A DNA stretch of 52,616 nt, from NCBI GenBank assembly GCA_023382675.1, contig JAHDWN010000023.1, forward strand, positions 51,976-104,591. Reading direction: 5' to 3'. The translations under genes and the position numbers were made by a program. The DNA comes from Anaerolineae bacterium (GTDB taxonomy: Bacteria > Chloroflexota > Anaerolineae > Aggregatilineales > Phototrophicaceae). This document shows, in pieces, positions 1-52,616 of this stretch. Position 1 is the stretch's first letter. Each line of letters begins with the position of its first letter. The notes beneath the pieces were generated by a model, which was given only the letters and a program-made list of their open reading frames with translations, was not told where the DNA came from and did not search any database.

Positions 1-862
1 GTGCGAAGCGATAGGCATAGCGACTCGGCGACTGCGGCGCGGAGGTTTCCAACCACTGCACCGTCGTATCGGTGGCGTTGCGGAAGCCGTGGATGCAGCC
101 CACGCCCGCCCAGGCGACATCGCCCGCACGCAGGGTGTAGCGCTGATCGTCGAACCACGCTTCGACCTCGCCATCGAGGATCATGTACGTCTCTTCGAAG
201 GGATGATCGTGGCTGCCTGCGCCGCCGCCGGGGATGTACTTGACCATGAACATCGTGTGCAGGTAGGCGCCCAGGTCGCTGTCCACCATCATCTTGACGG
301 TGATCCCGGTGTAGACCATCAGGGCGGTTCGCATACTGCCGGAGACTGCCAGCAGTTCCTGTGACTGCCTGGTCGGGTCCATGTGCTGAGTGGTGATGTT
401 GCCGAAGAAGCGCGTGCGTGGGTCGCGCGGATTGACCGGGATCGGCGCGCCTTCGTATTTGAACGGGGCCACCACCGAGTACAGGTCTCCATCTCTATCT
501 GCGCGCGGCTGGGGCGCTTGCATCTCCGCCCAGCGCACCGTAGTGGTGCCCAGGTTGCGGACAGCGTGTGGCGCGGCGACGTGCGTAACGCCGTAATCGC
601 CTGGATTCAGCCCAAAGCGACCGTCGCCCGTCTCGACGGTAAGCTGCCCTTCCATCGCATAGAAACTCTCTTCAAAGGTATGGATGTGGGCATTTACATA
701 GCCGCCGGGTTCGAGCTCACAAATACTGAAGTCCTGGTGGACGGAACCCGACTTACGGTTGACGATTGACCAGCGGCGAAATCCGTGGCTGATCGGCGCA
801 TAGGCTGGCGGGACGACGAATTCAGCCTGGATACTCGTGCGAACGAGATGATGAGCAGTCAT
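1..862 (-). CDS. Bicupin protein, ureidoglycine-aminohydrolase-like (3' end outside window)
   Basis: The minus strand is open from an ATG at 862 to the window edge (287 codons seen), and a GGGGG ribosome site lies just upstream of the ATG. Two cupin barrels are visible. The first has metal-ligand residues H59, H61, E65 and H99; the second has H218, H220, E224 and H258. Two complete cupin metal sites in about 280 residues fit the bicupin family that includes (S)-ureidoglycine aminohydrolase (AllE/YlbA), which works in purine and allantoin breakdown. The exact reaction cannot be fixed from sequence. The gene diverges from the importer/amidohydrolase operon, so a role in the same nitrogen-compound pathway is likely. 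Other metal-dependent bicupins (dioxygenases, isomerases) remain possible. Confidence 0.85.
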   Translation of the reverse strand, partial: MTAHHLVRTSIQAEFVVPPAYAPISHGFRRWSIVNRKSGSVHQDFSICELEPGGYVNAHIHTFEESFYAMEGQLTVETGDGRFGLNPGDYGVTHVAAPHAVRNLGTTTVRWAEMQAPQPRADRDGDLYSVVAPFKYEGAPIPVNPRDPRTRFFGNITTQHMDPTRQSQELLAVSGSMRTALMVYTGITVKMMVDSDLGAYLHTMFMVKYIPGGGAGSHDHPFEETYMILDGEVEAWFDDQRYTLRAGDVAWAGVGCIHGFRNATDTTVQWLETSAPQSPSRYAYRFA

Positions 863-909
863 TTTTCCCCCTGATCTGGGATGTGCAAATTGTGACATCT
901 GGCTGACGC

Positions 910-928
910 TGTTCAGTGCAATTTAACA
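910..928. promoter_or_regulatory. Operator-like 19-bp repeat, copy 1
   Basis: The sequence TGTTCAGTGCAATTTAACA starts with TGTT and ends with AACA, so it is an interrupted dyad. It matches the copy at 1087-1105 at 16 of 19 positions. It lies about 50 bases upstream of the bicupin start on the minus strand, where a repressor could act on that gene. The regulator is not encoded in the window as far as can be seen. Confidence 0.5.
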
Positions 929-1057
929 CCGTCTTGAACGATAGACTATCGATTCATGGGATTCTCATCAAGCTTTTATTCGCGCGCATTTGACCTCGAT
1001 GTGATTTTCACGAGAAAAACAGGGTGATGCTGCTCTCAACGGCTTCGATCTGACTTG

Positions 1058-1086
1058 TTGACATCCCCACGAAGGCGGGCTATAGT
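1058..1086 (+). promoter_or_regulatory. Sigma-70-type promoter for the importer operon
   Basis: TTGACA (1058-1063) and TATAGT (1081-1086) are separated by exactly 17 bases, a near-perfect housekeeping promoter. Transcription would start near 1093 and leave a leader of about 147 bases before the permease ATG at 1240. The second operator-like repeat overlaps the expected start point. Confidence 0.75.
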
Positions 1087-1105
1087 TGTTCAGTGTGATT
1101 AAACA
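1087..1105. promoter_or_regulatory. Operator-like 19-bp repeat, copy 2
   Basis: TGTTCAGTGTGATTAAACA is the second copy of the repeat at 910-928. It begins right after the -10 hexamer and covers the expected transcription start, a typical place for repression of the importer operon. Confidence 0.5.
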
Positions 1106-1192
1106 TTACGTATTATACTGCAATTATCCGGCTGTCCAGGGTTCCAGAATGAAGTCCTGAAACAGCCTAGACCTTCCAACCGTTGGAGTGCG

Positions 1193-1211
1193 CTGCCTGG
1201 CTGCCAGGCAG
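1193..1211. promoter_or_regulatory. 19-bp dyad in the importer leader
   Basis: CTGCCTGGC (1193-1201) and GCCAGGCAG (1203-1211) form a perfect inverted repeat around one central T. In RNA it would fold as a 7-bp stem with a 5-base loop, 28 bases before the permease ATG. It may be an operator or a leader hairpin that affects translation. It also covers the region just after the alternative TTG start at 1183, which speaks for the start at 1240. Confidence 0.45.
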
Positions 1212-1239
1212 AGAGATTCTTCTAGAATGGCTTCTTCAG

Positions 1240-2262
1240 ATGCGTAACAGTTCTCTCCTCACGTCGATTGTTGTCTCATCGCGCTATATTCCGGTCTGGG
1301 TCGCCAACCTGCTGCTGATCATCGTCATCCTGATCACGACCCCGGCGACGCTCTCACAGACATCCTTCAGCACCACCCTGCCGCTGGTCGCTTTCCTCGC
1401 CATCGCTTCGATGGGGCAGATGCTCGTCGTTATGACCGGGGGTATCGACCTGTCGATCCCCAACGTGATGACGCTGGTCGCGATGATGGTGGTCGGCTTC
1501 GGCGCTGGCTCTGACGCGCGCCTGCTGCCCGCCATCGCCATCGCGCTAGGGGTGGCGATGCTGATCGGGCTGGTCAACGGCTTCCTGGTGAGCGTGCTCA
1601 AGCTCAACCCGCTGATCGTCACGCTGGCGGTGAGCCAGGTTGTGCGCGGCATCAGCATCGAATACGCCGCCGATGTCGCCAACGAGGCATCGGTACCGGC
1701 CAATCTTTCCACCTGGGCGACGGGCCAGTTCCTCGGCATCAGCCATATCTTCTGGGTCGGCATTATCATCGCAGTGGTGATGACGCTGCTGCTGCGCTAC
1801 ACCGTGGCTGGGCGGCGCTTTCAATCCGTCGGCGCAAACCCGCGTGCCGCGCATCTGGTCGGCATTCCCATCAAGCTGTACGTGGTGGTTGCCTACGTTC
1901 TGGCGGCGCTGTTGTATGGCCTGGCCGGGGTTCTCCTCGCCGGGTTCATCAGCAGCCCGACGCTTGGCCTGGGCGCGTCCTACCTGCTGGCGCCCATCGC
2001 TGCCGCGGTGATCGGCGGCGCGTCACTCACAGGCGGTCTCGCGAGTGTCATTTCGACGTGCGCGGCGGCCTTCTTCCTCACGCTGCTCAATCAAATGCTG
2101 CGCATCCAGGGGCTGTCATCCGCCTTGCAGTTCGTGGCGTTTGGCATCGCCATCATCGGCGGCATGGTCGTCTCTGGCGACCGCATCATCAAAGGCATCG
2201 AACGCCTAATGCGTGGTTTATCCCAACCCATTGGATCGGCATCTGCCGAACCTGTTCAGTGA
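1240..2262 (+). CDS. ABC importer permease, RbsC/BPL-HMT family
   Basis: This 340-residue, highly hydrophobic protein has the pattern of ribose/nucleoside-type inner-membrane permeases (RbsC, XylH, YufP/YufQ family). It would form the pore together with the permease half of the 5350-7860 fusion. The conserved motif with GGIDLS near residue 78 and the Gly/Ala-rich EAA-like segment (AAAVIGGASLTGG) are visible. The reading frame stays open back to a TTG at 1183. I chose the ATG at 1240 because it gives a conventional amino end and lies behind the leader dyad, but no strong ribosome site is present for either start. It is the first gene of the operon that continues to 12615. The substrate cannot be told from sequence. 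Confidence 0.88.
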   Translation: MRNSSLLTSIVVSSRYIPVWVANLLLIIVILITTPATLSQTSFSTTLPLVAFLAIASMGQMLVVMTGGIDLSIPNVMTLVAMMVVGFGAGSDARLLPAIAIALGVAMLIGLVNGFLVSVLKLNPLIVTLAVSQVVRGISIEYAADVANEASVPANLSTWATGQFLGISHIFWVGIIIAVVMTLLLRYTVAGRRFQSVGANPRAAHLVGIPIKLYVVVAYVLAALLYGLAGVLLAGFISSPTLGLGASYLLAPIAAAVIGGASLTGGLASVISTCAAAFFLTLLNQMLRIQGLSSALQFVAFGIAIIGGMVVSGDRIIKGIERLMRGLSQPIGSASAEPVQ

Positions 2263-2363
2263 AATGCTGGTAGTGCCGCGGCGTTATGCCTACCGGCGTT
2301 TCCGTTGACCGTTCCATCAGAAGTCTCTGGCGCAAGACCTGAGGAGGAGGGAGAGAAGACTCA

Positions 2364-2378
2364 TCGAGGAGACCTCGA
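2364..2378 (+). other. Short hairpin upstream of binding-protein gene
   Basis: TCGAGG, AGA and CCTCGA form a 6-bp stem with a three-base loop, about 70 bases before the binding-protein ATG. It lies in a purine-rich leader in the 184-base gap between permease and binding protein. It may influence processing or stability of the mRNA. Confidence 0.3.
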
Positions 2379-2446
2379 ACGCACACGACCTTCAAATACT
2401 GATACAGCGAGCGACGAGTTCAGTAGTTTGCATATGGGAGATTAAA

Positions 2447-3661
2447 ATGAAAAGAAATCTGTGGCGCACAATCGGTGCTTTGAGCCTGATCCTCATCATT
2501 AGCGGCGGTCTCAGCCTCGCCGCAGCGCAAGACACCATGCAGCCTGACGAATACGGCGAGATCTATGACGCCGATATGGAACTGATTCAGCGTGCCCTCG
2601 GTACGACCGAAGGTGTGCCGGACATCGCGTTGGCCGCGTTCTACCGCGCCGGGCTGCCCGTCAGTGAAGAAATGGCCGCCAAAGCGCTCGAATGCTGGCG
2701 CGACAAAGTCTGCGATACCGGTACGGGTGGCGAGGTGGTCGTGGCGCTGGCCGATGGCTTCGGCGAAAATGTCTGGCGCGAAGTCACGCACATGGAATTG
2801 ATCCTCCAGGCGCTGACATATCCCGAAATTGGCCGCCTCATCTACACCAGCGCGCAGTTCGACACACAGAAGGCGATTGCCGACTTCCGCAGCTTGATCG
2901 CGCAGGATGTCGATGTCATCATCGGCTTCCCGGATGCTGGCGATGCCATGCTGCCGTCCGTGCGGCAAGCGACCGAACGCGGTATCATCTACATCCCGCA
3001 CTCCTATGGCCGCCTGGGTGAGCCTGGCACTGACTATCCGACGTACGTAGCAGAAGATGTGTGTGCGCTCGGTGAGCGCTTTGCCGAAGTGTTGAATGCC
3101 GAAGTCGGCTCAGGCAAGGTCGCGTTCCTCGGTGGCACGCCCGGCAACCCACTCTCGGCTGGTTGGCAGAACTGCGAAGAAGCAGCCCTATCCGACAGCC
3201 TGGAGCTGGTCGCCCGCGCCGATACCTTCTGGACGCGTGAAGGCACGCTCGAAGCGGTTTCCGGCATTATCACCGCGAACCCGGATGTTGCTGGCTACAG
3301 CTACGAAGCCGCGGACTCGTTCCTCGGCGGGATCCGTGCTTACGAGGCCGCTGGCCTGCCCCTGGACATCACCCTGACGCTGCGCACGGACGAAGTTGGC
3401 CTGTTCTGCGAATGGCAGAATATCGGCAACCCCAACTTCAAGATTTTCTACTCGACGGGTGGCAACTATCAGTCGCGTATCGCCCTGACCGCTGCCATGA
3501 TGCAGTTGCATGGGGCGACCCTGCCAGCGGAAGTCATCATTCCGGTGCAGATGCGCCAGGTCGATGAAAGCTCGTGCATCGACGGGATGCCATCGCTGGC
3601 GTCGGTCTCCTCGCTCGTGCCGCTCGACATCTTCGTTCAGATGTACCCGGACAGCGAATAG
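2447..3661 (+). CDS. Sugar/nucleoside-type ABC substrate-binding protein
   Basis: The 404-residue product begins with a clear signal peptide (basic MKRN, hydrophobic core, cleavage near AAAQ at about residue 28). It has the alternating fold of periplasmic-binding-protein type-1 sugar binders (RbsB-like). A GGGAG ribosome site precedes the ATG by seven bases. It sits between the first permease and the ATPase gene and would deliver the ligand of this importer outside the membrane. Several cysteines occur (83 and 89, then further on), which is unusual for an exported binder and may mean disulfides. After the TAG stop, the same frame stays open for 24 more codons of coding-like composition to a second TAG at 3736 (see findings). 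Confidence 0.88.
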   Translation: MKRNLWRTIGALSLILIISGGLSLAAAQDTMQPDEYGEIYDADMELIQRALGTTEGVPDIALAAFYRAGLPVSEEMAAKALECWRDKVCDTGTGGEVVVALADGFGENVWREVTHMELILQALTYPEIGRLIYTSAQFDTQKAIADFRSLIAQDVDVIIGFPDAGDAMLPSVRQATERGIIYIPHSYGRLGEPGTDYPTYVAEDVCALGERFAEVLNAEVGSGKVAFLGGTPGNPLSAGWQNCEEAALSDSLELVARADTFWTREGTLEAVSGIITANPDVAGYSYEAADSFLGGIRAYEAAGLPLDITLTLRTDEVGLFCEWQNIGNPNFKIFYSTGGNYQSRIALTAAMMQLHGATLPAEVIIPVQMRQVDESSCIDGMPSLASVSSLVPLDIFVQMYPDSE

Positions 3662-3671
3662 GTTTCGGCAA

Positions 3672-3693
3672 TCACCGGCAACGCCACCGGTGA
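3672..3693 (+). other. Intercistronic hairpin after the binding-protein gene
   Basis: TCACCGG (3672-3678) pairs with CCGGTGA (3687-3693) over an 8-base loop, 10 bases after the stop codon. No T-run follows, so it is more likely an mRNA-stabilising or attenuating hairpin than a terminator. Similar hairpins follow two other binding-protein genes in the window. Confidence 0.45.
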
Positions 3694-3754
3694 AATCATG
3701 GGGTCGGGCAGCCCGTCCGGCCCCACCTACTGGTAGAGATCAGGGATTTTGACG

Positions 3755-5353
3755 ATGTCCACGTCCGGCGCGCAGCCCAGAGGCGAAGTCGTACTTTCGC
3801 TCAAGAATATTTCGAAACAGTTCGGCGTCGTCCAGGCGCTGAAAGATGTCAGTGTCGATTTTTACGCCGGCGAGATCCATGCCGTCGTCGGTGAGAACGG
3901 CTCCGGCAAATCGACGCTGCTCGGTATTGCCAGCGGATCGGTCGAGCAGAATCGTGGCACGGTCACGATTGGCGGGAAACCGCTCCACCGTGATTCCCCG
4001 GCAGAAGCGCTCAAGCTGGGCCTGGGCATCGCCTATCAAGACCCGGCGCAGGTGCAGCCGTTAGCAGTCAAAGAAAATCTGTATCTTGCTGCGCCGCGTG
4101 ACCGCCGTCCAGCCAATTATTTGAAGGTCAAAGACTGGGCCATTGATGTCCTCGATCGCTTCGGGCTGGAGGATGTCTTCGCCGATGCGCCCATCGCATC
4201 GCTCTCGCTGACGGATCGGCAGATGCTCGAGGTCGTCAAAGCGCTGCTTACCGACCCGACTGTGCTGCTGCTTGACGAACCGACGACGGCGCTTGGCCCC
4301 GGCGGTGTTGAATGGCTGCACCGGACGATCACCCATCGTGCCGCCGAAGGCATGGCCATCATCTACGTCAGCCATCGCCTGCCGGAAGTGCTCTCGGTCG
4401 CTCATCGTGTCACTGTTCTGCGCGATGGCATGCATCAGGGCACCTTCGACGCGGCGCAAATGTCCGAAGCGAAGCTGGCCGAACTCATGATCGGTCGCCC
4501 GTTGTCGTCGGCCTTCCCGCCACGGATCGCGCATTCGCCGGACGAAACGCCGGTGCTGACGCTGAACGGGCTGCAAGGCGAATACTGCGGGCCGGTGTCG
4601 CTGCGGGTCGCGCCGGGCGAAATCCTGGGAATCGCCGGTGTCGAAGGCAACGGCCAAGGGGATTTCTTTGCCATTCTGGCTGGCAAGATTCCGCCCAAGA
4701 AAGGCATCGCCAAGGTCGACGGCAACCATGCTGATCTCACGTCACCGCTCGGCGCGCTGCAATCCGGCATCATGCTGATGTCTGGCGACCGCAAGGGCGA
4801 GGGGCTGTTTCCGGTGCTGGGCGTGCGCACGAACGCCACGATTCAAGAACTGGGCCGGTTTGCCCTTGGCGGCTTCTTGCGCGGGCGCAAAGAGAAAAAT
4901 ACGACCACTCAATTGATAAAAGACCTGAAGATCCGCACACCCTCGATGGAGCAGCCGGTGCAGTTTTTGTCCGGCGGCAACCAGCAGAAGGTTGTGCTCG
5001 CACGCACCCATTTACGCGATTCGATCAGGGTGATCCTGTGCGATGAACCGACACAGGGGGTTGATGTGCGTTCGCGCTTCGATATTTATGAAGCGCTCCA
5101 TGCCAAGGCGCTGGAAGGCGCGGCGATCCTGGTCAAGTCGAGCGACCCCATCGAGTTGGCTGAATTCTGTCACCGCGTGGTCGTCATGTCGCGCGGGCAA
5201 ATTATTGACGATATTCCGCTGGCGGAACTGAGTGAGCGCCGGATTACGGAGGCCATTGTCGGCGGCGTCCACCTCGGCTTTGACGCCAGCGGCCCGGATC
5301 AAGGCAAGAGCATTGCCGACCAGACCGCCGAGGCAGCGGGAGAGATAGCGTGA
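3755..5353 (+). CDS. Double-domain sugar ABC ATPase (RbsA/YufO type)
   Basis: This 532-residue protein carries two nucleotide-binding domains, the usual size of RbsA/MglA/YufO. The amino-terminal half has Walker A GENGSGKST (46-54), Walker B VLLLDEPTT and a degenerate signature (LSLTDRQ). The carboxyl half has a degenerate Walker A (GVEGNGQGD) and a good signature (LSGGNQQK) followed by ILCDEPTQG, the asymmetry normal for this family. I chose the ATG at 3755 because AGGG lies nine bases upstream; a TTG at 3749 is also possible. The last bases overlap the start of the fusion gene by four (GTGA), so the two are translationally coupled. Confidence 0.92.
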   Translation: MSTSGAQPRGEVVLSLKNISKQFGVVQALKDVSVDFYAGEIHAVVGENGSGKSTLLGIASGSVEQNRGTVTIGGKPLHRDSPAEALKLGLGIAYQDPAQVQPLAVKENLYLAAPRDRRPANYLKVKDWAIDVLDRFGLEDVFADAPIASLSLTDRQMLEVVKALLTDPTVLLLDEPTTALGPGGVEWLHRTITHRAAEGMAIIYVSHRLPEVLSVAHRVTVLRDGMHQGTFDAAQMSEAKLAELMIGRPLSSAFPPRIAHSPDETPVLTLNGLQGEYCGPVSLRVAPGEILGIAGVEGNGQGDFFAILAGKIPPKKGIAKVDGNHADLTSPLGALQSGIMLMSGDRKGEGLFPVLGVRTNATIQELGRFALGGFLRGRKEKNTTTQLIKDLKIRTPSMEQPVQFLSGGNQQKVVLARTHLRDSIRVILCDEPTQGVDVRSRFDIYEALHAKALEGAAILVKSSDPIELAEFCHRVVVMSRGQIIDDIPLAELSERRITEAIVGGVHLGFDASGPDQGKSIADQTAEAAGEIA

Positions 5354-7860
5354 GAAGCGAACGCGATAAGCAGATCCGCGAGTTTCTACGGAAGCTCTGG
5401 CGCAAACAGGCGTGGAAATCGATTGTCCTGATCACCATCCTGATCCTCGCGATCGGGGGCTATTCGGCCAGACAGTCGAACGCCTTCATGTCGGAATTCA
5501 ACCTGAACAGCTTGCTGCTGGCGACGCTTCCGCTGGCGTTGGTGGCGATGGCGCAGGTGTTTGTGCTGCTCGTCGGCGATCTGGATATATCAGTCGGCGC
5601 GATCATGACCACGTGCGTGATCATCGCCTCGACCTTCATCACGCCGGATGCGGACGGTGGACAGATCGCGCTCGGCATTCTGGCGATGCTCGGCGCTGGC
5701 ATCGCCATCGGTGTCATCAATGCCGGATTGGTACACTTGATCAAGATTCCGTCGATCATCGCGACGTTGGCGACCCTGAGCATCCTGGAAGGGTTGGCGC
5801 TCGTCGCCCGCCCGACGCCCCAGGGCTTGATCAACTTCGACGTCATGGACACGTTGACGACCAGCGTCGGCTTCATACCGGTTGCCTTTATCGGGCTGGT
5901 CGTGCTGGCGCTGCTGCTGGATGTGTGGCTGCACTGGTCACGTCCAGGGCTGATGACGCGCGCCGTCGGCTATGATCAGAAATCTGCACGCCGCCTGAGC
6001 ACGCCGGAAAAACGCATTCGCGTGCGCGCCTTCATCCTGTCCGGATTCATGGCGGCGGTCGCGGCGCTCTTTCTCGCATCGCAGGTCGGCGTGGGCGATG
6101 CGCGTGTTGGCTCGACCTTCGCGCTGAGCAGCATTGCGGCTGCGGTGCTGGGCGGCACCAGCCTGGGCGGCGGTCGCGGCAGTTTCATCGGCGCGCTGAC
6201 AGCGGCGCTCTTCCTCTCGCTGATCACGAATGTCCTGCCGCTGATCGGCTTGAGCAGCTCGTATGGGTTGATCATCGTCGGTGTGCTGACCATCGTCGGC
6301 CTGATCCTGTACCAGGAAGACGACCTGCGTGCCCTCGCCAAACTGACCTACAAACAGCTTCGCCGCCGCTTCAACGCGACGACCGATCCGCTGGTCAAGG
6401 ATTACACACTGCCTGTCGTCCACACGGTCGATCCTCGCTCGAATGGCTCCGCCGCCATGTACGTGAATGGGACGCAATCCGGCGCGGCGCTCGCAGTCGA
6501 GTCGCACGCGAATGTCGTTAAGCAGCGCACCCTGATCAAGGGCGGGACAGTCATCACCATCGACCCGAACCTGGGCAGCTTCGACAAAGCCGACGTGCTC
6601 ATCGAGGGCGACAAGATTGCGGCGGTCGGCCCCAACCTGAGCGCGGACGACGCGGAAGTCATCGACGCCAGCAAGATGATCGTCATGCCCGGCTTTATCG
6701 ACACGCACCGGCACATCTGGGAAGGGCTGCTGCGCAACATCGGCACGGATGTGCCACTGGAAGGGCGCAACAGCTACATGTCCCACGTGCTGGGGCGGCT
6801 CGCGCCGTCCTACCGCCCGGTGGATGCGTACATCGGCAATCTCGTCAGTGCGCTCGGCGCACTCGACGCAGGCATCACGACGCTGCTCGATTGGTCGCAC
6901 ATTCAGGCGTCGCCGGATCACACCGATGCAATTATCGAATCGCTGCGCGTGTCCGGGATGCGCGCAGTCTTCGCCTACGGTTTTCCGTGGTGGGGCAAGT
7001 GGGAACCCAACCAGCCCGGCTGGTTCGTGCGCGCCGCCAAAACCCACTTCTCGACCAATCACCAGCTCCTGACACTGGCGCTCGCGCCCTATGGCCCGGA
7101 GTTCACGGAGTTTGAAGTCTCCAAGTCGCACTGGAAGCTGGCTCGTGACGTTGGGGCGCGCATCTCCGTGCATGTTGGTGTCGGCACCTTCGGTAAGAAA
7201 CACAAGCTCGGCGAGTTCGGTGAAGCCGGGTTGATGGGGCCGGATACGACCTACATCCACTGCACGACGCTGGCCGATGATGAGATCCAGTGGATCGTCG
7301 ATACGGGCGGCACGATTTCGCTGGCGGCTCCGGTCGAAATGATGATGGGGCACGGCATGGTGCCGACGCAGAAGTTCCTGGATCGCGGCCTCAAGCCGAG
7401 CCTGAGCGTCGATGTCGAAACCAATGTGCCGAACGATATGTTCACGCAGATGCGCAGCGTCCTCGCGCTCCAGCGCGCGCTGATTCACAGCCGGGCGCTC
7501 GCGGGCGAATCCAATCTGCCTCGCCTGCTGACCACGTATGACGCGCTTGAATTCGCCACGATAGAAGGCGCGCGCGCCAACGGTCTCGATCACAAGACAG
7601 GCAGCCTGACTCCCGGCAAGGAAGCCGACATCGTTATGCTGCGTACCGATACCATCAACGTCATGCCCGTTAACGATCCGGTCGGCGCGGTCGTCTGGGG
7701 AATGGATACCAGCAATGTCGACTCGGTGTTTGTCGCGGGCAAGCCGATGAAACGCAACGGTGAGCTGTGCAACGTCGATCTCAACCGGCTGCGCGATCTG
7801 GTCTACGAATCGCGCGATTACGTCATCCGGCGGGCGGGCTTCCGGCTGCCAGCGATTTGA
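5350..7860 (+). CDS. Fusion: RbsC-type ABC permease + amidohydrolase
   Basis: The 836-residue protein joins two families that are normally separate. Residues about 20-322 are a complete RbsC-like permease with the LVGDLDIS motif near 74-81 and the AAAVLGGTSLGGG segment near 263-275. Residues 323-393 are a soluble linker. Residues about 394-836 are a metal-dependent amidohydrolase of the cytosine-deaminase/TrzN/AtzA type. Its metal and catalytic residues appear intact: H453 and H455 (DTHRH), H608 (SVHVG), H637 (YIHC) and D688 (SVDVE). By topology the enzyme part should sit on the cytoplasmic face, so imported ligand could be hydrolysed at the pore exit. It starts with GTG, overlapping the ATPase gene by four bases. 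There is no stop, frameshift or ribosome site at the junction around 6320-6530. The substrate is unknown; deaminated bases, triazines or cyclic amides are candidates. Confidence 0.9.
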   Translation: MRSERDKQIREFLRKLWRKQAWKSIVLITILILAIGGYSARQSNAFMSEFNLNSLLLATLPLALVAMAQVFVLLVGDLDISVGAIMTTCVIIASTFITPDADGGQIALGILAMLGAGIAIGVINAGLVHLIKIPSIIATLATLSILEGLALVARPTPQGLINFDVMDTLTTSVGFIPVAFIGLVVLALLLDVWLHWSRPGLMTRAVGYDQKSARRLSTPEKRIRVRAFILSGFMAAVAALFLASQVGVGDARVGSTFALSSIAAAVLGGTSLGGGRGSFIGALTAALFLSLITNVLPLIGLSSSYGLIIVGVLTIVGLILYQEDDLRALAKLTYKQLRRRFNATTDPLVKDYTLPVVHTVDPRSNGSAAMYVNGTQSGAALAVESHANVVKQRTLIKGGTVITIDPNLGSFDKADVLIEGDKIAAVGPNLSADDAEVIDASKMIVMPGFIDTHRHIWEGLLRNIGTDVPLEGRNSYMSHVLGRLAPSYRPVDAYIGNLVSALGALDAGITTLLDWSHIQASPDHTDAIIESLRVSGMRAVFAYGFPWWGKWEPNQPGWFVRAAKTHFSTNHQLLTLALAPYGPEFTEFEVSKSHWKLARDVGARISVHVGVGTFGKKHKLGEFGEAGLMGPDTTYIHCTTLADDEIQWIVDTGGTISLAAPVEMMMGHGMVPTQKFLDRGLKPSLSVDVETNVPNDMFTQMRSVLALQRALIHSRALAGESNLPRLLTTYDALEFATIEGARANGLDHKTGSLTPGKEADIVMLRTDTINVMPVNDPVGAVVWGMDTSNVDSVFVAGKPMKRNGELCNVDLNRLRDLVYESRDYVIRRAGFRLPAI

Positions 7861-7910
7861 TCTACCTGTTTCGTTGTAGGAATAACAGTCTTTCGGAAGG
7901 GATAGAGATT

Positions 7911-9257
7911 ATGCCGATGTCCATCCGCACCAACGGCTCGATGGCGGTCGATTGGGAAGAACGTATCAATTTTGATCGTCTGCGCACGCAGCGCCTCGAC
8001 CGCATCAAGGCACAGCTCGCCAAATCCGAGGCGGGCGCGCTTCTGTGCTTCGACATGACCAATATCCGTTATATCACCGCCACCCACATCGGCACCTGGG
8101 CGCAGGATAAGATGTCGCGCTTTGCGCTGCTGCCGCAAGAGGACGAGCCGATCCTGTGGGATTTCGGTTCGGCGGCGAAACATCACCAGTTGTACGCTCC
8201 GTGGATGGGCGGCGCAGAGCGGAGCCGGGCGGACCCGACGCTGCTGCGCGGCGCGATCTCCCCGGAGACGGGCCGCGCCCGCGACGTGGCTAAGAAGATC
8301 TTCGTCGAACTGGAAGCGCGCGGTCTGCACAAAGAACCACTGGCGGTCGATCTGATCGAGATCCCGATTCTTGAGGCGCTGCAAGAACTGGGCGTCACCG
8401 TGATCGACGGGCAGCAGATGATGCAGTACGCGCGCGTCATCAAGACGGTCGATGAGATCGCGCTGCTCACCCATGCGGCGGCGCTGGTCGATGCGGCCTA
8501 TGAGGAAATCTACCGCAATCTGCGCCCCGGCGTCCGCGAAAACGAGATCGTCGGCCTGGTCAGCAACTTCCTCTACTCCAACGGCTCGGAGTATGTCGAA
8601 GGCGTCAACGCGATCTCTGGCGAACGCTGCAGCCCGCATCCGCACGTGTTCTCAGATCGCATGCTGCGACCCGGCGACCCGGCTTATTTCGACATCCTGC
8701 ACAGCTACATGGGCTATCGCACCTGCTATTACCGCACCTTCGTCGTCGGCAGCGCGTCGCAGGCGCAGGTCGATGCTTACAAACGCTGCCGTGACTATCT
8801 CGACCATGCGATCAGCCTGATCAAGCCAGGTGTCACGACTGCCGAGGTTTGCGACGTGTGGCCGAAGGCGGAAGAATTCGGCTTCCCGAACGAAGAAGCC
8901 GCGTTTGCGCTCCAGTACGGCCATGGCATCGGCCTGGCGATCTGGGAGAAGCCGGTCATCAGCCGCATGGTGTCATACGATTTCACCGAGACGATTGAAG
9001 AAGGCATGGTCTTCGCCCTGGAGACGTTCTGGCCTGCCACCGACGGTTGGAGCGCAGCCCGCATCGAGGAAGAAATGGTCGTCACGGCGACCGGTTGCGA
9101 AGTGATCACCCGCTTCCCCGCCGAGGAACTGCTCGTCACGGGTCGCCAGTACTTCACCGCCACCGGGCCACTGAACGCCGTGCGCGACACCGAATCGCAG
9201 TACAACAACCCGCGCGTGCCCGCCAACGTGCGCAGTAACGGCAAAGTCGGCGTTTAG
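7911..9257 (+). CDS. M24-fold protein (Xaa-Pro peptidase/creatinase/DddP superfamily)
   Basis: The 448-residue protein has the two-part layout of M24B proteins: a creatinase-type amino domain (about 20-180) and a pita-bread catalytic domain. Metal-site positions D261, H338 (YGHGIG), E371 (ALETF) and E386 (RIEEE) are present. The second aspartate (D in the usual SDITRT) is replaced by C272. This suggests a changed or absent two-metal site, as in creatinase, where the fold works as an amidinohydrolase. The frame is open further upstream, but the ATG at 7911 has a GGAAGGGAT ribosome site. The gene lies 50 bases after the fusion and 39 before the E2 gene, in the same operon. A C-N hydrolase role on the imported compound is plausible, but a peptidase or DddP-like lyase cannot be excluded. 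Confidence 0.8.
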   Translation: MPMSIRTNGSMAVDWEERINFDRLRTQRLDRIKAQLAKSEAGALLCFDMTNIRYITATHIGTWAQDKMSRFALLPQEDEPILWDFGSAAKHHQLYAPWMGGAERSRADPTLLRGAISPETGRARDVAKKIFVELEARGLHKEPLAVDLIEIPILEALQELGVTVIDGQQMMQYARVIKTVDEIALLTHAAALVDAAYEEIYRNLRPGVRENEIVGLVSNFLYSNGSEYVEGVNAISGERCSPHPHVFSDRMLRPGDPAYFDILHSYMGYRTCYYRTFVVGSASQAQVDAYKRCRDYLDHAISLIKPGVTTAEVCDVWPKAEEFGFPNEEAAFALQYGHGIGLAIWEKPVISRMVSYDFTETIEEGMVFALETFWPATDGWSAARIEEEMVVTATGCEVITRFPAEELLVTGRQYFTATGPLNAVRDTESQYNNPRVPANVRSNGKVGV

Positions 9258-9296
9258 GCGGGCAGGACAGGGCCGCGCGTAACGAAGGAAGAGCGG

Positions 9297-10604
9297 ATGG
9301 CAACCGACATCATTTTACCGAACGCCGGGTTTGACACGCAGTCGGCACGGATCATCGAATGGCTGGTGAAACCAGGCGACAGCATCACCAAAGGTGATGT
9401 GATCGCGGTCATCGAGTCCGACAAGGCGAACGTCGAACTGGAAAGCATCGCGACGGGCATTGTGCTCGATATTCTCTACCCGGAGGATACCGATGTTCCG
9501 GTGGGGGCGACGATTGCGCACGTCGGCAGCGCCGATGAACGTGTATCGCCAGCACCAGCAGCCGCCAGCGCTCCATCGTCAGCTTCCGCGTCAGCGAATG
9601 ACAACGTGCGTGTCAGCCCGTTGGCAAACCGGCTCGCGACCGAGCATCAGATCGATCCGTCAACTATTGCGGGATCTGGCCCCAAAGGCCGTGTGACCCG
9701 TGAGGACGTGGAACGGCATCTACAACGAGCAAACGGACATTCTCGCCCGCTGGCGCTGCCCAAAGTCCGGCGCGCAGCCCGCCAGGCGGGGATCGATCTG
9801 GCTCAGGTGACGCCCACGGGGGCGGACGGGCAGATCACGCTGGCGGATCTGCAAGCTTATCAAACACAGGCGGCGTCGGTCGCCCCTGCGGCGCAAACAC
9901 AAGAGGCGGAGAGTGTTGCGCCCACAACGGAGACACGCGAGGGCGTGACCGAAATCCCGCTCAGCCGGATGCGCCAGACCATCGCCCACCGCCTGCAGAA
10001 AAGCGCACAGGACGCGCCACATTTCTACGTGACCGGCGAATTCGATGTTGAAGCGGCGCTCGCACGGCTAGCGGAACTGCCTGAGCCACGCCCTCGCATC
10101 AACGATCTGATCCAGTACCTGACCGTGCGCACGCTGATGCAGGTGCCGCAGTTGAACGCGACGTTCGAGAATGGACACCTGTATCAGCACCAGAGTGTCC
10201 ATCTCGCCATCGCCGTGGCGCGTGATGATGGGTTGCTGACGCCAGTTGTGCGCGGCGCGGATCGTTTCAATCTGCACGGGGTGATGCAGGAAAGCCGTGC
10301 CGTTATCACACGCACGCGCGAGAACCGCCTCCAACCGGACGATTTGAGCGGCGGCACGTTTACGATCAGCAATCTCGGCGTCGTGCCGCAGGTCGATCAC
10401 TTCACGGCGGTCATCAACCCGCCGCAGGTCGCCATCCTCGCCGTCGGCGCGATGAAGCAGCGCCCGGTGATCATCAACGGCGGCTTTCATGCGCGGCATA
10501 CGGTGCATCTGACCATCAGCGGCGATCACCGCGTGGTCGATGGGATGCGCCTGGCGCAGTTTCTCGCGGTGTTCCAACAGGAACTCGATACATTCACTCG
10601 TTAG
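9297..10604 (+). CDS. 2-Oxo-acid dehydrogenase E2 (dihydrolipoyl acyltransferase)
   Basis: The 435-residue protein has E2 domains in the normal order. A lipoyl domain (1-78) carries the modified lysine at K43 in SDKAN. A peripheral-subunit-binding domain spans about 104-142, and a second, weaker one spans about 152-188. A Pro/Ala/Glu-rich linker leads to the acyltransferase domain (about 215-435) with catalytic H411 and D415 in the HRVVDG motif. Two binding domains in one chain are less usual than one. It moves the acyl group from E1 to CoA. Ribosome site GGAAGAGCGG precedes the ATG. Pyruvate, acetoin and branched-chain complexes cannot be told apart safely from sequence. Confidence 0.9.
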   Translation: MATDIILPNAGFDTQSARIIEWLVKPGDSITKGDVIAVIESDKANVELESIATGIVLDILYPEDTDVPVGATIAHVGSADERVSPAPAAASAPSSASASANDNVRVSPLANRLATEHQIDPSTIAGSGPKGRVTREDVERHLQRANGHSRPLALPKVRRAARQAGIDLAQVTPTGADGQITLADLQAYQTQAASVAPAAQTQEAESVAPTTETREGVTEIPLSRMRQTIAHRLQKSAQDAPHFYVTGEFDVEAALARLAELPEPRPRINDLIQYLTVRTLMQVPQLNATFENGHLYQHQSVHLAIAVARDDGLLTPVVRGADRFNLHGVMQESRAVITRTRENRLQPDDLSGGTFTISNLGVVPQVDHFTAVINPPQVAILAVGAMKQRPVIINGGFHARHTVHLTISGDHRVVDGMRLAQFLAVFQQELDTFTR

Positions 10605-10624
10605 CTCGTTGAGGAAATAGGTTT

Positions 10625-11629
10625 ATGGTCGTTATCAACATCCCCCAACCGACCGTCTCGGTGACACCGCTCGATGTTGACACGCGCATGACTGCGCTGC
10701 GCAAAATGCTGGAGATTCGCCTGACCGAAGAAAAGATTCAGGAGATGTTTCTTGCCAATCTGATTCGCGGCACCACCCATCTGTGCATCGGGCAGGAGGG
10801 GGTTTCGACGGGCGTCGCCTCGGCGCTGCGCAAGGGCGATACCGTGACGTGTACCTATCGCGGTCACGGGCACGCGCTGGCGCTCGGCATGAGCGTCAAG
10901 GCGATGATCGCGGAGATGATGGGGAAAACGTCCGGCTGCTGCAAGGGCAAGGGCGGCAGTATGCACATGACCGACGCGTCTATCGGGCTGCTCGGCGCGA
11001 ACGCGATTGTAGGCGCGCAGCTCCCCATCGCGGTTGGCGCGGCGCTGACGGCCAGCATGAAGAACACGGGCGCGATCTCCGTGACCTTCTTCGGCGATGC
11101 CGCGACCAACATCGGCGCGTTTCACGAGTCGCTCAATCTGGCGTCGGTCTGGAAACTGCCGGTTATCTTTGTTTGCGAGAACAACCGCTACGGTGAATAT
11201 TCCCCCCAGCATTGGACGACGCCGGTCGAGAACCTGTCCGTGCGGGCCGCGTCATACAACATACCCGGCGTGACCGTCGATGGGCAGGATGTCGAGACTG
11301 TTCACGCCGAGTTCAAGGTTGCGGCGGAGCGCGCCCGCGCTGGCGAAGGCCCCACGTTCTTAGAGATGAAGACGTATCGCTATCTCGGCCATTCCCGCAC
11401 CGACACCGGCCCCTATCGTCCGCCGGGCGAACTGGATGCGTGGAAGGAACGCGATCCGATCCTGCTGCTCAAAGTCAAGATGATCGCCGATGGTCAGCTC
11501 GATGAAGTCGAGTTTGGCGAACTGCGCGACGCAGCCGAGCGGCATGTCGCCGAGGCGGTCGAATGGGCGAAGCAGGAACCGTATCCGACAGAAGCGGATT
11601 TGCTGACCGATATTTTCTACGAGGGTTAA
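10625..11629 (+). CDS. 2-Oxo-acid dehydrogenase E1 alpha subunit
   Basis: The 334-residue protein is a thiamine-diphosphate E1 alpha subunit (AcoA/PdhA type). The ThDP motif begins at GDAATN and ends at the double Asn (CENN) about 30 residues later, and the Gly-rich HMTD region (KGKGGSMHMTD) is present. A GAGGAAATAGG ribosome site precedes the ATG. The gene lies 20 bases after E2 and five before E1 beta, so the proteins should assemble as one complex. It decarboxylates a 2-oxo acid (or cleaves acetoin) and passes the acyl group to lipoyl-E2. The order E2-E1alpha-E1beta differs from the more common E1-E1-E2 order. Confidence 0.9.
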   Translation: MVVINIPQPTVSVTPLDVDTRMTALRKMLEIRLTEEKIQEMFLANLIRGTTHLCIGQEGVSTGVASALRKGDTVTCTYRGHGHALALGMSVKAMIAEMMGKTSGCCKGKGGSMHMTDASIGLLGANAIVGAQLPIAVGAALTASMKNTGAISVTFFGDAATNIGAFHESLNLASVWKLPVIFVCENNRYGEYSPQHWTTPVENLSVRAASYNIPGVTVDGQDVETVHAEFKVAAERARAGEGPTFLEMKTYRYLGHSRTDTGPYRPPGELDAWKERDPILLLKVKMIADGQLDEVEFGELRDAAERHVAEAVEWAKQEPYPTEADLLTDIFYEG

Positions 11630-11634
11630 GGACG

Positions 11635-12615
11635 ATGCCAGTACTGACGTATCGAGAAGCCGTCCGCAACGCACTGGCGGACGAGATGCGCGCCGATGAG
11701 AACGTGGTGTTTTTTGGCGAAGATGTGGCGGCTGCGGGCGGTGTGTTCAAAACGACCCCAGGGCTGCAAGAGGAATTCGGCTCGAAGCGCGTCCGGGACA
11801 CACCGATTTCGGAAGAGGCGTTCATCGGCGCAGCGCTCGGCGCCGCGATCACCGGCCTGCGCCCCGTCGCCGAGTTAATGTTCGCCGACTTCATCCCGGT
11901 AGCGATGGATCAGATCGTCAATCAGATCGCCAAATATCGCTACATGAGCGGCGGCCAGTTCATGGTTCCGCTGACGATCCGCTCGGCGCAGGGCGGCGGC
12001 GTCGGCTTCGGCACGCAGCATTCGCAGACGGCGGAAAACTGGCTGCTCAACACGCCGGGGCTGAAGATCGTGCTGCCGGGCACGCCCGTCGATGCCTATG
12101 GGCTGCTGCGCGGTGCCATCCGCGAGAACAACCCGGTGATCGTGCTGGAACACAAAGGGCTGTATAACCTCAAAGGCGAAGTCCCGGATGACACGGGCGT
12201 GCTCGAACTCGGCAAAGCCAAAGTGGTGCGTGCCGGTCGCCATGTTACGGTGGTCGGTGCTCAGTTGATGGTGCATCGCGCGTTGGAAGCCGCCGAAACC
12301 CTCGCCAAAGACGGGATTGAGGTCGAGGTCATCGATCTGCGTACGCTCGCCCCGCTGGATACCGCGACTGTCCTCGAATCCATCAAGAAGACGGGGCGGC
12401 TGGTGGTGGTCGAGGAAGCGCCGCACACGTCGAGTTGGGGTGGCGATCTCGCCTCGCTTGCCGCGGACGAAGGGATTTACTACCTGGATGCGCCGGTCAA
12501 GCGCGTGAACATGGGGCGCGCGATGTTCGCCTACAGCGAACCGCTCGAGACTCTAGCGATCCCAAGCGTCGAGCGGATCACAGCCGCCATCCGCGAGACC
12601 GCCTACACGCAGTAG
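11635..12615 (+). CDS. 2-Oxo-acid dehydrogenase E1 beta subunit
   Basis: The 326-residue protein is the beta subunit of the heterotetrameric E1 (AcoB/PdhB type). It has the amino motif FFGEDVAAAGG and the transketolase C-terminal region with VVEEAPHTS. The frame is open back to 11563, but the ATG at 11635 lies directly after the E1 alpha stop (five-base gap) and gives the standard amino end (MPVLTYREA). It is the last gene of the plus-strand operon and faces livF, 29 bases away. No E3 (dihydrolipoamide dehydrogenase) gene is seen, so E3 must come from elsewhere in the genome. Confidence 0.92.
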   Translation: MPVLTYREAVRNALADEMRADENVVFFGEDVAAAGGVFKTTPGLQEEFGSKRVRDTPISEEAFIGAALGAAITGLRPVAELMFADFIPVAMDQIVNQIAKYRYMSGGQFMVPLTIRSAQGGGVGFGTQHSQTAENWLLNTPGLKIVLPGTPVDAYGLLRGAIRENNPVIVLEHKGLYNLKGEVPDDTGVLELGKAKVVRAGRHVTVVGAQLMVHRALEAAETLAKDGIEVEVIDLRTLAPLDTATVLESIKKTGRLVVVEEAPHTSSWGGDLASLAADEGIYYLDAPVKRVNMGRAMFAYSEPLETLAIPSVERITAAIRETAYTQ

Positions 12616-12644
12616 AGTTGAACACATCGGCAGCGCAGAAGCTC

Positions 12645-13349
12645 CTAGCCACCCAGGTAGGCTTTTTGCACGTCTGCGTTCTGAATAAGATCAGCGCTCC
12701 GGCCAGAGAGCGTCACAACACCAGTTTCGAGCACGTAAGTACGATCAGCCAGCCTCAACGCCTGGTGTGCATTTTGCTCAACCAGCAGAATGGTCTTGCC
12801 ATCGCGGTTGATGTTCTTCAGGATATTGAAGATCTCACGCACGAGAATCGGCGCTAGCCCCATCGATGGCTCGTCAAGCAGCATCATGTCGCCGCCAGTG
12901 ACTAGCGCCCGCCCGACAGCCAGCATCTGCTGTTCGCCGCCCGATAGCGTGTCGGCGCGCTGGTGCTGGCGTGATTCAAGCTGCGGGAAGCGCTTCAGTG
13001 CATCGCTCAGGCGCTGCTTGAGCACGGGTTCGTCGAGGCGAAAACCAGCCAATCGCAGATTCTCGTAGACGCTCAAATTACCGAAAATTCGGCGTCCTTC
13101 GGGTACGAGCACCATACCTCGCTCGACAATCTTGTGTGCCGGAATACCGGCGATCGGCTCGTCCTGGTAGGTGATCGTCCCGCTGTCCGGGGCCTGTAAC
13201 CCGGCAATCGTATTGAGAATGGTGGATTTTCCCGCCCCGTTTGCGCCAATGAGGGTGACGATCTCGCCCTTATCCACCTCGAATGAAACGCCTCGTACCG
13301 CGCGGATATTGCCGTAGGAGACGTGCAAATCCCGAACCTGGAATAGCAT
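12645..13349 (-). CDS. livF: Branched-chain amino-acid ABC ATPase LivF
   Basis: The 234-residue single-domain ATPase is of normal LivF length. It has Walker A GANGAGKST, signature LSGGEQQ and Walker B MLLDEPS, and ends in the typical YLGG. It would form the ATPase heterodimer with LivG on the cytoplasmic face. Its ATG overlaps the final base of livG, so it is the last gene of the livKHMGF operon. Confidence 0.93.
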   Translation of the reverse strand: MLFQVRDLHVSYGNIRAVRGVSFEVDKGEIVTLIGANGAGKSTILNTIAGLQAPDSGTITYQDEPIAGIPAHKIVERGMVLVPEGRRIFGNLSVYENLRLAGFRLDEPVLKQRLSDALKRFPQLESRQHQRADTLSGGEQQMLAVGRALVTGGDMMLLDEPSMGLAPILVREIFNILKNINRDGKTILLVEQNAHQALRLADRTYVLETGVVTLSGRSADLIQNADVQKAYLGG

Positions 13350-14125
13350 TACGAGATCTCCTCGTCCTCTACACCCAGATAAGCTTCGATCACTTTGGTA
13401 TTGCGCTGAATGTCGTCTGGGCCGCCTTCAGCGATGGTTTCCCCAAAATCGAGAACAGTAATGCGCTCACAGATATTCATCACCAGGCGCATCTGATGCT
13501 CGATCAACCAGATGGTCACACCCAATTCGCTACGGATGCGTTGGATGAACACCATCAACTCTTCGATCTCCTGCGGGTTCATCCCTGCCGCCGGTTCATC
13601 CAACAGCAGCAGTTTCGGGTTCGCGGCCAGGGCGCGCACGATCTCAACCCGGCGCTGCTGTCCATAGGGCAGATTTCTCGCCGGTTGCTGCGCATGATCG
13701 GCCAGGTTAAAGAGCTTCAACATCTTCATCGCCTGCGCTTCGATCGCCTGTTCCTGGTTGCGATAACGCGGCAGTTGCAGAAAAATATCCTTGAGATCGT
13801 ATTGGATGTGCCCGTGTTGGGCGACCTTGATGTTGTCCAGCACCGTCATTTCGTTCCACAAGCGGATCGTCTGGAAGGTGCGGCTAATCCCCATCTTATT
13901 GATCTGATGTGGTGGTAGCCCGACAATATCCTGATCGTCAAAGATGATCCGGCCTTCAGTGGCACGGTAGGCCCCTGTCACCAGGTTGAAGACCGTCGTT
14001 TTGCCTGCTCCGTTGGGGCCGATCAACCCAACCAGTTCACCGGGCTCAATGCGCAGATTGAAATCGCTGACAGCCTTTAGTCCGCCAAAAAAATGGGTGA
14101 CATTCTCAGTCTTCAGCAGTGGCAC
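13349..14125 (-). CDS. livG: Branched-chain amino-acid ABC ATPase LivG
   Basis: The 258-residue ATPase has Walker A GPNGAGKTT, the LivG-specific signature PYGQQRR and Walker B LLLLDEPAAG, and ends in a typical YLG tail (EAYLGVEDEE). It overlaps livM by 20 bases at its start and livF by one base at its end, which shows tight translational coupling. Length and motifs are normal for the family. Confidence 0.93.
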   Translation of the reverse strand: MPLLKTENVTHFFGGLKAVSDFNLRIEPGELVGLIGPNGAGKTTVFNLVTGAYRATEGRIIFDDQDIVGLPPHQINKMGISRTFQTIRLWNEMTVLDNIKVAQHGHIQYDLKDIFLQLPRYRNQEQAIEAQAMKMLKLFNLADHAQQPARNLPYGQQRRVEIVRALAANPKLLLLDEPAAGMNPQEIEELMVFIQRIRSELGVTIWLIEHQMRLVMNICERITVLDFGETIAEGGPDDIQRNTKVIEAYLGVEDEEIS

Positions 14126-15608
14126 CGCTCACCTCCGGCTTTTCTTTCGCTTTTTGCCAACCCCAGTTCAGCTCAATTTCGCGAAAGCCGAACAAGCCTT
14201 GCGGTCGGAATAGCATTAGCACAATCAGGATCAACGGGATAACGACCCATTTCAGGATCGCCAGGGGGCGCAGCGCTTCCAGCAGCAGCGTGAAGATAAT
14301 GGCCGCAATGATCGAACCACTAATGCTGCCCATCCCGCCCAGATAGACCATGACCAGAACCTCGGTCGATTTGAGAATGCCGAAGTTGCCGGGGTTGATG
14401 TACGCCAACACGTGAGCGAAGAGCCCGCCAGCCACGCCCGCGAAGAACGATGACACGAGAAAGGTCACCAGCTTAATGCGCTTGGTATTGACCCCCATCA
14501 ACTCGGAGGCGATTTCATCCTCCCGGATGGCGATAATCCCTTTGCCGAACGTCGAATTAACGAGGCTGTGGATGATGAACACCGACAGTATCGTCGTCAG
14601 CAGCACCCAGGACAGGTCACTCCACAAGGGCACGCCATTCAAGCCGCGCGCCCCGCCAATGCCCTCCATATTGTTGATTGCGCTCTGAACGATGAAGTTG
14701 ACCGCCAGTGTCACAATCGCCAGATAATCGCCGCGCGTACGGAATGAGGGAAAGGCGACCAGCAAGGCGGCAATGGCTGCGGCGATGCCACCCGCGAACA
14801 AGGCAATGGCGAAACCTACAGGCAGCCCCCAGGAAGGATCGAGCGCAGGCGCGCCGAATACGCGATCATCGACAAAGGCCCACATGGTCATGACGGACGA
14901 TACATAAGCGCCGACCGCCATGAACGCGGCATGACCGACCGAGAACTCGCCCATGTAACCGTTCACCAGATTGAGGCTCACGGTCAAAATGATGTTGATG
15001 CCCATGAAGATCAGGACGAGTTCGCGCGTGCCGCCATCATCGCCCCAGAGCAAGACGATGGCCGCCAGGATGATCAGATGGACAAGGATGAGCGACCACT
15101 TAGGAAAGCGCCTGAGAAGCTCGCTCACGAGTGGGCGCAGCAAGAAGGCGATGATCAAGATCGGTACGACGAAGACGACGATGTCGTAGATCAGCACGCG
15201 GAACGTGACATCAAAAAAGCCCGGTGCTCGTGGCCCCTGGTAAAAGAAGGCTTTTACAAAGGTTGTCGCGAGTTCTCCGAGTGCCTGCACCGAGTCTTGA
15301 AGCGGTGAGGCAGATATGTTGTTGGGCGATGGGAAAAATGGCGCGAGAATCCCCGAAAAATCCAGATCCGAGAACGGCTCGAATATGTCGACGATACCGA
15401 AGAAACGTGGAATTCGACGGAATCCCAATAGATCGGCAAAGGCTTCACCCTGCCACTGCTCCAACAAGACTGCGACCAACACGCCTAACTGAAAGGCCAG
15501 CACCGGCGTCTGCGCCAATTGCCGTCGCAGCGCAGTCCACACAGGTGAGACAATCCGCCCCACTGGCCTAAAGATGGATGAAAATAAGTTTCCGCTCCTG
15601 CCTGCCAT
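14106..15608 (-). CDS. livM: Branched-chain amino-acid permease LivM with long N-terminal extension
   Basis: The last 300 or so residues (about 195-485) are a standard LivM permease, including the NGYMGEFSVGHAAF segment and the C-terminal FRPQGLFG motif. The first 190 residues are extra. They hold a basic amphipathic start, one or two further membrane spans, a soluble loop rich in Phe, Asp and Pro (about 60-115), and another hydrophobic pair. Usual LivM proteins have about 320-420 residues; this one has 500. No internal start with a convincing ribosome site was noted, and the extension seems to be part of the protein. It pairs with LivH in the membrane. Confidence 0.88.
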   Translation of the reverse strand: MAGRSGNLFSSIFRPVGRIVSPVWTALRRQLAQTPVLAFQLGVLVAVLLEQWQGEAFADLLGFRRIPRFFGIVDIFEPFSDLDFSGILAPFFPSPNNISASPLQDSVQALGELATTFVKAFFYQGPRAPGFFDVTFRVLIYDIVVFVVPILIIAFLLRPLVSELLRRFPKWSLILVHLIILAAIVLLWGDDGGTRELVLIFMGINIILTVSLNLVNGYMGEFSVGHAAFMAVGAYVSSVMTMWAFVDDRVFGAPALDPSWGLPVGFAIALFAGGIAAAIAALLVAFPSFRTRGDYLAIVTLAVNFIVQSAINNMEGIGGARGLNGVPLWSDLSWVLLTTILSVFIIHSLVNSTFGKGIIAIREDEIASELMGVNTKRIKLVTFLVSSFFAGVAGGLFAHVLAYINPGNFGILKSTEVLVMVYLGGMGSISGSIIAAIIFTLLLEALRPLAILKWVVIPLILIVLMLFRPQGLFGFREIELNWGWQKAKEKPEVSGATAED

Positions 15609-15620
15609 GCTCTCGCACCC

Positions 15621-16526
15621 TTACAATTTTTGACGGCGCGCCACACCGAACAACCCGGTTGGCCGCACGACAAGAATGACCAACAGCAGCGCAAAACCCA
15701 CCAGATCACGGTAGGACGATGAAATACCGATGGGCGATCCGAGGGCAACCACAAAAATCTCTACAAATCCCAGTAATAAGCCACCGAGAGCCGCGCCACG
15801 AATGTCACCGATGCCGCCGACGACCGCTGCTATGAATGCTTTCCAGCCAACCCGCAGCCCCATATACGGACTCAACGACGCTGTGAAAGCCACACCCCAC
15901 AATATCCCAGCCGCCGCCGCCAAGCCTGCGCCCAGCACAAAGGTCAGCGTGATGATGCGATCTTGCGACACGCCCATCAGCGGGACAGCAAACTTGTCAT
16001 AGGAAATCGCCCGCATCGCCATGCCCCATTTCGTGCGCTGCACTATGTAATACAGGCACAGAAACAGAATCAAGGCAACGGCGATGATCACGATGCGCAC
16101 ACTGAGTTCAAGTGTCGTGTCGCCAATCGTCACGCTGGCGGCAAAGAAATTGTCCGGGTAGCGTCGCGGGTCCGCCCCGGTGAGCGCCAACATGCCATTC
16201 TCCAACAGCAGGCCAACACCCAGGGCTGTGATCACTGCCGACAAACGCGAGGCATGGCGGAGCGGTTTGTAGGCAACCTTCTCGATCGTGATGCCTAACA
16301 GCGCCGTGATGATCATCGAGAGTAAGAGGGTCGGCAAGAAGGGCAGCCCCAAAACGAAGGCGCCAAACACACCGATAAAGGCACCAAACATGAAAATGTC
16401 GCCGTGGGCGAAATTGATTAGAAGCAGAACCCCGTACACCATCGTGTAGCCGAGTGCGACAAGCGCGTACAGACTGCCAAGTTGCAGGGCATTGAGGAAC
16501 TGCTGCGCCAGTGTATCAAGATCCAT
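15621..16526 (-). CDS. livH: Branched-chain amino-acid permease LivH
   Basis: The 301-residue membrane protein has the LivH opening (a LGSLYALVALGYTMVYG-type segment), the INFAHGD motif and a C-terminal RPTGLFG. The frame is open to 16583. I chose the ATG at 16526 because GGAG sits a few bases upstream and the product then starts at the normal place for LivH. It is separated from livK by 175 bases that contain a strong hairpin, and from livM by 12 bases. Confidence 0.92.
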   Translation of the reverse strand: MDLDTLAQQFLNALQLGSLYALVALGYTMVYGVLLLINFAHGDIFMFGAFIGVFGAFVLGLPFLPTLLLSMIITALLGITIEKVAYKPLRHASRLSAVITALGVGLLLENGMLALTGADPRRYPDNFFAASVTIGDTTLELSVRIVIIAVALILFLCLYYIVQRTKWGMAMRAISYDKFAVPLMGVSQDRIITLTFVLGAGLAAAAGILWGVAFTASLSPYMGLRVGWKAFIAAVVGGIGDIRGAALGGLLLGFVEIFVVALGSPIGISSSYRDLVGFALLLVILVVRPTGLFGVARRQKL

Positions 16527-16653
16527 AAGACCTGCTCCGGTTGAGTTCAAATCTTGAGCCAGGGACGCCGCATCCGCGCACAAAGAGGCGTCAACCGCAC
16601 TGCGTTGCCTGATCCATTGGCTGACCGTGAAGCACGGCCCGGGACTCGGTGAT

Positions 16654-16690
16654 CTGAAGACAGGGCGTCGTTATGAGGCCCTGTCTTCAG
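16654..16690 (-). other. Strong intercistronic hairpin between livK and livH
   Basis: CTGAAGACAGGGC (16654-16666) is perfectly complementary to GCCCTGTCTTCAG (16678-16690), a 13-bp stem with an 11-base loop, starting 12 bases after the livK stop. No T-run follows in the livK direction. It likely acts as a partial terminator or a 3' stabiliser that keeps the binding protein more abundant than the membrane parts. Confidence 0.65.
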
Positions 16691-16701
16691 CATGGTCAGT
16701 G

Positions 16702-17895
16702 TTACATATCTTCGGGCGGGAAACCTGCCGGGCAGGCCGAGTCGTAGTAGGTGAATGCGCCTTCATGGATCTGGATGATCACGGCGCATTTGGTCGGGTC
16801 GCCCTGCTCATCGAAGCTCATGGCGCCCGTGACACCTTCATACAGATCGATGTTAGCCAAACCGTCGCGAATGGCCGCCCGCTCCAACGACTGAGCATCT
16901 TCAACCGCCCTGAACAGCAACTGGAAGCTGTCGTAAGTCAGCGCAGCCACGTCGTCGGGTTTCGCTCCGTACAGCTCTTCGTAGGCGTTGATGAACGTCT
17001 GGGCCACGTCGGTCGCGATATCTGGCGCGTAGTGCGTGCTGAAGAACAAGCCTTCGCAGGCATCGCCACACAGCGCGAGCAGATCTGGAGTGCCCCAGCT
17101 ATCGCTGCCAAGGATCGGGCCTTCAAAGCCGAGAGCACGGGCCTGCTGCACGATCAGCGGCACTTCGTTGTAATACTGCGGCGTGAAGATCACGTCCGGT
17201 GACTGAGCAATGATATTGGTCAACTGCGAGCTGAAATCGGTATCGCCGGTTGTGAAGCTCTCAAACGCCACGACTTCCATGCCCAATTCTTCGGCTGCAT
17301 CGCGGAAATTCTCCGCCAGACCCTTGGGATAGTCACTGGCGATATCGTACAGCACGGCCACGTTGGTTGCGCCAAATTCACTGGCGGCGAACCCGGCCAC
17401 AACCGGCCCCTGGAAGGGATCAAGGAAGGCGGCGCGGAAGACCCAGGGGCGATCGAATGTCGTATCCGGGTTGGTGGACCAGGGACTGATCATCGGCGTC
17501 TCGCGGTCATTGGCGACTTGCCCGGTCGGGACAGCCTGCTTGCTCGATTGCGGCCCGATAATCGCAATCACCTCATCATCGACGATCAGCTTGGTCGCCG
17601 CGGCTACGGACGATTCCGCTTTCGACTCGTTGTCTTCGACGACGATGATGACCTCATAGTTTTCACCGTTGATCTGGAGGCCGCAGGCAGCATTCCTCTC
17701 GTCTGTGGCCATTTCAGCCGCTTCGACTGTGCTTTGACCAACCCTGGGAATATCGCCCGTCAGTGGCGCGATGACACCGATAACCGCCTCGCCGACAAAG
17801 TTGCAGTCCCCCTGCGCAGCCAGCGGCCACACACTTACCGAAGCCAGCAACACAAGCAACAGGCAAAACATCAAAACGCTTCGCTGCCTCGTCAT
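16702..17895 (-). CDS. livK: Branched-chain amino-acid-type binding protein LivK/LivJ
   Basis: The 397-residue protein starts with a signal peptide (MTRQRS, a long Leu/Val core, cleavage near AAQG) and continues with the type-1 binding fold of the Leu/Ile/Val family (IGVIAPLTGDIP near the start). AAGGAG lies upstream of the ATG. It is the first gene of the liv operon. It should bind the ligand outside the membrane for LivHM. The ligand may be an amino acid, a urea-type or an aromatic compound, as this family is broad. Confidence 0.9.
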   Translation of the reverse strand: MTRQRSVLMFCLLLVLLASVSVWPLAAQGDCNFVGEAVIGVIAPLTGDIPRVGQSTVEAAEMATDERNAACGLQINGENYEVIIVVEDNESKAESSVAAATKLIVDDEVIAIIGPQSSKQAVPTGQVANDRETPMISPWSTNPDTTFDRPWVFRAAFLDPFQGPVVAGFAASEFGATNVAVLYDIASDYPKGLAENFRDAAEELGMEVVAFESFTTGDTDFSSQLTNIIAQSPDVIFTPQYYNEVPLIVQQARALGFEGPILGSDSWGTPDLLALCGDACEGLFFSTHYAPDIATDVAQTFINAYEELYGAKPDDVAALTYDSFQLLFRAVEDAQSLERAAIRDGLANIDLYEGVTGAMSFDEQGDPTKCAVIIQIHEGAFTYYDSACPAGFPPEDM

Positions 17896-17918
17896 GAGAA
17901 ACTCCTTCGAAACAAAAC

Positions 17919-17946
17919 ATTATGCAGAAAAGGAAAAGTATGTCGC
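17919..17946 (-). promoter_or_regulatory. Probable promoter of the liv operon
   Basis: Read on the minus strand, an extended -10 (TG, then CATAAT at 17924-17919) is preceded by GCGACA at 17946-17941 with a 16-base spacer. The -10 lies about 25 bases before the livK ATG. The -35 match is moderate, but the extended -10 can compensate. Confidence 0.4.
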
Positions 17947-18109
17947 GCAATAGTAGCAAGGAATTCATACGACCGCCACAAACTTGACAAATAGCCCATT
18001 CTGCTCTAATCGCCCGGAAGAACCAACGTATCGTGAGTAAACCATGCCATTCGTGACTGGCCATGGACGAGATGTTCTCCAAATGAAGTTGCGGGAAGAG
18101 GGCTTGGGC

Positions 18110-18991
18110 TCAAAGCTCTTTGAGCGCGTGCGCCTCGGCGTGCGGTTGACCGATGCTATAGGTGTAAGGCGCCACACCGCCCGTCGCGCTCAGGGTGATG
18201 TCGATTGGATTGCCCCAAGTGATTTCGAGCGCCTGACCGACGGCCACCAGGCCGGGCAGACTGCATCCCCCAACCGGCTCGGTCAGGAAGGGCAGATAAG
18301 AGTCGCCAGAATAAGAATCGCCCGACCCCGTACCCGGCCCGACGTAGGGGCCATCCGCCGCGCCCCACCAGTTTCCAGCGGCGTTGGGCACGCTGGATTC
18401 CCCCTCGATATCGCGCCCCGTGCCCGTGGTGACGTTATCGGCAATGCAGCTCTGGGTGATAGTTGCGGAGCCGAAGATCGCGCCACCCTTGCCGCAGGTC
18501 GGATCATCCACGTGGTTCATGCGCAACACACTGGAGGTGACGTGCGTAGTGCCCTGGCTGCGAATAGCGCCGCCAAACAGATGCGCCCAGTTGTTGAGAA
18601 AGATTGAGTTTGAAACGTGCAGATTGCCACTGTTGTAGATGGCACCGCCGGACTCTGGATCGTGGTTATCCTGGAACAGGACGCCATCAACCGTCATCGG
18701 CCCGCGATTTTCAATCGCGTTATTACTATTGCTGCGGAACTCACCGCCGCTGATGTTGACGGTTCCCCAGCTATCCAGGCCACTATAGCTATCACTGACG
18801 GATACACTCCGCATGGCGGGCGTTATCACCTCGTCGGTTGGCACTGGCTCTGGCATGGTCGCTGTCGGTGGCGGCGCTGGTGTTGCCGTCTCTTCTATCA
18901 GGGAAGGGTCGGGTTCTGGGGTCACGTCTTGGCCGTAAACGTCGAAGCTCGTGACGAAGAAGAAGCACGCAACGACAAGGGCGTACAACAA
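18110..18991 (-). CDS. Secreted right-handed beta-helix repeat protein
   Basis: The 293-residue product has a hydrophobic export segment followed by a Pro/Thr/Glu-rich linker (about 22-58). About 150 residues of short repeats then follow with GGAIYNSG, GGAIRSQG and GGAIFGS, the ladder pattern of pectate-lyase/polymorphic-outer-membrane-type beta helices. The NAAGNWWGAADGP motif follows, and a start of an Ig-like domain (SATGGVAPYTYS) breaks off into an unrelated tail of about 13 residues. The only usual start is a TTG without a clear ribosome site, and in-frame coding potential continues upstream of it. Together with the cut-off Ig domain this suggests a shortened gene. It may bind or cut surface polysaccharide, but no catalytic motif is recognised. 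Confidence 0.65.
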   Translation of the reverse strand: MLYALVVACFFFVTSFDVYGQDVTPEPDPSLIEETATPAPPPTATMPEPVPTDEVITPAMRSVSVSDSYSGLDSWGTVNISGGEFRSNSNNAIENRGPMTVDGVLFQDNHDPESGGAIYNSGNLHVSNSIFLNNWAHLFGGAIRSQGTTHVTSSVLRMNHVDDPTCGKGGAIFGSATITQSCIADNVTTGTGRDIEGESSVPNAAGNWWGAADGPYVGPGTGSGDSYSGDSYLPFLTEPVGGCSLPGLVAVGQALEITWGNPIDITLSATGGVAPYTYSIGQPHAEAHALKEL

Positions 18992-19366
18992 GAAACGAGA
19001 GCCTGAAAAACGCAGCCTGGGACTCCCGAAAATCCACTCAATTAAAAGATAAAATAAACCATTAGTCCTACGCCATTGAAATGGCTATTACATATTATCT
19101 CTCAACTTTAGCACATAACCCCACCCTTGAATATGCATCCGTCAATTTCGTGACAAACGTCACATTACAGCCCGACGATCAGCGTCATTTCACCGGTATA
19201 ATTTTCCTCATAATATTTGAGCGGCGTTGCGCCTGCCTAACCGCGATCAGAGAAGCTAAGTGCAGTCAAGGAAGCGATGAGTCATGTCTGTTTGTTCCAT
19301 CAGTGCCATCTCAAGGCGTTGGGATTGAATCCGCGGCCTCCTCATCGCGACGTATGAGGGATAAGG
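18992..19366. other. Gene-free AT-rich stretch
   Basis: This 375-base region between the beta-helix gene and the first polysaccharide gene has no convincing reading frame. A small dyad (GTGAC, AAAC, GTCAC at 19150-19163) and a TATAAT near 19198 were seen, but the latter has no matching -35 element. I see no known RNA here. Confidence 0.5.
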
Positions 19367-20986
19367 TTAGAGGCGCAATGCAGGGGATTTACCCTGAATG
19401 TGCATTATTGTTGTGCGTGCTTGCGGGGCGCTAGCTGATCGCGACGGCACAGCGGCGAATGCTTCGGTGTTTAGACTGATGGTTACGGTTAGTCCCAGCA
19501 GCCCCCAAAAGACAACCGCAACCGAGCGCGCATTGGGCAAAGTATTGGCAAAGGTGGAATTTACGAGGAGGGTTGCGACGACGATGGCAATGAAACTGAA
19601 GCCAATCGTGCGCGCGAACGGCTGGGATGCGGCGCGCAAGCGTTTCCATACGCTAATGATCACCGCAACTGACGCCGTCAGGAAAAGCACGCCTCCCACG
19701 ATACCAAGCTCGTAGATGTAATCGACCAGGCCGATGTGCGACAGGATCCGTTTGCCTGGAGGCAGATTGAAGACACCCAGTGTCCGCACTTCTGGTGAAG
19801 TGGGGATGATGGCACCCTCAAGATTGAAGCGCGCTGCGTACCACATCGATCCCATGCCGTTCCCCAGCAGGGTGCGCCATGAAGGATCACCAACCAGGGC
19901 TTGAAGGGTGTAGACACGCCACTCAAGCGTGCCGATTAACATTGCTCGCGCAGCGAAGCTGCCTTCGCTGCTCGCCCCCACATTCGCTCGAACGTCCTCC
20001 ACGGTGGTTCGTCCCGGCCCTTCGCCTGTGACATCCAGCTCGTCAAGCACGTCTGAAGATGCACCGAGCTGCGTCCATATAGCGAAGCTGACGGCCAGTA
20101 CCGCGAGAATGATGATGCTGCGTGCGGTCTGCCATCTCGCGCGCGTGATGAGACTCAGGAGCAGAACAAGGGCCAGACTCACAACGGTGAATGTCCATGA
20201 GGAGCGTGACAGGGTACGAATGGTGATGAATGCCGCCGGTGCTGCAATGAGAATGTACATCCAAACAGAGCCGAGCAGCGGACTCAGGAAGGCAATGCTC
20301 GCCCCAAGCCACCATCCCAATTGCTCATGATTTGAGAAGGTCGAAAAGGGACGAAAAGTGCCAAATAAACCCTGAACCTGGTCTTGATTGGCGACGACCG
20401 TTTCGCCGCTTCTGAGCCACCGGAGTTCGAAGGGCAACAACCCCACTTGCAGTTGCAGCAGCGTGTACAGGACTGCGAACACCGTTGCGACAGCGATGAC
20501 AAGCGCTAGCTGCCGTAATAAAGTGCGCAGGTTGTCAGGCTGGATCGAGCGAGCCAGAAAGTAGGTCAATATGTAGAGATTAGCGCCGCGAAAGCCGACC
20601 AGCCCCAGGTAGAGCGAGTCCAATTTGGGATTGAAGATGTTCACCACTGACCAGATAAAAAACAACCCGACTAACGCATCGACCAGTCGGGGTTTGAAGT
20701 GCCAGGTGCGCGCAAACCAGATGCTAAACCCAACTCGCAATGTGGCGATGATAAGCAAGACATCGGGGATGACAAGCACAAGTTGATAAATCAGTGACGA
20801 TACATGCTGATCTGGATCGTACCAGAGAAGTCGCTTGAGCAGGTCGATAAGCGCAATCCAGCCGAAGATGATGGGCAGCGCTAACTTGGGACGCCAGAGA
20901 ATTATCGCGGTCGAAACAACGGCGAGAATAATCACACCCCAAAACACAATGTTGGGAGAAGAAATGACTTCGGTCACTACATTCAT
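19367..20986 (-). CDS. O-antigen ligase/polymerase-like membrane protein (Wzy/WaaL type) 1
   Basis: The 539-residue protein has about a dozen hydrophobic spans and a large hydrophilic loop in the second half (about 325-415, with LLGNGMGSMWY), the layout of O-antigen ligases and Wzy polymerases. It begins at an ATG at 20986. The tail (SRSASAPQARTT) is soluble. It lies in a polysaccharide cluster with a flippase and glycosyltransferases, so it should polymerise or transfer undecaprenyl-linked glycans at the outer face of the membrane. Such proteins share little sequence, so which of the two functions applies is not clear. Confidence 0.75.
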   Translation of the reverse strand: MNVVTEVISSPNIVFWGVIILAVVSTAIILWRPKLALPIIFGWIALIDLLKRLLWYDPDQHVSSLIYQLVLVIPDVLLIIATLRVGFSIWFARTWHFKPRLVDALVGLFFIWSVVNIFNPKLDSLYLGLVGFRGANLYILTYFLARSIQPDNLRTLLRQLALVIAVATVFAVLYTLLQLQVGLLPFELRWLRSGETVVANQDQVQGLFGTFRPFSTFSNHEQLGWWLGASIAFLSPLLGSVWMYILIAAPAAFITIRTLSRSSWTFTVVSLALVLLLSLITRARWQTARSIIILAVLAVSFAIWTQLGASSDVLDELDVTGEGPGRTTVEDVRANVGASSEGSFAARAMLIGTLEWRVYTLQALVGDPSWRTLLGNGMGSMWYAARFNLEGAIIPTSPEVRTLGVFNLPPGKRILSHIGLVDYIYELGIVGGVLFLTASVAVIISVWKRLRAASQPFARTIGFSFIAIVVATLLVNSTFANTLPNARSVAVVFWGLLGLTVTISLNTEAFAAVPSRSASAPQARTTIMHIQGKSPALRL

Positions 20987-21188
20987 TTTCAGTGATTTCT
21001 AACGTCCAGAAGGCATTTTTCAGGCAACCTCCGCACTAGAATACAAGGAAAATGCGCTTTCAAACAGTCAGGAATGGCAGATGTGTATGTAGAGATCAGG
21101 CCTGCGCTCCAGCGACGGTGTTCCTGGCGCAAGTACGCCGATGGTAGTGAGCAGCAAAGGACAGCCAGACTAATGCGCTGGAGCATCG

Positions 21189-22526
21189 TCATCGCTGCTT
21201 GATTTCAGGTTCAGATAGCCTTGCGTGGGTTGCCCGATACCAGAGGATGACCAGAACGGGCAGGCGGCTGAAACTGCTGAGCAGACTACCTGCTACCACC
21301 CCTGTGAAGCCGTATTGGTACACCAGCACCACGCCGACGGTAATCGTCAAAAGACCGCCGATGCTGTCCAACCAGAACAGCAGTCGCGTTTGCCTGAGGA
21401 CGCGCAGGCCGATGGCCCAGCTGGTGGTCAGCGCAATGACGACGGGAAGGAGTGCCAGAAAAGGCAGAGCATGAAGGTATTCACCATATTGCCCGCCATA
21501 GAGCAAGTTAAAGATCGGCTCCTGAAAGATCACCAGGAGCAACCAGTAACTTACGGTGATCGCCGTCAAAAAGACCGAATAGAGCAGAAGATCCCGATAC
21601 AGAACACGGTCGCCATATTCGGCGTGCCGCCGAGCAATCGAGGGCATGAACACCAAACTGAACGCAGTGATAAGTTGCGTCACCGGGTTAATCAGGTTTT
21701 GCAGTGCTTTTAAGCCGCCGGCATCGGCCAGATTCAGGATGCTGCCCGTCAGGACGCTGTAGCCCTGCCAGGTCAACCATGAAAGGACGCCGGCCAGCAT
21801 AACCCATTTGCCATACTTCCAGTTCTCGCTAACGACCTGCTCCATCGGCAGAGCAGCAGAGACTGAATCCTGTTCGATCTGGGAAAGCTGTGCCGCCCAC
21901 GATGCGATCAATCCGGCAACGCCAATGGCCGCAAAGGCACTAAACGGCGTCAGCCCACCGATCCGTTGCAGGCTCAACACGATAATAAGCTGGGTAACCG
22001 CATAGATGATGGTGCCGACAAGGGCGCGATCAATGTGCTGCGCCACGTACCACTTGCGCCGGACATACCAGAAATAAAGCATTGCGCTCTGCGCCAGAGA
22101 CAGACCAAGCAGGGCTTGCCCAAGAATCGCGTCGCCCGCAAGCCATACCCCCAGGCCGACGGGCAGGCCGATGGCGCTTGTGATCAGTGTCCAATAGACC
22201 TGCAATCGGGCGAAGCGCTGTGCGTAGGTTCTCAGGCTGAATCTGTGCTGCGAGCTGCCCACAATCGTGAAAGGCTCCAACAACAGCGCATTGTGGAAGC
22301 TTGCCAGGAGCAGGAACAGGGAATAACCATAGGTAAACGCGCCATAATCATTGTAGGTCATCCAGCGCGCGAGCAAGACGCTGGTGAGAAAATTGCTGCC
22401 CGAAAAGATCAGTTGATCCCCAACGGCGAACATCAGTTTCCGGAAACGAATCCGGTTGTGTGGCGCGGATAACCGCTTCAGCAATTGCCCTGGGTTTGGG
22501 AATGCGATGATGTGCCTGGCTTTCAT
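21189..22526 (-). CDS. Polysaccharide flippase, Wzx/MATE-like
   Basis: The 445-residue protein has about 12-14 membrane spans and the amino segment GDQLIFSGSNFLTSVLLARW, typical of Wzx/RfbX polysaccharide exporters of the MOP superfamily. It should flip lipid-linked oligosaccharide units across the membrane. It lies between the Wzy-like gene and a glycosyltransferase gene on the same strand, with gaps of about 200 and 110 bases. An internal ATG (MFAVGDQ) is an alternative start, but the upstream residues look coding. Confidence 0.82.
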   Translation of the reverse strand: MKARHIIAFPNPGQLLKRLSAPHNRIRFRKLMFAVGDQLIFSGSNFLTSVLLARWMTYNDYGAFTYGYSLFLLLASFHNALLLEPFTIVGSSQHRFSLRTYAQRFARLQVYWTLITSAIGLPVGLGVWLAGDAILGQALLGLSLAQSAMLYFWYVRRKWYVAQHIDRALVGTIIYAVTQLIIVLSLQRIGGLTPFSAFAAIGVAGLIASWAAQLSQIEQDSVSAALPMEQVVSENWKYGKWVMLAGVLSWLTWQGYSVLTGSILNLADAGGLKALQNLINPVTQLITAFSLVFMPSIARRHAEYGDRVLYRDLLLYSVFLTAITVSYWLLLVIFQEPIFNLLYGGQYGEYLHALPFLALLPVVIALTTSWAIGLRVLRQTRLLFWLDSIGGLLTITVGVVLVYQYGFTGVVAGSLLSSFSRLPVLVILWYRATHARLSEPEIKQR

Positions 22527-22634
22527 AGAGCGACGGATCGCGTTTGATCGTATGGCAAGAATACGTCAACAACTTCCAACTTCGATGATTCTCGCTCACT
22601 ATCCTATCCCGTTGCCGAGGGTTGTGAGTAGGGT

Positions 22635-23792
22635 CTACTTGGAAGCATCAGGTCTTGCGGAAACCGGAATGCCGACTTGCGCCAATTGTTCCAGAATTCC
22701 ACGCACGCTGCTTTCAAAGTTCCATTGTTGGATGTGCGCTTGAATGGCGCTATCCGGAGTCTTGTGAGGTAATCGCAACCAGCGCGCGAGCAGGCTGCTG
22801 AATGCAGCCGTATCAGCAGGATCGAATATCTCGCCGGTCTGGCCTGGGACAATCAATTCTTGAGCGCAACCCGCGTATTTGGAACACAACACCGGCAGGC
22901 CTGATGCCATGGCTTCGTTCACGACCAATCCCCACACGTCAAGCAGCGTAGGGAGTACAAGAAAATCGGCGGCGGCATAGTAGGCGGACAGCTTGTGGGG
23001 GGGGATCGGCCCGGCAAATATGACATTGTGGGCGTTGAGTTCCGAAGCCAACGCCTCGAGACGCTGTCTCTCATCACCACCACCGACCAAAAGCAGTGCA
23101 TTTTCCTGCTGGAGTTCCCCCGGCAGCGCTGCCCAGGCTTGGATAAGATGATGGATACCCTTGCGATAGAGCAAGGTGCCCACGCAGAGCGCTATCCGCC
23201 CGCTGAGCTTGTGAATGCGTCTGATCTCCTCCGCATCGGCGGTTTGAGTCGATTCAGTCCAATAGTCGTTATCGACTGCCTGCGTCAAGACACTGATTTT
23301 CCTGTTGTCTACGTTCAGGCTGTGCAAATACTGCCTGGCCGCTTCTCCATAAGCCAGGAAACCGCTGGCGCGCTGCGCGAGAAAGCGGCGCAATAGCCGT
23401 TGTGGCGCGATCGCGATGGCCGCACCGTAGGGAGTTTCGCCGCTCCAGATGATGAGGGGTTTGCGGAGCAGCGCACAATAGAGCCAGGCCATGAGCGTGC
23501 GAAAACCGAATTCTGCTGAGATAATAACGTCAGGATGTTCGCGCATGAGAACGAGCGGTGCCGCGATCGGGAAGTGTATCAGGCGTTCACTCTTGGGAAA
23601 GCGTATGGCGAAGTTGGGGATAGTCTGAACCATCACATGGGGCAGATCAGCGGCATCATCCCACAACCGATGGGGTTCCTTGCGGGTGCTCAGGTAGACT
23701 TTCACTTCCAACCCCTCATGCTGTCCAAGTAACTCAAAAATGGGACGGCGGTAGGGTGGAAGCTCATTCGTGAGCACAGCGATCTTCTTCAC
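22635..23792 (-). CDS. Glycosyltransferase, GT4 family
   Basis: The 385-residue cytoplasmic enzyme has two Rossmann-like halves. The C-terminal half has the GT4 donor-site motif: VVNEAMASGLPVLCS, then an acidic pair spaced as in E-x7-E. The N-terminal part (LTNELPPYRRPIF) fits an acceptor-binding domain. The start is GTG at 23792 with GAGG five bases upstream; TTG at 23795 is less well placed. It should add a sugar to a lipid-linked glycan. The sugar cannot be told from sequence. Confidence 0.85.
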   Translation of the reverse strand: MKKIAVLTNELPPYRRPIFELLGQHEGLEVKVYLSTRKEPHRLWDDAADLPHVMVQTIPNFAIRFPKSERLIHFPIAAPLVLMREHPDVIISAEFGFRTLMAWLYCALLRKPLIIWSGETPYGAAIAIAPQRLLRRFLAQRASGFLAYGEAARQYLHSLNVDNRKISVLTQAVDNDYWTESTQTADAEEIRRIHKLSGRIALCVGTLLYRKGIHHLIQAWAALPGELQQENALLLVGGGDERQRLEALASELNAHNVIFAGPIPPHKLSAYYAAADFLVLPTLLDVWGLVVNEAMASGLPVLCSKYAGCAQELIVPGQTGEIFDPADTAAFSSLLARWLRLPHKTPDSAIQAHIQQWNFESSVRGILEQLAQVGIPVSARPDASK

Positions 23793-23874
23793 CAATGCCT
23801 CACGCTTTCGACCAGGACAGGTTTGAACAAATCAGGCATAATCCAATTTTCCCCAGATCAACACTTTGACGCCA

Positions 23875-24630
23875 ATGAAAGATAACCCAAACAAGGACGA
23901 CATTGAACAGATGTCAGGTTTGAAACGAGATTCGTGGCTAATTCGAAACACAAAGCGCTTGCTCACAATCCTGCGCGCCCCTGGACAGATCAGGCATCTA
24001 CGGCGCTTTGTCGCTTCTCATAAACCAGGATACCTGTTCGATAAGCCATCTCCGTGGCTTGGCTTTGACGCCATCGATTACCTGGCCGGGCGGATTTCTC
24101 CGGGCTGGCAGGTGTTTGAGTACGGCAGTGGTGGTTCAACACTCTTCTGGCTGAAAAGCGGTGCGGCGGTGGTTTCGGTCGAGCACGATGCCAACTGGTA
24201 TGCTCAGATGCAACCGCGCTTGAAACAGCATCCCCAGGTCGATTATCGGCTCGTTCTTCCAGAGGCAGGCGACATCTGCGAACCACAGCCGGACAGCAGT
24301 GCAGATCCGCATTGCTACCACTCCAGCGATCCGCATTACGCGGGTTTGAACTTTCGCTGCTACGCCAGCCAGATTGACGAGTTTCCCGATCAGCATTTTG
24401 ATCTGGTGGTCGTGGATGGGCGCGCACGCCCGTCCTGTCTGATGCACAGCGTGGCGAAGCTGAAGGTGGGCGGGCTGCTCGTTCTGGACAATACGGAAAG
24501 ACGCTACTACCTGACACACGTTCAACCCTTTCTCAAAGGGTTTGCCGAACATCGATTTCGCGGACTGGCGCCTGCAAGTCCGGCGTATCTGCAAACGCAA
24601 ACGAGCATTTATGTGAAGCAAAGCCGCTAA
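23875..24630 (+). CDS. Class I SAM-dependent methyltransferase-like protein
   Basis: The 251-residue protein has a Rossmann methyltransferase core. It shows FEYGSGGSTLFW as the SAM-binding loop, the acidic end of strand two in VSVEHD, and FDLVVVDGRAR for strand four. It is the only plus-strand gene inside the polysaccharide cluster and diverges from the glycosyltransferase at 22635-23792. The ATG at 23875 has no strong ribosome site; an ATG at 23911 with AAGGA further upstream is an alternative. It likely methylates a sugar or sugar-linked group. Confidence 0.75.
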   Translation: MKDNPNKDDIEQMSGLKRDSWLIRNTKRLLTILRAPGQIRHLRRFVASHKPGYLFDKPSPWLGFDAIDYLAGRISPGWQVFEYGSGGSTLFWLKSGAAVVSVEHDANWYAQMQPRLKQHPQVDYRLVLPEAGDICEPQPDSSADPHCYHSSDPHYAGLNFRCYASQIDEFPDQHFDLVVVDGRARPSCLMHSVAKLKVGGLLVLDNTERRYYLTHVQPFLKGFAEHRFRGLAPASPAYLQTQTSIYVKQSR

Positions 24631-24645
24631 AGGCTGATCGAGACC

Positions 24646-25437
24646 TTATCCGGCGTTGTTGCTCATGTCGGCTCTGATGCATAAACATGCGTGATGCGCG
24701 TAATAGAGCCTTTTCCACAGCGGATAGAGTGAGATTTGCAGATACCGCCCGAACAATCGTCGCTGATGGACGATGCCCGGTTCGTTGTTTCTCAAACGCA
24801 CGAGTTCCAGCGACTCCCGCGTAGGGATGGGAAGATACTGCCTGCGGTCAATGATTTCAAAGCCGGAAGCAGTCAGCAACGCTTCAAAAGAACGCTGGGT
24901 ATACACCTGTACGTGCCCGGCTTGCACACCTGGTCTGCCCCAGATACGCGATCTGAAGCGGATTAACGGCAAATCCTCTAACGGTACTTCCGCAATCAAA
25001 TAGGTGAACTTTACCTTGGTCAGCAGTGACGTGAGCAGATCGTGTGGATGTTCGAGATGTTCGAGCACGTGGCTGATGATGACCACGTCGAACGTATCTT
25101 GCGTAAAGAGATTGTCCTTCATGATGTCTGCCGCGTATGCAGTGACGCCTGGGACGTGCATTTTCAGATAGGCAATGGCATCTTCGGAATAATCAATCCC
25201 TGAGTATGCTTCGGCTAACCCTCTACGCTGGCATTCCTGAACGATAGCCCCCGTCCCGCATCCCAACTCAAGCAGGGTACGTGGCCTGATCGCGTTTCGC
25301 TCCAGGAGCATTTGAATTGAATTGGTCTTTTCGATTGCGCCGAAGTTCAACCATTTGGCTTGAAGCGCCACATCATCGCGATATTTTTCGGCGTAGCGAT
25401 CTTTTCCGAGGCCGAAAGCCGAGTCATCAGAAGGCAT
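24646..25437 (-). CDS. Class I SAM-dependent methyltransferase
   Basis: The 263-residue protein has a textbook motif I (LLELGCGTGAIV), motif post-I (YSGIDYS) and the FDVVIISHVLEHLEHP segment of the Methyltransf_11/23 group. The ATG at 25437 is preceded by AAGG at suitable distance, and a GTG at 25449 is possible. The gene follows the glycosyltransferase at 25459-26673 closely on the same strand and meets the plus-strand methyltransferase tail to tail with a 15-base gap. A role in methylating glycan units or intermediates is inferred from context. Confidence 0.82.
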   Translation of the reverse strand: MPSDDSAFGLGKDRYAEKYRDDVALQAKWLNFGAIEKTNSIQMLLERNAIRPRTLLELGCGTGAIVQECQRRGLAEAYSGIDYSEDAIAYLKMHVPGVTAYAADIMKDNLFTQDTFDVVIISHVLEHLEHPHDLLTSLLTKVKFTYLIAEVPLEDLPLIRFRSRIWGRPGVQAGHVQVYTQRSFEALLTASGFEIIDRRQYLPIPTRESLELVRLRNNEPGIVHQRRLFGRYLQISLYPLWKRLYYAHHACLCIRADMSNNAG

Positions 25438-25458
25438 AACGAATGACACCTTGCGTCT

Positions 25459-26673
25459 TTAATCACCATCCATAGCGCTGTCCTGGTGTACTTCCCTGCC
25501 AAGGACTTCCGCATGAATTTTCATCAGTCCATCATAATGTGCTGCCTCGGAATACTTCGGCAGTGTCGCCTCCAGCCCGCGCTTTCCCATATGCAGCAAG
25601 CGATCCGGATGCTGTATTGCCTCCTGCAAATGCTCAGCCAGCGCGTCAGCATCGCCGGGCGTAAACAGCAGACTGTCTACGCCGTCTTCCAGGATATAGG
25701 GGACACCGCCCAACCTGGAGGCAATGATCGGGGTGCCGACCGACAGCGCATCGATGATGGCGAGGCTGAAATTCTCATAACACAGCGACGGGAACACTAG
25801 CGCGCGGGCATTACGCAGGATCTCAGACTTGCGCTCTCCCTCCACCCAGCCGAGAAACTCCACATTGGGCAGGTGTGCGGCACGCGCCTTGAGTGCCTCT
25901 TCGAGTGGGCCATTGCCAAGAATCTTAACGCCCAGATCCGGCACTTTGGCAGCTGCATCGATCAGAACATCGGCCCCTTTTTCGGGCGAGAGCCGCCCCA
26001 CGAACACGACGTATGGCGCTCGCTGCTCGAAACTGCCAATCCGCCGCGATCGGTTGGGTGAAAAGTTACCCAGAACCTTCACCTTGTCCGGATCCGTGAT
26101 CCGACCTTCGATGAGCTTGCTGCGCGAGTAGGGGTTCAAAGCGATGATACAGTCAATCTGCTGCCACGTCCGTATGAGCCTGTGAAAAGTGACAATGCCA
26201 GCGTAGAGTGCGCTGAGAGCGCGGCTATCCCGGTAGCAGCGATAGCGAACAGCGTTCCACGTGCGGCCCGTCTTGCACAGTTCACATGGCTTGTGATCCC
26301 GGAAGAAGAGACCGTTCGGGCACATGAAGCGGAAATTGTGGATCGTCTGCACGATTGGCACGCTCTCGTGCTTCAATGCCCAGTAGACACTGGGTGTGAT
26401 CAATGGAAAGACATTATGGACGTGCGCGACATCAGGCTTGAATTCACGTGCAATCGCGCGCACTTCGCGGTAGGTACGCCATGAGAAAAAGCTCGATAAA
26501 AAGAAGATTACCTTTTGCAGTCCGTTAAAAGCGTTGACTTCGTCATTATCGCGCGCGTAAAAGTAGATCGGATGCCCATTTTTTTCAAACAAGGCATGTT
26601 GCTCTCGTACTGCCTGGCTTTCGCCACCAGCGAGCTGATAGTTGTTATGAACGAGGAGAACTCGCGTCTTCAT
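25459..26673 (-). CDS. Glycosyltransferase, GT4 family
   Basis: The 404-residue enzyme opens with the GT-B start MKTRVLLVHNNYQLAGGES. The C-terminal domain has FVGRLSPEKGADVLI and the donor motif ENFSLAIIDALSVGTPIIAS. A four-cysteine patch (CPNGLFFRDHKPCELCKTGRTW) near residue 120 is seen in a subgroup of GT4 enzymes. It starts at ATG 26673. It should act in glycan assembly with the neighbouring flippase and polymerase. Confidence 0.87.
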   Translation of the reverse strand: MKTRVLLVHNNYQLAGGESQAVREQHALFEKNGHPIYFYARDNDEVNAFNGLQKVIFFLSSFFSWRTYREVRAIAREFKPDVAHVHNVFPLITPSVYWALKHESVPIVQTIHNFRFMCPNGLFFRDHKPCELCKTGRTWNAVRYRCYRDSRALSALYAGIVTFHRLIRTWQQIDCIIALNPYSRSKLIEGRITDPDKVKVLGNFSPNRSRRIGSFEQRAPYVVFVGRLSPEKGADVLIDAAAKVPDLGVKILGNGPLEEALKARAAHLPNVEFLGWVEGERKSEILRNARALVFPSLCYENFSLAIIDALSVGTPIIASRLGGVPYILEDGVDSLLFTPGDADALAEHLQEAIQHPDRLLHMGKRGLEATLPKYSEAAHYDGLMKIHAEVLGREVHQDSAMDGD

Positions 26674-26805
26674 CTCATTCCACGATGGCTAAATTGAGTC
26701 GAATGATCGTCATGCACGTTAACCATCAGCGCCAGCCATATCTGTTACAGTAACCACGTCCCTGCAATTACGAAAATCAATATTAGCATAAGTCCTGGGC
26801 AATAT

Positions 26806-27018
26806 TTATTCGGCTAAAGCTATTCTGCTTTCGAACGCATACACAACCAGAGACGTAGGACGGACACTCGGGCAGATGCTGTAGCCACCATAGTCGGTAC
26901 CGATGCGTTCGACCTGACATTCATGCTGGACAGATGGACGATAGCGTCCTTCAAGCTGATATTTAATTCTCTTTGCCACTTTGATCAAGCTGTTCATTGA
27001 TAATCTCACTCTGATCAC
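26806..27018 (-). pseudogene. 5' fragment of an FkbM-family methyltransferase
   Basis: The 70-codon frame encodes the amino end typical of FkbM methyltransferases. A short amphipathic start is followed by RIGTDYGGYSICPS and VVYAF, where family members continue with a GxGEDxSFD-like SAM loop. Here the homology stops abruptly after VVYAF, and a stop follows eight codons later. The downstream 130 bases do not restore it. The start (GTG) overlaps the stop of the upstream ligase-like gene by four bases, so the gene was once a working operon member. It is judged a deletion remnant. Confidence 0.6.
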
Positions 27019-28478
27019 AGCTCTGTTTGCACTTCGACCAGCGCTGGGTCAGGTACCTCAGCCTCTGGATGCATTTCGACGTGTATTCTCTCAGCATCCG
27101 CCAGAGCGAGCAAGAGGGATAGCGGCCCCATTATGAAGAAGTACACCAGGAAGTTGTCCGTCAGGAAACTGATGAGAATATAACCGACGCCAATCACGGC
27201 GATGAAATTGCGACGAGCGACAGGTGATTGCGGGGCGAAGCGCAGCCAGGTGCGCCATAGCCCCAGGATCTTATACACCCAGGCGCAGACGAAGATGACT
27301 AGCCCAACTAGCCCAAGGTCAAAGAAAATACGAATGTAATCGCTATGGGGATTATCCCAATTGGGGGCCGCGTTCTTGACGTAATCGCGCGAGGCTCCAG
27401 TGCCGTGCCCGATCACAAGATTATCGGCGAGCGCTGTCCTAATCAGGTATTCCCAGACGTTAGTACGGCCAAACGAAAGGTCTCTCATGGCATCTCTATC
27501 GACCACGATGTTCGAGTCGAGACTCACAAACAATGGTCGCGGATAAAGCGGGCTGGTAATGACGACGATAGTTGTCGCCATGCCCAGAGTCACTGCCAGC
27601 GCAGCTTTCCAGAGCGCTCTCGGCCAGAGCAGCGCCAGCGGAAAAACGATCCCGGCTGTCGTAGTCAAAACCAGGCGCGATAGCGAAAAATATACCCAGA
27701 CGCTGAGAATCACCGCTAAACCCGCGAGCAACCATGTGTACCGCGTTTTTCTTTGGCGAACGACTCGCAATTGAACCAACATTGGGGCCAACAAAAGCCC
27801 GAATAATGAAGGGACTAAACGCACTCCCAGAGTTGTGTGAATGCCCAATGAAAGCGACGTAGTCGTATTGTTGAAGAAGACTTTACCCAACAGCGCATCG
27901 ACTACCATGACGGCGAGGGGCAGCAGTGCCGTGTAGATGACGGCATCTTCACCGGCTTGAATGCGCTGTGGCTCTGCAATCCAATAGGCGCGCGCCAACG
28001 TATAAACGCAAGCGACTGATGCCCAGATCAAGATGTCCGATACGGCATGGGGCAGGCTCGGCGCACCGGGTACACGCGCTATGGCCCAGGCCAAAAAGAG
28101 TACCAGCGGCGCACTGTCGAGCAGCCACCGTCGGATCTGGCGACCAGTACGAAACTGCTGCCGATAGTGAATGGCGACTGCCAACCCGGAAGCGGCTCCC
28201 AGCGCTGCCACCAGCAGGCCATTCGCCGAAAATGGGATGTTGTTGATGTTAAGCGCGCTGAACGCACTGGCTGTCCCGGCCATGGCAAGCGCACTGAGCA
28301 GCAGCGTGAAAGGCTCAAGCGCTGCGCCGACCAGCCACAACCCGATCAGCCCGGCGGTAAGCACAATGACGAGGGTCTGAGATTGGATGTCGAGAAGGAT
28401 TAGTAGAAGGAGGCCGAGAATGACAAGTAGCTGTAGAAAGAACAAGCGTCTAGACATGAAGTTTAGAGTACTGTGCAA
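27015..28478 (-). CDS. O-antigen ligase/polymerase-like membrane protein 2
   Basis: The 487-residue protein has about 12 spans and the O-antigen ligase (Wzy_C) loop with LVIGHGTGASRDYV and NPHSDYIRIFFDLGLVGLVIF. The His in the NPHSDY motif is the conserved one of this family. It is the first gene of the minus-strand run. Two proteins of this class in one cluster suggest that one polymerises and one ligates, or that two glycans are made. Confidence 0.82.
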   Translation of the reverse strand: MHSTLNFMSRRLFFLQLLVILGLLLLILLDIQSQTLVIVLTAGLIGLWLVGAALEPFTLLLSALAMAGTASAFSALNINNIPFSANGLLVAALGAASGLAVAIHYRQQFRTGRQIRRWLLDSAPLVLFLAWAIARVPGAPSLPHAVSDILIWASVACVYTLARAYWIAEPQRIQAGEDAVIYTALLPLAVMVVDALLGKVFFNNTTTSLSLGIHTTLGVRLVPSLFGLLLAPMLVQLRVVRQRKTRYTWLLAGLAVILSVWVYFSLSRLVLTTTAGIVFPLALLWPRALWKAALAVTLGMATTIVVITSPLYPRPLFVSLDSNIVVDRDAMRDLSFGRTNVWEYLIRTALADNLVIGHGTGASRDYVKNAAPNWDNPHSDYIRIFFDLGLVGLVIFVCAWVYKILGLWRTWLRFAPQSPVARRNFIAVIGVGYILISFLTDNFLVYFFIMGPLSLLLALADAERIHVEMHPEAEVPDPALVEVQTEL

Positions 28479-28610
28479 ACTTGTATTCCGGCAAGCGGAT
28501 GATCAACAATCAGTAAAGTATACTCTGCGAAAATAGCGTATACCATAGCAAAAGAATTTGGCGGGTGTTGTGGACACATCCTCCCGAGTCTGGCGAAATA
28601 TCTACTTCCC

Positions 28611-28634
28611 TGGGCGGCGTGAACCGCCCATTTT
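28611..28634. terminator. Hairpin downstream of dps
   Basis: TGGGCGG (28611-28617) pairs with CCGCCCA (28624-28630) over a six-base loop. On the plus strand TTTT follows; on the minus strand, where dps ends 27 bases before, no T-run follows. It may end dps transcription inefficiently and shield the ligase-like gene. Confidence 0.4.
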
Positions 28635-28660
28635 GGAAGCTGCTGAACAAGAGATTGCGC

Positions 28661-29152
28661 TTACCCTTGCAAGTGTGCCTCAAGGAACCAGAGCGCCTTG
28701 TCAATGTCCCGCGAGACTTCGATCATCAGATCGGCGGTGTCTTGATCTTCGTGCTCAAGTGCCGTTTCGATGGCGGCGCGTGTCGATGCAGCGAACTGCG
28801 CATAGCGCTCTGCCAGCACTTCCACCACCTGCTTGCCTTCGACAATTTCCGCCGGAAACTCTTCCAGGGTCGAATGCTGTGCGGCCATGCGCGCTGTGCC
28901 TTGTGCATAGCCGCCCAACGCGGTCGCGCGTTCCGCAATCATATCGACATAGCCAAGCACCGTCCCTGCCAGCGAGTCGAACAGTTCGTGAAGCTGCATA
29001 AACTGCATCCCCTTCACATTCCAGTGTGCCTGCTTGGTCTGGCTGTATAGATCGAAGACATCGGCCAATTGTTGGTTCAGCAGAGCCACTATCGTCGTCC
29101 GAACACGCTGGGGCAAATCGTTACGGGTGGTGAATTCGGCTACCTTGCTCAT
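28661..29152 (-). CDS. dps: Dps-type DNA-protecting ferritin-like protein
   Basis: The 163-residue protein is a Dps/starvation ferritin. The inter-subunit ferroxidase residues are visible: His in the QAHWNVKG segment, and the Asp and Glu in YVDMIAERATALGG. It stores iron and removes peroxide in a 12-mer that can bind DNA. The frame extends to 29191, but the ATG at 29152 has an AAGGTAG ribosome site and gives the normal length. It stands next to two stress-protein genes. Confidence 0.92.
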   Translation of the reverse strand: MSKVAEFTTRNDLPQRVRTTIVALLNQQLADVFDLYSQTKQAHWNVKGMQFMQLHELFDSLAGTVLGYVDMIAERATALGGYAQGTARMAAQHSTLEEFPAEIVEGKQVVEVLAERYAQFAASTRAAIETALEHEDQDTADLMIEVSRDIDKALWFLEAHLQG

Positions 29153-29307
29153 GTTTCTACCTTTCTGACTGAATACATTGCCGATCATCAAAATTGAACA
29201 ACGCTTCAGACTCTGAGATTATCCGCTACCATCAACAAGAATTACAGAGGAGAGCGCCAGGAACAGCCCCGGCACTCTCGATAACGACAGACAACCGGCT
29301 CACATCA

Positions 29308-29820
29308 TCAGGCGTGCAGGTTCAACTCGTCTGTGTTCGTCTGGCCGAGGATCTCGTGCGCCTTTTTGACCTGTTCTTCGGTGCCGTTGGCAATCACGAG
29401 GTACTTGCCGCCCTTGACGACTTCCTCGTACTTGAGGATGTGCTGCTTCGAGATGCCCCAGCCGAACAGCGCGCCCAGGAGACCGCCGCCAGCCGCACCT
29501 GCCACGACGCCTTCGATGCCACCCAGCAGCGCGGCTGCGAACGGGCCAGCCACGAGCAGCGGGCCGAAACCCGGCACCCAGACGAAGGCAGCGCCGACCA
29601 GCAGGCCAAACAGCCCGCCGACCCACGCCCCCGTGGACGCCCCTTCTTTGGCGATGTCACCGGCGGTGACGAAGCCATGAACCTGCTTTTCGCTCTCCAG
29701 GTCGTGCGCAACAATCGACACCTGATTGATGGGGAAGCCACCGCTGTTCAATTTCCCGATGGCTGCTTCAGCATCTTCGACCTGGCTGTAGACTCCGACT
29801 GCACTCTTCGTCATCATCAT
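29308..29820 (-). CDS. General-stress protein, YflT-like with glycine-zipper segment
   Basis: The 170-residue protein starts with a YflT/GsiB-like alpha-beta domain (SAVGVYSQVEDAEAAIGKL). A central Gly/Ala-rich hydrophobic zipper (about 60-120) follows, then a short soluble tail with YLVIANGTEEQV. Three ATG codons in a row follow a GGAGG site, and the second or third has the better spacing. The segment could sit in the membrane. Function is unknown beyond a stress link inferred from family and the neighbouring dps. Confidence 0.75.
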   Translation of the reverse strand: MMMTKSAVGVYSQVEDAEAAIGKLNSGGFPINQVSIVAHDLESEKQVHGFVTAGDIAKEGASTGAWVGGLFGLLVGAAFVWVPGFGPLLVAGPFAAALLGGIEGVVAGAAGGGLLGALFGWGISKQHILKYEEVVKGGKYLVIANGTEEQVKKAHEILGQTNTDELNLHA

Positions 29821-29927
29821 TTCCTCCGTTCGTCAATCATGTTCTTAGCGTAAACGGCGGTTGTGACGACCGTTTTACAGCCGTGATACCAATCGGTAAC
29901 GCAAGACGCGGCTTGATAACGCGGGCG

Positions 29928-30437
29928 CTATCTCTGGAATGAGCGATGCTTTTCCAGGATCGAGCGGAGATTGTCTTCTGCTTCGGTCGGAAGGGTCGTC
30001 TGGATGATGTGGCCAGTGCCGCGATACGGTTGCAGCGCCGCAACGGCGACATCGGGTTCCGCATTCCGCACGATGACAAACAGGGCTGAACTGCCGGGTT
30101 TCAGTTTGCTTGAGACTTCGTGGACGAAATCCTGGTGAATCCCCAGGTCAGCCAACGAACCGGTGATGGCGCCGCCAACCGCACCGATGACCAGGTAGAT
30201 CAGCGGAAAGCCGAACAGCATCCCGATCAGCAGGCCAAGAAAGCCGCCGCCCGCAAACCCGATCTTGATGCCCCGGTCGATTTCGTTGCGAATGTATATC
30301 TGTCCGTCTTTGTCTTTGACGATGACAGCCGTGTCATCCAGGCTCAAGAATTGATGGCCCTGGAGGCCGCTCAACGTTTTGCGCAGCCGGCTGGCTTCTT
30401 CGGGATCGTCAAACGTCACGACAATCAGATTGCTCAT
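29928..30437 (-). CDS. DUF1269-like membrane protein
   Basis: The 169-residue protein has the DUF1269 pattern. An alpha-beta start (NLIVVTFDDPEEASRL) is followed by a Gly-rich double membrane hairpin (IKIGFAGGGFLGLLIGMLFG and LIYLVIGAVGGAITG), and then a soluble domain with SSALFVIVRNAEPD. AAGGAG precedes the ATG at 30437 by seven bases; the ATG at 30440 is closer than optimal. It lies upstream of the YflT-like gene on the same strand. Its biochemical role is unknown. Confidence 0.78.
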   Translation of the reverse strand: MSNLIVVTFDDPEEASRLRKTLSGLQGHQFLSLDDTAVIVKDKDGQIYIRNEIDRGIKIGFAGGGFLGLLIGMLFGFPLIYLVIGAVGGAITGSLADLGIHQDFVHEVSSKLKPGSSALFVIVRNAEPDVAVAALQPYRGTGHIIQTTLPTEAEDNLRSILEKHRSFQR

Positions 30438-30440
30438 CAT

Positions 30441-30880
30441 GTCACTCCTTGCTGGTCATGGGCTGCACGCGATTTGTGCAGCACGAAATTCACGACAGTT
30501 TTAGTGTGACGCAATCCTGTGACGCCATCGTGTCAAACGTGTAACAGATCAGCTATCGACTATGGTCCGATGGAAACACTGTCTACAACGGCAACATCGT
30601 TGGCGTGGTTCTGGGCGAGACGCCCAAAGTGCCAGCCGAAAGGGCTGACGCTGTATAGACTGTCCTGGAAGAGTGCGGCGTTAGGAGCGTTGTAGACAGT
30701 TGGAACAGGACCGACGAGCTTGGATACCCATCCCTTATCTCCTGCTCACACCGCGAAACGACTGTGGCCTGGCGCCACTATGTTCTATTGCTCCTCGATT
30801 CAGTCTGCCTGTCTCTTAGCTTTTCCACTGAATCAAGGTAAGCCCAGCTCACAAAGATGACGGTTTGTCCTCACATGGCT
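30441..30880. other. Gene-free region with paired sequences
   Basis: This 440-base gap lies between the phosphorylase gene end and the DUF1269 gene start. A 13-base inverted repeat (30578-30590 and 30688-30700) encloses three smaller dyads near 30586-30602, 30612-30626 and 30632-30646. One plus-strand frame from about 30550 to 30657 also reads like a short piece of protein. The rest shows nothing I recognise. See findings. Confidence 0.45.
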
Positions 30881-33800
30881 CTATTCGTCCAATGGCACAT
30901 ATACGGTCAAATAGCATATAGTGCCATCGCGGCGGAATACCTGGCTGCTCGTAACTTCATCGAGCACGTGCCCATCGATAGTGTGAACCGCCCCATCCGC
31001 ATAATGCACTGCGATACACATCTGATTGGATGATTGAAACACGACAGGAGTCTGGCATAGGGTGTAGGCCAGCGATCCTGCTGGCAGTTCGATTTCTCGC
31101 ACCTGTCCATGCACATCGAGATAGGCGAACATGCACGAACTGGTGAGAAGCTCCTGACGATCCATCAGCGTTGTATCAAACACCAGCTTGCCATTTTCGA
31201 CATATGATCCAATCTCTGCGAGCCGTGTCAGGATGACCTCTTTGACCATGCCCGTCATCCCCGGTTGTTTTGCCCCCTGCCCTTTAGGCGTATGCGAATA
31301 AGGATCCGCTGGGAACGCTCCGTAATCATTCGGGGTCTTGTTGAAACCCAGGCCTCGTCGAATGTCCACGTAACACTCGCGCAGCGCATCCGCAGATGAA
31401 GCGCCTTTGAAGCGCAAGGTGGTTTCCTGCGCTGCCAGGAGGAGCTTTGCCACCATGTGCCAGTAGATGCTGCCCAAGCCTTCGTACGCGAAAAATGTGC
31501 CGGAACGTCCGGTAAACTCGTTGTGGCGGAAAGTGGCTTCAAACAACGCCTTGATCCGCCCGGACTCTGCCTCCACGAGTTCGGCATACACGGGTTGGCG
31601 CTTTAGCGCATCCAGCGCCCGACTGACATCCTGGACGTTGCGAATGTGACCGCTGAAATGATAGACACCATCGACATCGCGAGTCACGAGCGATTTATCT
31701 TGGTTTTTGGTCAGCAGCGCAATCAGCGCCACATCGGACACCTGATCCGGCGTCAAACAGTTCTTCTGCAGAAAACCGGGCAGATTTCGCTCAGGGTATA
31801 GGATGTAACTCTGCTGTTCGGGCTGGTAGAGCGAGCTATGTCGAAGACTCTGAAGCAGCGCCAGCGATTCTTCGCCTGACAACACCCCTGAGGAGAGGAT
31901 AGCAACCTGACCTTCGAGCATTTCGTAGAGATGGCCGATGGAGACACCGCCATCATCAAGATGCAGAATGTTGTAGGCGTGAAACAGGTTGTCGTCGCGT
32001 TTGTTCGCCCGCAGCGAATGTTCGATATAGGCCTGCGCCACATCCAGAAACGCCACAATTTCCTCAACCGGCGTCTGGACCATTTCACCGGAAAGCCCAT
32101 TTCGGTAAAACTGCCAACGGAACTTGCTGCCGGTTTCACCCAGTTCATCCATGATTTGGCGGCGCTGCGTCTTGCTGAACGAACCTTCCAGCACGGTTTG
32201 GGAGCGGCGCAAGATGTCGGACACCCTGGCATAAAACTCGCTGACCTCTCGGTTGAGCGGAACGACGTCCAGCGTGCTGTTGCCAAATAAAGACCGGCAA
32301 AAAGCAAGATACTGCCGCAGGTAACACAACGTCACCACCGACAGACCTTTGCCGACCAGCGCATTGTTGGCGTCATTCCATTCCGGGCGCTGTGTGTTCA
32401 TCCAGATGCCACCCTCGGGAACGAAATTGACCAGTTTGGCGAGCAGCAGCGTCAGCAATTTTTCCGCCAGCGATACCTGGAGGACTTGCCCATTCGGTGC
32501 AGACACCAGTTTTCCATCTGCCCCAAGCTCTGTTTTGCGCGCTTCGATCTGCTCTTCCAGTTTCCAGTCGAACTCGATGCTGTTGTATGGGTCTTTGAGC
32601 AGTTCAGCATAGGCTTTGATTCGATAGGGCACATGGGCATAACTGAACATTGGCCGCGCGAGGAACGCTTGCAGCTTGCCAGGGTGGAACTTGACGCTGA
32701 TTTCCATCAAGCGCTGGAGATACGTGATCTGGTGATCACTCCAATAGCCGATATTCGCCCAGGGGTTGCCAGCTTCTGGTATTTCCCAATCGATCCCGTT
32801 GTACGTAATTCGATAGGGGTTGTAGCCATCAACGGTGGTGGCGTTCAGGAAGGTCGTGATCATGCTTTCAACATATTCAGGGTATGAATAGGCAAGCGCC
32901 TCCCAGTTCTGGAAAATGTCGCGCCAGTTGCCTTCGTAGCCTAGTTTCGCTGAGCCATCAGGTTTCTTCACGTTGATCGCAAAGCGATTCCATGGGCGGC
33001 TGGGATCGCCGTGCCTGCGGCTGAAGGTCAGTGGCAAGTAAGCATGGCTAAGGCGGATGAGTTCAGCCGAACTCTGAGCCTCTATGCGCGCTTGCATATC
33101 GGAGATAAGAATTCTCTCCGGCAAGGCAGTGAAGAGATCTGCATTTGTCTGTAGCGCCCGGCGGTTATGCGCCGACACGAACTCGACGAATTCACTAGTC
33201 GTTATCCAATATTGATCGCAGAAAATGCCACCCCGCATGACATTGAACAGCACATTCGAAAAATGGTGCGCAGAATACAGCGGGTTATTCGAGAGCTGTA
33301 ACCCGTCTGCGCTGGCGACAATTCGCCACACGTTGGCCTGGTTGATGGTGATGTCGGCATCGATGTCCTGCACCAGGGAGGCTGGTTCGCCTTGAAGCCA
33401 GTGAACCTTCTCGGCAATCGCCGCGCTATCCTGTTGGACATCCGCCAGTACATGCCAGGTGCGCGTCTCCTGTGCCGCCAACTCCAACGTCGTTCCCACG
33501 AAATAGGCACCGCGTCTGCCACGCACGTCCGCTTCTGGCGTAAAGCCGTTTCCAGATCGGAAGTGATCAAGCTGCGTTGAAGACAGCAGGTAGGCGGCAT
33601 CCGTCAGTCCAACCTGGACAACCGTGGTGGCGAGGAGCGACTCGCTCGGTTCGGCAAGGTCGGTCAGCGTCGAACTCAGGGCGAACATCGCCAGGCCTGT
33701 CTCCGCATGAAGTTCACTGCGTTTATACGCATCCAGAAGGACGCTCAGTGTTGTCTGTGTTGCGGAACTTACATTGGCGGGCAGAATGTTCTGGAGTCCA

Positions 33801-34342
33801 TCGACGAGGTCAATCTGGCAGGGGGCATCCCCGATGTTTTTCAACCACGTCGTTTTGACGAAACCGAAGCGTTCGCTGGTTCGCCAGGCATACCGGTAGG
33901 CCAAGCCCAGATCGGCGTTCACTTCTTCAAACACCAGCGCCGTCCCCGTAATGTTCTTGTAGAGATTGCGCTGGATAGAATAGCTGCCACGGCACTGGTT
34001 CGAAAATGGCTCCCAGAGACTCGTCCGGCCAGATCGTGTGACGAGCAAGATCGCCTTATTCCCGGTGTTTTCGCTGTTTTCAGTCAGCTTGTCTACCGTG
34101 TAATACGGGAACAACGCATATTCTGCATTGTCTCGTCCCGCCGCTAGCCCGCCGGTCGATGCGACAAAAAGCCAGTGATCAGAGCTGCTGATGACGCTTA
34201 TGAAGAAGGGTTCCATCGCGTCAAAATTCTGAATCCTGTAGAATGATTCCCCCAATAGCGTGACGAAATCGCCAAGGACTCGACTCTCGATTTGCTTCTG
34301 TGGTGTTTCGCCAATGAAGATTGATTGCGAATCTAGCTGCAT
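30881..34342 (-). CDS. Large GH149/GH161-like beta-1,3-oligoglucan phosphorylase candidate
   Basis: The 1153-residue protein has no signal peptide and so acts in the cytoplasm. It has a beta-sandwich-like front (about 1-330) followed by a helical barrel region, the layout of inverting glycoside phosphorylases. Near residue 653 it has PEWND followed by ANNALVGKG, similar to the WND motif of GH94 enzymes, whose Asp (here D657) is the general acid. Size and context match GH149/GH161 phosphorylases, which split beta-1,3-glucan oligosaccharides with phosphate to glucose-1-phosphate. The neighbours are a secreted GH16 glucanase and a sugar importer. AAGGA lies about ten bases before the ATG. The family call rests on length, the WND motif and context, so it is moderate. 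Confidence 0.55.
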   Translation of the reverse strand: MQLDSQSIFIGETPQKQIESRVLGDFVTLLGESFYRIQNFDAMEPFFISVISSSDHWLFVASTGGLAAGRDNAEYALFPYYTVDKLTENSENTGNKAILLVTRSGRTSLWEPFSNQCRGSYSIQRNLYKNITGTALVFEEVNADLGLAYRYAWRTSERFGFVKTTWLKNIGDAPCQIDLVDGLQNILPANVSSATQTTLSVLLDAYKRSELHAETGLAMFALSSTLTDLAEPSESLLATTVVQVGLTDAAYLLSSTQLDHFRSGNGFTPEADVRGRRGAYFVGTTLELAAQETRTWHVLADVQQDSAAIAEKVHWLQGEPASLVQDIDADITINQANVWRIVASADGLQLSNNPLYSAHHFSNVLFNVMRGGIFCDQYWITTSEFVEFVSAHNRRALQTNADLFTALPERILISDMQARIEAQSSAELIRLSHAYLPLTFSRRHGDPSRPWNRFAINVKKPDGSAKLGYEGNWRDIFQNWEALAYSYPEYVESMITTFLNATTVDGYNPYRITYNGIDWEIPEAGNPWANIGYWSDHQITYLQRLMEISVKFHPGKLQAFLARPMFSYAHVPYRIKAYAELLKDPYNSIEFDWKLEEQIEARKTELGADGKLVSAPNGQVLQVSLAEKLLTLLLAKLVNFVPEGGIWMNTQRPEWNDANNALVGKGLSVVTLCYLRQYLAFCRSLFGNSTLDVVPLNREVSEFYARVSDILRRSQTVLEGSFSKTQRRQIMDELGETGSKFRWQFYRNGLSGEMVQTPVEEIVAFLDVAQAYIEHSLRANKRDDNLFHAYNILHLDDGGVSIGHLYEMLEGQVAILSSGVLSGEESLALLQSLRHSSLYQPEQQSYILYPERNLPGFLQKNCLTPDQVSDVALIALLTKNQDKSLVTRDVDGVYHFSGHIRNVQDVSRALDALKRQPVYAELVEAESGRIKALFEATFRHNEFTGRSGTFFAYEGLGSIYWHMVAKLLLAAQETTLRFKGASSADALRECYVDIRRGLGFNKTPNDYGAFPADPYSHTPKGQGAKQPGMTGMVKEVILTRLAEIGSYVENGKLVFDTTLMDRQELLTSSCMFAYLDVHGQVREIELPAGSLAYTLCQTPVVFQSSNQMCIAVHYADGAVHTIDGHVLDEVTSSQVFRRDGTICYLTVYVPLDE

Positions 34343-34374
34343 GTCACATCGTCCTTCGTGGTGGAGGATTATCG

Positions 34375-34393
34375 TCGGAGGTTGTGCCTCCGA
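34375..34393 (-). other. Intercistronic hairpin between GH16 and phosphorylase genes
   Basis: TCGGAGG (34375-34381) pairs with CCTCCGA (34387-34393) over a five-base loop in the 78-base gap. No T-run follows. It may adjust the ratio of secreted glucanase to the intracellular enzyme. Confidence 0.4.
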
Positions 34394-34420
34394 GGAACAG
34401 AGATGGCTGCGATGGATGGG

Positions 34421-35272
34421 CTACTTCTGAAAGACGCGCACGTAATCCACCAGATACTGCGCCGGAAAGACGGTATCCAGCCCGACAGGGCCGGGCAGCG
34501 TGCCCCCGACGGCGAGGTTCAAGATGATGAAGAAAGGCTGATCAAAGACCCATTCGCGATCCCCAATATCGCTGCGGGTATAGGTGCTGTATGCGACGCC
34601 ATCATAGAACCAGGTGATCTGGTCTTCGTCCCACTCGATGGCATAGGTATGAAAATCATCGGCAATGTCGTAGTCTTGCCGGTTCCATTTGCTCAACCCC
34701 AAGGCTCCCGCGAAGCCTGGACCGTGAAACGTTCCTAGAATCAGGTCTGGCTCTCTGCCAATGTATTCCATGATGTCGATCTCGCCACAGTCGGGCCAGC
34801 CAACCTCTTCGAAGTTTGACCCCAACATCCAGAATGCCGGCCACAGCCCTCTGCCGGCGGGCACCTTGAGGCGCGCTTCAACGCGCCCGTACTGGAATTC
34901 CTGCAACCCCTGTGTTTTGAGCCGCGCCGACGTATAGTACGATCCTCGATATTGCTCCTGCCGCGCTTCGATCACCAACATGCCATTTTCCAACCGGGCA
35001 TTCTCAGGGCGATCGGTATAGTGCTCGGCCTCGCCATTTCCCCAGCCGCCAGCACCCAGATCGTATGTCCAGTTCGCGGTATCGATAGTGTCGCCGTCAA
35101 ACTCATCATGCCAGATCAAGTTCCAACCCTCCGGTACGACAATCGCTGTGGGTTCAATTACGGGTGTCGGCTCGGGAGTGGATTGTTCCTGAGCAAATGC
35201 CGTGCTTATCACACCCAGGCTGATGATCACAAGCGCCAGCAGAGAAAAGTGACTAAGGAGTGTTCGCATCAC
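34421..35272 (-). CDS. Secreted GH16 endo-beta-1,3-glucanase (laminarinase type)
   Basis: The 283-residue protein has a signal peptide (cleavage near AFAQ at about 28), a short Pro/Glu/Thr linker (31-47) and one GH16 domain (about 48-283). The catalytic motif is complete: E164 (nucleophile), D166 and E169 (acid/base) in GEIDIME. The start with WNLIWHDEFDG and the GLWPAFWMLG segment are typical of the laminarinase branch. It should cut beta-1,3- or mixed-linkage glucan outside the cell into oligosaccharides for the importer encoded just upstream. It carries no carbohydrate-binding module. Confidence 0.92.
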   Translation of the reverse strand: MMRTLLSHFSLLALVIISLGVISTAFAQEQSTPEPTPVIEPTAIVVPEGWNLIWHDEFDGDTIDTANWTYDLGAGGWGNGEAEHYTDRPENARLENGMLVIEARQEQYRGSYYTSARLKTQGLQEFQYGRVEARLKVPAGRGLWPAFWMLGSNFEEVGWPDCGEIDIMEYIGREPDLILGTFHGPGFAGALGLSKWNRQDYDIADDFHTYAIEWDEDQITWFYDGVAYSTYTRSDIGDREWVFDQPFFIILNLAVGGTLPGPVGLDTVFPAQYLVDYVRVFQK

Positions 35273-35320
35273 AAAAGCTCCATGGACTAGCAGAATGGCG
35301 AAGATCGTTTTTGTGCTCTG

Positions 35321-36169
35321 TTACCCCTTGACAGAACCGGCGGTCAGACCCGACACGATGTAGCGCTGCAGGAACAGGAACAGGATCACCATCGGAAACG
35401 TCAGCATGAGCACCGCGGCCGCCAATACGGGCCAGTCACTGCCGTATACACCTTGAAAAACTATCAGTCCTCGTGTAATCGGATAGTAGTCCTTGTTGGT
35501 CAGGTAGATAGTCGGCAGAATGATCTCATTCCAGATGCCGATCGCATGTAAAACAACGACCGTCGCGAGAGCAGGGCGTACGAGCGGCAGCACAACTGAC
35601 CACACAAAACGGAAGTATCCGCAGCCATCCAGCGCAGCCGCCTCATCCAATTCCTTCGGCACAGTCTTGATGTAGTTGACCAGTATGACAATGCCAATCG
35701 GGTTCACGATAAACAGCAAGATATAACCAATGGGATTGTTGTATAGGCCCAGGCGCAAGATAAGCTGGAACTGCGGTATGAGCGCCGGCGGCAAAAACAG
35801 CGCAATCACATAGAGCGTAAGTACCAGGCCAGAATACTTCACATAGCCTCGTGAGATCGGGAAAGCCACAAAAACGGCTGTCACAACATAGATTGCGGTT
35901 GCAGACACGGTGTAGATCGCCGAATTGAGCAGATATCTCGGAAAGTTGGCTTTTTCCCAGGCTTCGGCAAAATTCTCAAAGTTCAGTTCGCTCGCCACGC
36001 TCGTCGCGTCTCTCATGAAGGATGGCGTCGTCTTCAAGGAGGTGTTGACAAGCATGAGTATCGGCCCAAGGTATACGACTGCCAGCAGCAATAGGAACGC
36101 ATAGGAGGCGATCTTAGACCATGGTACTTGCCTGTTCATCGGTGTGTAACTTGTACTGGTCGCGCTCAT
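35321..36169 (-). CDS. Carbohydrate ABC permease, MalG type
   Basis: The 282-residue protein has six spans and the MalG-type EAA motif (DEAAALDGCGYFRFVWSVVLPLVRPAL) near residues 178-204. It ends with the usual short basic tail. Its ATG overlaps the stop of the partner permease by four bases. With that partner it forms the pore of a family-1 oligosaccharide importer (CUT1 class). Confidence 0.92.
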   Translation of the reverse strand: MSATSTSYTPMNRQVPWSKIASYAFLLLLAVVYLGPILMLVNTSLKTTPSFMRDATSVASELNFENFAEAWEKANFPRYLLNSAIYTVSATAIYVVTAVFVAFPISRGYVKYSGLVLTLYVIALFLPPALIPQFQLILRLGLYNNPIGYILLFIVNPIGIVILVNYIKTVPKELDEAAALDGCGYFRFVWSVVLPLVRPALATVVVLHAIGIWNEIILPTIYLTNKDYYPITRGLIVFQGVYGSDWPVLAAAVLMLTFPMVILFLFLQRYIVSGLTAGSVKG

Positions 36170-37092
36170 CCCATTAACCTCATTTCTCGGCGTCGCAGGA
36201 AGTACTGCACTGCCAGGCCGATCACAAGCACCATCAGGAATAAAACAATGGATGCTGCTGCGGCGTATCCCTGTCGGAAACTACTGGTCACACTGCCGGA
36301 TGTTTGCCCAAAGCCAACCGCATAGATCAGATATCCAAGAACCTGCGTCCCATTGCGGTAGCCGAGCAAGATCAGGAATAGCTGCCATGCCTGAAGACTG
36401 CCGATCACATTCAGCAGCAGGTTTGTGTTCACGCTGGGAGTCAGGAGTGGCCAGGTTACATTTCTGAAGACCTGCCAATTATTCGCACCATCAATACGCG
36501 CTGCTTCGTAATACTCTTCTGAAATGGTCTGGAGACCAGCCAGGAAGATGATCATGGTCGTGCCCATGTTTGCCCATATCTGGACAACAATGACCCATGC
36601 GAACGCTTCGGTTGGCGGTCCACCCAAGAATTCAGACCGTGCGCCGAAGATCTCCAGAAACTTTGCCAGCGGTCCGCCAAGGGGATACAAGAACAGTGAC
36701 CAGATCAAACCCTGTATGACGGCGCCCAGAATCACGGGCATGAAGTACAGGGTACGAAAGAAATTCCTGCCACGTAACTTCTGATTGAGAATAACCGCGA
36801 CCAGCAGACCGAGTGCAAACTGTATCGTGGTCACAAAGAACATGAAGATCAGTGTCCGCCCGACAGCGTCCAGGTTGTCCCTGGCTGCCTGACCCAGGAA
36901 AAGAAATTCATTGTAGTTGGCTAGTCCAACCCAGTTTACGGGCGCTCCAGGCAAGCCGCTGGCATCCGTAAACGAGAAGAGCGTGGTCGCCAATGACGGC
37001 CCAAGCGCAACGACAAAGTAGGCAACGATTCCCGGTAGCAGCAACAAATAGGGCAGCCAGCGAGATCGACCGCGGCCAAAATGATATGTCAT
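36166..37092 (-). CDS. Carbohydrate ABC permease, MalF type
   Basis: The 308-residue protein has six spans and the EAA motif (EYYEAARIDGANNWQVFRNVTWPLL) near 195-220. The frame is open to 37134. I chose the ATG at 37092 because GGGGGAG lies seven bases before it. It is separated from the binding-protein gene by a strong hairpin and overlaps the next permease gene. The ATPase of this importer is not encoded here; CUT1 systems often share one MsmK-like ATPase. Confidence 0.92.
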   Translation of the reverse strand: MTYHFGRGRSRWLPYLLLLPGIVAYFVVALGPSLATTLFSFTDASGLPGAPVNWVGLANYNEFLFLGQAARDNLDAVGRTLIFMFFVTTIQFALGLLVAVILNQKLRGRNFFRTLYFMPVILGAVIQGLIWSLFLYPLGGPLAKFLEIFGARSEFLGGPPTEAFAWVIVVQIWANMGTTMIIFLAGLQTISEEYYEAARIDGANNWQVFRNVTWPLLTPSVNTNLLLNVIGSLQAWQLFLILLGYRNGTQVLGYLIYAVGFGQTSGSVTSSFRQGYAAAASIVLFLMVLVIGLAVQYFLRRREMRLMG

Positions 37093-37119
37093 CGTGTCAC
37101 TCCCCCTTTTGGCTGGAGT

Positions 37120-37155
37120 GTGTAGGCTTCCCACTCAAAGTTGAGAAGCCTACAC
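37120..37155 (-). other. Strong intercistronic hairpin after sugar-binding-protein gene
   Basis: GTGTAGGCTTC (37120-37130) pairs perfectly with GAAGCCTACAC (37145-37155), an 11-bp stem with a 14-base loop, 12 bases after the binding-protein stop. No T-run follows. Its position matches the hairpin after livK, so it probably favours binding-protein mRNA over permease mRNA. Confidence 0.6.
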
Positions 37156-37167
37156 GCAGTTCGTGAA

Positions 37168-38460
37168 CTAGCTGCCTGCAGCATCCAGGCCGGACTGGAG
37201 GTCGGCTTGAACTGTGTCGGCAAGCGTCTGTGGATCGTCGAAGGTGCCAAATGGCTGGAAGTACGACGCCCAGGGATTGGCGTACTGGCCGACGCCGCGC
37301 GGGGCGACCCAATACTGCTCATAACCAACGCGGAAGTTGGCCAGATATGGAGCCACTTCTGCACCGAGGTGGGTATCCAACTGCGCCGTCTCTTGCGTGG
37401 GGATGAAGCCCACGGCATTGACAAACGCCTGGTAATTCTCAGGTTCAGAGAAATCTGCCAGGTAGGTCAGGGCCGCTTCTGCGTTCGGAGTGTTGGCAGC
37501 GATTGCCCAGCCCTGATCGTATTTGCCGAACAGGTATTGGTTGTCCTCGGCGTCGTCGGAGCCGGGGAAGGGAATGTAACCCCACTCGAATTCAGGTTCA
37601 GCGGACTCGATAGCGGGTGCGTACCACGATCCACCAGGGAACATCGCGACTGCGCCGGATGCGAAACGACCAGGAGCAGCATCACCCGCGATCCCACTCG
37701 CGCCCGATTCGATCATGTCGCGGGCATAAACCTGCATCTTTGACCACATATCCAGCGCGCGCTCGTCGTTCCATGTGATCGTGCCCGTCCACAACCCCTC
37801 CACCAGCGCGGCCTGATCTGGATACAGGGCACCGATCAAGCCGTAAGCGCCGACGAAGATCGGCCAGCCATCTTTGCCGCCCGCCGTCATGCACGGGATT
37901 CCGGCAGCCGTGAAGGTTTCACAGGCTGTGACCAGTTCGCTCCAGGTCGTCGGTACAGTGACGTTATTGGCGGTGAACAGGTCTTGATTGTAGAAAATGC
38001 CGCTGTAGACGACGCGTCCGAGGTTGATTTCGTAGACTTTGCCGTTGTATGTCCCGGCATCGGCAATAGTCGCGGCATCATAATTCGCGACGAAGGGTTG
38101 ATCCGTCAGATCCATCAGCAGACCGGCATCAGCCAATTGCTGCCAGTTGGGCGGATCGACGTTCTTCATATAGGGTTGAACCGCATTGGCAAAGCCAAAC
38201 ATATCGATCACATCGATGTCGTTGGCGCTCAGGCGGGTCTGGGTCACTGTGCTGAGGTCATTCGCATTCACCACCGACATGTCGACGACGATATCGGGAT
38301 GGTTTTCCTGGAACTGCTGGTTGAATGTATCCATGAATTCCACCATCGGCGGATTCTGGTGGACCAGGACTCGCAGCGTGGTCTGGGCCGCCACTGGTTG
38401 AACGAGTGCTACGCTCAGGAGCAGCAAGGCAACGAATGTGCCCAAAGCCGTCTTTCTCAT
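37168..38460 (-). CDS. Extracellular sugar-binding protein, family 1
   Basis: The 430-residue protein has a signal peptide (MRKTAL, Leu/Val core, cleavage near VAAQ at about 25) and a family-1 binding fold. TLRVLVHQNPP opens the mature part, and a tryptophan/aspartate-rich ligand cleft follows. AAGGAG precedes the ATG. As the first transport gene of the locus it should capture beta-glucan oligosaccharides released by the GH16 enzyme, though the ligand is inferred from neighbours only. Confidence 0.9.
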   Translation of the reverse strand: MRKTALGTFVALLLLSVALVQPVAAQTTLRVLVHQNPPMVEFMDTFNQQFQENHPDIVVDMSVVNANDLSTVTQTRLSANDIDVIDMFGFANAVQPYMKNVDPPNWQQLADAGLLMDLTDQPFVANYDAATIADAGTYNGKVYEINLGRVVYSGIFYNQDLFTANNVTVPTTWSELVTACETFTAAGIPCMTAGGKDGWPIFVGAYGLIGALYPDQAALVEGLWTGTITWNDERALDMWSKMQVYARDMIESGASGIAGDAAPGRFASGAVAMFPGGSWYAPAIESAEPEFEWGYIPFPGSDDAEDNQYLFGKYDQGWAIAANTPNAEAALTYLADFSEPENYQAFVNAVGFIPTQETAQLDTHLGAEVAPYLANFRVGYEQYWVAPRGVGQYANPWASYFQPFGTFDDPQTLADTVQADLQSGLDAAGS

Positions 38461-38578
38461 TTTGATTTCTCCTTGTCCAATTCACTATTCGTATATGGAA
38501 TGATGTGATTGCCGGCGATCAGATCTTCTGGTCCTTTCTCCTCTATCACGTCTCATTGTGGGGGGGTGGATTTTCCAA

Positions 38579-38773
38579 TTACGATTTGTTCCGCGAGCGC
38601 TGTGCCGCCAAGGAACGTGCTATCGGGTTGGGTTGGTAGCCGTACTCGCGGATAATCTGTAACACGCGCTTGCGGGTCGCCGGACTCACACCGGGCCGTC
38701 CGTTTGCGACCCGTGAAGCCGTCGTGCGGGAGACGCCCGCAAGTCTGGCAACCTCATCCAAAGTGATAGACAT
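38579..38773 (-). CDS. Orphan LacI-type HTH protein (DNA-binding domain only)
   Basis: The 64-residue product is a complete LacI headpiece. The HTH motif is TLDEVARLAGVSRTTASRVANG, followed by a third helix and the hinge-helix segment (NPIARSLAAQRS). It then ends with RNKS and a TAA exactly where the sugar-binding core of a LacI repressor would start. The downstream 120 bases do not continue the core in any frame. AAGAGG lies before the ATG, and a perfect palindrome typical of LacI operators sits 22 bases upstream. It could be a truncated repressor or a working short DNA binder. It lies directly downstream of a gene whose protein has a LacI core without headpiece. Confidence 0.8.
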   Translation of the reverse strand: MSITLDEVARLAGVSRTTASRVANGRPGVSPATRKRVLQIIREYGYQPNPIARSLAAQRSRNKS

Positions 38774-38794
38774 AACTTACCTCTTGACACTTTG

Positions 38795-38806
38795 GGAAGC
38801 GCTTCC
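38795..38806. promoter_or_regulatory. Palindromic LacI-type operator
   Basis: GGAAGCGCTTCC is a perfect 12-bp palindrome with the central CG pair typical of LacI-family operators. It lies 22 bases upstream of the orphan HTH gene, where binding would block its transcription. No second exact copy was seen in the other intergenic gaps of the locus. Confidence 0.65.
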
Positions 38807-38959
38807 GATCTCCATTTACACTCTAACAAGCGCGCTTATGCCAGACATGGAGAAAAGCAAGTCGATTCTGGACAAATCATGGTGAAGGCGGCTTCAAAAC
38901 CGCCGTTGTCCGGTGGGGAAATGGGCGATGATGCTGGGGTGAAGGCGAGGCCGCGTTTC

Positions 38960-41900
38960 TCAGGAGTGCCGGAACATTTCGGGCGACATCCCATTCTCAC
39001 GGCGAAAGATGCGGCTGAAGTATCCGCTGTCCGAAAAACCAACGTTTGAAGCAATTTCGGTGATGGTTTGTTGACTTTCCTTGAGCAATCTTTTCGCCTG
39101 GTTGATCCGGTATCGCTGAAGATACGTAATGGGTGTCGTCCCCAATTCCTGCCGGAAGCAGAAAGTCAGGTGGTCTTCAGTAATGCCGACATGCTGTGCA
39201 ATGTCCCGACGGGAGACAGCTTCGGCAAAGTTCTGGTGGATATACCCCATCGCCAAGCGAACCAGCCGCCGGGACTCTCCGCTCAACTTGCGTTTGTGTT
39301 CAAGCGCTGAGCCAATGTGGGCGATGGTTTCCTCGATACTGAACAAACCTTTGCCCAGCACCGCTGCTACGCCCTCATTCAAGCGACTCATGTCATTCTC
39401 GGTCAGAGCCTTACCTGTTACCACAATGACGGGGATATTGCGCATAGTTTCCATGGCGCGCATTTCCTCCAACACCTCAAAGCCGTCCATCTCCGGCATC
39501 TGCAAATCCAGCAAGATGAGATCGACCATCTCTTTGTGGAGGATATCCAGGGCTTCCCTGCCGTTTCGTGCCTTCAAGACACGGTTGGACGAGGAATGCG
39601 ACTGAACAATGCGGGCGTGCATTTCCACGCAGCTCGGTTCGTCGTCCACAACCAGGATTGTCCGCGTTGGATTGTCGTCATCAGGCAACAGCCAATGCTG
39701 ATCCAGCGCTCTGGTCAATTCCGAAATTTCGATAGGTTTGGTGAGATAATCGAGTTCGAGCACTGTCCCACTGATTTGCGAAGACGAAAAGAAGAAGGCC
39801 GGAATGCCGGATAGGGCCTGGACGCTCTTAATTTCCTTGAGGGCATCCCATCCGAGGGCCGTATCGGTGCTAACATCCAATACAATTGCATCAGGCCGCC
39901 ACTTGTCCAAATGTGCCCGCCAATCAGCGTTCGCTTCTGTCACCATGATGTCCACCCTAAAGCCACGCTGGTGCAGATGCTCACACAGCCGTTCGCTCGT
40001 TTTCGGATCGTTGGTCACGACAGCGACGGTCTGTTCCGTTGAAACTAATTGCTCGGACGGGGGCTGCTCAAAAGGCGGCTGTATTACCGGCAAGACAAAG
40101 GCAAAGGTCGAACCAGCATTCTCCTCACCCGTCGAGTCAACGGAGATGCTGCCGCCGTGCATTTCAACAAGGCGCTTACTGATCGCCAGCCCCAGACCCA
40201 GGCCGCCATAGCCTCGGGCAACACTCCGATCAGACTGCCGGAACTCATCAAAGATCACCTGCTGCTCGTCAAGAGAAATACCCAAACCAGTATCGCGCAC
40301 GACTACGGTAACGTGTCGGTCATCGTGCTCAAGGCTCATGCTGACAGTGCCGCTGGAGGTGAACTTGATGGCATTGTTGATCAGATTGAGCGTAATCTGG
40401 CGCAGGCGTGTTGGGTCGCCCCAGACCCAAACATCTGTAGCGGGAAAATCGGCCTGCCAGGTCAGCCCCTTGTCGGTTGCCAACTGCCTGCCACTCTCAG
40501 CTACCATGCGCAGAGTCTGCCCCAGTTCAATCGCCTCGTTGTTTAGGCGGAGCTGCCCGGAATCACTAGTTGCGAGATCGATCACATCCCCGATCAATCC
40601 GCCGAGATGTTGGGCGTAAGTATGAATCCGATCAACATCCTTACGCACGGGTTCGGGAAGCGGCGAATCGCCTTCGTCACTATCATGCAGCACCATGTCG
40701 CTCAAACCGACGATCAGACTCAACGGGGTACGCAGTTCGTGGCTGATGGTCGAAAGAAAGCGGCTCTTCATCCGGTTCGCTTCCTCGGCAAGACGCCGTC
40801 CCTCGGTTGCCTCGCGGTACAGCCGCGCCGTATTAAGCGCCCCCCCGACTTGCTGAACAATCGCACCGTAGAGATCGAACCGATCTGTGTCGAAGGCCAT
40901 GAAGCCTAATTGTCCGGATTGATCCACCAGCGGGATCAAAGTCATGAAGAATAGCGTGTCCGCATTTCTCAGGTATGGCGGGGGGAAGTCTTCGCTGCGA
41001 ACGCGGACTACATCATGTTCAGGGTGGATGATGTTGCGTATTTTGCTCCACGCGACCGGGTTATCGCCTTCCGCCTCAAACAGCCCCAGCAGTGCCGTCT
41101 GGATATTCATATCAGAGAGGTGCGTTGTCAGGATTTCATAGATTTGCATCTCGTCAAGCGCGGTGAGCAGTCGCGCCGTGAGCAGACTCAGACGGCTGGA
41201 TGTCCAGCGTTCATCCATGACGTGTCGCTGGTGCTGGCGCTGCATTTCCGCGCTGATCGCAACTCGCGCTTCGCGCAGGAGATCGCGCGCCAGATCGGCT
41301 GAGGTTGATCCATCCCCGGAAGCACTTCCGTATTTATTGCTCAATAATGAAATCGCGCTTTGCCACATGTAGATGCTGTCATCGTCGGCCGCTGTGCGCT
41401 GAAGCACGTCGGCGAGGGTTTCCTGGAAAACGGAGCGATCACCGTGCTGAATGCTTGTGAAGAAAGCATTCAGCAAACGTCCGCAGAGCGCCACACCTTC
41501 GTCCTCGGTCAGGCTATATGCCTGATTAAGGATCGCGGATGCCATAGCGCTTGCCAGTCCGGGATGAACATGGCCGTTGTCTGATGGGGTTGGCGCATCA
41601 GCACTGCCAACCTCACCGGAGAGATGTTCCCCGGTAACACAACCACACGATTCGCGGATCACGAGATGGGTATCGACTTGAATGAGATCAGGGAGGGTGG
41701 TTTTCTCTTGAATGGCTTTCAGCAGCACATCGACAGCGCGATAGCCAATGTTCAATAAGGGCACATGGATGCTGGTCAAACTCGGTTCCTGCACACTGCC
41801 TTCAAGCCGATTGTCAAACCCGATGACAGCCACATCGTGTGGAATGCGCCTGCCGGCATCCTTGAGCGCCTGCATTGCGCCCAATGCCGATTCGTCGTTG

Positions 41901-42544
41901 CTTGCCAACACTGCGGAGTATTTCGCGCCGGAGTCGTTGATTTGCTGCATGGCAAGGTAGCCGCCGTCGTAAACGTGCCGGCCATAGGCCACGAGACGCG
42001 GATTCTGATCCAGGCCGTACATCTGAAGCCCATCCTGGTAAGCCCGCAAGCGTTCACCACTATCGCCGCGCATATCCTCCACTGTGCCAGCAATAAATGC
42101 GATCTGGCGGTGGCCGTGGCTCACCAGATGTCGCATCGCCTCCAAAATGCCACCTCTGTTGTTGGCGGCTATAGTTGGGCCGAGTTCTCCCGTGCCAACA
42201 AACAGAATAGGATGTCCGGCGGCGATCAGTCCTTGAACATAGTCTGACCGTGCTTGTGAATGGAGCGGAACAGCAATGATCAATCCATCCGTATTCCACG
42301 GCCCGATGGGGATGAATTCTTGATCCGGGGATAGGAAAGGCCAGACGGGACGATACGGATCGGTTGGGCTGGCGGAAGGTCCCATCCCGCAGCCCAGGAG
42401 TAAATTGCCCCCTAAACTGTGTGCGGCGCGTGTAATTCCCCGAAATACGGGTGCCAGGTAACTGAGGTTCGTGGCTGTTCTATAAAATTGCCAACCCGCC
42501 AGAACACCGATGGTCGGTCTTGTGCTAAAGTATTGTTTTTTCAT
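38960..42544 (-). CDS. Giant soluble sensor: LacI-type ligand domain, histidine kinase, two receivers, AraC HTH
   Basis: The 1194-residue protein has no membrane span or signal peptide. Residues about 8-300 are a LacI-family ligand-binding core (FVGTGELGP, DVAVIGFDN, SLTSIHVP) without its HTH headpiece. Residues 330-590 are helical and GAF-like. The HisKA domain has H602 in STISHELRTPL. The ATPase domain has the N-box (NLINNAIKF, about 720), DTGLGI (751) and GGLGLGLAI (780). Receiver 1 spans about 838-948 with D890 as likely acceptor. Receiver 2 spans about 962-1080 with D967, D968 and D1013. Residues about 1095-1190 are an AraC-type double HTH. It could sense an imported sugar and directly control the glucan locus. 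It is the first gene of the run, with a weak ribosome site. Confidence 0.9.
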   Translation of the reverse strand: MKKQYFSTRPTIGVLAGWQFYRTATNLSYLAPVFRGITRAAHSLGGNLLLGCGMGPSASPTDPYRPVWPFLSPDQEFIPIGPWNTDGLIIAVPLHSQARSDYVQGLIAAGHPILFVGTGELGPTIAANNRGGILEAMRHLVSHGHRQIAFIAGTVEDMRGDSGERLRAYQDGLQMYGLDQNPRLVAYGRHVYDGGYLAMQQINDSGAKYSAVLASNDESALGAMQALKDAGRRIPHDVAVIGFDNRLEGSVQEPSLTSIHVPLLNIGYRAVDVLLKAIQEKTTLPDLIQVDTHLVIRESCGCVTGEHLSGEVGSADAPTPSDNGHVHPGLASAMASAILNQAYSLTEDEGVALCGRLLNAFFTSIQHGDRSVFQETLADVLQRTAADDDSIYMWQSAISLLSNKYGSASGDGSTSADLARDLLREARVAISAEMQRQHQRHVMDERWTSSRLSLLTARLLTALDEMQIYEILTTHLSDMNIQTALLGLFEAEGDNPVAWSKIRNIIHPEHDVVRVRSEDFPPPYLRNADTLFFMTLIPLVDQSGQLGFMAFDTDRFDLYGAIVQQVGGALNTARLYREATEGRRLAEEANRMKSRFLSTISHELRTPLSLIVGLSDMVLHDSDEGDSPLPEPVRKDVDRIHTYAQHLGGLIGDVIDLATSDSGQLRLNNEAIELGQTLRMVAESGRQLATDKGLTWQADFPATDVWVWGDPTRLRQITLNLINNAIKFTSSGTVSMSLEHDDRHVTVVVRDTGLGISLDEQQVIFDEFRQSDRSVARGYGGLGLGLAISKRLVEMHGGSISVDSTGEENAGSTFAFVLPVIQPPFEQPPSEQLVSTEQTVAVVTNDPKTSERLCEHLHQRGFRVDIMVTEANADWRAHLDKWRPDAIVLDVSTDTALGWDALKEIKSVQALSGIPAFFFSSSQISGTVLELDYLTKPIEISELTRALDQHWLLPDDDNPTRTILVVDDEPSCVEMHARIVQSHSSSNRVLKARNGREALDILHKEMVDLILLDLQMPEMDGFEVLEEMRAMETMRNIPVIVVTGKALTENDMSRLNEGVAAVLGKGLFSIEETIAHIGSALEHKRKLSGESRRLVRLAMGYIHQNFAEAVSRRDIAQHVGITEDHLTFCFRQELGTTPITYLQRYRINQAKRLLKESQQTITEIASNVGFSDSGYFSRIFRRENGMSPEMFRHS

Positions 42545-43100
42545 ATATGTTGCCGAACGCTAAAGCATCTGTCGAAGAATCTAGATCGGGCATTGAGACA
42601 GATGACGCATCTCATTGACGTTGACGTTGCCGAACAACCAGCGTAATCGAATACTCCTCGTCTAAACATCATAGCGAGAAGCTGAAAAAAGTCGAACCCT
42701 TTGCCGAGTCACCTGGCGTTTACCAGCACGGCAGCCATCTCCAGTCTGCTGTTCCAGTGGCCGGTGGCCACTTCGGGTTAATCAATAGATATGGGCAGCA
42801 AATCCGTGGTTCCGGCGCGTTTCGAAGCCAATTGTCGTGCCTCGCAACCAGCCAGCGGCTGAACCCACCATAAACCAGCGTCGGTTGCCGGCAAACGAAT
42901 CGAAAAACCCGGTGCAGCGCATCGGGCTTGTCATATATATGACGTGTGAATATCACCATCAATGTGAGGCGTCTTCCCGCCCGACTCGGCGTAATATTTC
43001 GAGACTGTGAACGGCCGACGCGAATCAGCCATAAAGTTCGGCAAATTGAGCCGATTGTGCAATATTAACCGAATTCTGAAAGAACACTGCCAGGAAAGAG
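42545..43100. other. Gene-free stretch at a likely rearrangement junction
   Basis: No supported gene lies in these 556 bases. A 7-bp hairpin (AGTGGCC, GGT, GGCCACT at 42756-42772) is present. A short minus-strand frame around 42720-42790 reads like the end of some protein but is interrupted by stops. The composition is AT-richer than in the flanking genes. It seems to be decayed sequence between the glucan locus and the glycoside-hydrolase remnant. Confidence 0.5.
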
Positions 43101-43376
43101 GTGACGTGGAACGACTACGGTGAGGGCACGATCATCGAGCCGACGCAAGAGTTCGGCTATCAATATCTGGGGATCGTCCAGAACACCCGCCGCCCACTGA
43201 GCGCTGATTTTTCGGCGACACCCGACGACCTGCGCCTGCCGTTGGCACTCTACCGCCTGCGAACGGCTCACGCGGGCGACGCTGCCATCAACGCGCAGTT
43301 GGACGAAGCCTACACCGCGCTCATCGCGGGCGACACGCCAACGGCGGCAGCGCTCATTCAGGCGCTGCAACCGTGA
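43101..43376 (+). pseudogene. C-terminal fragment of a GH71/GH99-like glycoside hydrolase
   Basis: The 91-codon frame begins in the middle of a conserved block (TWNDYGEGTIIEPT, then EFGYQYLGIV), which in GH71/GH99-like proteins lies near the end of the catalytic barrel. An ordinary C-terminal tail and a stop at 43376 follow. Upstream of the GTG at 43101 the frame reaches a TGA within eight codons, with no trace of the missing barrel. Hence only the 3' end of a once larger gene remains. Its last 19 bases overlap the 3' end of the dppC-like gene on the other strand. Confidence 0.65.
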
Positions 43377-44236
43377 TGGTCGCGCAAGGCGTTTCCGAAC
43401 AGGAAGATGGCAAACGTCGTGAGCGCGATGGCTACACCGGGGTACCAGATCAGCCACCAACTGGTCTCCATGTAAGCGCGCCCCTCCGCCAGCAAACTGC
43501 CCCATTCCGGCGACGGCGGCGGCGCTCCTAAGCCAATGAAGCTGAGCGCACTTGTAGCCAGCAGCATACGCCCGATTGAGATAGTGACCAGTGAGAGTAA
43601 CGACGGCGCGACGTTGGGGAACACGTGGCGCAGGAGAATCGCCTTTCGGTCAGCGCCCAACGAGGTAGCTGCTTCCACATATGGCTCGCTCGAGATACGC
43701 ATCGTCTCGGCGCGAATCACTCGGTAGAACAGGGGAATACTGGAGATGCCCAGCGCCAGCGCCAGGACAAACAGGGATCGCCCCATGGCGGCAGCCAGCA
43801 CCAGTGCCACCAGCACGCCGGGCAGCGCGATCCAGGCATCCACCACCTGTGTGAATATCTGATCGAACAGGCTGCGTTTGCTACCTGCGACCAGACCGAG
43901 CGCAACACCGGGCACGGCGCCGATCAGCACAGCGCCAATGGCGACTTCGAAGGTTGGTCTCGCCCCGTACATCACGCGGCTGAACATATCGCGCCCGAAC
44001 ATATCCGTCCCCAGTGGGTGCTCATGGCTGGGCGGCAGCATCCGCTCAGACGGGTTGATGGCGGCCGGGTCGCAAGGAGTCAGGTTGGGCAGGACAAAGG
44101 CGGCCAGGCCGATCAGCAGCAGCAGGCCGACCGCCACCTTCAGACGCAGCGAGACGCTGCGCAACGCAGGCAGGGGAAAAAACACGGTTGCCGTGGATTG
44201 GTAGCGTTGCTGACGGAGCGCGATCCGCGAAGCCAT
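43358..44236 (-). CDS. dppC: Dipeptide/haem-type ABC permease DppC
   Basis: The 292-residue protein has the DppC/OppC layout: an N-terminal cytoplasmic segment and span, the PCDPAAINPSERMLPPSHEHPLGTD-type motif before the second span, and the EAA motif (PYVEAATSLGADRKAILLRHVFPN). The end is atypical. After FLFGNALRD the expected LDPR-like tail is replaced by HHGCSA, where the gene runs into the glycoside-hydrolase remnant. It follows dppB by nine bases. Confidence 0.85.
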   Translation of the reverse strand: MASRIALRQQRYQSTATVFFPLPALRSVSLRLKVAVGLLLLIGLAAFVLPNLTPCDPAAINPSERMLPPSHEHPLGTDMFGRDMFSRVMYGARPTFEVAIGAVLIGAVPGVALGLVAGSKRSLFDQIFTQVVDAWIALPGVLVALVLAAAMGRSLFVLALALGISSIPLFYRVIRAETMRISSEPYVEAATSLGADRKAILLRHVFPNVAPSLLSLVTISIGRMLLATSALSFIGLGAPPPSPEWGSLLAEGRAYMETSWWLIWYPGVAIALTTFAIFLFGNALRDHHGCSA

Positions 44237-44245
44237 GGCGAATTC

Positions 44246-45172
44246 CTACTCAGCAGTCCGGATAATTCTTGGATCAAGCAGCATGACCGCCATATCGACG
44301 GCCAGCAGAATGGTCAGCGTAATGGCGGCAATCGTCAGCACTGACCCTTGCAGCAGCATCGGATCGCGATCCAACGCTGCTTGCACCGCCAGCCCGCCCA
44401 GGCCGGGCAGACTAAAGAGCACTTCGATCGTGACCAGTGTGCCGATGAGATGCACAGCCTGCATCCCCACATAGGTGACAATCGGAATCGCTGCCACCCG
44501 GAGGATGTGGTGAAGATAAACCCGCTCGCGGGATAATCCCTTGCCGAAGGCGGTGCTGACGAAGGCCTGCTGCCGCACCTCAAGCACCGTGCTGCGGATG
44601 AGAACCGTCAGGCCGGGGACGAGTGCCAGCGACACCGCCAGTATTGGCAGCACGTAGGGCGCAAGCCCGTCACCCATGCCGAACACCGGGAACCACCGCA
44701 GCCGCACAGCAAACAAGCTCACCAGCAGCAGCGCCACCCAAAACGTGGGCATCGAGGCCCCGATCGAGGTGAAGAGTGTAATGATGATGTCCAGCCGGGT
44801 GCCATGTCTGACCGCTGCCAGGCTCCCAATCAGCCCGCCCGCGATCAGCGCCAGGATGATCGCGCCCGAACTCACGATCAGAGTCGGTGGCAGACGCAGC
44901 AGCAACTCTGAAATGACCTCACGCCCGCTGCGAATCGAGACTCCGAAATCCCCGCGCAGCACATCGCTCAGGTAGCCGATATAGCGCATCACGAGGGGTT
45001 GATCGCAGCGAAGCTGAGCGCACAATAGAGCCGCGGCCTCATCCGACGCGGCATCGTCGAGGATGGCAGTCGCCGCGCTGCCGGGCGTCACCTCCAGCAT
45101 CAGGAAGACGATGAAGGAGAGCACCAGCAGCGTGGGCACAAACAGCAGAAGGCGGCGGTAGATGAATTTCAC
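44246..45172 (-). CDS. dppB: Dipeptide/haem-type ABC permease DppB
   Basis: The 308-residue protein has six spans, the DppB start (YRRLLLFVPTLLVLSFIVFLML split by a short loop) and the C-terminal EALFSLPGLG-like segment (here EVLFSLPGLGGL). Its ATG overlaps the stop of the binding-protein gene by four bases. With DppC it forms the pore for short peptides, nickel chelates or haem. Confidence 0.87.
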   Translation of the reverse strand: MKFIYRRLLLFVPTLLVLSFIVFLMLEVTPGSAATAILDDAASDEAAALLCAQLRCDQPLVMRYIGYLSDVLRGDFGVSIRSGREVISELLLRLPPTLIVSSGAIILALIAGGLIGSLAAVRHGTRLDIIITLFTSIGASMPTFWVALLLVSLFAVRLRWFPVFGMGDGLAPYVLPILAVSLALVPGLTVLIRSTVLEVRQQAFVSTAFGKGLSRERVYLHHILRVAAIPIVTYVGMQAVHLIGTLVTIEVLFSLPGLGGLAVQAALDRDPMLLQGSVLTIAAITLTILLAVDMAVMLLDPRIIRTAE

Positions 45173-46698
45173 GGTTGTACGTTGGCGTTTTCCAGGACGA
45201 CGTGGCTGTGAAGCAGATCAACGTTCTGGACACGATCACTGACAACGACCAGGGTCAGCGGCATGTACAGTGGAACCAGCGGCGTGTCCTCCATGATCAA
45301 ACGTTGAGCTTCGCCATAGACGGCCATCCTCGCGTTCTGGTCAAATGTCTGGCGACCTTCGGCCAGGAGTGCATCCAGCGCCGCGTTGCTGTAGAAATAG
45401 CGGTTGGTGTTGCCCAGATTGTCCGTGCTGAGATAACGCCAGAGCACATCCGGGTCATTCCAGTCGAAGCGTGTGATCAACATGTCATACTCGCCCGCAA
45501 GCGCGACCTCGGTCACGGTCGAGAAGTCGAGTACGGATATTTCAGCACTGATGCCTTGAGCGGCCAACTGCGCCTGAAGGATGACTCCAATCGCCTCAAA
45601 CGTCGGGAAGGTCGATGTCAGGATGGTGAGCGGGCGATCGATGACAACGCCACTGTCTGCAAGGCGCTGCTGCGCAGCTTCAGGATCGTAACCCATTCCC
45701 TCACCATCAAGGGTCTCGTCGAAGCCGAAGATGGTGGGCGGAAGCGGGGAGTTCACAACTTCACCCAATCCACTGACGGCCAGCGCCAGAATGTCGTCTT
45801 TGTTGATCGCTTGCTCGATAGCGCGGCGCGCTTCTGCATTATCGAACGGGGCGCGTCCCGTATTGAAGCCAACGTAGACCAGTGCCCGCGCCGGACTTTT
45901 CAGAACGGTGTAACCCTCGCCAATCCGATCAAGTTGCGAACCGGATGCCAGATAGACGATGTCGGCTTCATCTGCCATGAGGGCGTTCACGCGCGCCGAT
46001 TCATCGGTGCTGAAACGCACGCGCAAGCGTTCCACGTTGGAGCCGACAGACGGGTCTGCCCAGGGGCGGTGTCCCGCGTAGTGCGGATTGGGAACAAACG
46101 TCATTTCGCTTTCGGATACCCACGATTCCAGCATGAAGGAGCCGGTTCCCACAGGATGCTGTCCGTAGCTATCGCCCGCCGCCTCGACCGCGCTCGGATT
46201 GAGAATTCCGGCGTAGGGATACGTCAGCGCACTCAGCAGTGTGGCAGAGGGTCGCCCCAACGTAAACGTGACTGTGCGGTCATCGATCTTCTCGAAGCCA
46301 ATGATATTGCTGACTTCGCTATAAATCAGGGCGCGCTGGCCGACACTCTGCAGCCGCTCGAATGTGTAGACCACTGCGTCCGCCGTGAGCGGCGCGCCGT
46401 CACTAAACACGATCCCGGGCTTCAACGTGAATGTGATCGACAGGTTATCGTCGGCTACCGTCCAACCTTCTGCTAAACTGGGCAAGACTTCACCGGTCGG
46501 TGTCTGATAGACCAGGGTGTCGTAAATGTAGGCCAGCAAAATTGGAGCGCCCGGATCTACCGTTGTTTGTGGATCAAGCGACACTGGATCGCGCGTGACG
46601 ATCATGGTGACGGTGTTGCCATCCTGCGCGGCAGCAGCAGACAGGCTTAACAGCGACATTAGGAGAGCAGCCAGCAGCAGCCAGCGCTTGTTTATCAT
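45169..46698 (-). CDS. dppA: Family-5 ABC binding protein (DppA/HbpA-like)
   Basis: The 509-residue protein has a signal peptide (MINKRW, Leu-rich core, cleavage near AAAQ at about 25) and the family-5 opening MIVTRDPVSLDPQTTVDPGA. Size and fold match peptide, nickel and haem binders. It starts 141 bases from the divergent cgoX/hemY gene and shares its control region. It may therefore import a haem-related or metal ligand, since DppA-type systems are known to carry haem and 5-aminolevulinate in other bacteria. Confidence 0.85.
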   Translation of the reverse strand: MINKRWLLLAALLMSLLSLSAAAAQDGNTVTMIVTRDPVSLDPQTTVDPGAPILLAYIYDTLVYQTPTGEVLPSLAEGWTVADDNLSITFTLKPGIVFSDGAPLTADAVVYTFERLQSVGQRALIYSEVSNIIGFEKIDDRTVTFTLGRPSATLLSALTYPYAGILNPSAVEAAGDSYGQHPVGTGSFMLESWVSESEMTFVPNPHYAGHRPWADPSVGSNVERLRVRFSTDESARVNALMADEADIVYLASGSQLDRIGEGYTVLKSPARALVYVGFNTGRAPFDNAEARRAIEQAINKDDILALAVSGLGEVVNSPLPPTIFGFDETLDGEGMGYDPEAAQQRLADSGVVIDRPLTILTSTFPTFEAIGVILQAQLAAQGISAEISVLDFSTVTEVALAGEYDMLITRFDWNDPDVLWRYLSTDNLGNTNRYFYSNAALDALLAEGRQTFDQNARMAVYGEAQRLIMEDTPLVPLYMPLTLVVVSDRVQNVDLLHSHVVLENANVQP

Positions 46699-46727
46699 GG
46701 GATTCGACTTTCTTTTGCCGGGTGAAA

Positions 46728-46773
46728 TCTATAGAATTCTGCGAGAAATATAACAAAATCTACAGAAACTGCA
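46728..46773. promoter_or_regulatory. Phased TCTACA-like repeats between dppA and cgoX
   Basis: TCTATA (46728), TCTGCG (46738), TCTACA (46759) and CTGCA (46769) stand at steps of about 10 or 20 bases, that is on one face of the helix, in the 141-base divergent gap. Related hexamers occur before the radical SAM gene (49353-49387) and the decarboxylase gene (51693-51708). Confidence 0.5.
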
Positions 46774-46839
46774 AAGGAAGAACAATATGCGTCAAGCGAC
46801 GCCGAAAGCCTTGAACATTTATCACAGGGCAATTCGCTG

Positions 46840-48240
46840 ATGGCCGACTCCAGGACGCTCAAAGCCATCGTCGTGGGCGGTGGCATCTCCGGTTTGAGTG
46901 CGGCGTGGTTTTTGCAGGAGCGTGGCATAGCGTACACGCTGTTGGAACAAAGCAGCCGTTGGGGTGGGAAGATCCGCACCGAAGTGGTCGAATGTGAAGG
47001 CATTGGGCGCTTCGTCGTCGAGGCAGGGCCTGACTCGTTTATCGCCCAGAAGCCGTGGGCGACACAGCTCGCGCGAGCGCTTGGGCTGGGTGACGAGCTG
47101 ATTGGCACCAACGACGACCAGCGCAAGATCTTCGTACTGAATCGCGGGCGACTGACGCCGCTGCCCGATGGCTTGCTGTTGATCGTGCCCACGCGTTTCA
47201 TGCCTTTTGCACTCTCGCCGCTCATTTCGATCCCCGGAAAGCTGCGCATGGCGGTTGAGCCATTTCTCCCGCCACGGCACGACGACGGCGATGAGTCGCT
47301 GGCTGCTTTTGTCCAGCGGCGACTGGGTGCAGAAATCCTGGACAAGCTTGCGGAACCGCTGATGTCGGGCATTTACAATACCGACCCCCACGACCAGAGT
47401 TTGCTGGCTACGTTTCCGCGGTTTCGAAAACTGGAACTGGAATACGGCAGCCTGACGCGCGGGATGCTCGCGTCGCGTCGCGCGGCAGTCAACCACAAGC
47501 TTGATGGCGCCAAACCGTCATCGATGTTTTTGTCCTTCAAAGGGGGGATGGAAGCGCTGGTGACACGCCTGGTCAGCGCGCTCAACGGCGATCTGCGCTT
47601 AGACACCGGCGTGCAGACGATTGAACGCACAGATCGATATTGCGTCACGCTGACCGATGGAACCTCGCTTGAGGCGGATCTCATTGTTCTTACCCCTCCG
47701 GCACCAATTGCCGCAGACCTCATTCGCCCACTCGCACCCGACGCCGCCGCGCTTGTGGACGCTATTCGCTATGTCACGACGGGCACGCTGTCACTTGCGT
47801 ATCGCGCCTCCGATGCTCGTCTGCCCAGGAGCTTCGGCGTCGTAATCCCGCGCAGTGAAAACCGCCCGATCAACGCCGTGACCATGAGTTCAATCAAGTT
47901 CAATCACCGCGCCCCCGACGATTACGTGCTGATGCGTGCCTTCTTCGGCGGCTCGCGCAGCCCGCAAACAGTCGAACTCGACGATGCCACGCTTGTCAGC
48001 GTCGTTCGCGGCGAGCTAGAGCGCATCTATGGGATTCGCGCCGAGCCACTCTTCACTCGAACTTATCGCTGGCGACAGGCCACGCCACAGTACGCTGTTG
48101 GACACCTGGATCGCGTCGATCAGATCGAGCGCGCACTGCCACCGGGACTCTTTCTCATCGGCAGCGCATTTCGCGGGGTCGGCGTACCCGACTGTGTCCA
48201 TCAGGCGCAAGAAATCGTCACAAAGGCGCTGCAAGGTTGA
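46840..48240 (+). CDS. cgoX: Coproporphyrinogen/protoporphyrinogen oxidase (HemY/CgoX)
   Basis: The 466-residue flavoprotein has the FAD-binding start AIVVGGGISGLSAAW and GGKIRTE, and the C-terminal FAD region with FLIGSAFRGVGVPDC. It belongs to the HemY-type oxidases. Given the neighbouring chdC and a Cys-rich ferrochelatase, the likely reaction is coproporphyrinogen III to coproporphyrin III (CgoX) rather than protoporphyrinogen oxidation. AGGG lies 11 bases before the ATG. It ends tail to tail with the radical SAM gene, overlapping by 23 bases. Confidence 0.88.
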   Translation: MADSRTLKAIVVGGGISGLSAAWFLQERGIAYTLLEQSSRWGGKIRTEVVECEGIGRFVVEAGPDSFIAQKPWATQLARALGLGDELIGTNDDQRKIFVLNRGRLTPLPDGLLLIVPTRFMPFALSPLISIPGKLRMAVEPFLPPRHDDGDESLAAFVQRRLGAEILDKLAEPLMSGIYNTDPHDQSLLATFPRFRKLELEYGSLTRGMLASRRAAVNHKLDGAKPSSMFLSFKGGMEALVTRLVSALNGDLRLDTGVQTIERTDRYCVTLTDGTSLEADLIVLTPPAPIAADLIRPLAPDAAALVDAIRYVTTGTLSLAYRASDARLPRSFGVVIPRSENRPINAVTMSSIKFNHRAPDDYVLMRAFFGGSRSPQTVELDDATLVSVVRGELERIYGIRAEPLFTRTYRWRQATPQYAVGHLDRVDQIERALPPGLFLIGSAFRGVGVPDCVHQAQEIVTKALQG

Positions 48241-49336
48241 CGGTGCGACTTTCCGGCTCGTACGCGCAGAAAGGTTCTTCCGCAAGGTAATCGCCGGTCA
48301 CACCATAGGCACGGGCGCGGCAGCCGCTGCACAACGTCTTGAACTGACAGATGCCACACTTGCCTGCCAGCAGTTCCGGGTTGCGCAGCTCCGCAAACAG
48401 TGGGCTGTGCTGCCAGATGTCGGCAAACGGCGTGTGTCGCACCTGCCCCGCCTCAATCGGCAGGTAGCCGCACGGAAAGACCTCGCCACGATGCGAGATG
48501 AAGGCGACTCCTGTTCCCGCAAGGCAGCCTTTGGTCGCTGCGTGCATGTGCGGGTGACCATTCACCTGGCGATCATGGCTGGCTGGCAGCTCGCGGCTGA
48601 CACCGGATCGCTTGTCTTGAGCACGACGCACGCGCATGACGCGGAAGTAGTGCGGTGCGCAGGTTGCCTTGAGCTGCAAGTCCGGTTCGGACTGTTCGAC
48701 ATCATAGAGCCAGTTAAGCACTCGCTCGTATTCCTGTGCGCTGATCATCTGCGTTTCTGCCAGTTCGACGCCGCAGCCGACGGGCACGAGCAAAAACAGA
48801 TGCAAGCCAACCGCATCCAATCCTTTCGCGAGGGCACGCATATCTTCCAGTTGCGCTTCGTTGTGCTTGGCAACGGTGGTGTTGATTTGCACCGGCAGCC
48901 CGACCTTGCGCAGTGCCTTGAAGCCGCGCACCGCCGCATCGAACGACCCTTGCAGGCCTCGAAAGGCGTCGTGAGTAGCGGCGTCCGCGCCATCGAATGA
49001 AATGCTCACCCGTTGGACACCGCTGTCCTTCACGCGCTGCGCGACCGCATCGTCGATCAGTGTGCCGTTGGTCGCGAGCGCAACGGGCAGACCAGCATTT
49101 GCCGCGTAGCGCGCGATTTCGAAGATATCCGGACGGAACAGCGGTTCTCCCCCGGACAGGACAAACACGGGCTTGCCTACCTCTGCGATCTGATCGATCA
49201 GCCGGAAGGCTTCTTCAGTCGTCAGATCCTGCGGTGTGAGTTGATCCGCCAGCGTGATGCGGCGGCAATGCACACAGCGTAAGTTGCATCCGGCGGTTGT
49301 CTCCCAGAAGATCAATCGTGGTGCAGGATAAGCCAT
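48218..49336 (-). CDS. ahbD: Radical SAM/SPASM enzyme, AhbD-like haem synthase
   Basis: The 372-residue enzyme has the radical SAM cluster cysteines C17, C21 and C24 and the SGGEP motif (61-65). A SPASM region has C271, C289, C327, C330, C336, C339 and C357, and the end GCRARAYGVTGDYLAEEPFC is very close to AhbD. AhbD removes two carboxyl groups from Fe-coproporphyrin III to give haem b without oxygen. This is the same step as ChdC, encoded about 1.1 kb away. GGAAGGTG precedes the ATG. A related SPASM peptide-modifying enzyme is possible, but the haem context supports AhbD. Confidence 0.75.
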   Translation of the reverse strand: MAYPAPRLIFWETTAGCNLRCVHCRRITLADQLTPQDLTTEEAFRLIDQIAEVGKPVFVLSGGEPLFRPDIFEIARYAANAGLPVALATNGTLIDDAVAQRVKDSGVQRVSISFDGADAATHDAFRGLQGSFDAAVRGFKALRKVGLPVQINTTVAKHNEAQLEDMRALAKGLDAVGLHLFLLVPVGCGVELAETQMISAQEYERVLNWLYDVEQSEPDLQLKATCAPHYFRVMRVRRAQDKRSGVSRELPASHDRQVNGHPHMHAATKGCLAGTGVAFISHRGEVFPCGYLPIEAGQVRHTPFADIWQHSPLFAELRNPELLAGKCGICQFKTLCSGCRARAYGVTGDYLAEEPFCAYEPESRTVNLAAPL

Positions 49337-49352
49337 GGTGGAACACCTTCCG

Positions 49353-49387
49353 TGTGGAAAATCTACAGAAATCTACACAATTCTAGA
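49353..49387. promoter_or_regulatory. Phased TGTGGA/TCTACA repeats upstream of ahbD
   Basis: TGTGGA (49353), TCTACA (49362), TCTACA (49372) and TCTAGA (49382) stand nine to ten bases apart. The first two form an inverted pair around AAA. They lie 17-51 bases upstream of the gene start, in the promoter zone, so binding could directly control transcription. Confidence 0.6.
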
Positions 49388-49471
49388 GCCAATGTCCTAG
49401 AGCGTATAGGTTTGTGACTTCTGCGGAAAGTGACCATCATCATACAATTGCATTGATATCGACACTAATTT

Positions 49472-50488
49472 CTATGACATCTGTCCACGATTCTCAGGCA
49501 GGCAGCAATCACCAGGACAAAAGTCATGGCTTGGGCCGCGGTCGCCCAGGTAGCGCCGAACCGGATTCTCGGTCATGCGCTCCAGCACCAACTCGCGCAC
49601 CATGCTGATGAATTTGGGATGCGTGCCCACAGTCCTGGCACGGATCAGGTTTAGATCCAACTCCGCCGCAATTTGCTGTGCTTCGGTATCCAGGTCATAC
49701 ATGACTTCCATGTGATCGCTGACAAAACCAATCGGCATGACGACCACATCCTTGACACCATCAGCCTTTAGCTGCCTGAGATGCTCGCCGATATCAGGCT
49801 CAAGCCACGGTTGATGTGGTGACCCGCTCCGGCTCTGATACACCAGCGCCCAATCGTGTCTGTTGGCGCCATCAGCCACCAGGCGGCAGGCTTCATGCAG
49901 CTGCGCTTCGTAGTTGCTGTTCTTTGCCATCGCCAAGGGTATGCTGTGGGCAGTGAACACCAGCGATGCCGAATGCTCGTCTGGAGTCTGCGCCAGCGCC
50001 GCGCGCAGATTTTCGATGCTTGGTTCGATGAATCCCGGATGGTTATAGAACACGCGCAGTTTGTGGACCTCCGGCGCACCCTCACCGATTTCAGCCTGCG
50101 CCAGCGCGATATCCTCACGATACTGGCGGCAGCTTGAATAGCTGCTATAGGCCGTCGTAAATAATGCCAGCGCCCGCTTGACGCCATCGGCCTGCATCTG
50201 GCGCAGGGTGTCAGTCAGATACGGTCGCCAATTGCGATTGCCCCAGTAGATCGGCATCTTCAGCCCATGCGCGGCGAAATCACGTTCAAGCGCGGCGATC
50301 AGCGCGCGGTTCTGGTCATTCAGCGGGCTTACCCCGCCGAACAGGTAGTAATGTCGGGCGACTTCTTCCAGGCGATGCCTCGGGACGGGGCGACCGCGCA
50401 GGACGTTTTCGAGATACGGGATCACATCGTCAACGCCTTCCGGACCACCAAAAGATAGCAGCAGCAGTGCGTCATAATCCCGAATCAT
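49472..50488 (-). CDS. cpfC: Ferrochelatase (coproporphyrin type, with Fe-S cysteines)
   Basis: The 338-residue protein is a HemH/CpfC ferrochelatase with catalytic H181 (FTAHSIP) and E261 ([11 protein letters not shown]). The C-terminal C324, C328 and C329 (FCPGDCC) match the [2Fe-2S] ligand pattern of actinobacterial ferrochelatases; C120 or C201 could be the fourth ligand. It inserts iron into coproporphyrin III. Its ATG overlaps the stop of the chdC-Rieske gene by four bases, so the two are co-translated. Confidence 0.92.
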
Positions 50489-51627
50489 GACTTTATTCCA
50501 TTGCCTGCCATCGCGGGCACTGCATCGCTGATCTGGATTACACCATCGACCACGCTCACCGCGTAGCGTTCCACCCCACTACTGGCAATGCCATCGACCA
50601 CACGGCCTGATTTCAGATCAAACTTTGCGTAATGCCAGGGGCAGACCACCGTGCATTCGCTGTCTGAGACACTCCCTTCGCTGAGCGGACCGCGCGCGTG
50701 CGGGCAGCGATTCTCGATCGCATAAAGCTGCCCGCCGACATTGAACAGCGCTACCTGCCGTCCCTCATGATAGACAACGCGCGTGCTGCCGGGAGGAAGT
50801 TCATCCAGTGAACAGACATCGGTTACGGCGTCGCTGATGGCGTGCTCGACCGTCTCCACCGGTTCGAAGGCCATCGCGCCACCGAGCGCATCCAGTGCTT
50901 CGCCCAACCTCATGCTCAGGCAGGTGAACAACGGCGTATCCTGCTTGGTGTAGCGGCTGGCTTCGGTCTCACGCAAATCCTGCACGAGGTCGAGGAAGTC
51001 GGACGGCTCATCGGTCTCGAAGGCGACGATGAATTCGTAATCGTCCAATCCAAAGCAGTAGGTTGTGTTGAGCTTGACTGATGGGTAGCGCCGCCCAACT
51101 TCGATGTGCTCATCGATCATGCCCTGCCGCGCCGGCAGCGACATCTGATACCAATCGCGGGTCTTGACGAACGGATAGACAAACAGATATTTCGCATCCG
51201 TCGGCTCGACAATCAACTGATCCTGATGGCCGTTCAGCGGTCGGCGGATTTCGTAGATCGAGCGTTTTGTCTGCGAGAAGTAGGAGTATGCGATTTGGAG
51301 ATACCCGCCCATACTGGTACGCGCGATCGCAGTAGCCAGCTCCTGAAAGACCGTCGGGCTTTCCGAGATTTGCCACAAGAGCAGCTCCGCGTCCGCACGT
51401 GTCCCCATCAACGAGTAGGGGCGCAGCAGCATACGCCGTTTGAAGCTCATGATCGTTTCAACCAGCTCACGCTTGTGGCTGATTTGTTCTTCAGCAGGCA
51501 GCCGTCGCCACAGCGGATCCAGCCGGTAGAAAGCGAAGCGCAAATACTGACGTTTGGTCAGGTCTCGTTCGGGGGCGGCTGAAGAAGCCTCTCGCCGGAT
51601 TGAGGAGGGAGGTCGCGAAGATGACAT
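50485..51627 (-). CDS. chdC: Coproheme decarboxylase (ChdC/HemQ) fused to a Rieske [2Fe-2S] domain
   Basis: The 380-residue protein has a ChdC domain (about 22-255) with the catalytic Tyr candidate Y151 in [12 protein letters not shown]155, R157, and the haem-ligand candidate H174 in [11 protein letters not shown] complete small Rieske domain (about 275-368) follows. Its cluster ligands are C308, H310 (CPHARG) and C329, H332 (CPWHY). ChdC oxidatively decarboxylates coproheme to haem b with peroxide; ordinary ChdC proteins have about 250 residues and no Rieske part. The reading frame is continuous. AAAGG precedes the ATG, with a promoter upstream. Confidence 0.9.
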
Positions 51628-51659
51628 GCATTCAACCTTTCATAACGGGTATGGGGGAA

Positions 51660-51688
51660 AATATACATAATCCTCAGTGCCAATTCAA
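51660..51688 (-). promoter_or_regulatory. Promoter of the chdC-cpfC operon
   Basis: Read on the minus strand, TTGAAT (51688-51683) and TATATT (51665-51660) are separated by exactly 17 bases, giving a good sigma-70-type promoter with a leader of about 25-30 bases before the ATG at 51627. Confidence 0.55.
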
Positions 51689-51692
51689 TAAT

Positions 51693-51708
51693 TCTACATA
51701 TTTGTGGA
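51693..51708. promoter_or_regulatory. TCTACA/TGTGGA inverted pair upstream of chdC
   Basis: TCTACA (51693) and TGTGGA (51703) form an imperfect dyad with a four-base gap, starting four bases upstream of the -35 element. This is a classic activator position. It uses the same hexamers found before ahbD and cgoX. Confidence 0.55.
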
Positions 51709-51877
51709 GATAGCATCATGCCGGCGTACACCTATCCCGGACCATGACCTGGAACTTGCTGCCGACATGCTCGCCAGCATCAGACACAATTGGAAAGGTT
51801 GTAAGGGCGACCTGGAGACGCAACACAACCTGCTCACGCTCATCGGCGAGCGGGCTATGTTGAAGATGAGCATGTGA
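51704..51877 (+). CDS. Possible small gene or gene remnant, 57 residues
   Basis: A GTG-started frame of 57 codons reads like real protein from codon 11 on. It has the hydrophilic helical stretches DHDLELAADMLASIRHNW and LETQHNLLTLIGERAML, with GC-rich third positions. No ribosome site or family is recognised. It lies between the chdC promoter and the isomerase gene and may be a leftover of a larger gene. Confidence 0.3.
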   Translation: MEIASCRRTPIPDHDLELAADMLASIRHNWKGCKGDLETQHNLLTLIGERAMLKMSM

Positions 51878-51945
51878 CTGCGATGACACTGAAGGCGGAT
51901 TACCACTCCGTGCAGCGCGTCGTTGCGCAAGGCAGCGTAGCGAGT

Positions 51946-52616
51946 CTAGAACTCCTCGATGCCCAGGCCAAAGACTCTGGCAATCAAGTGTAGATCGGCG
52001 AGATTGTGCCCGGTCATCAACAGGTAATGATGCGACGACAAGTTGCGCATCAGGCGGTGGCCATCCTTGATTTTGAGCACCGCACCGTTCACGCAGTCCG
52101 AACCGGGATACTGCGCGTAACCTTCAATGCTGCCCTCCAGAACGCTCAATGTCGACAGGTCAGGCTCAAGCTTGGCGAGAGTCATAGCGCCTTCGGGCAG
52201 CCGGGCATCGATGGCGGTCGCGTTCTCATCGACGATCGCCAGCACTTTGCGCCTGAGCGTCCAGCTCGTGGCGAAGGGCTGCGGCAGCACCCCCAGGTAG
52301 CCACAGTGCGCAGCCAGGATGTGATTCTGCGGCTCCGGGATATCGGGGAAGTTCGGGATGCGCTCATGTTTCAGCGCGGCCTGCCCCATCAGAAACGGAT
52401 ACAGGTTGGTCATCATGATCGGCGTGCCGAGTGAAGAGTGCAGCACATGTTGCGTCAGCATGGAGACGGTATCGGCTTCGCAGCCCCAGGTGAGCGCCTC
52501 TTCCTGATAGAGCATGTTCCAGGCGAGGCAAGGGGTTGTGTCGGAGAAGTGCGATTCGTTGAGGCAGTTGATGCCCATCCCGCGAATACTGCTGTCCTCG
52601 TCCAAGGCCCGTTTCA
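51946..52616 (-). CDS. L-fucose/arabinose-isomerase-like protein, C-terminal part (5' end outside window)
   Basis: About 223 codons are open to the window edge with no start seen. The sequence (GMGINCLNESHF, CEADTVSMLTQHVL, IMMTNLYPFL, LAAHCGYLGVL) resembles the C-terminal domain of the L-fucose isomerase-like superfamily, with conserved Glu and His residues fit for metal binding. Such proteins interconvert aldoses and ketoses, but this subgroup includes many uncharacterised members. It stops at 51946. A TTG at 52605 is not taken as the start, as the frame continues beyond it. Confidence 0.6.
   Translation of the reverse strand, partial: KRALDEDSSIRGMGINCLNESHFSDTTPCLAWNMLYQEEALTWGCEADTVSMLTQHVLHSSLGTPIMMTNLYPFLMGQAALKHERIPNFPDIPEPQNHILAAHCGYLGVLPQPFATSWTLRRKVLAIVDENATAIDARLPEGAMTLAKLEPDLSTLSVLEGSIEGYAQYPGSDCVNGAVLKIKDGHRLMRNLSSHHYLLMTGHNLADLHLIARVFGLGIEEF

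Follow-up and report, generated by a model that had tools for sequence, protein, structure and literature searches.

An ABC importer permease and a PRK08204-type amidohydrolase encoded in one open reading frame in Anaerolineae and Acidimicrobiia

The stretch of DNA analysed here (the window; 52,616 nucleotides of contig JAHDWN010000023.1, Anaerolineae bacterium) carries a putative ABC importer followed by candidate catabolic genes (Table 1). Positions 5350-7860 (+) form a single open frame of 836 amino acids with no internal stop, the GTG start of which lies within a 4-base overlap with the preceding ATPase gene (end at 5353). The encoded protein joins a BPD_transp_2 permease of the RbsC type, through a linker of some 70 residues, to a complete amidohydrolase of the PRK08204 type. 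Outside the window, the same genome holds a free amidohydrolase paralogue (G000:C23:49261-50619) that ends about 1.4 kb before the window, is 66% identical to the fused half and retains all five metal ligands. A bicupin-like gene lies in front of this paralogue, and SDR-like and bicupin-like genes lie between it and permease 1 (all named by their likeness to genes of the L047 locus).

Table 1. Features at the fusion locus (window positions).
Feature	Position	Strand	Evidence
Permease 1 (uncertain start codon), which probably pairs with the fused permease	1183..2262	+	PF02653 65-316, E 4e-26
Substrate-binding protein	2447..3661	+	PF13407 Peripla_BP_4, E 4e-18
Double ATPase, RbsA/AraG type	3749..5353	+	PF00005 twice; best NCBIfam row AraG 379 bits, below cut-off 689
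Permease half of fusion, RbsC/BPD_transp_2 type, residues 1-322	5350..6315	+	Pfam PF02653 53-316, E 2e-25
Linker, residues 323-391: helix 323-344, then variable low-confidence part	6316..6522	+	pLDDT, conservation, codon pattern
Amidohydrolase half, PRK08204 subfamily, residues 392-836	6523..7857	+	Pfam, NCBIfam, ligands, VIA-align
M24-family hydrolase, DddP-like; probably same cluster	7911..9257	+	119 bits vs DddP cut-off 600
Genes for 2-oxoacid dehydrogenase-like E2, E1 alpha and E1 beta; perhaps same catabolic cluster	9297..12615	+	

The PF02653 match in the fused protein spans profile positions 3-267 of 269 and is thus near full length. The predicted model of the whole chain (mean pLDDT 74) shows a helical half, the linker helix, a low-confidence part reaching to residue 390 and a barrel half; since VIA-align of this model covered mainly residues 391-828, the permease half (residues 1-350) was folded separately (mean pLDDT 79). 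As to a type II importer fold, the best Foldseek matches of the separate model were the ABC importer proteins BtuC, HmuU and PsaB, all weak (E 0.02-0.03; for BtuC and HmuU, TM 0.40-0.48 at E 0.02), and a PDB sequence search with the permease half gave 0 matches at E up to 1.

The second half is likewise a complete domain, with Amidohydro_1 matching near full length at residues 444-799 (Pfam, E 1e-26) and the NCBIfam model PRK08204 (NF006056) at 392-830 with 531 bits against a curated cut-off of 391; NCBIfam labels this model a hypothetical protein. The initial annotation had described a permease running without a stop into an amidohydrolase with all expected ligands, and this description held: both domains are near complete in one frame, and the five metal ligands H453, H455, H608, H637 and D688 (HxH, H, H, D) are present. 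The same ligand set is intact in 42/42 fused rows (a set that omits the damaged loci L047 and L078, the latter with Gly at the position aligned to 688). VIA-align placed the enzyme half on 3hpa with Z 39.3 over residues 392-830, and whole-fold matches with Z 37-39 were obtained for the solved TRZ/ATZ relatives 3hpa, TrzN (3ls9) and the MTA/SAH deaminases 4f0r and 4dyk.

One active-site position sets the fused enzyme apart from the MTA/SAH deaminases, the classical aminohydrolases, in which the third His ligand belongs to an HxxE motif with Glu as its last residue. The fusion has V611 at this position, opposite which Glu stands in the alignments with 3lnp, 4dyk and 4gbd, and the replacement is shared by all 42 fused rows and by 12/12 of their free sisters in Chloroflexota; among the remaining free rows it occurs in 26 of 54. 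Because every fused row carries Val here, the reaction need not be a classical deamination, and from sequence the label 'deaminase' is unsafe for the fused enzyme. In a separate search for a plasmid-borne fusion, 87 plasmid records matched at E 1e-60, none of them with 80% query cover in one place; on three of these plasmids the neighbours of free relatives included ring-cleavage dioxygenases, maleylacetate reductase and fumarylacetoacetate hydrolase. These neighbours are a hint of aromatic catabolism for the enzyme family, too weak for assigning the fused enzyme.

The search of other genomes for the two-domain order, proposed in the initial annotation, yielded 42 further loci in which a single frame holds both halves (representative-genome scan, 77 loci; 52-92% identical in the best segment), labelled Anaerolineae, Acidimicrobiia and relatives. 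One fused locus labelled Fimbriimonadaceae groups among the Acidimicrobiia rows in the trees, by transfer or mis-binning. Two of the 42 are damaged, namely L047, where the contig ends a short way into the enzyme half, and L078, where the frame breaks inside that half; a free-looking enzyme that starts at a contig end in the same MAG as L047 (L045) is probably the other half of that fusion. Taxon-wide samples, which overlap the 42 loci, gave a patchy distribution: the fusion was present in 6/6 genomes matching at E 1e-80 in the order sample (151 genomes; the 6 include the window's own genome), in one frame in 17 of 296 genomes of the class of Desertimonas, and in 2 of 400 genomes of the phylum sample. 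In the searches of class, order and phylum, scoring was limited to the top 2 to 7 candidates of each genome, which makes an absence there soft. When the permease half by itself was searched in the class (298 genomes), the fusion was recovered in the window's own genome only, together with one unfused relative of 31% identity.

This distribution bears on whether the joined frame is an assembly or frameshift artefact that unites two genes. The window comes from a draft of 110 contigs, and frame breaks do occur in related sequences, in L078 and the similar G943 as well as in G845, where an enzyme fragment lies in three frames near a contig end. However, the fusion occupies a single frame in dozens of assemblies, including that of Desertimonas flava strain SYSU D60003, and the 42 one-frame loci run counter to the split relatives and missing base near 6320-6530 that the initial annotation had named as signs of an assembly error. 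The codon pattern across the junction also argues against an artefact: in the linker the third position changes most often in comparison with each of four relatives, and the frame stays open despite differences in length. Amino acid changes outnumber silent changes in the comparison of the linker with L011. An artefact is accordingly extremely improbable.

The linker itself has two distinct parts. D325, L329, K331 and R339 are invariant in 36 fused sequences and all lie within the helix that follows the last membrane segment, while pLDDT falls below 50 at residues 341-351 and 364-390, and 36-65 residues align to residues 335-395 of the window protein across the 42 loci. Production of a separate enzyme from an internal start was considered and rejected, as the aligned linkers of the 42 loci hold no conserved in-frame start codon at the permease/enzyme boundary; four of them are without any ATG, GTG or TTG in the aligned linker, and a weak SD-like stretch before an in-frame linker start in 7/42 loci is not conserved in position. 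Alternatively, one polypeptide might be made and then cut in the linker, leaving an ordinary permease and an ordinary soluble enzyme, a possibility that suits the variable length and sequence and the low predicted confidence of residues 345-390. Since the variable part holds no conserved site, and the invariant residues sit in the helix right after the pore, we consider such cleavage unlikely. The 23 residues that follow the last membrane helix are mildly basic (6 K/R, 3 D/E), and from the positive-inside rule, together with the usual topology of permeases of this type, we infer that the enzyme half is cytosolic.

Phylogenetic trees of both halves were consistent with a single origin of the fusion. 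For the enzyme, a quick tree built from 108 amidohydrolase domains placed L045 and the 42 fused rows in one group (SH-aLRT 96) beside free Chloroflexota paralogues, and a more careful tree of 57 rows (all 42 fused, one further fused row and 14 chosen others) recovered the fused group at 81/99. The 42 fused permease halves likewise formed one group against 14 unfused rows (100/100), and in a reduced permease tree (20 of the 42 fused rows against 6 unfused, the nearest unfused included) the unfused permease 2 of a paralogous Desertimonas cassette was sister to the fused ones (95/99). Acidimicrobiia rows were nested within Chloroflexota rows in the enzyme trees (94 in the quick tree; 97/98 in the careful one) and, weakly, in the reduced permease tree (86/90), but not in the larger permease tree (83/73), which makes the direction of transfer likely rather than certain. 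A free enzyme of genome G782 (68% identical) was considered as a possible split copy of the fusion and rejected, as it falls outside the fused group, lies beside an M24 gene and comes from a genome that also has a fused copy.

Gene order upstream of the fusion is conserved. The row permease 1, binding protein and ATPase was found directly upstream of the fusion in 29/29 loci with enough upstream DNA (27 by script, together with L040, where the binding protein is in two frames, and L150, on the other strand). Within the stretch of DNA analysed at each locus, the script found an M24 gene in 6 of the 42 loci and an E1 or E2 gene in 12 of the 42, and partial M24 genes are present in further loci; the relatives' clusters also contain a beta-hydroxyacid dehydrogenase-like gene and an XRE-cupin regulator. 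By script, a free amidohydrolase stands directly before permease 1 on the same strand in 21/42 loci, a number that L150 raises to 22. In five Anaerolineales the free gene is on the opposite strand, and in L011 it follows the fusion.

The presence of a free paralogue just outside the window alters the likely quaternary picture. At least one metal ligand is lost in 12 of 31 free paralogues from fusion-bearing genomes, compared with 1 of 34 free enzymes elsewhere (Fisher 4e-4, a value that ignores shared ancestry). The group of 31 includes the free enzymes of the L047 and L049 MAGs and leaves out L045 as a cut fused half; L012 is cut, with two ligands unseen, L046 and L151 among the 34 are one gene, and the free enzyme of G782, intact by eye, is in neither group. 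The losses comprise His608 to Gln in five Anaerolineales free paralogues, probably one event, and Asp688 to Gly or Glu in seven Acidimicrobiia-type free paralogues, three of which show further losses. As ligands are lost in free copies and in none of the 42 fused rows, the fused copy is suggested to be the working enzyme, and the retention of a full-length free gene suggests that the free paralogue may have turned into a non-catalytic companion in some lineages.

Taken together, the single frame, the conserved operon order, the intact metal site and trees that fit one origin point to a ribose-type ABC importer in which permease 2 would remain uncut within the pore and bear, tethered on its cytosolic C-terminus at the pore exit, the enzyme for the opening step of the pathway; we assign this reading a probability of roughly 0.7. 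The binding protein would deliver a small organic molecule, probably nitrogen-containing or aromatic, to a pore made of permease 1 and the fused permease and powered by the double ATPase. The tethered amidohydrolase would act on the substrate as it emerges from the pore, and neighbouring genes would supply the later steps through the M24 enzyme, the bicupins, the dehydrogenases and the E1/E2 complex. The earlier proposal of one fused chain with hydrolysis tethered to the pore exit, read here as a cytosolic enzyme domain, agrees with the conservation of the fusion, with the invariant metal site and with the basic stretch behind the last membrane helix, whereas its suggestion of deaminase or amidase activity is weakened by V611.

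The main rival to this reading holds that the fusion is a mere tether, which sets stoichiometry or keeps the enzyme in place at the membrane but leaves import and substrate transfer unaffected. A variable, poorly predicted linker implies no fixed docking, and related gene sets manage without the fusion: in G661 a comparable set of catabolic genes is accompanied by a Liv-type transporter and two free amidohydrolases, and G965, which also has a fused copy, carries an M24 gene (50% identical to that of the window) beside an ATPase-permease fusion without the enzyme, so that the pathway can do without the fusion. On the other hand, the trees made, which span two phyla, place no free enzyme within the fused group. 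This suggests that the fused state brings a benefit, and we regard a mere tether as quite possible though short of even odds. The same enzyme family also occurs free in many bacteria and in related clusters; tethering is thus not required for the reaction.

Within the reading of an uncut pore subunit with a tethered enzyme, the consequences of the tether are less certain. That it speeds transfer or makes import one-way is a reasonable and plausible idea, if a doubtful one on present grounds. Dimers are usual for this amidohydrolase family. Since only one permease of the pair bears the enzyme, an enzyme dimer would need its other protomer from elsewhere; speculatively, an adjacent transporter or the cluster's own free paralogue might supply it. 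A hetero-oligomer, in which the tethered amidohydrolase would be catalytic and a ligand-losing free paralogue would serve as a non-catalytic partner that completes or regulates it, coupling transport and chemistry at the pore exit, is a more adventurous proposal that we think rather improbable.

ABC importers are generally viewed as pure conduits, with catabolism left to separate soluble enzymes, and a conserved ABC pore with its own pathway enzyme would be a natural test of physical coupling between import and the first reaction. Natural controls exist in an unfused paralogous transporter and in similar catabolic gene sets with other transporters. No report of an ABC permease-amidohydrolase fusion was found in the open-licence literature, judged by the titles and abstract starts of the matches listed. 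SulP proteins are secondary carriers rather than ABC importers, and carbonic anhydrase is an enzyme of another class than that of the window fusion. Carbonic anhydrases fused to SulP anion transporters are the subject, by its title as cited in PMC3924187, of Felce and Saier (2004), and to that extent resemble the window fusion in placing a transporter and an enzyme on one chain. Transporter-enzyme fusions are thus already known, and an ABC permease with an amidohydrolase would be a new combination. The fused half shares its whole fold and five metal ligands with the PRK08204/TRZ-ATZ amidohydrolases and differs from them in being joined to a membrane pore and in having Val for the HxxE Glu. As in the CUT2 or ribose-type importers (RbsABC, AraFGH, LsrABCD), the window has a double ATPase, two BPD_transp_2 permeases and a periplasmic binding protein in one row; among the 25 NCBIfam matches listed, no sugar or AI-2 importer or permease model reached its curated cut-off, and, unlike in those importers, the second permease bears a 445-residue enzyme. 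The closest counterpart is the unfused paralogous cassette of Desertimonas flava (L149), which has two binding-protein genes 41-42% identical to that of the window, a permease 1 of 51%, an ATPase of 55% and a permease 2 of 45% identity, the last of which, in contrast to the window fusion, stops without an enzyme (388-residue frame).

Across the loci recovered from the scan of representative genomes, the stand-alone amidohydrolase gene lying at the same locus as the permease-amidohydrolase fusion lacked one to three of the metal ligands (H453, H455, H608, H637 and D688 in the fusion) at L016–L019, L043, L023, L025, L032, L037, L038, L050 and L078. This free paralogue is likely a pseudoenzyme in the making at these loci. 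At the upstream junction of the fusion gene, a TAG closed the ATPase frame and the fusion frame began without a gap at all six of L015–L019 and L043; however, the genome search returned ATPase and fusion as a single stop-free open frame of 1347–1349 aa in two of these genomes, which conflicts with the TAG reading.

Related gene sets were also associated with other transporters. L151 (genome G661) carried a similar catabolic set, with E1/E2-, M24-, bicupin- and SDR-like genes and two amidohydrolases (names mostly assigned by eye from frames), the ribose-type transporter genes being replaced by Liv-type ones. At L167 (G965, contig C73), an ATPase-permease fusion was encoded on a single chain without an attached amidohydrolase, and the M24 hydrolase gene downstream was 50% identical to that of the window. 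In the paralogous transporter cassette of Desertimonas flava (L149), the second permease was not fused and two genes encoded binding proteins; SnoaL-like and lactate-racemase-like frames, likened by eye, lay 3' of it.

Features neighbouring the fusion in the window
Feature	Position	Strand	Remark
M24 protein, DMSP lyase DddP-like	7911-9257	+	119 bits; cut-off 600
Second ABC import cluster, branched-chain-type	12645-17895	-	faces fused operon

The second import cluster comprised a Peripla_BP_6 binding protein, a 500-aa permease protein and two ATPase-like frames (ATPases named by eye). The M24 protein of the window showed a family likeness to the DMSP lyase DddP without membership, its score falling far below the cut-off.
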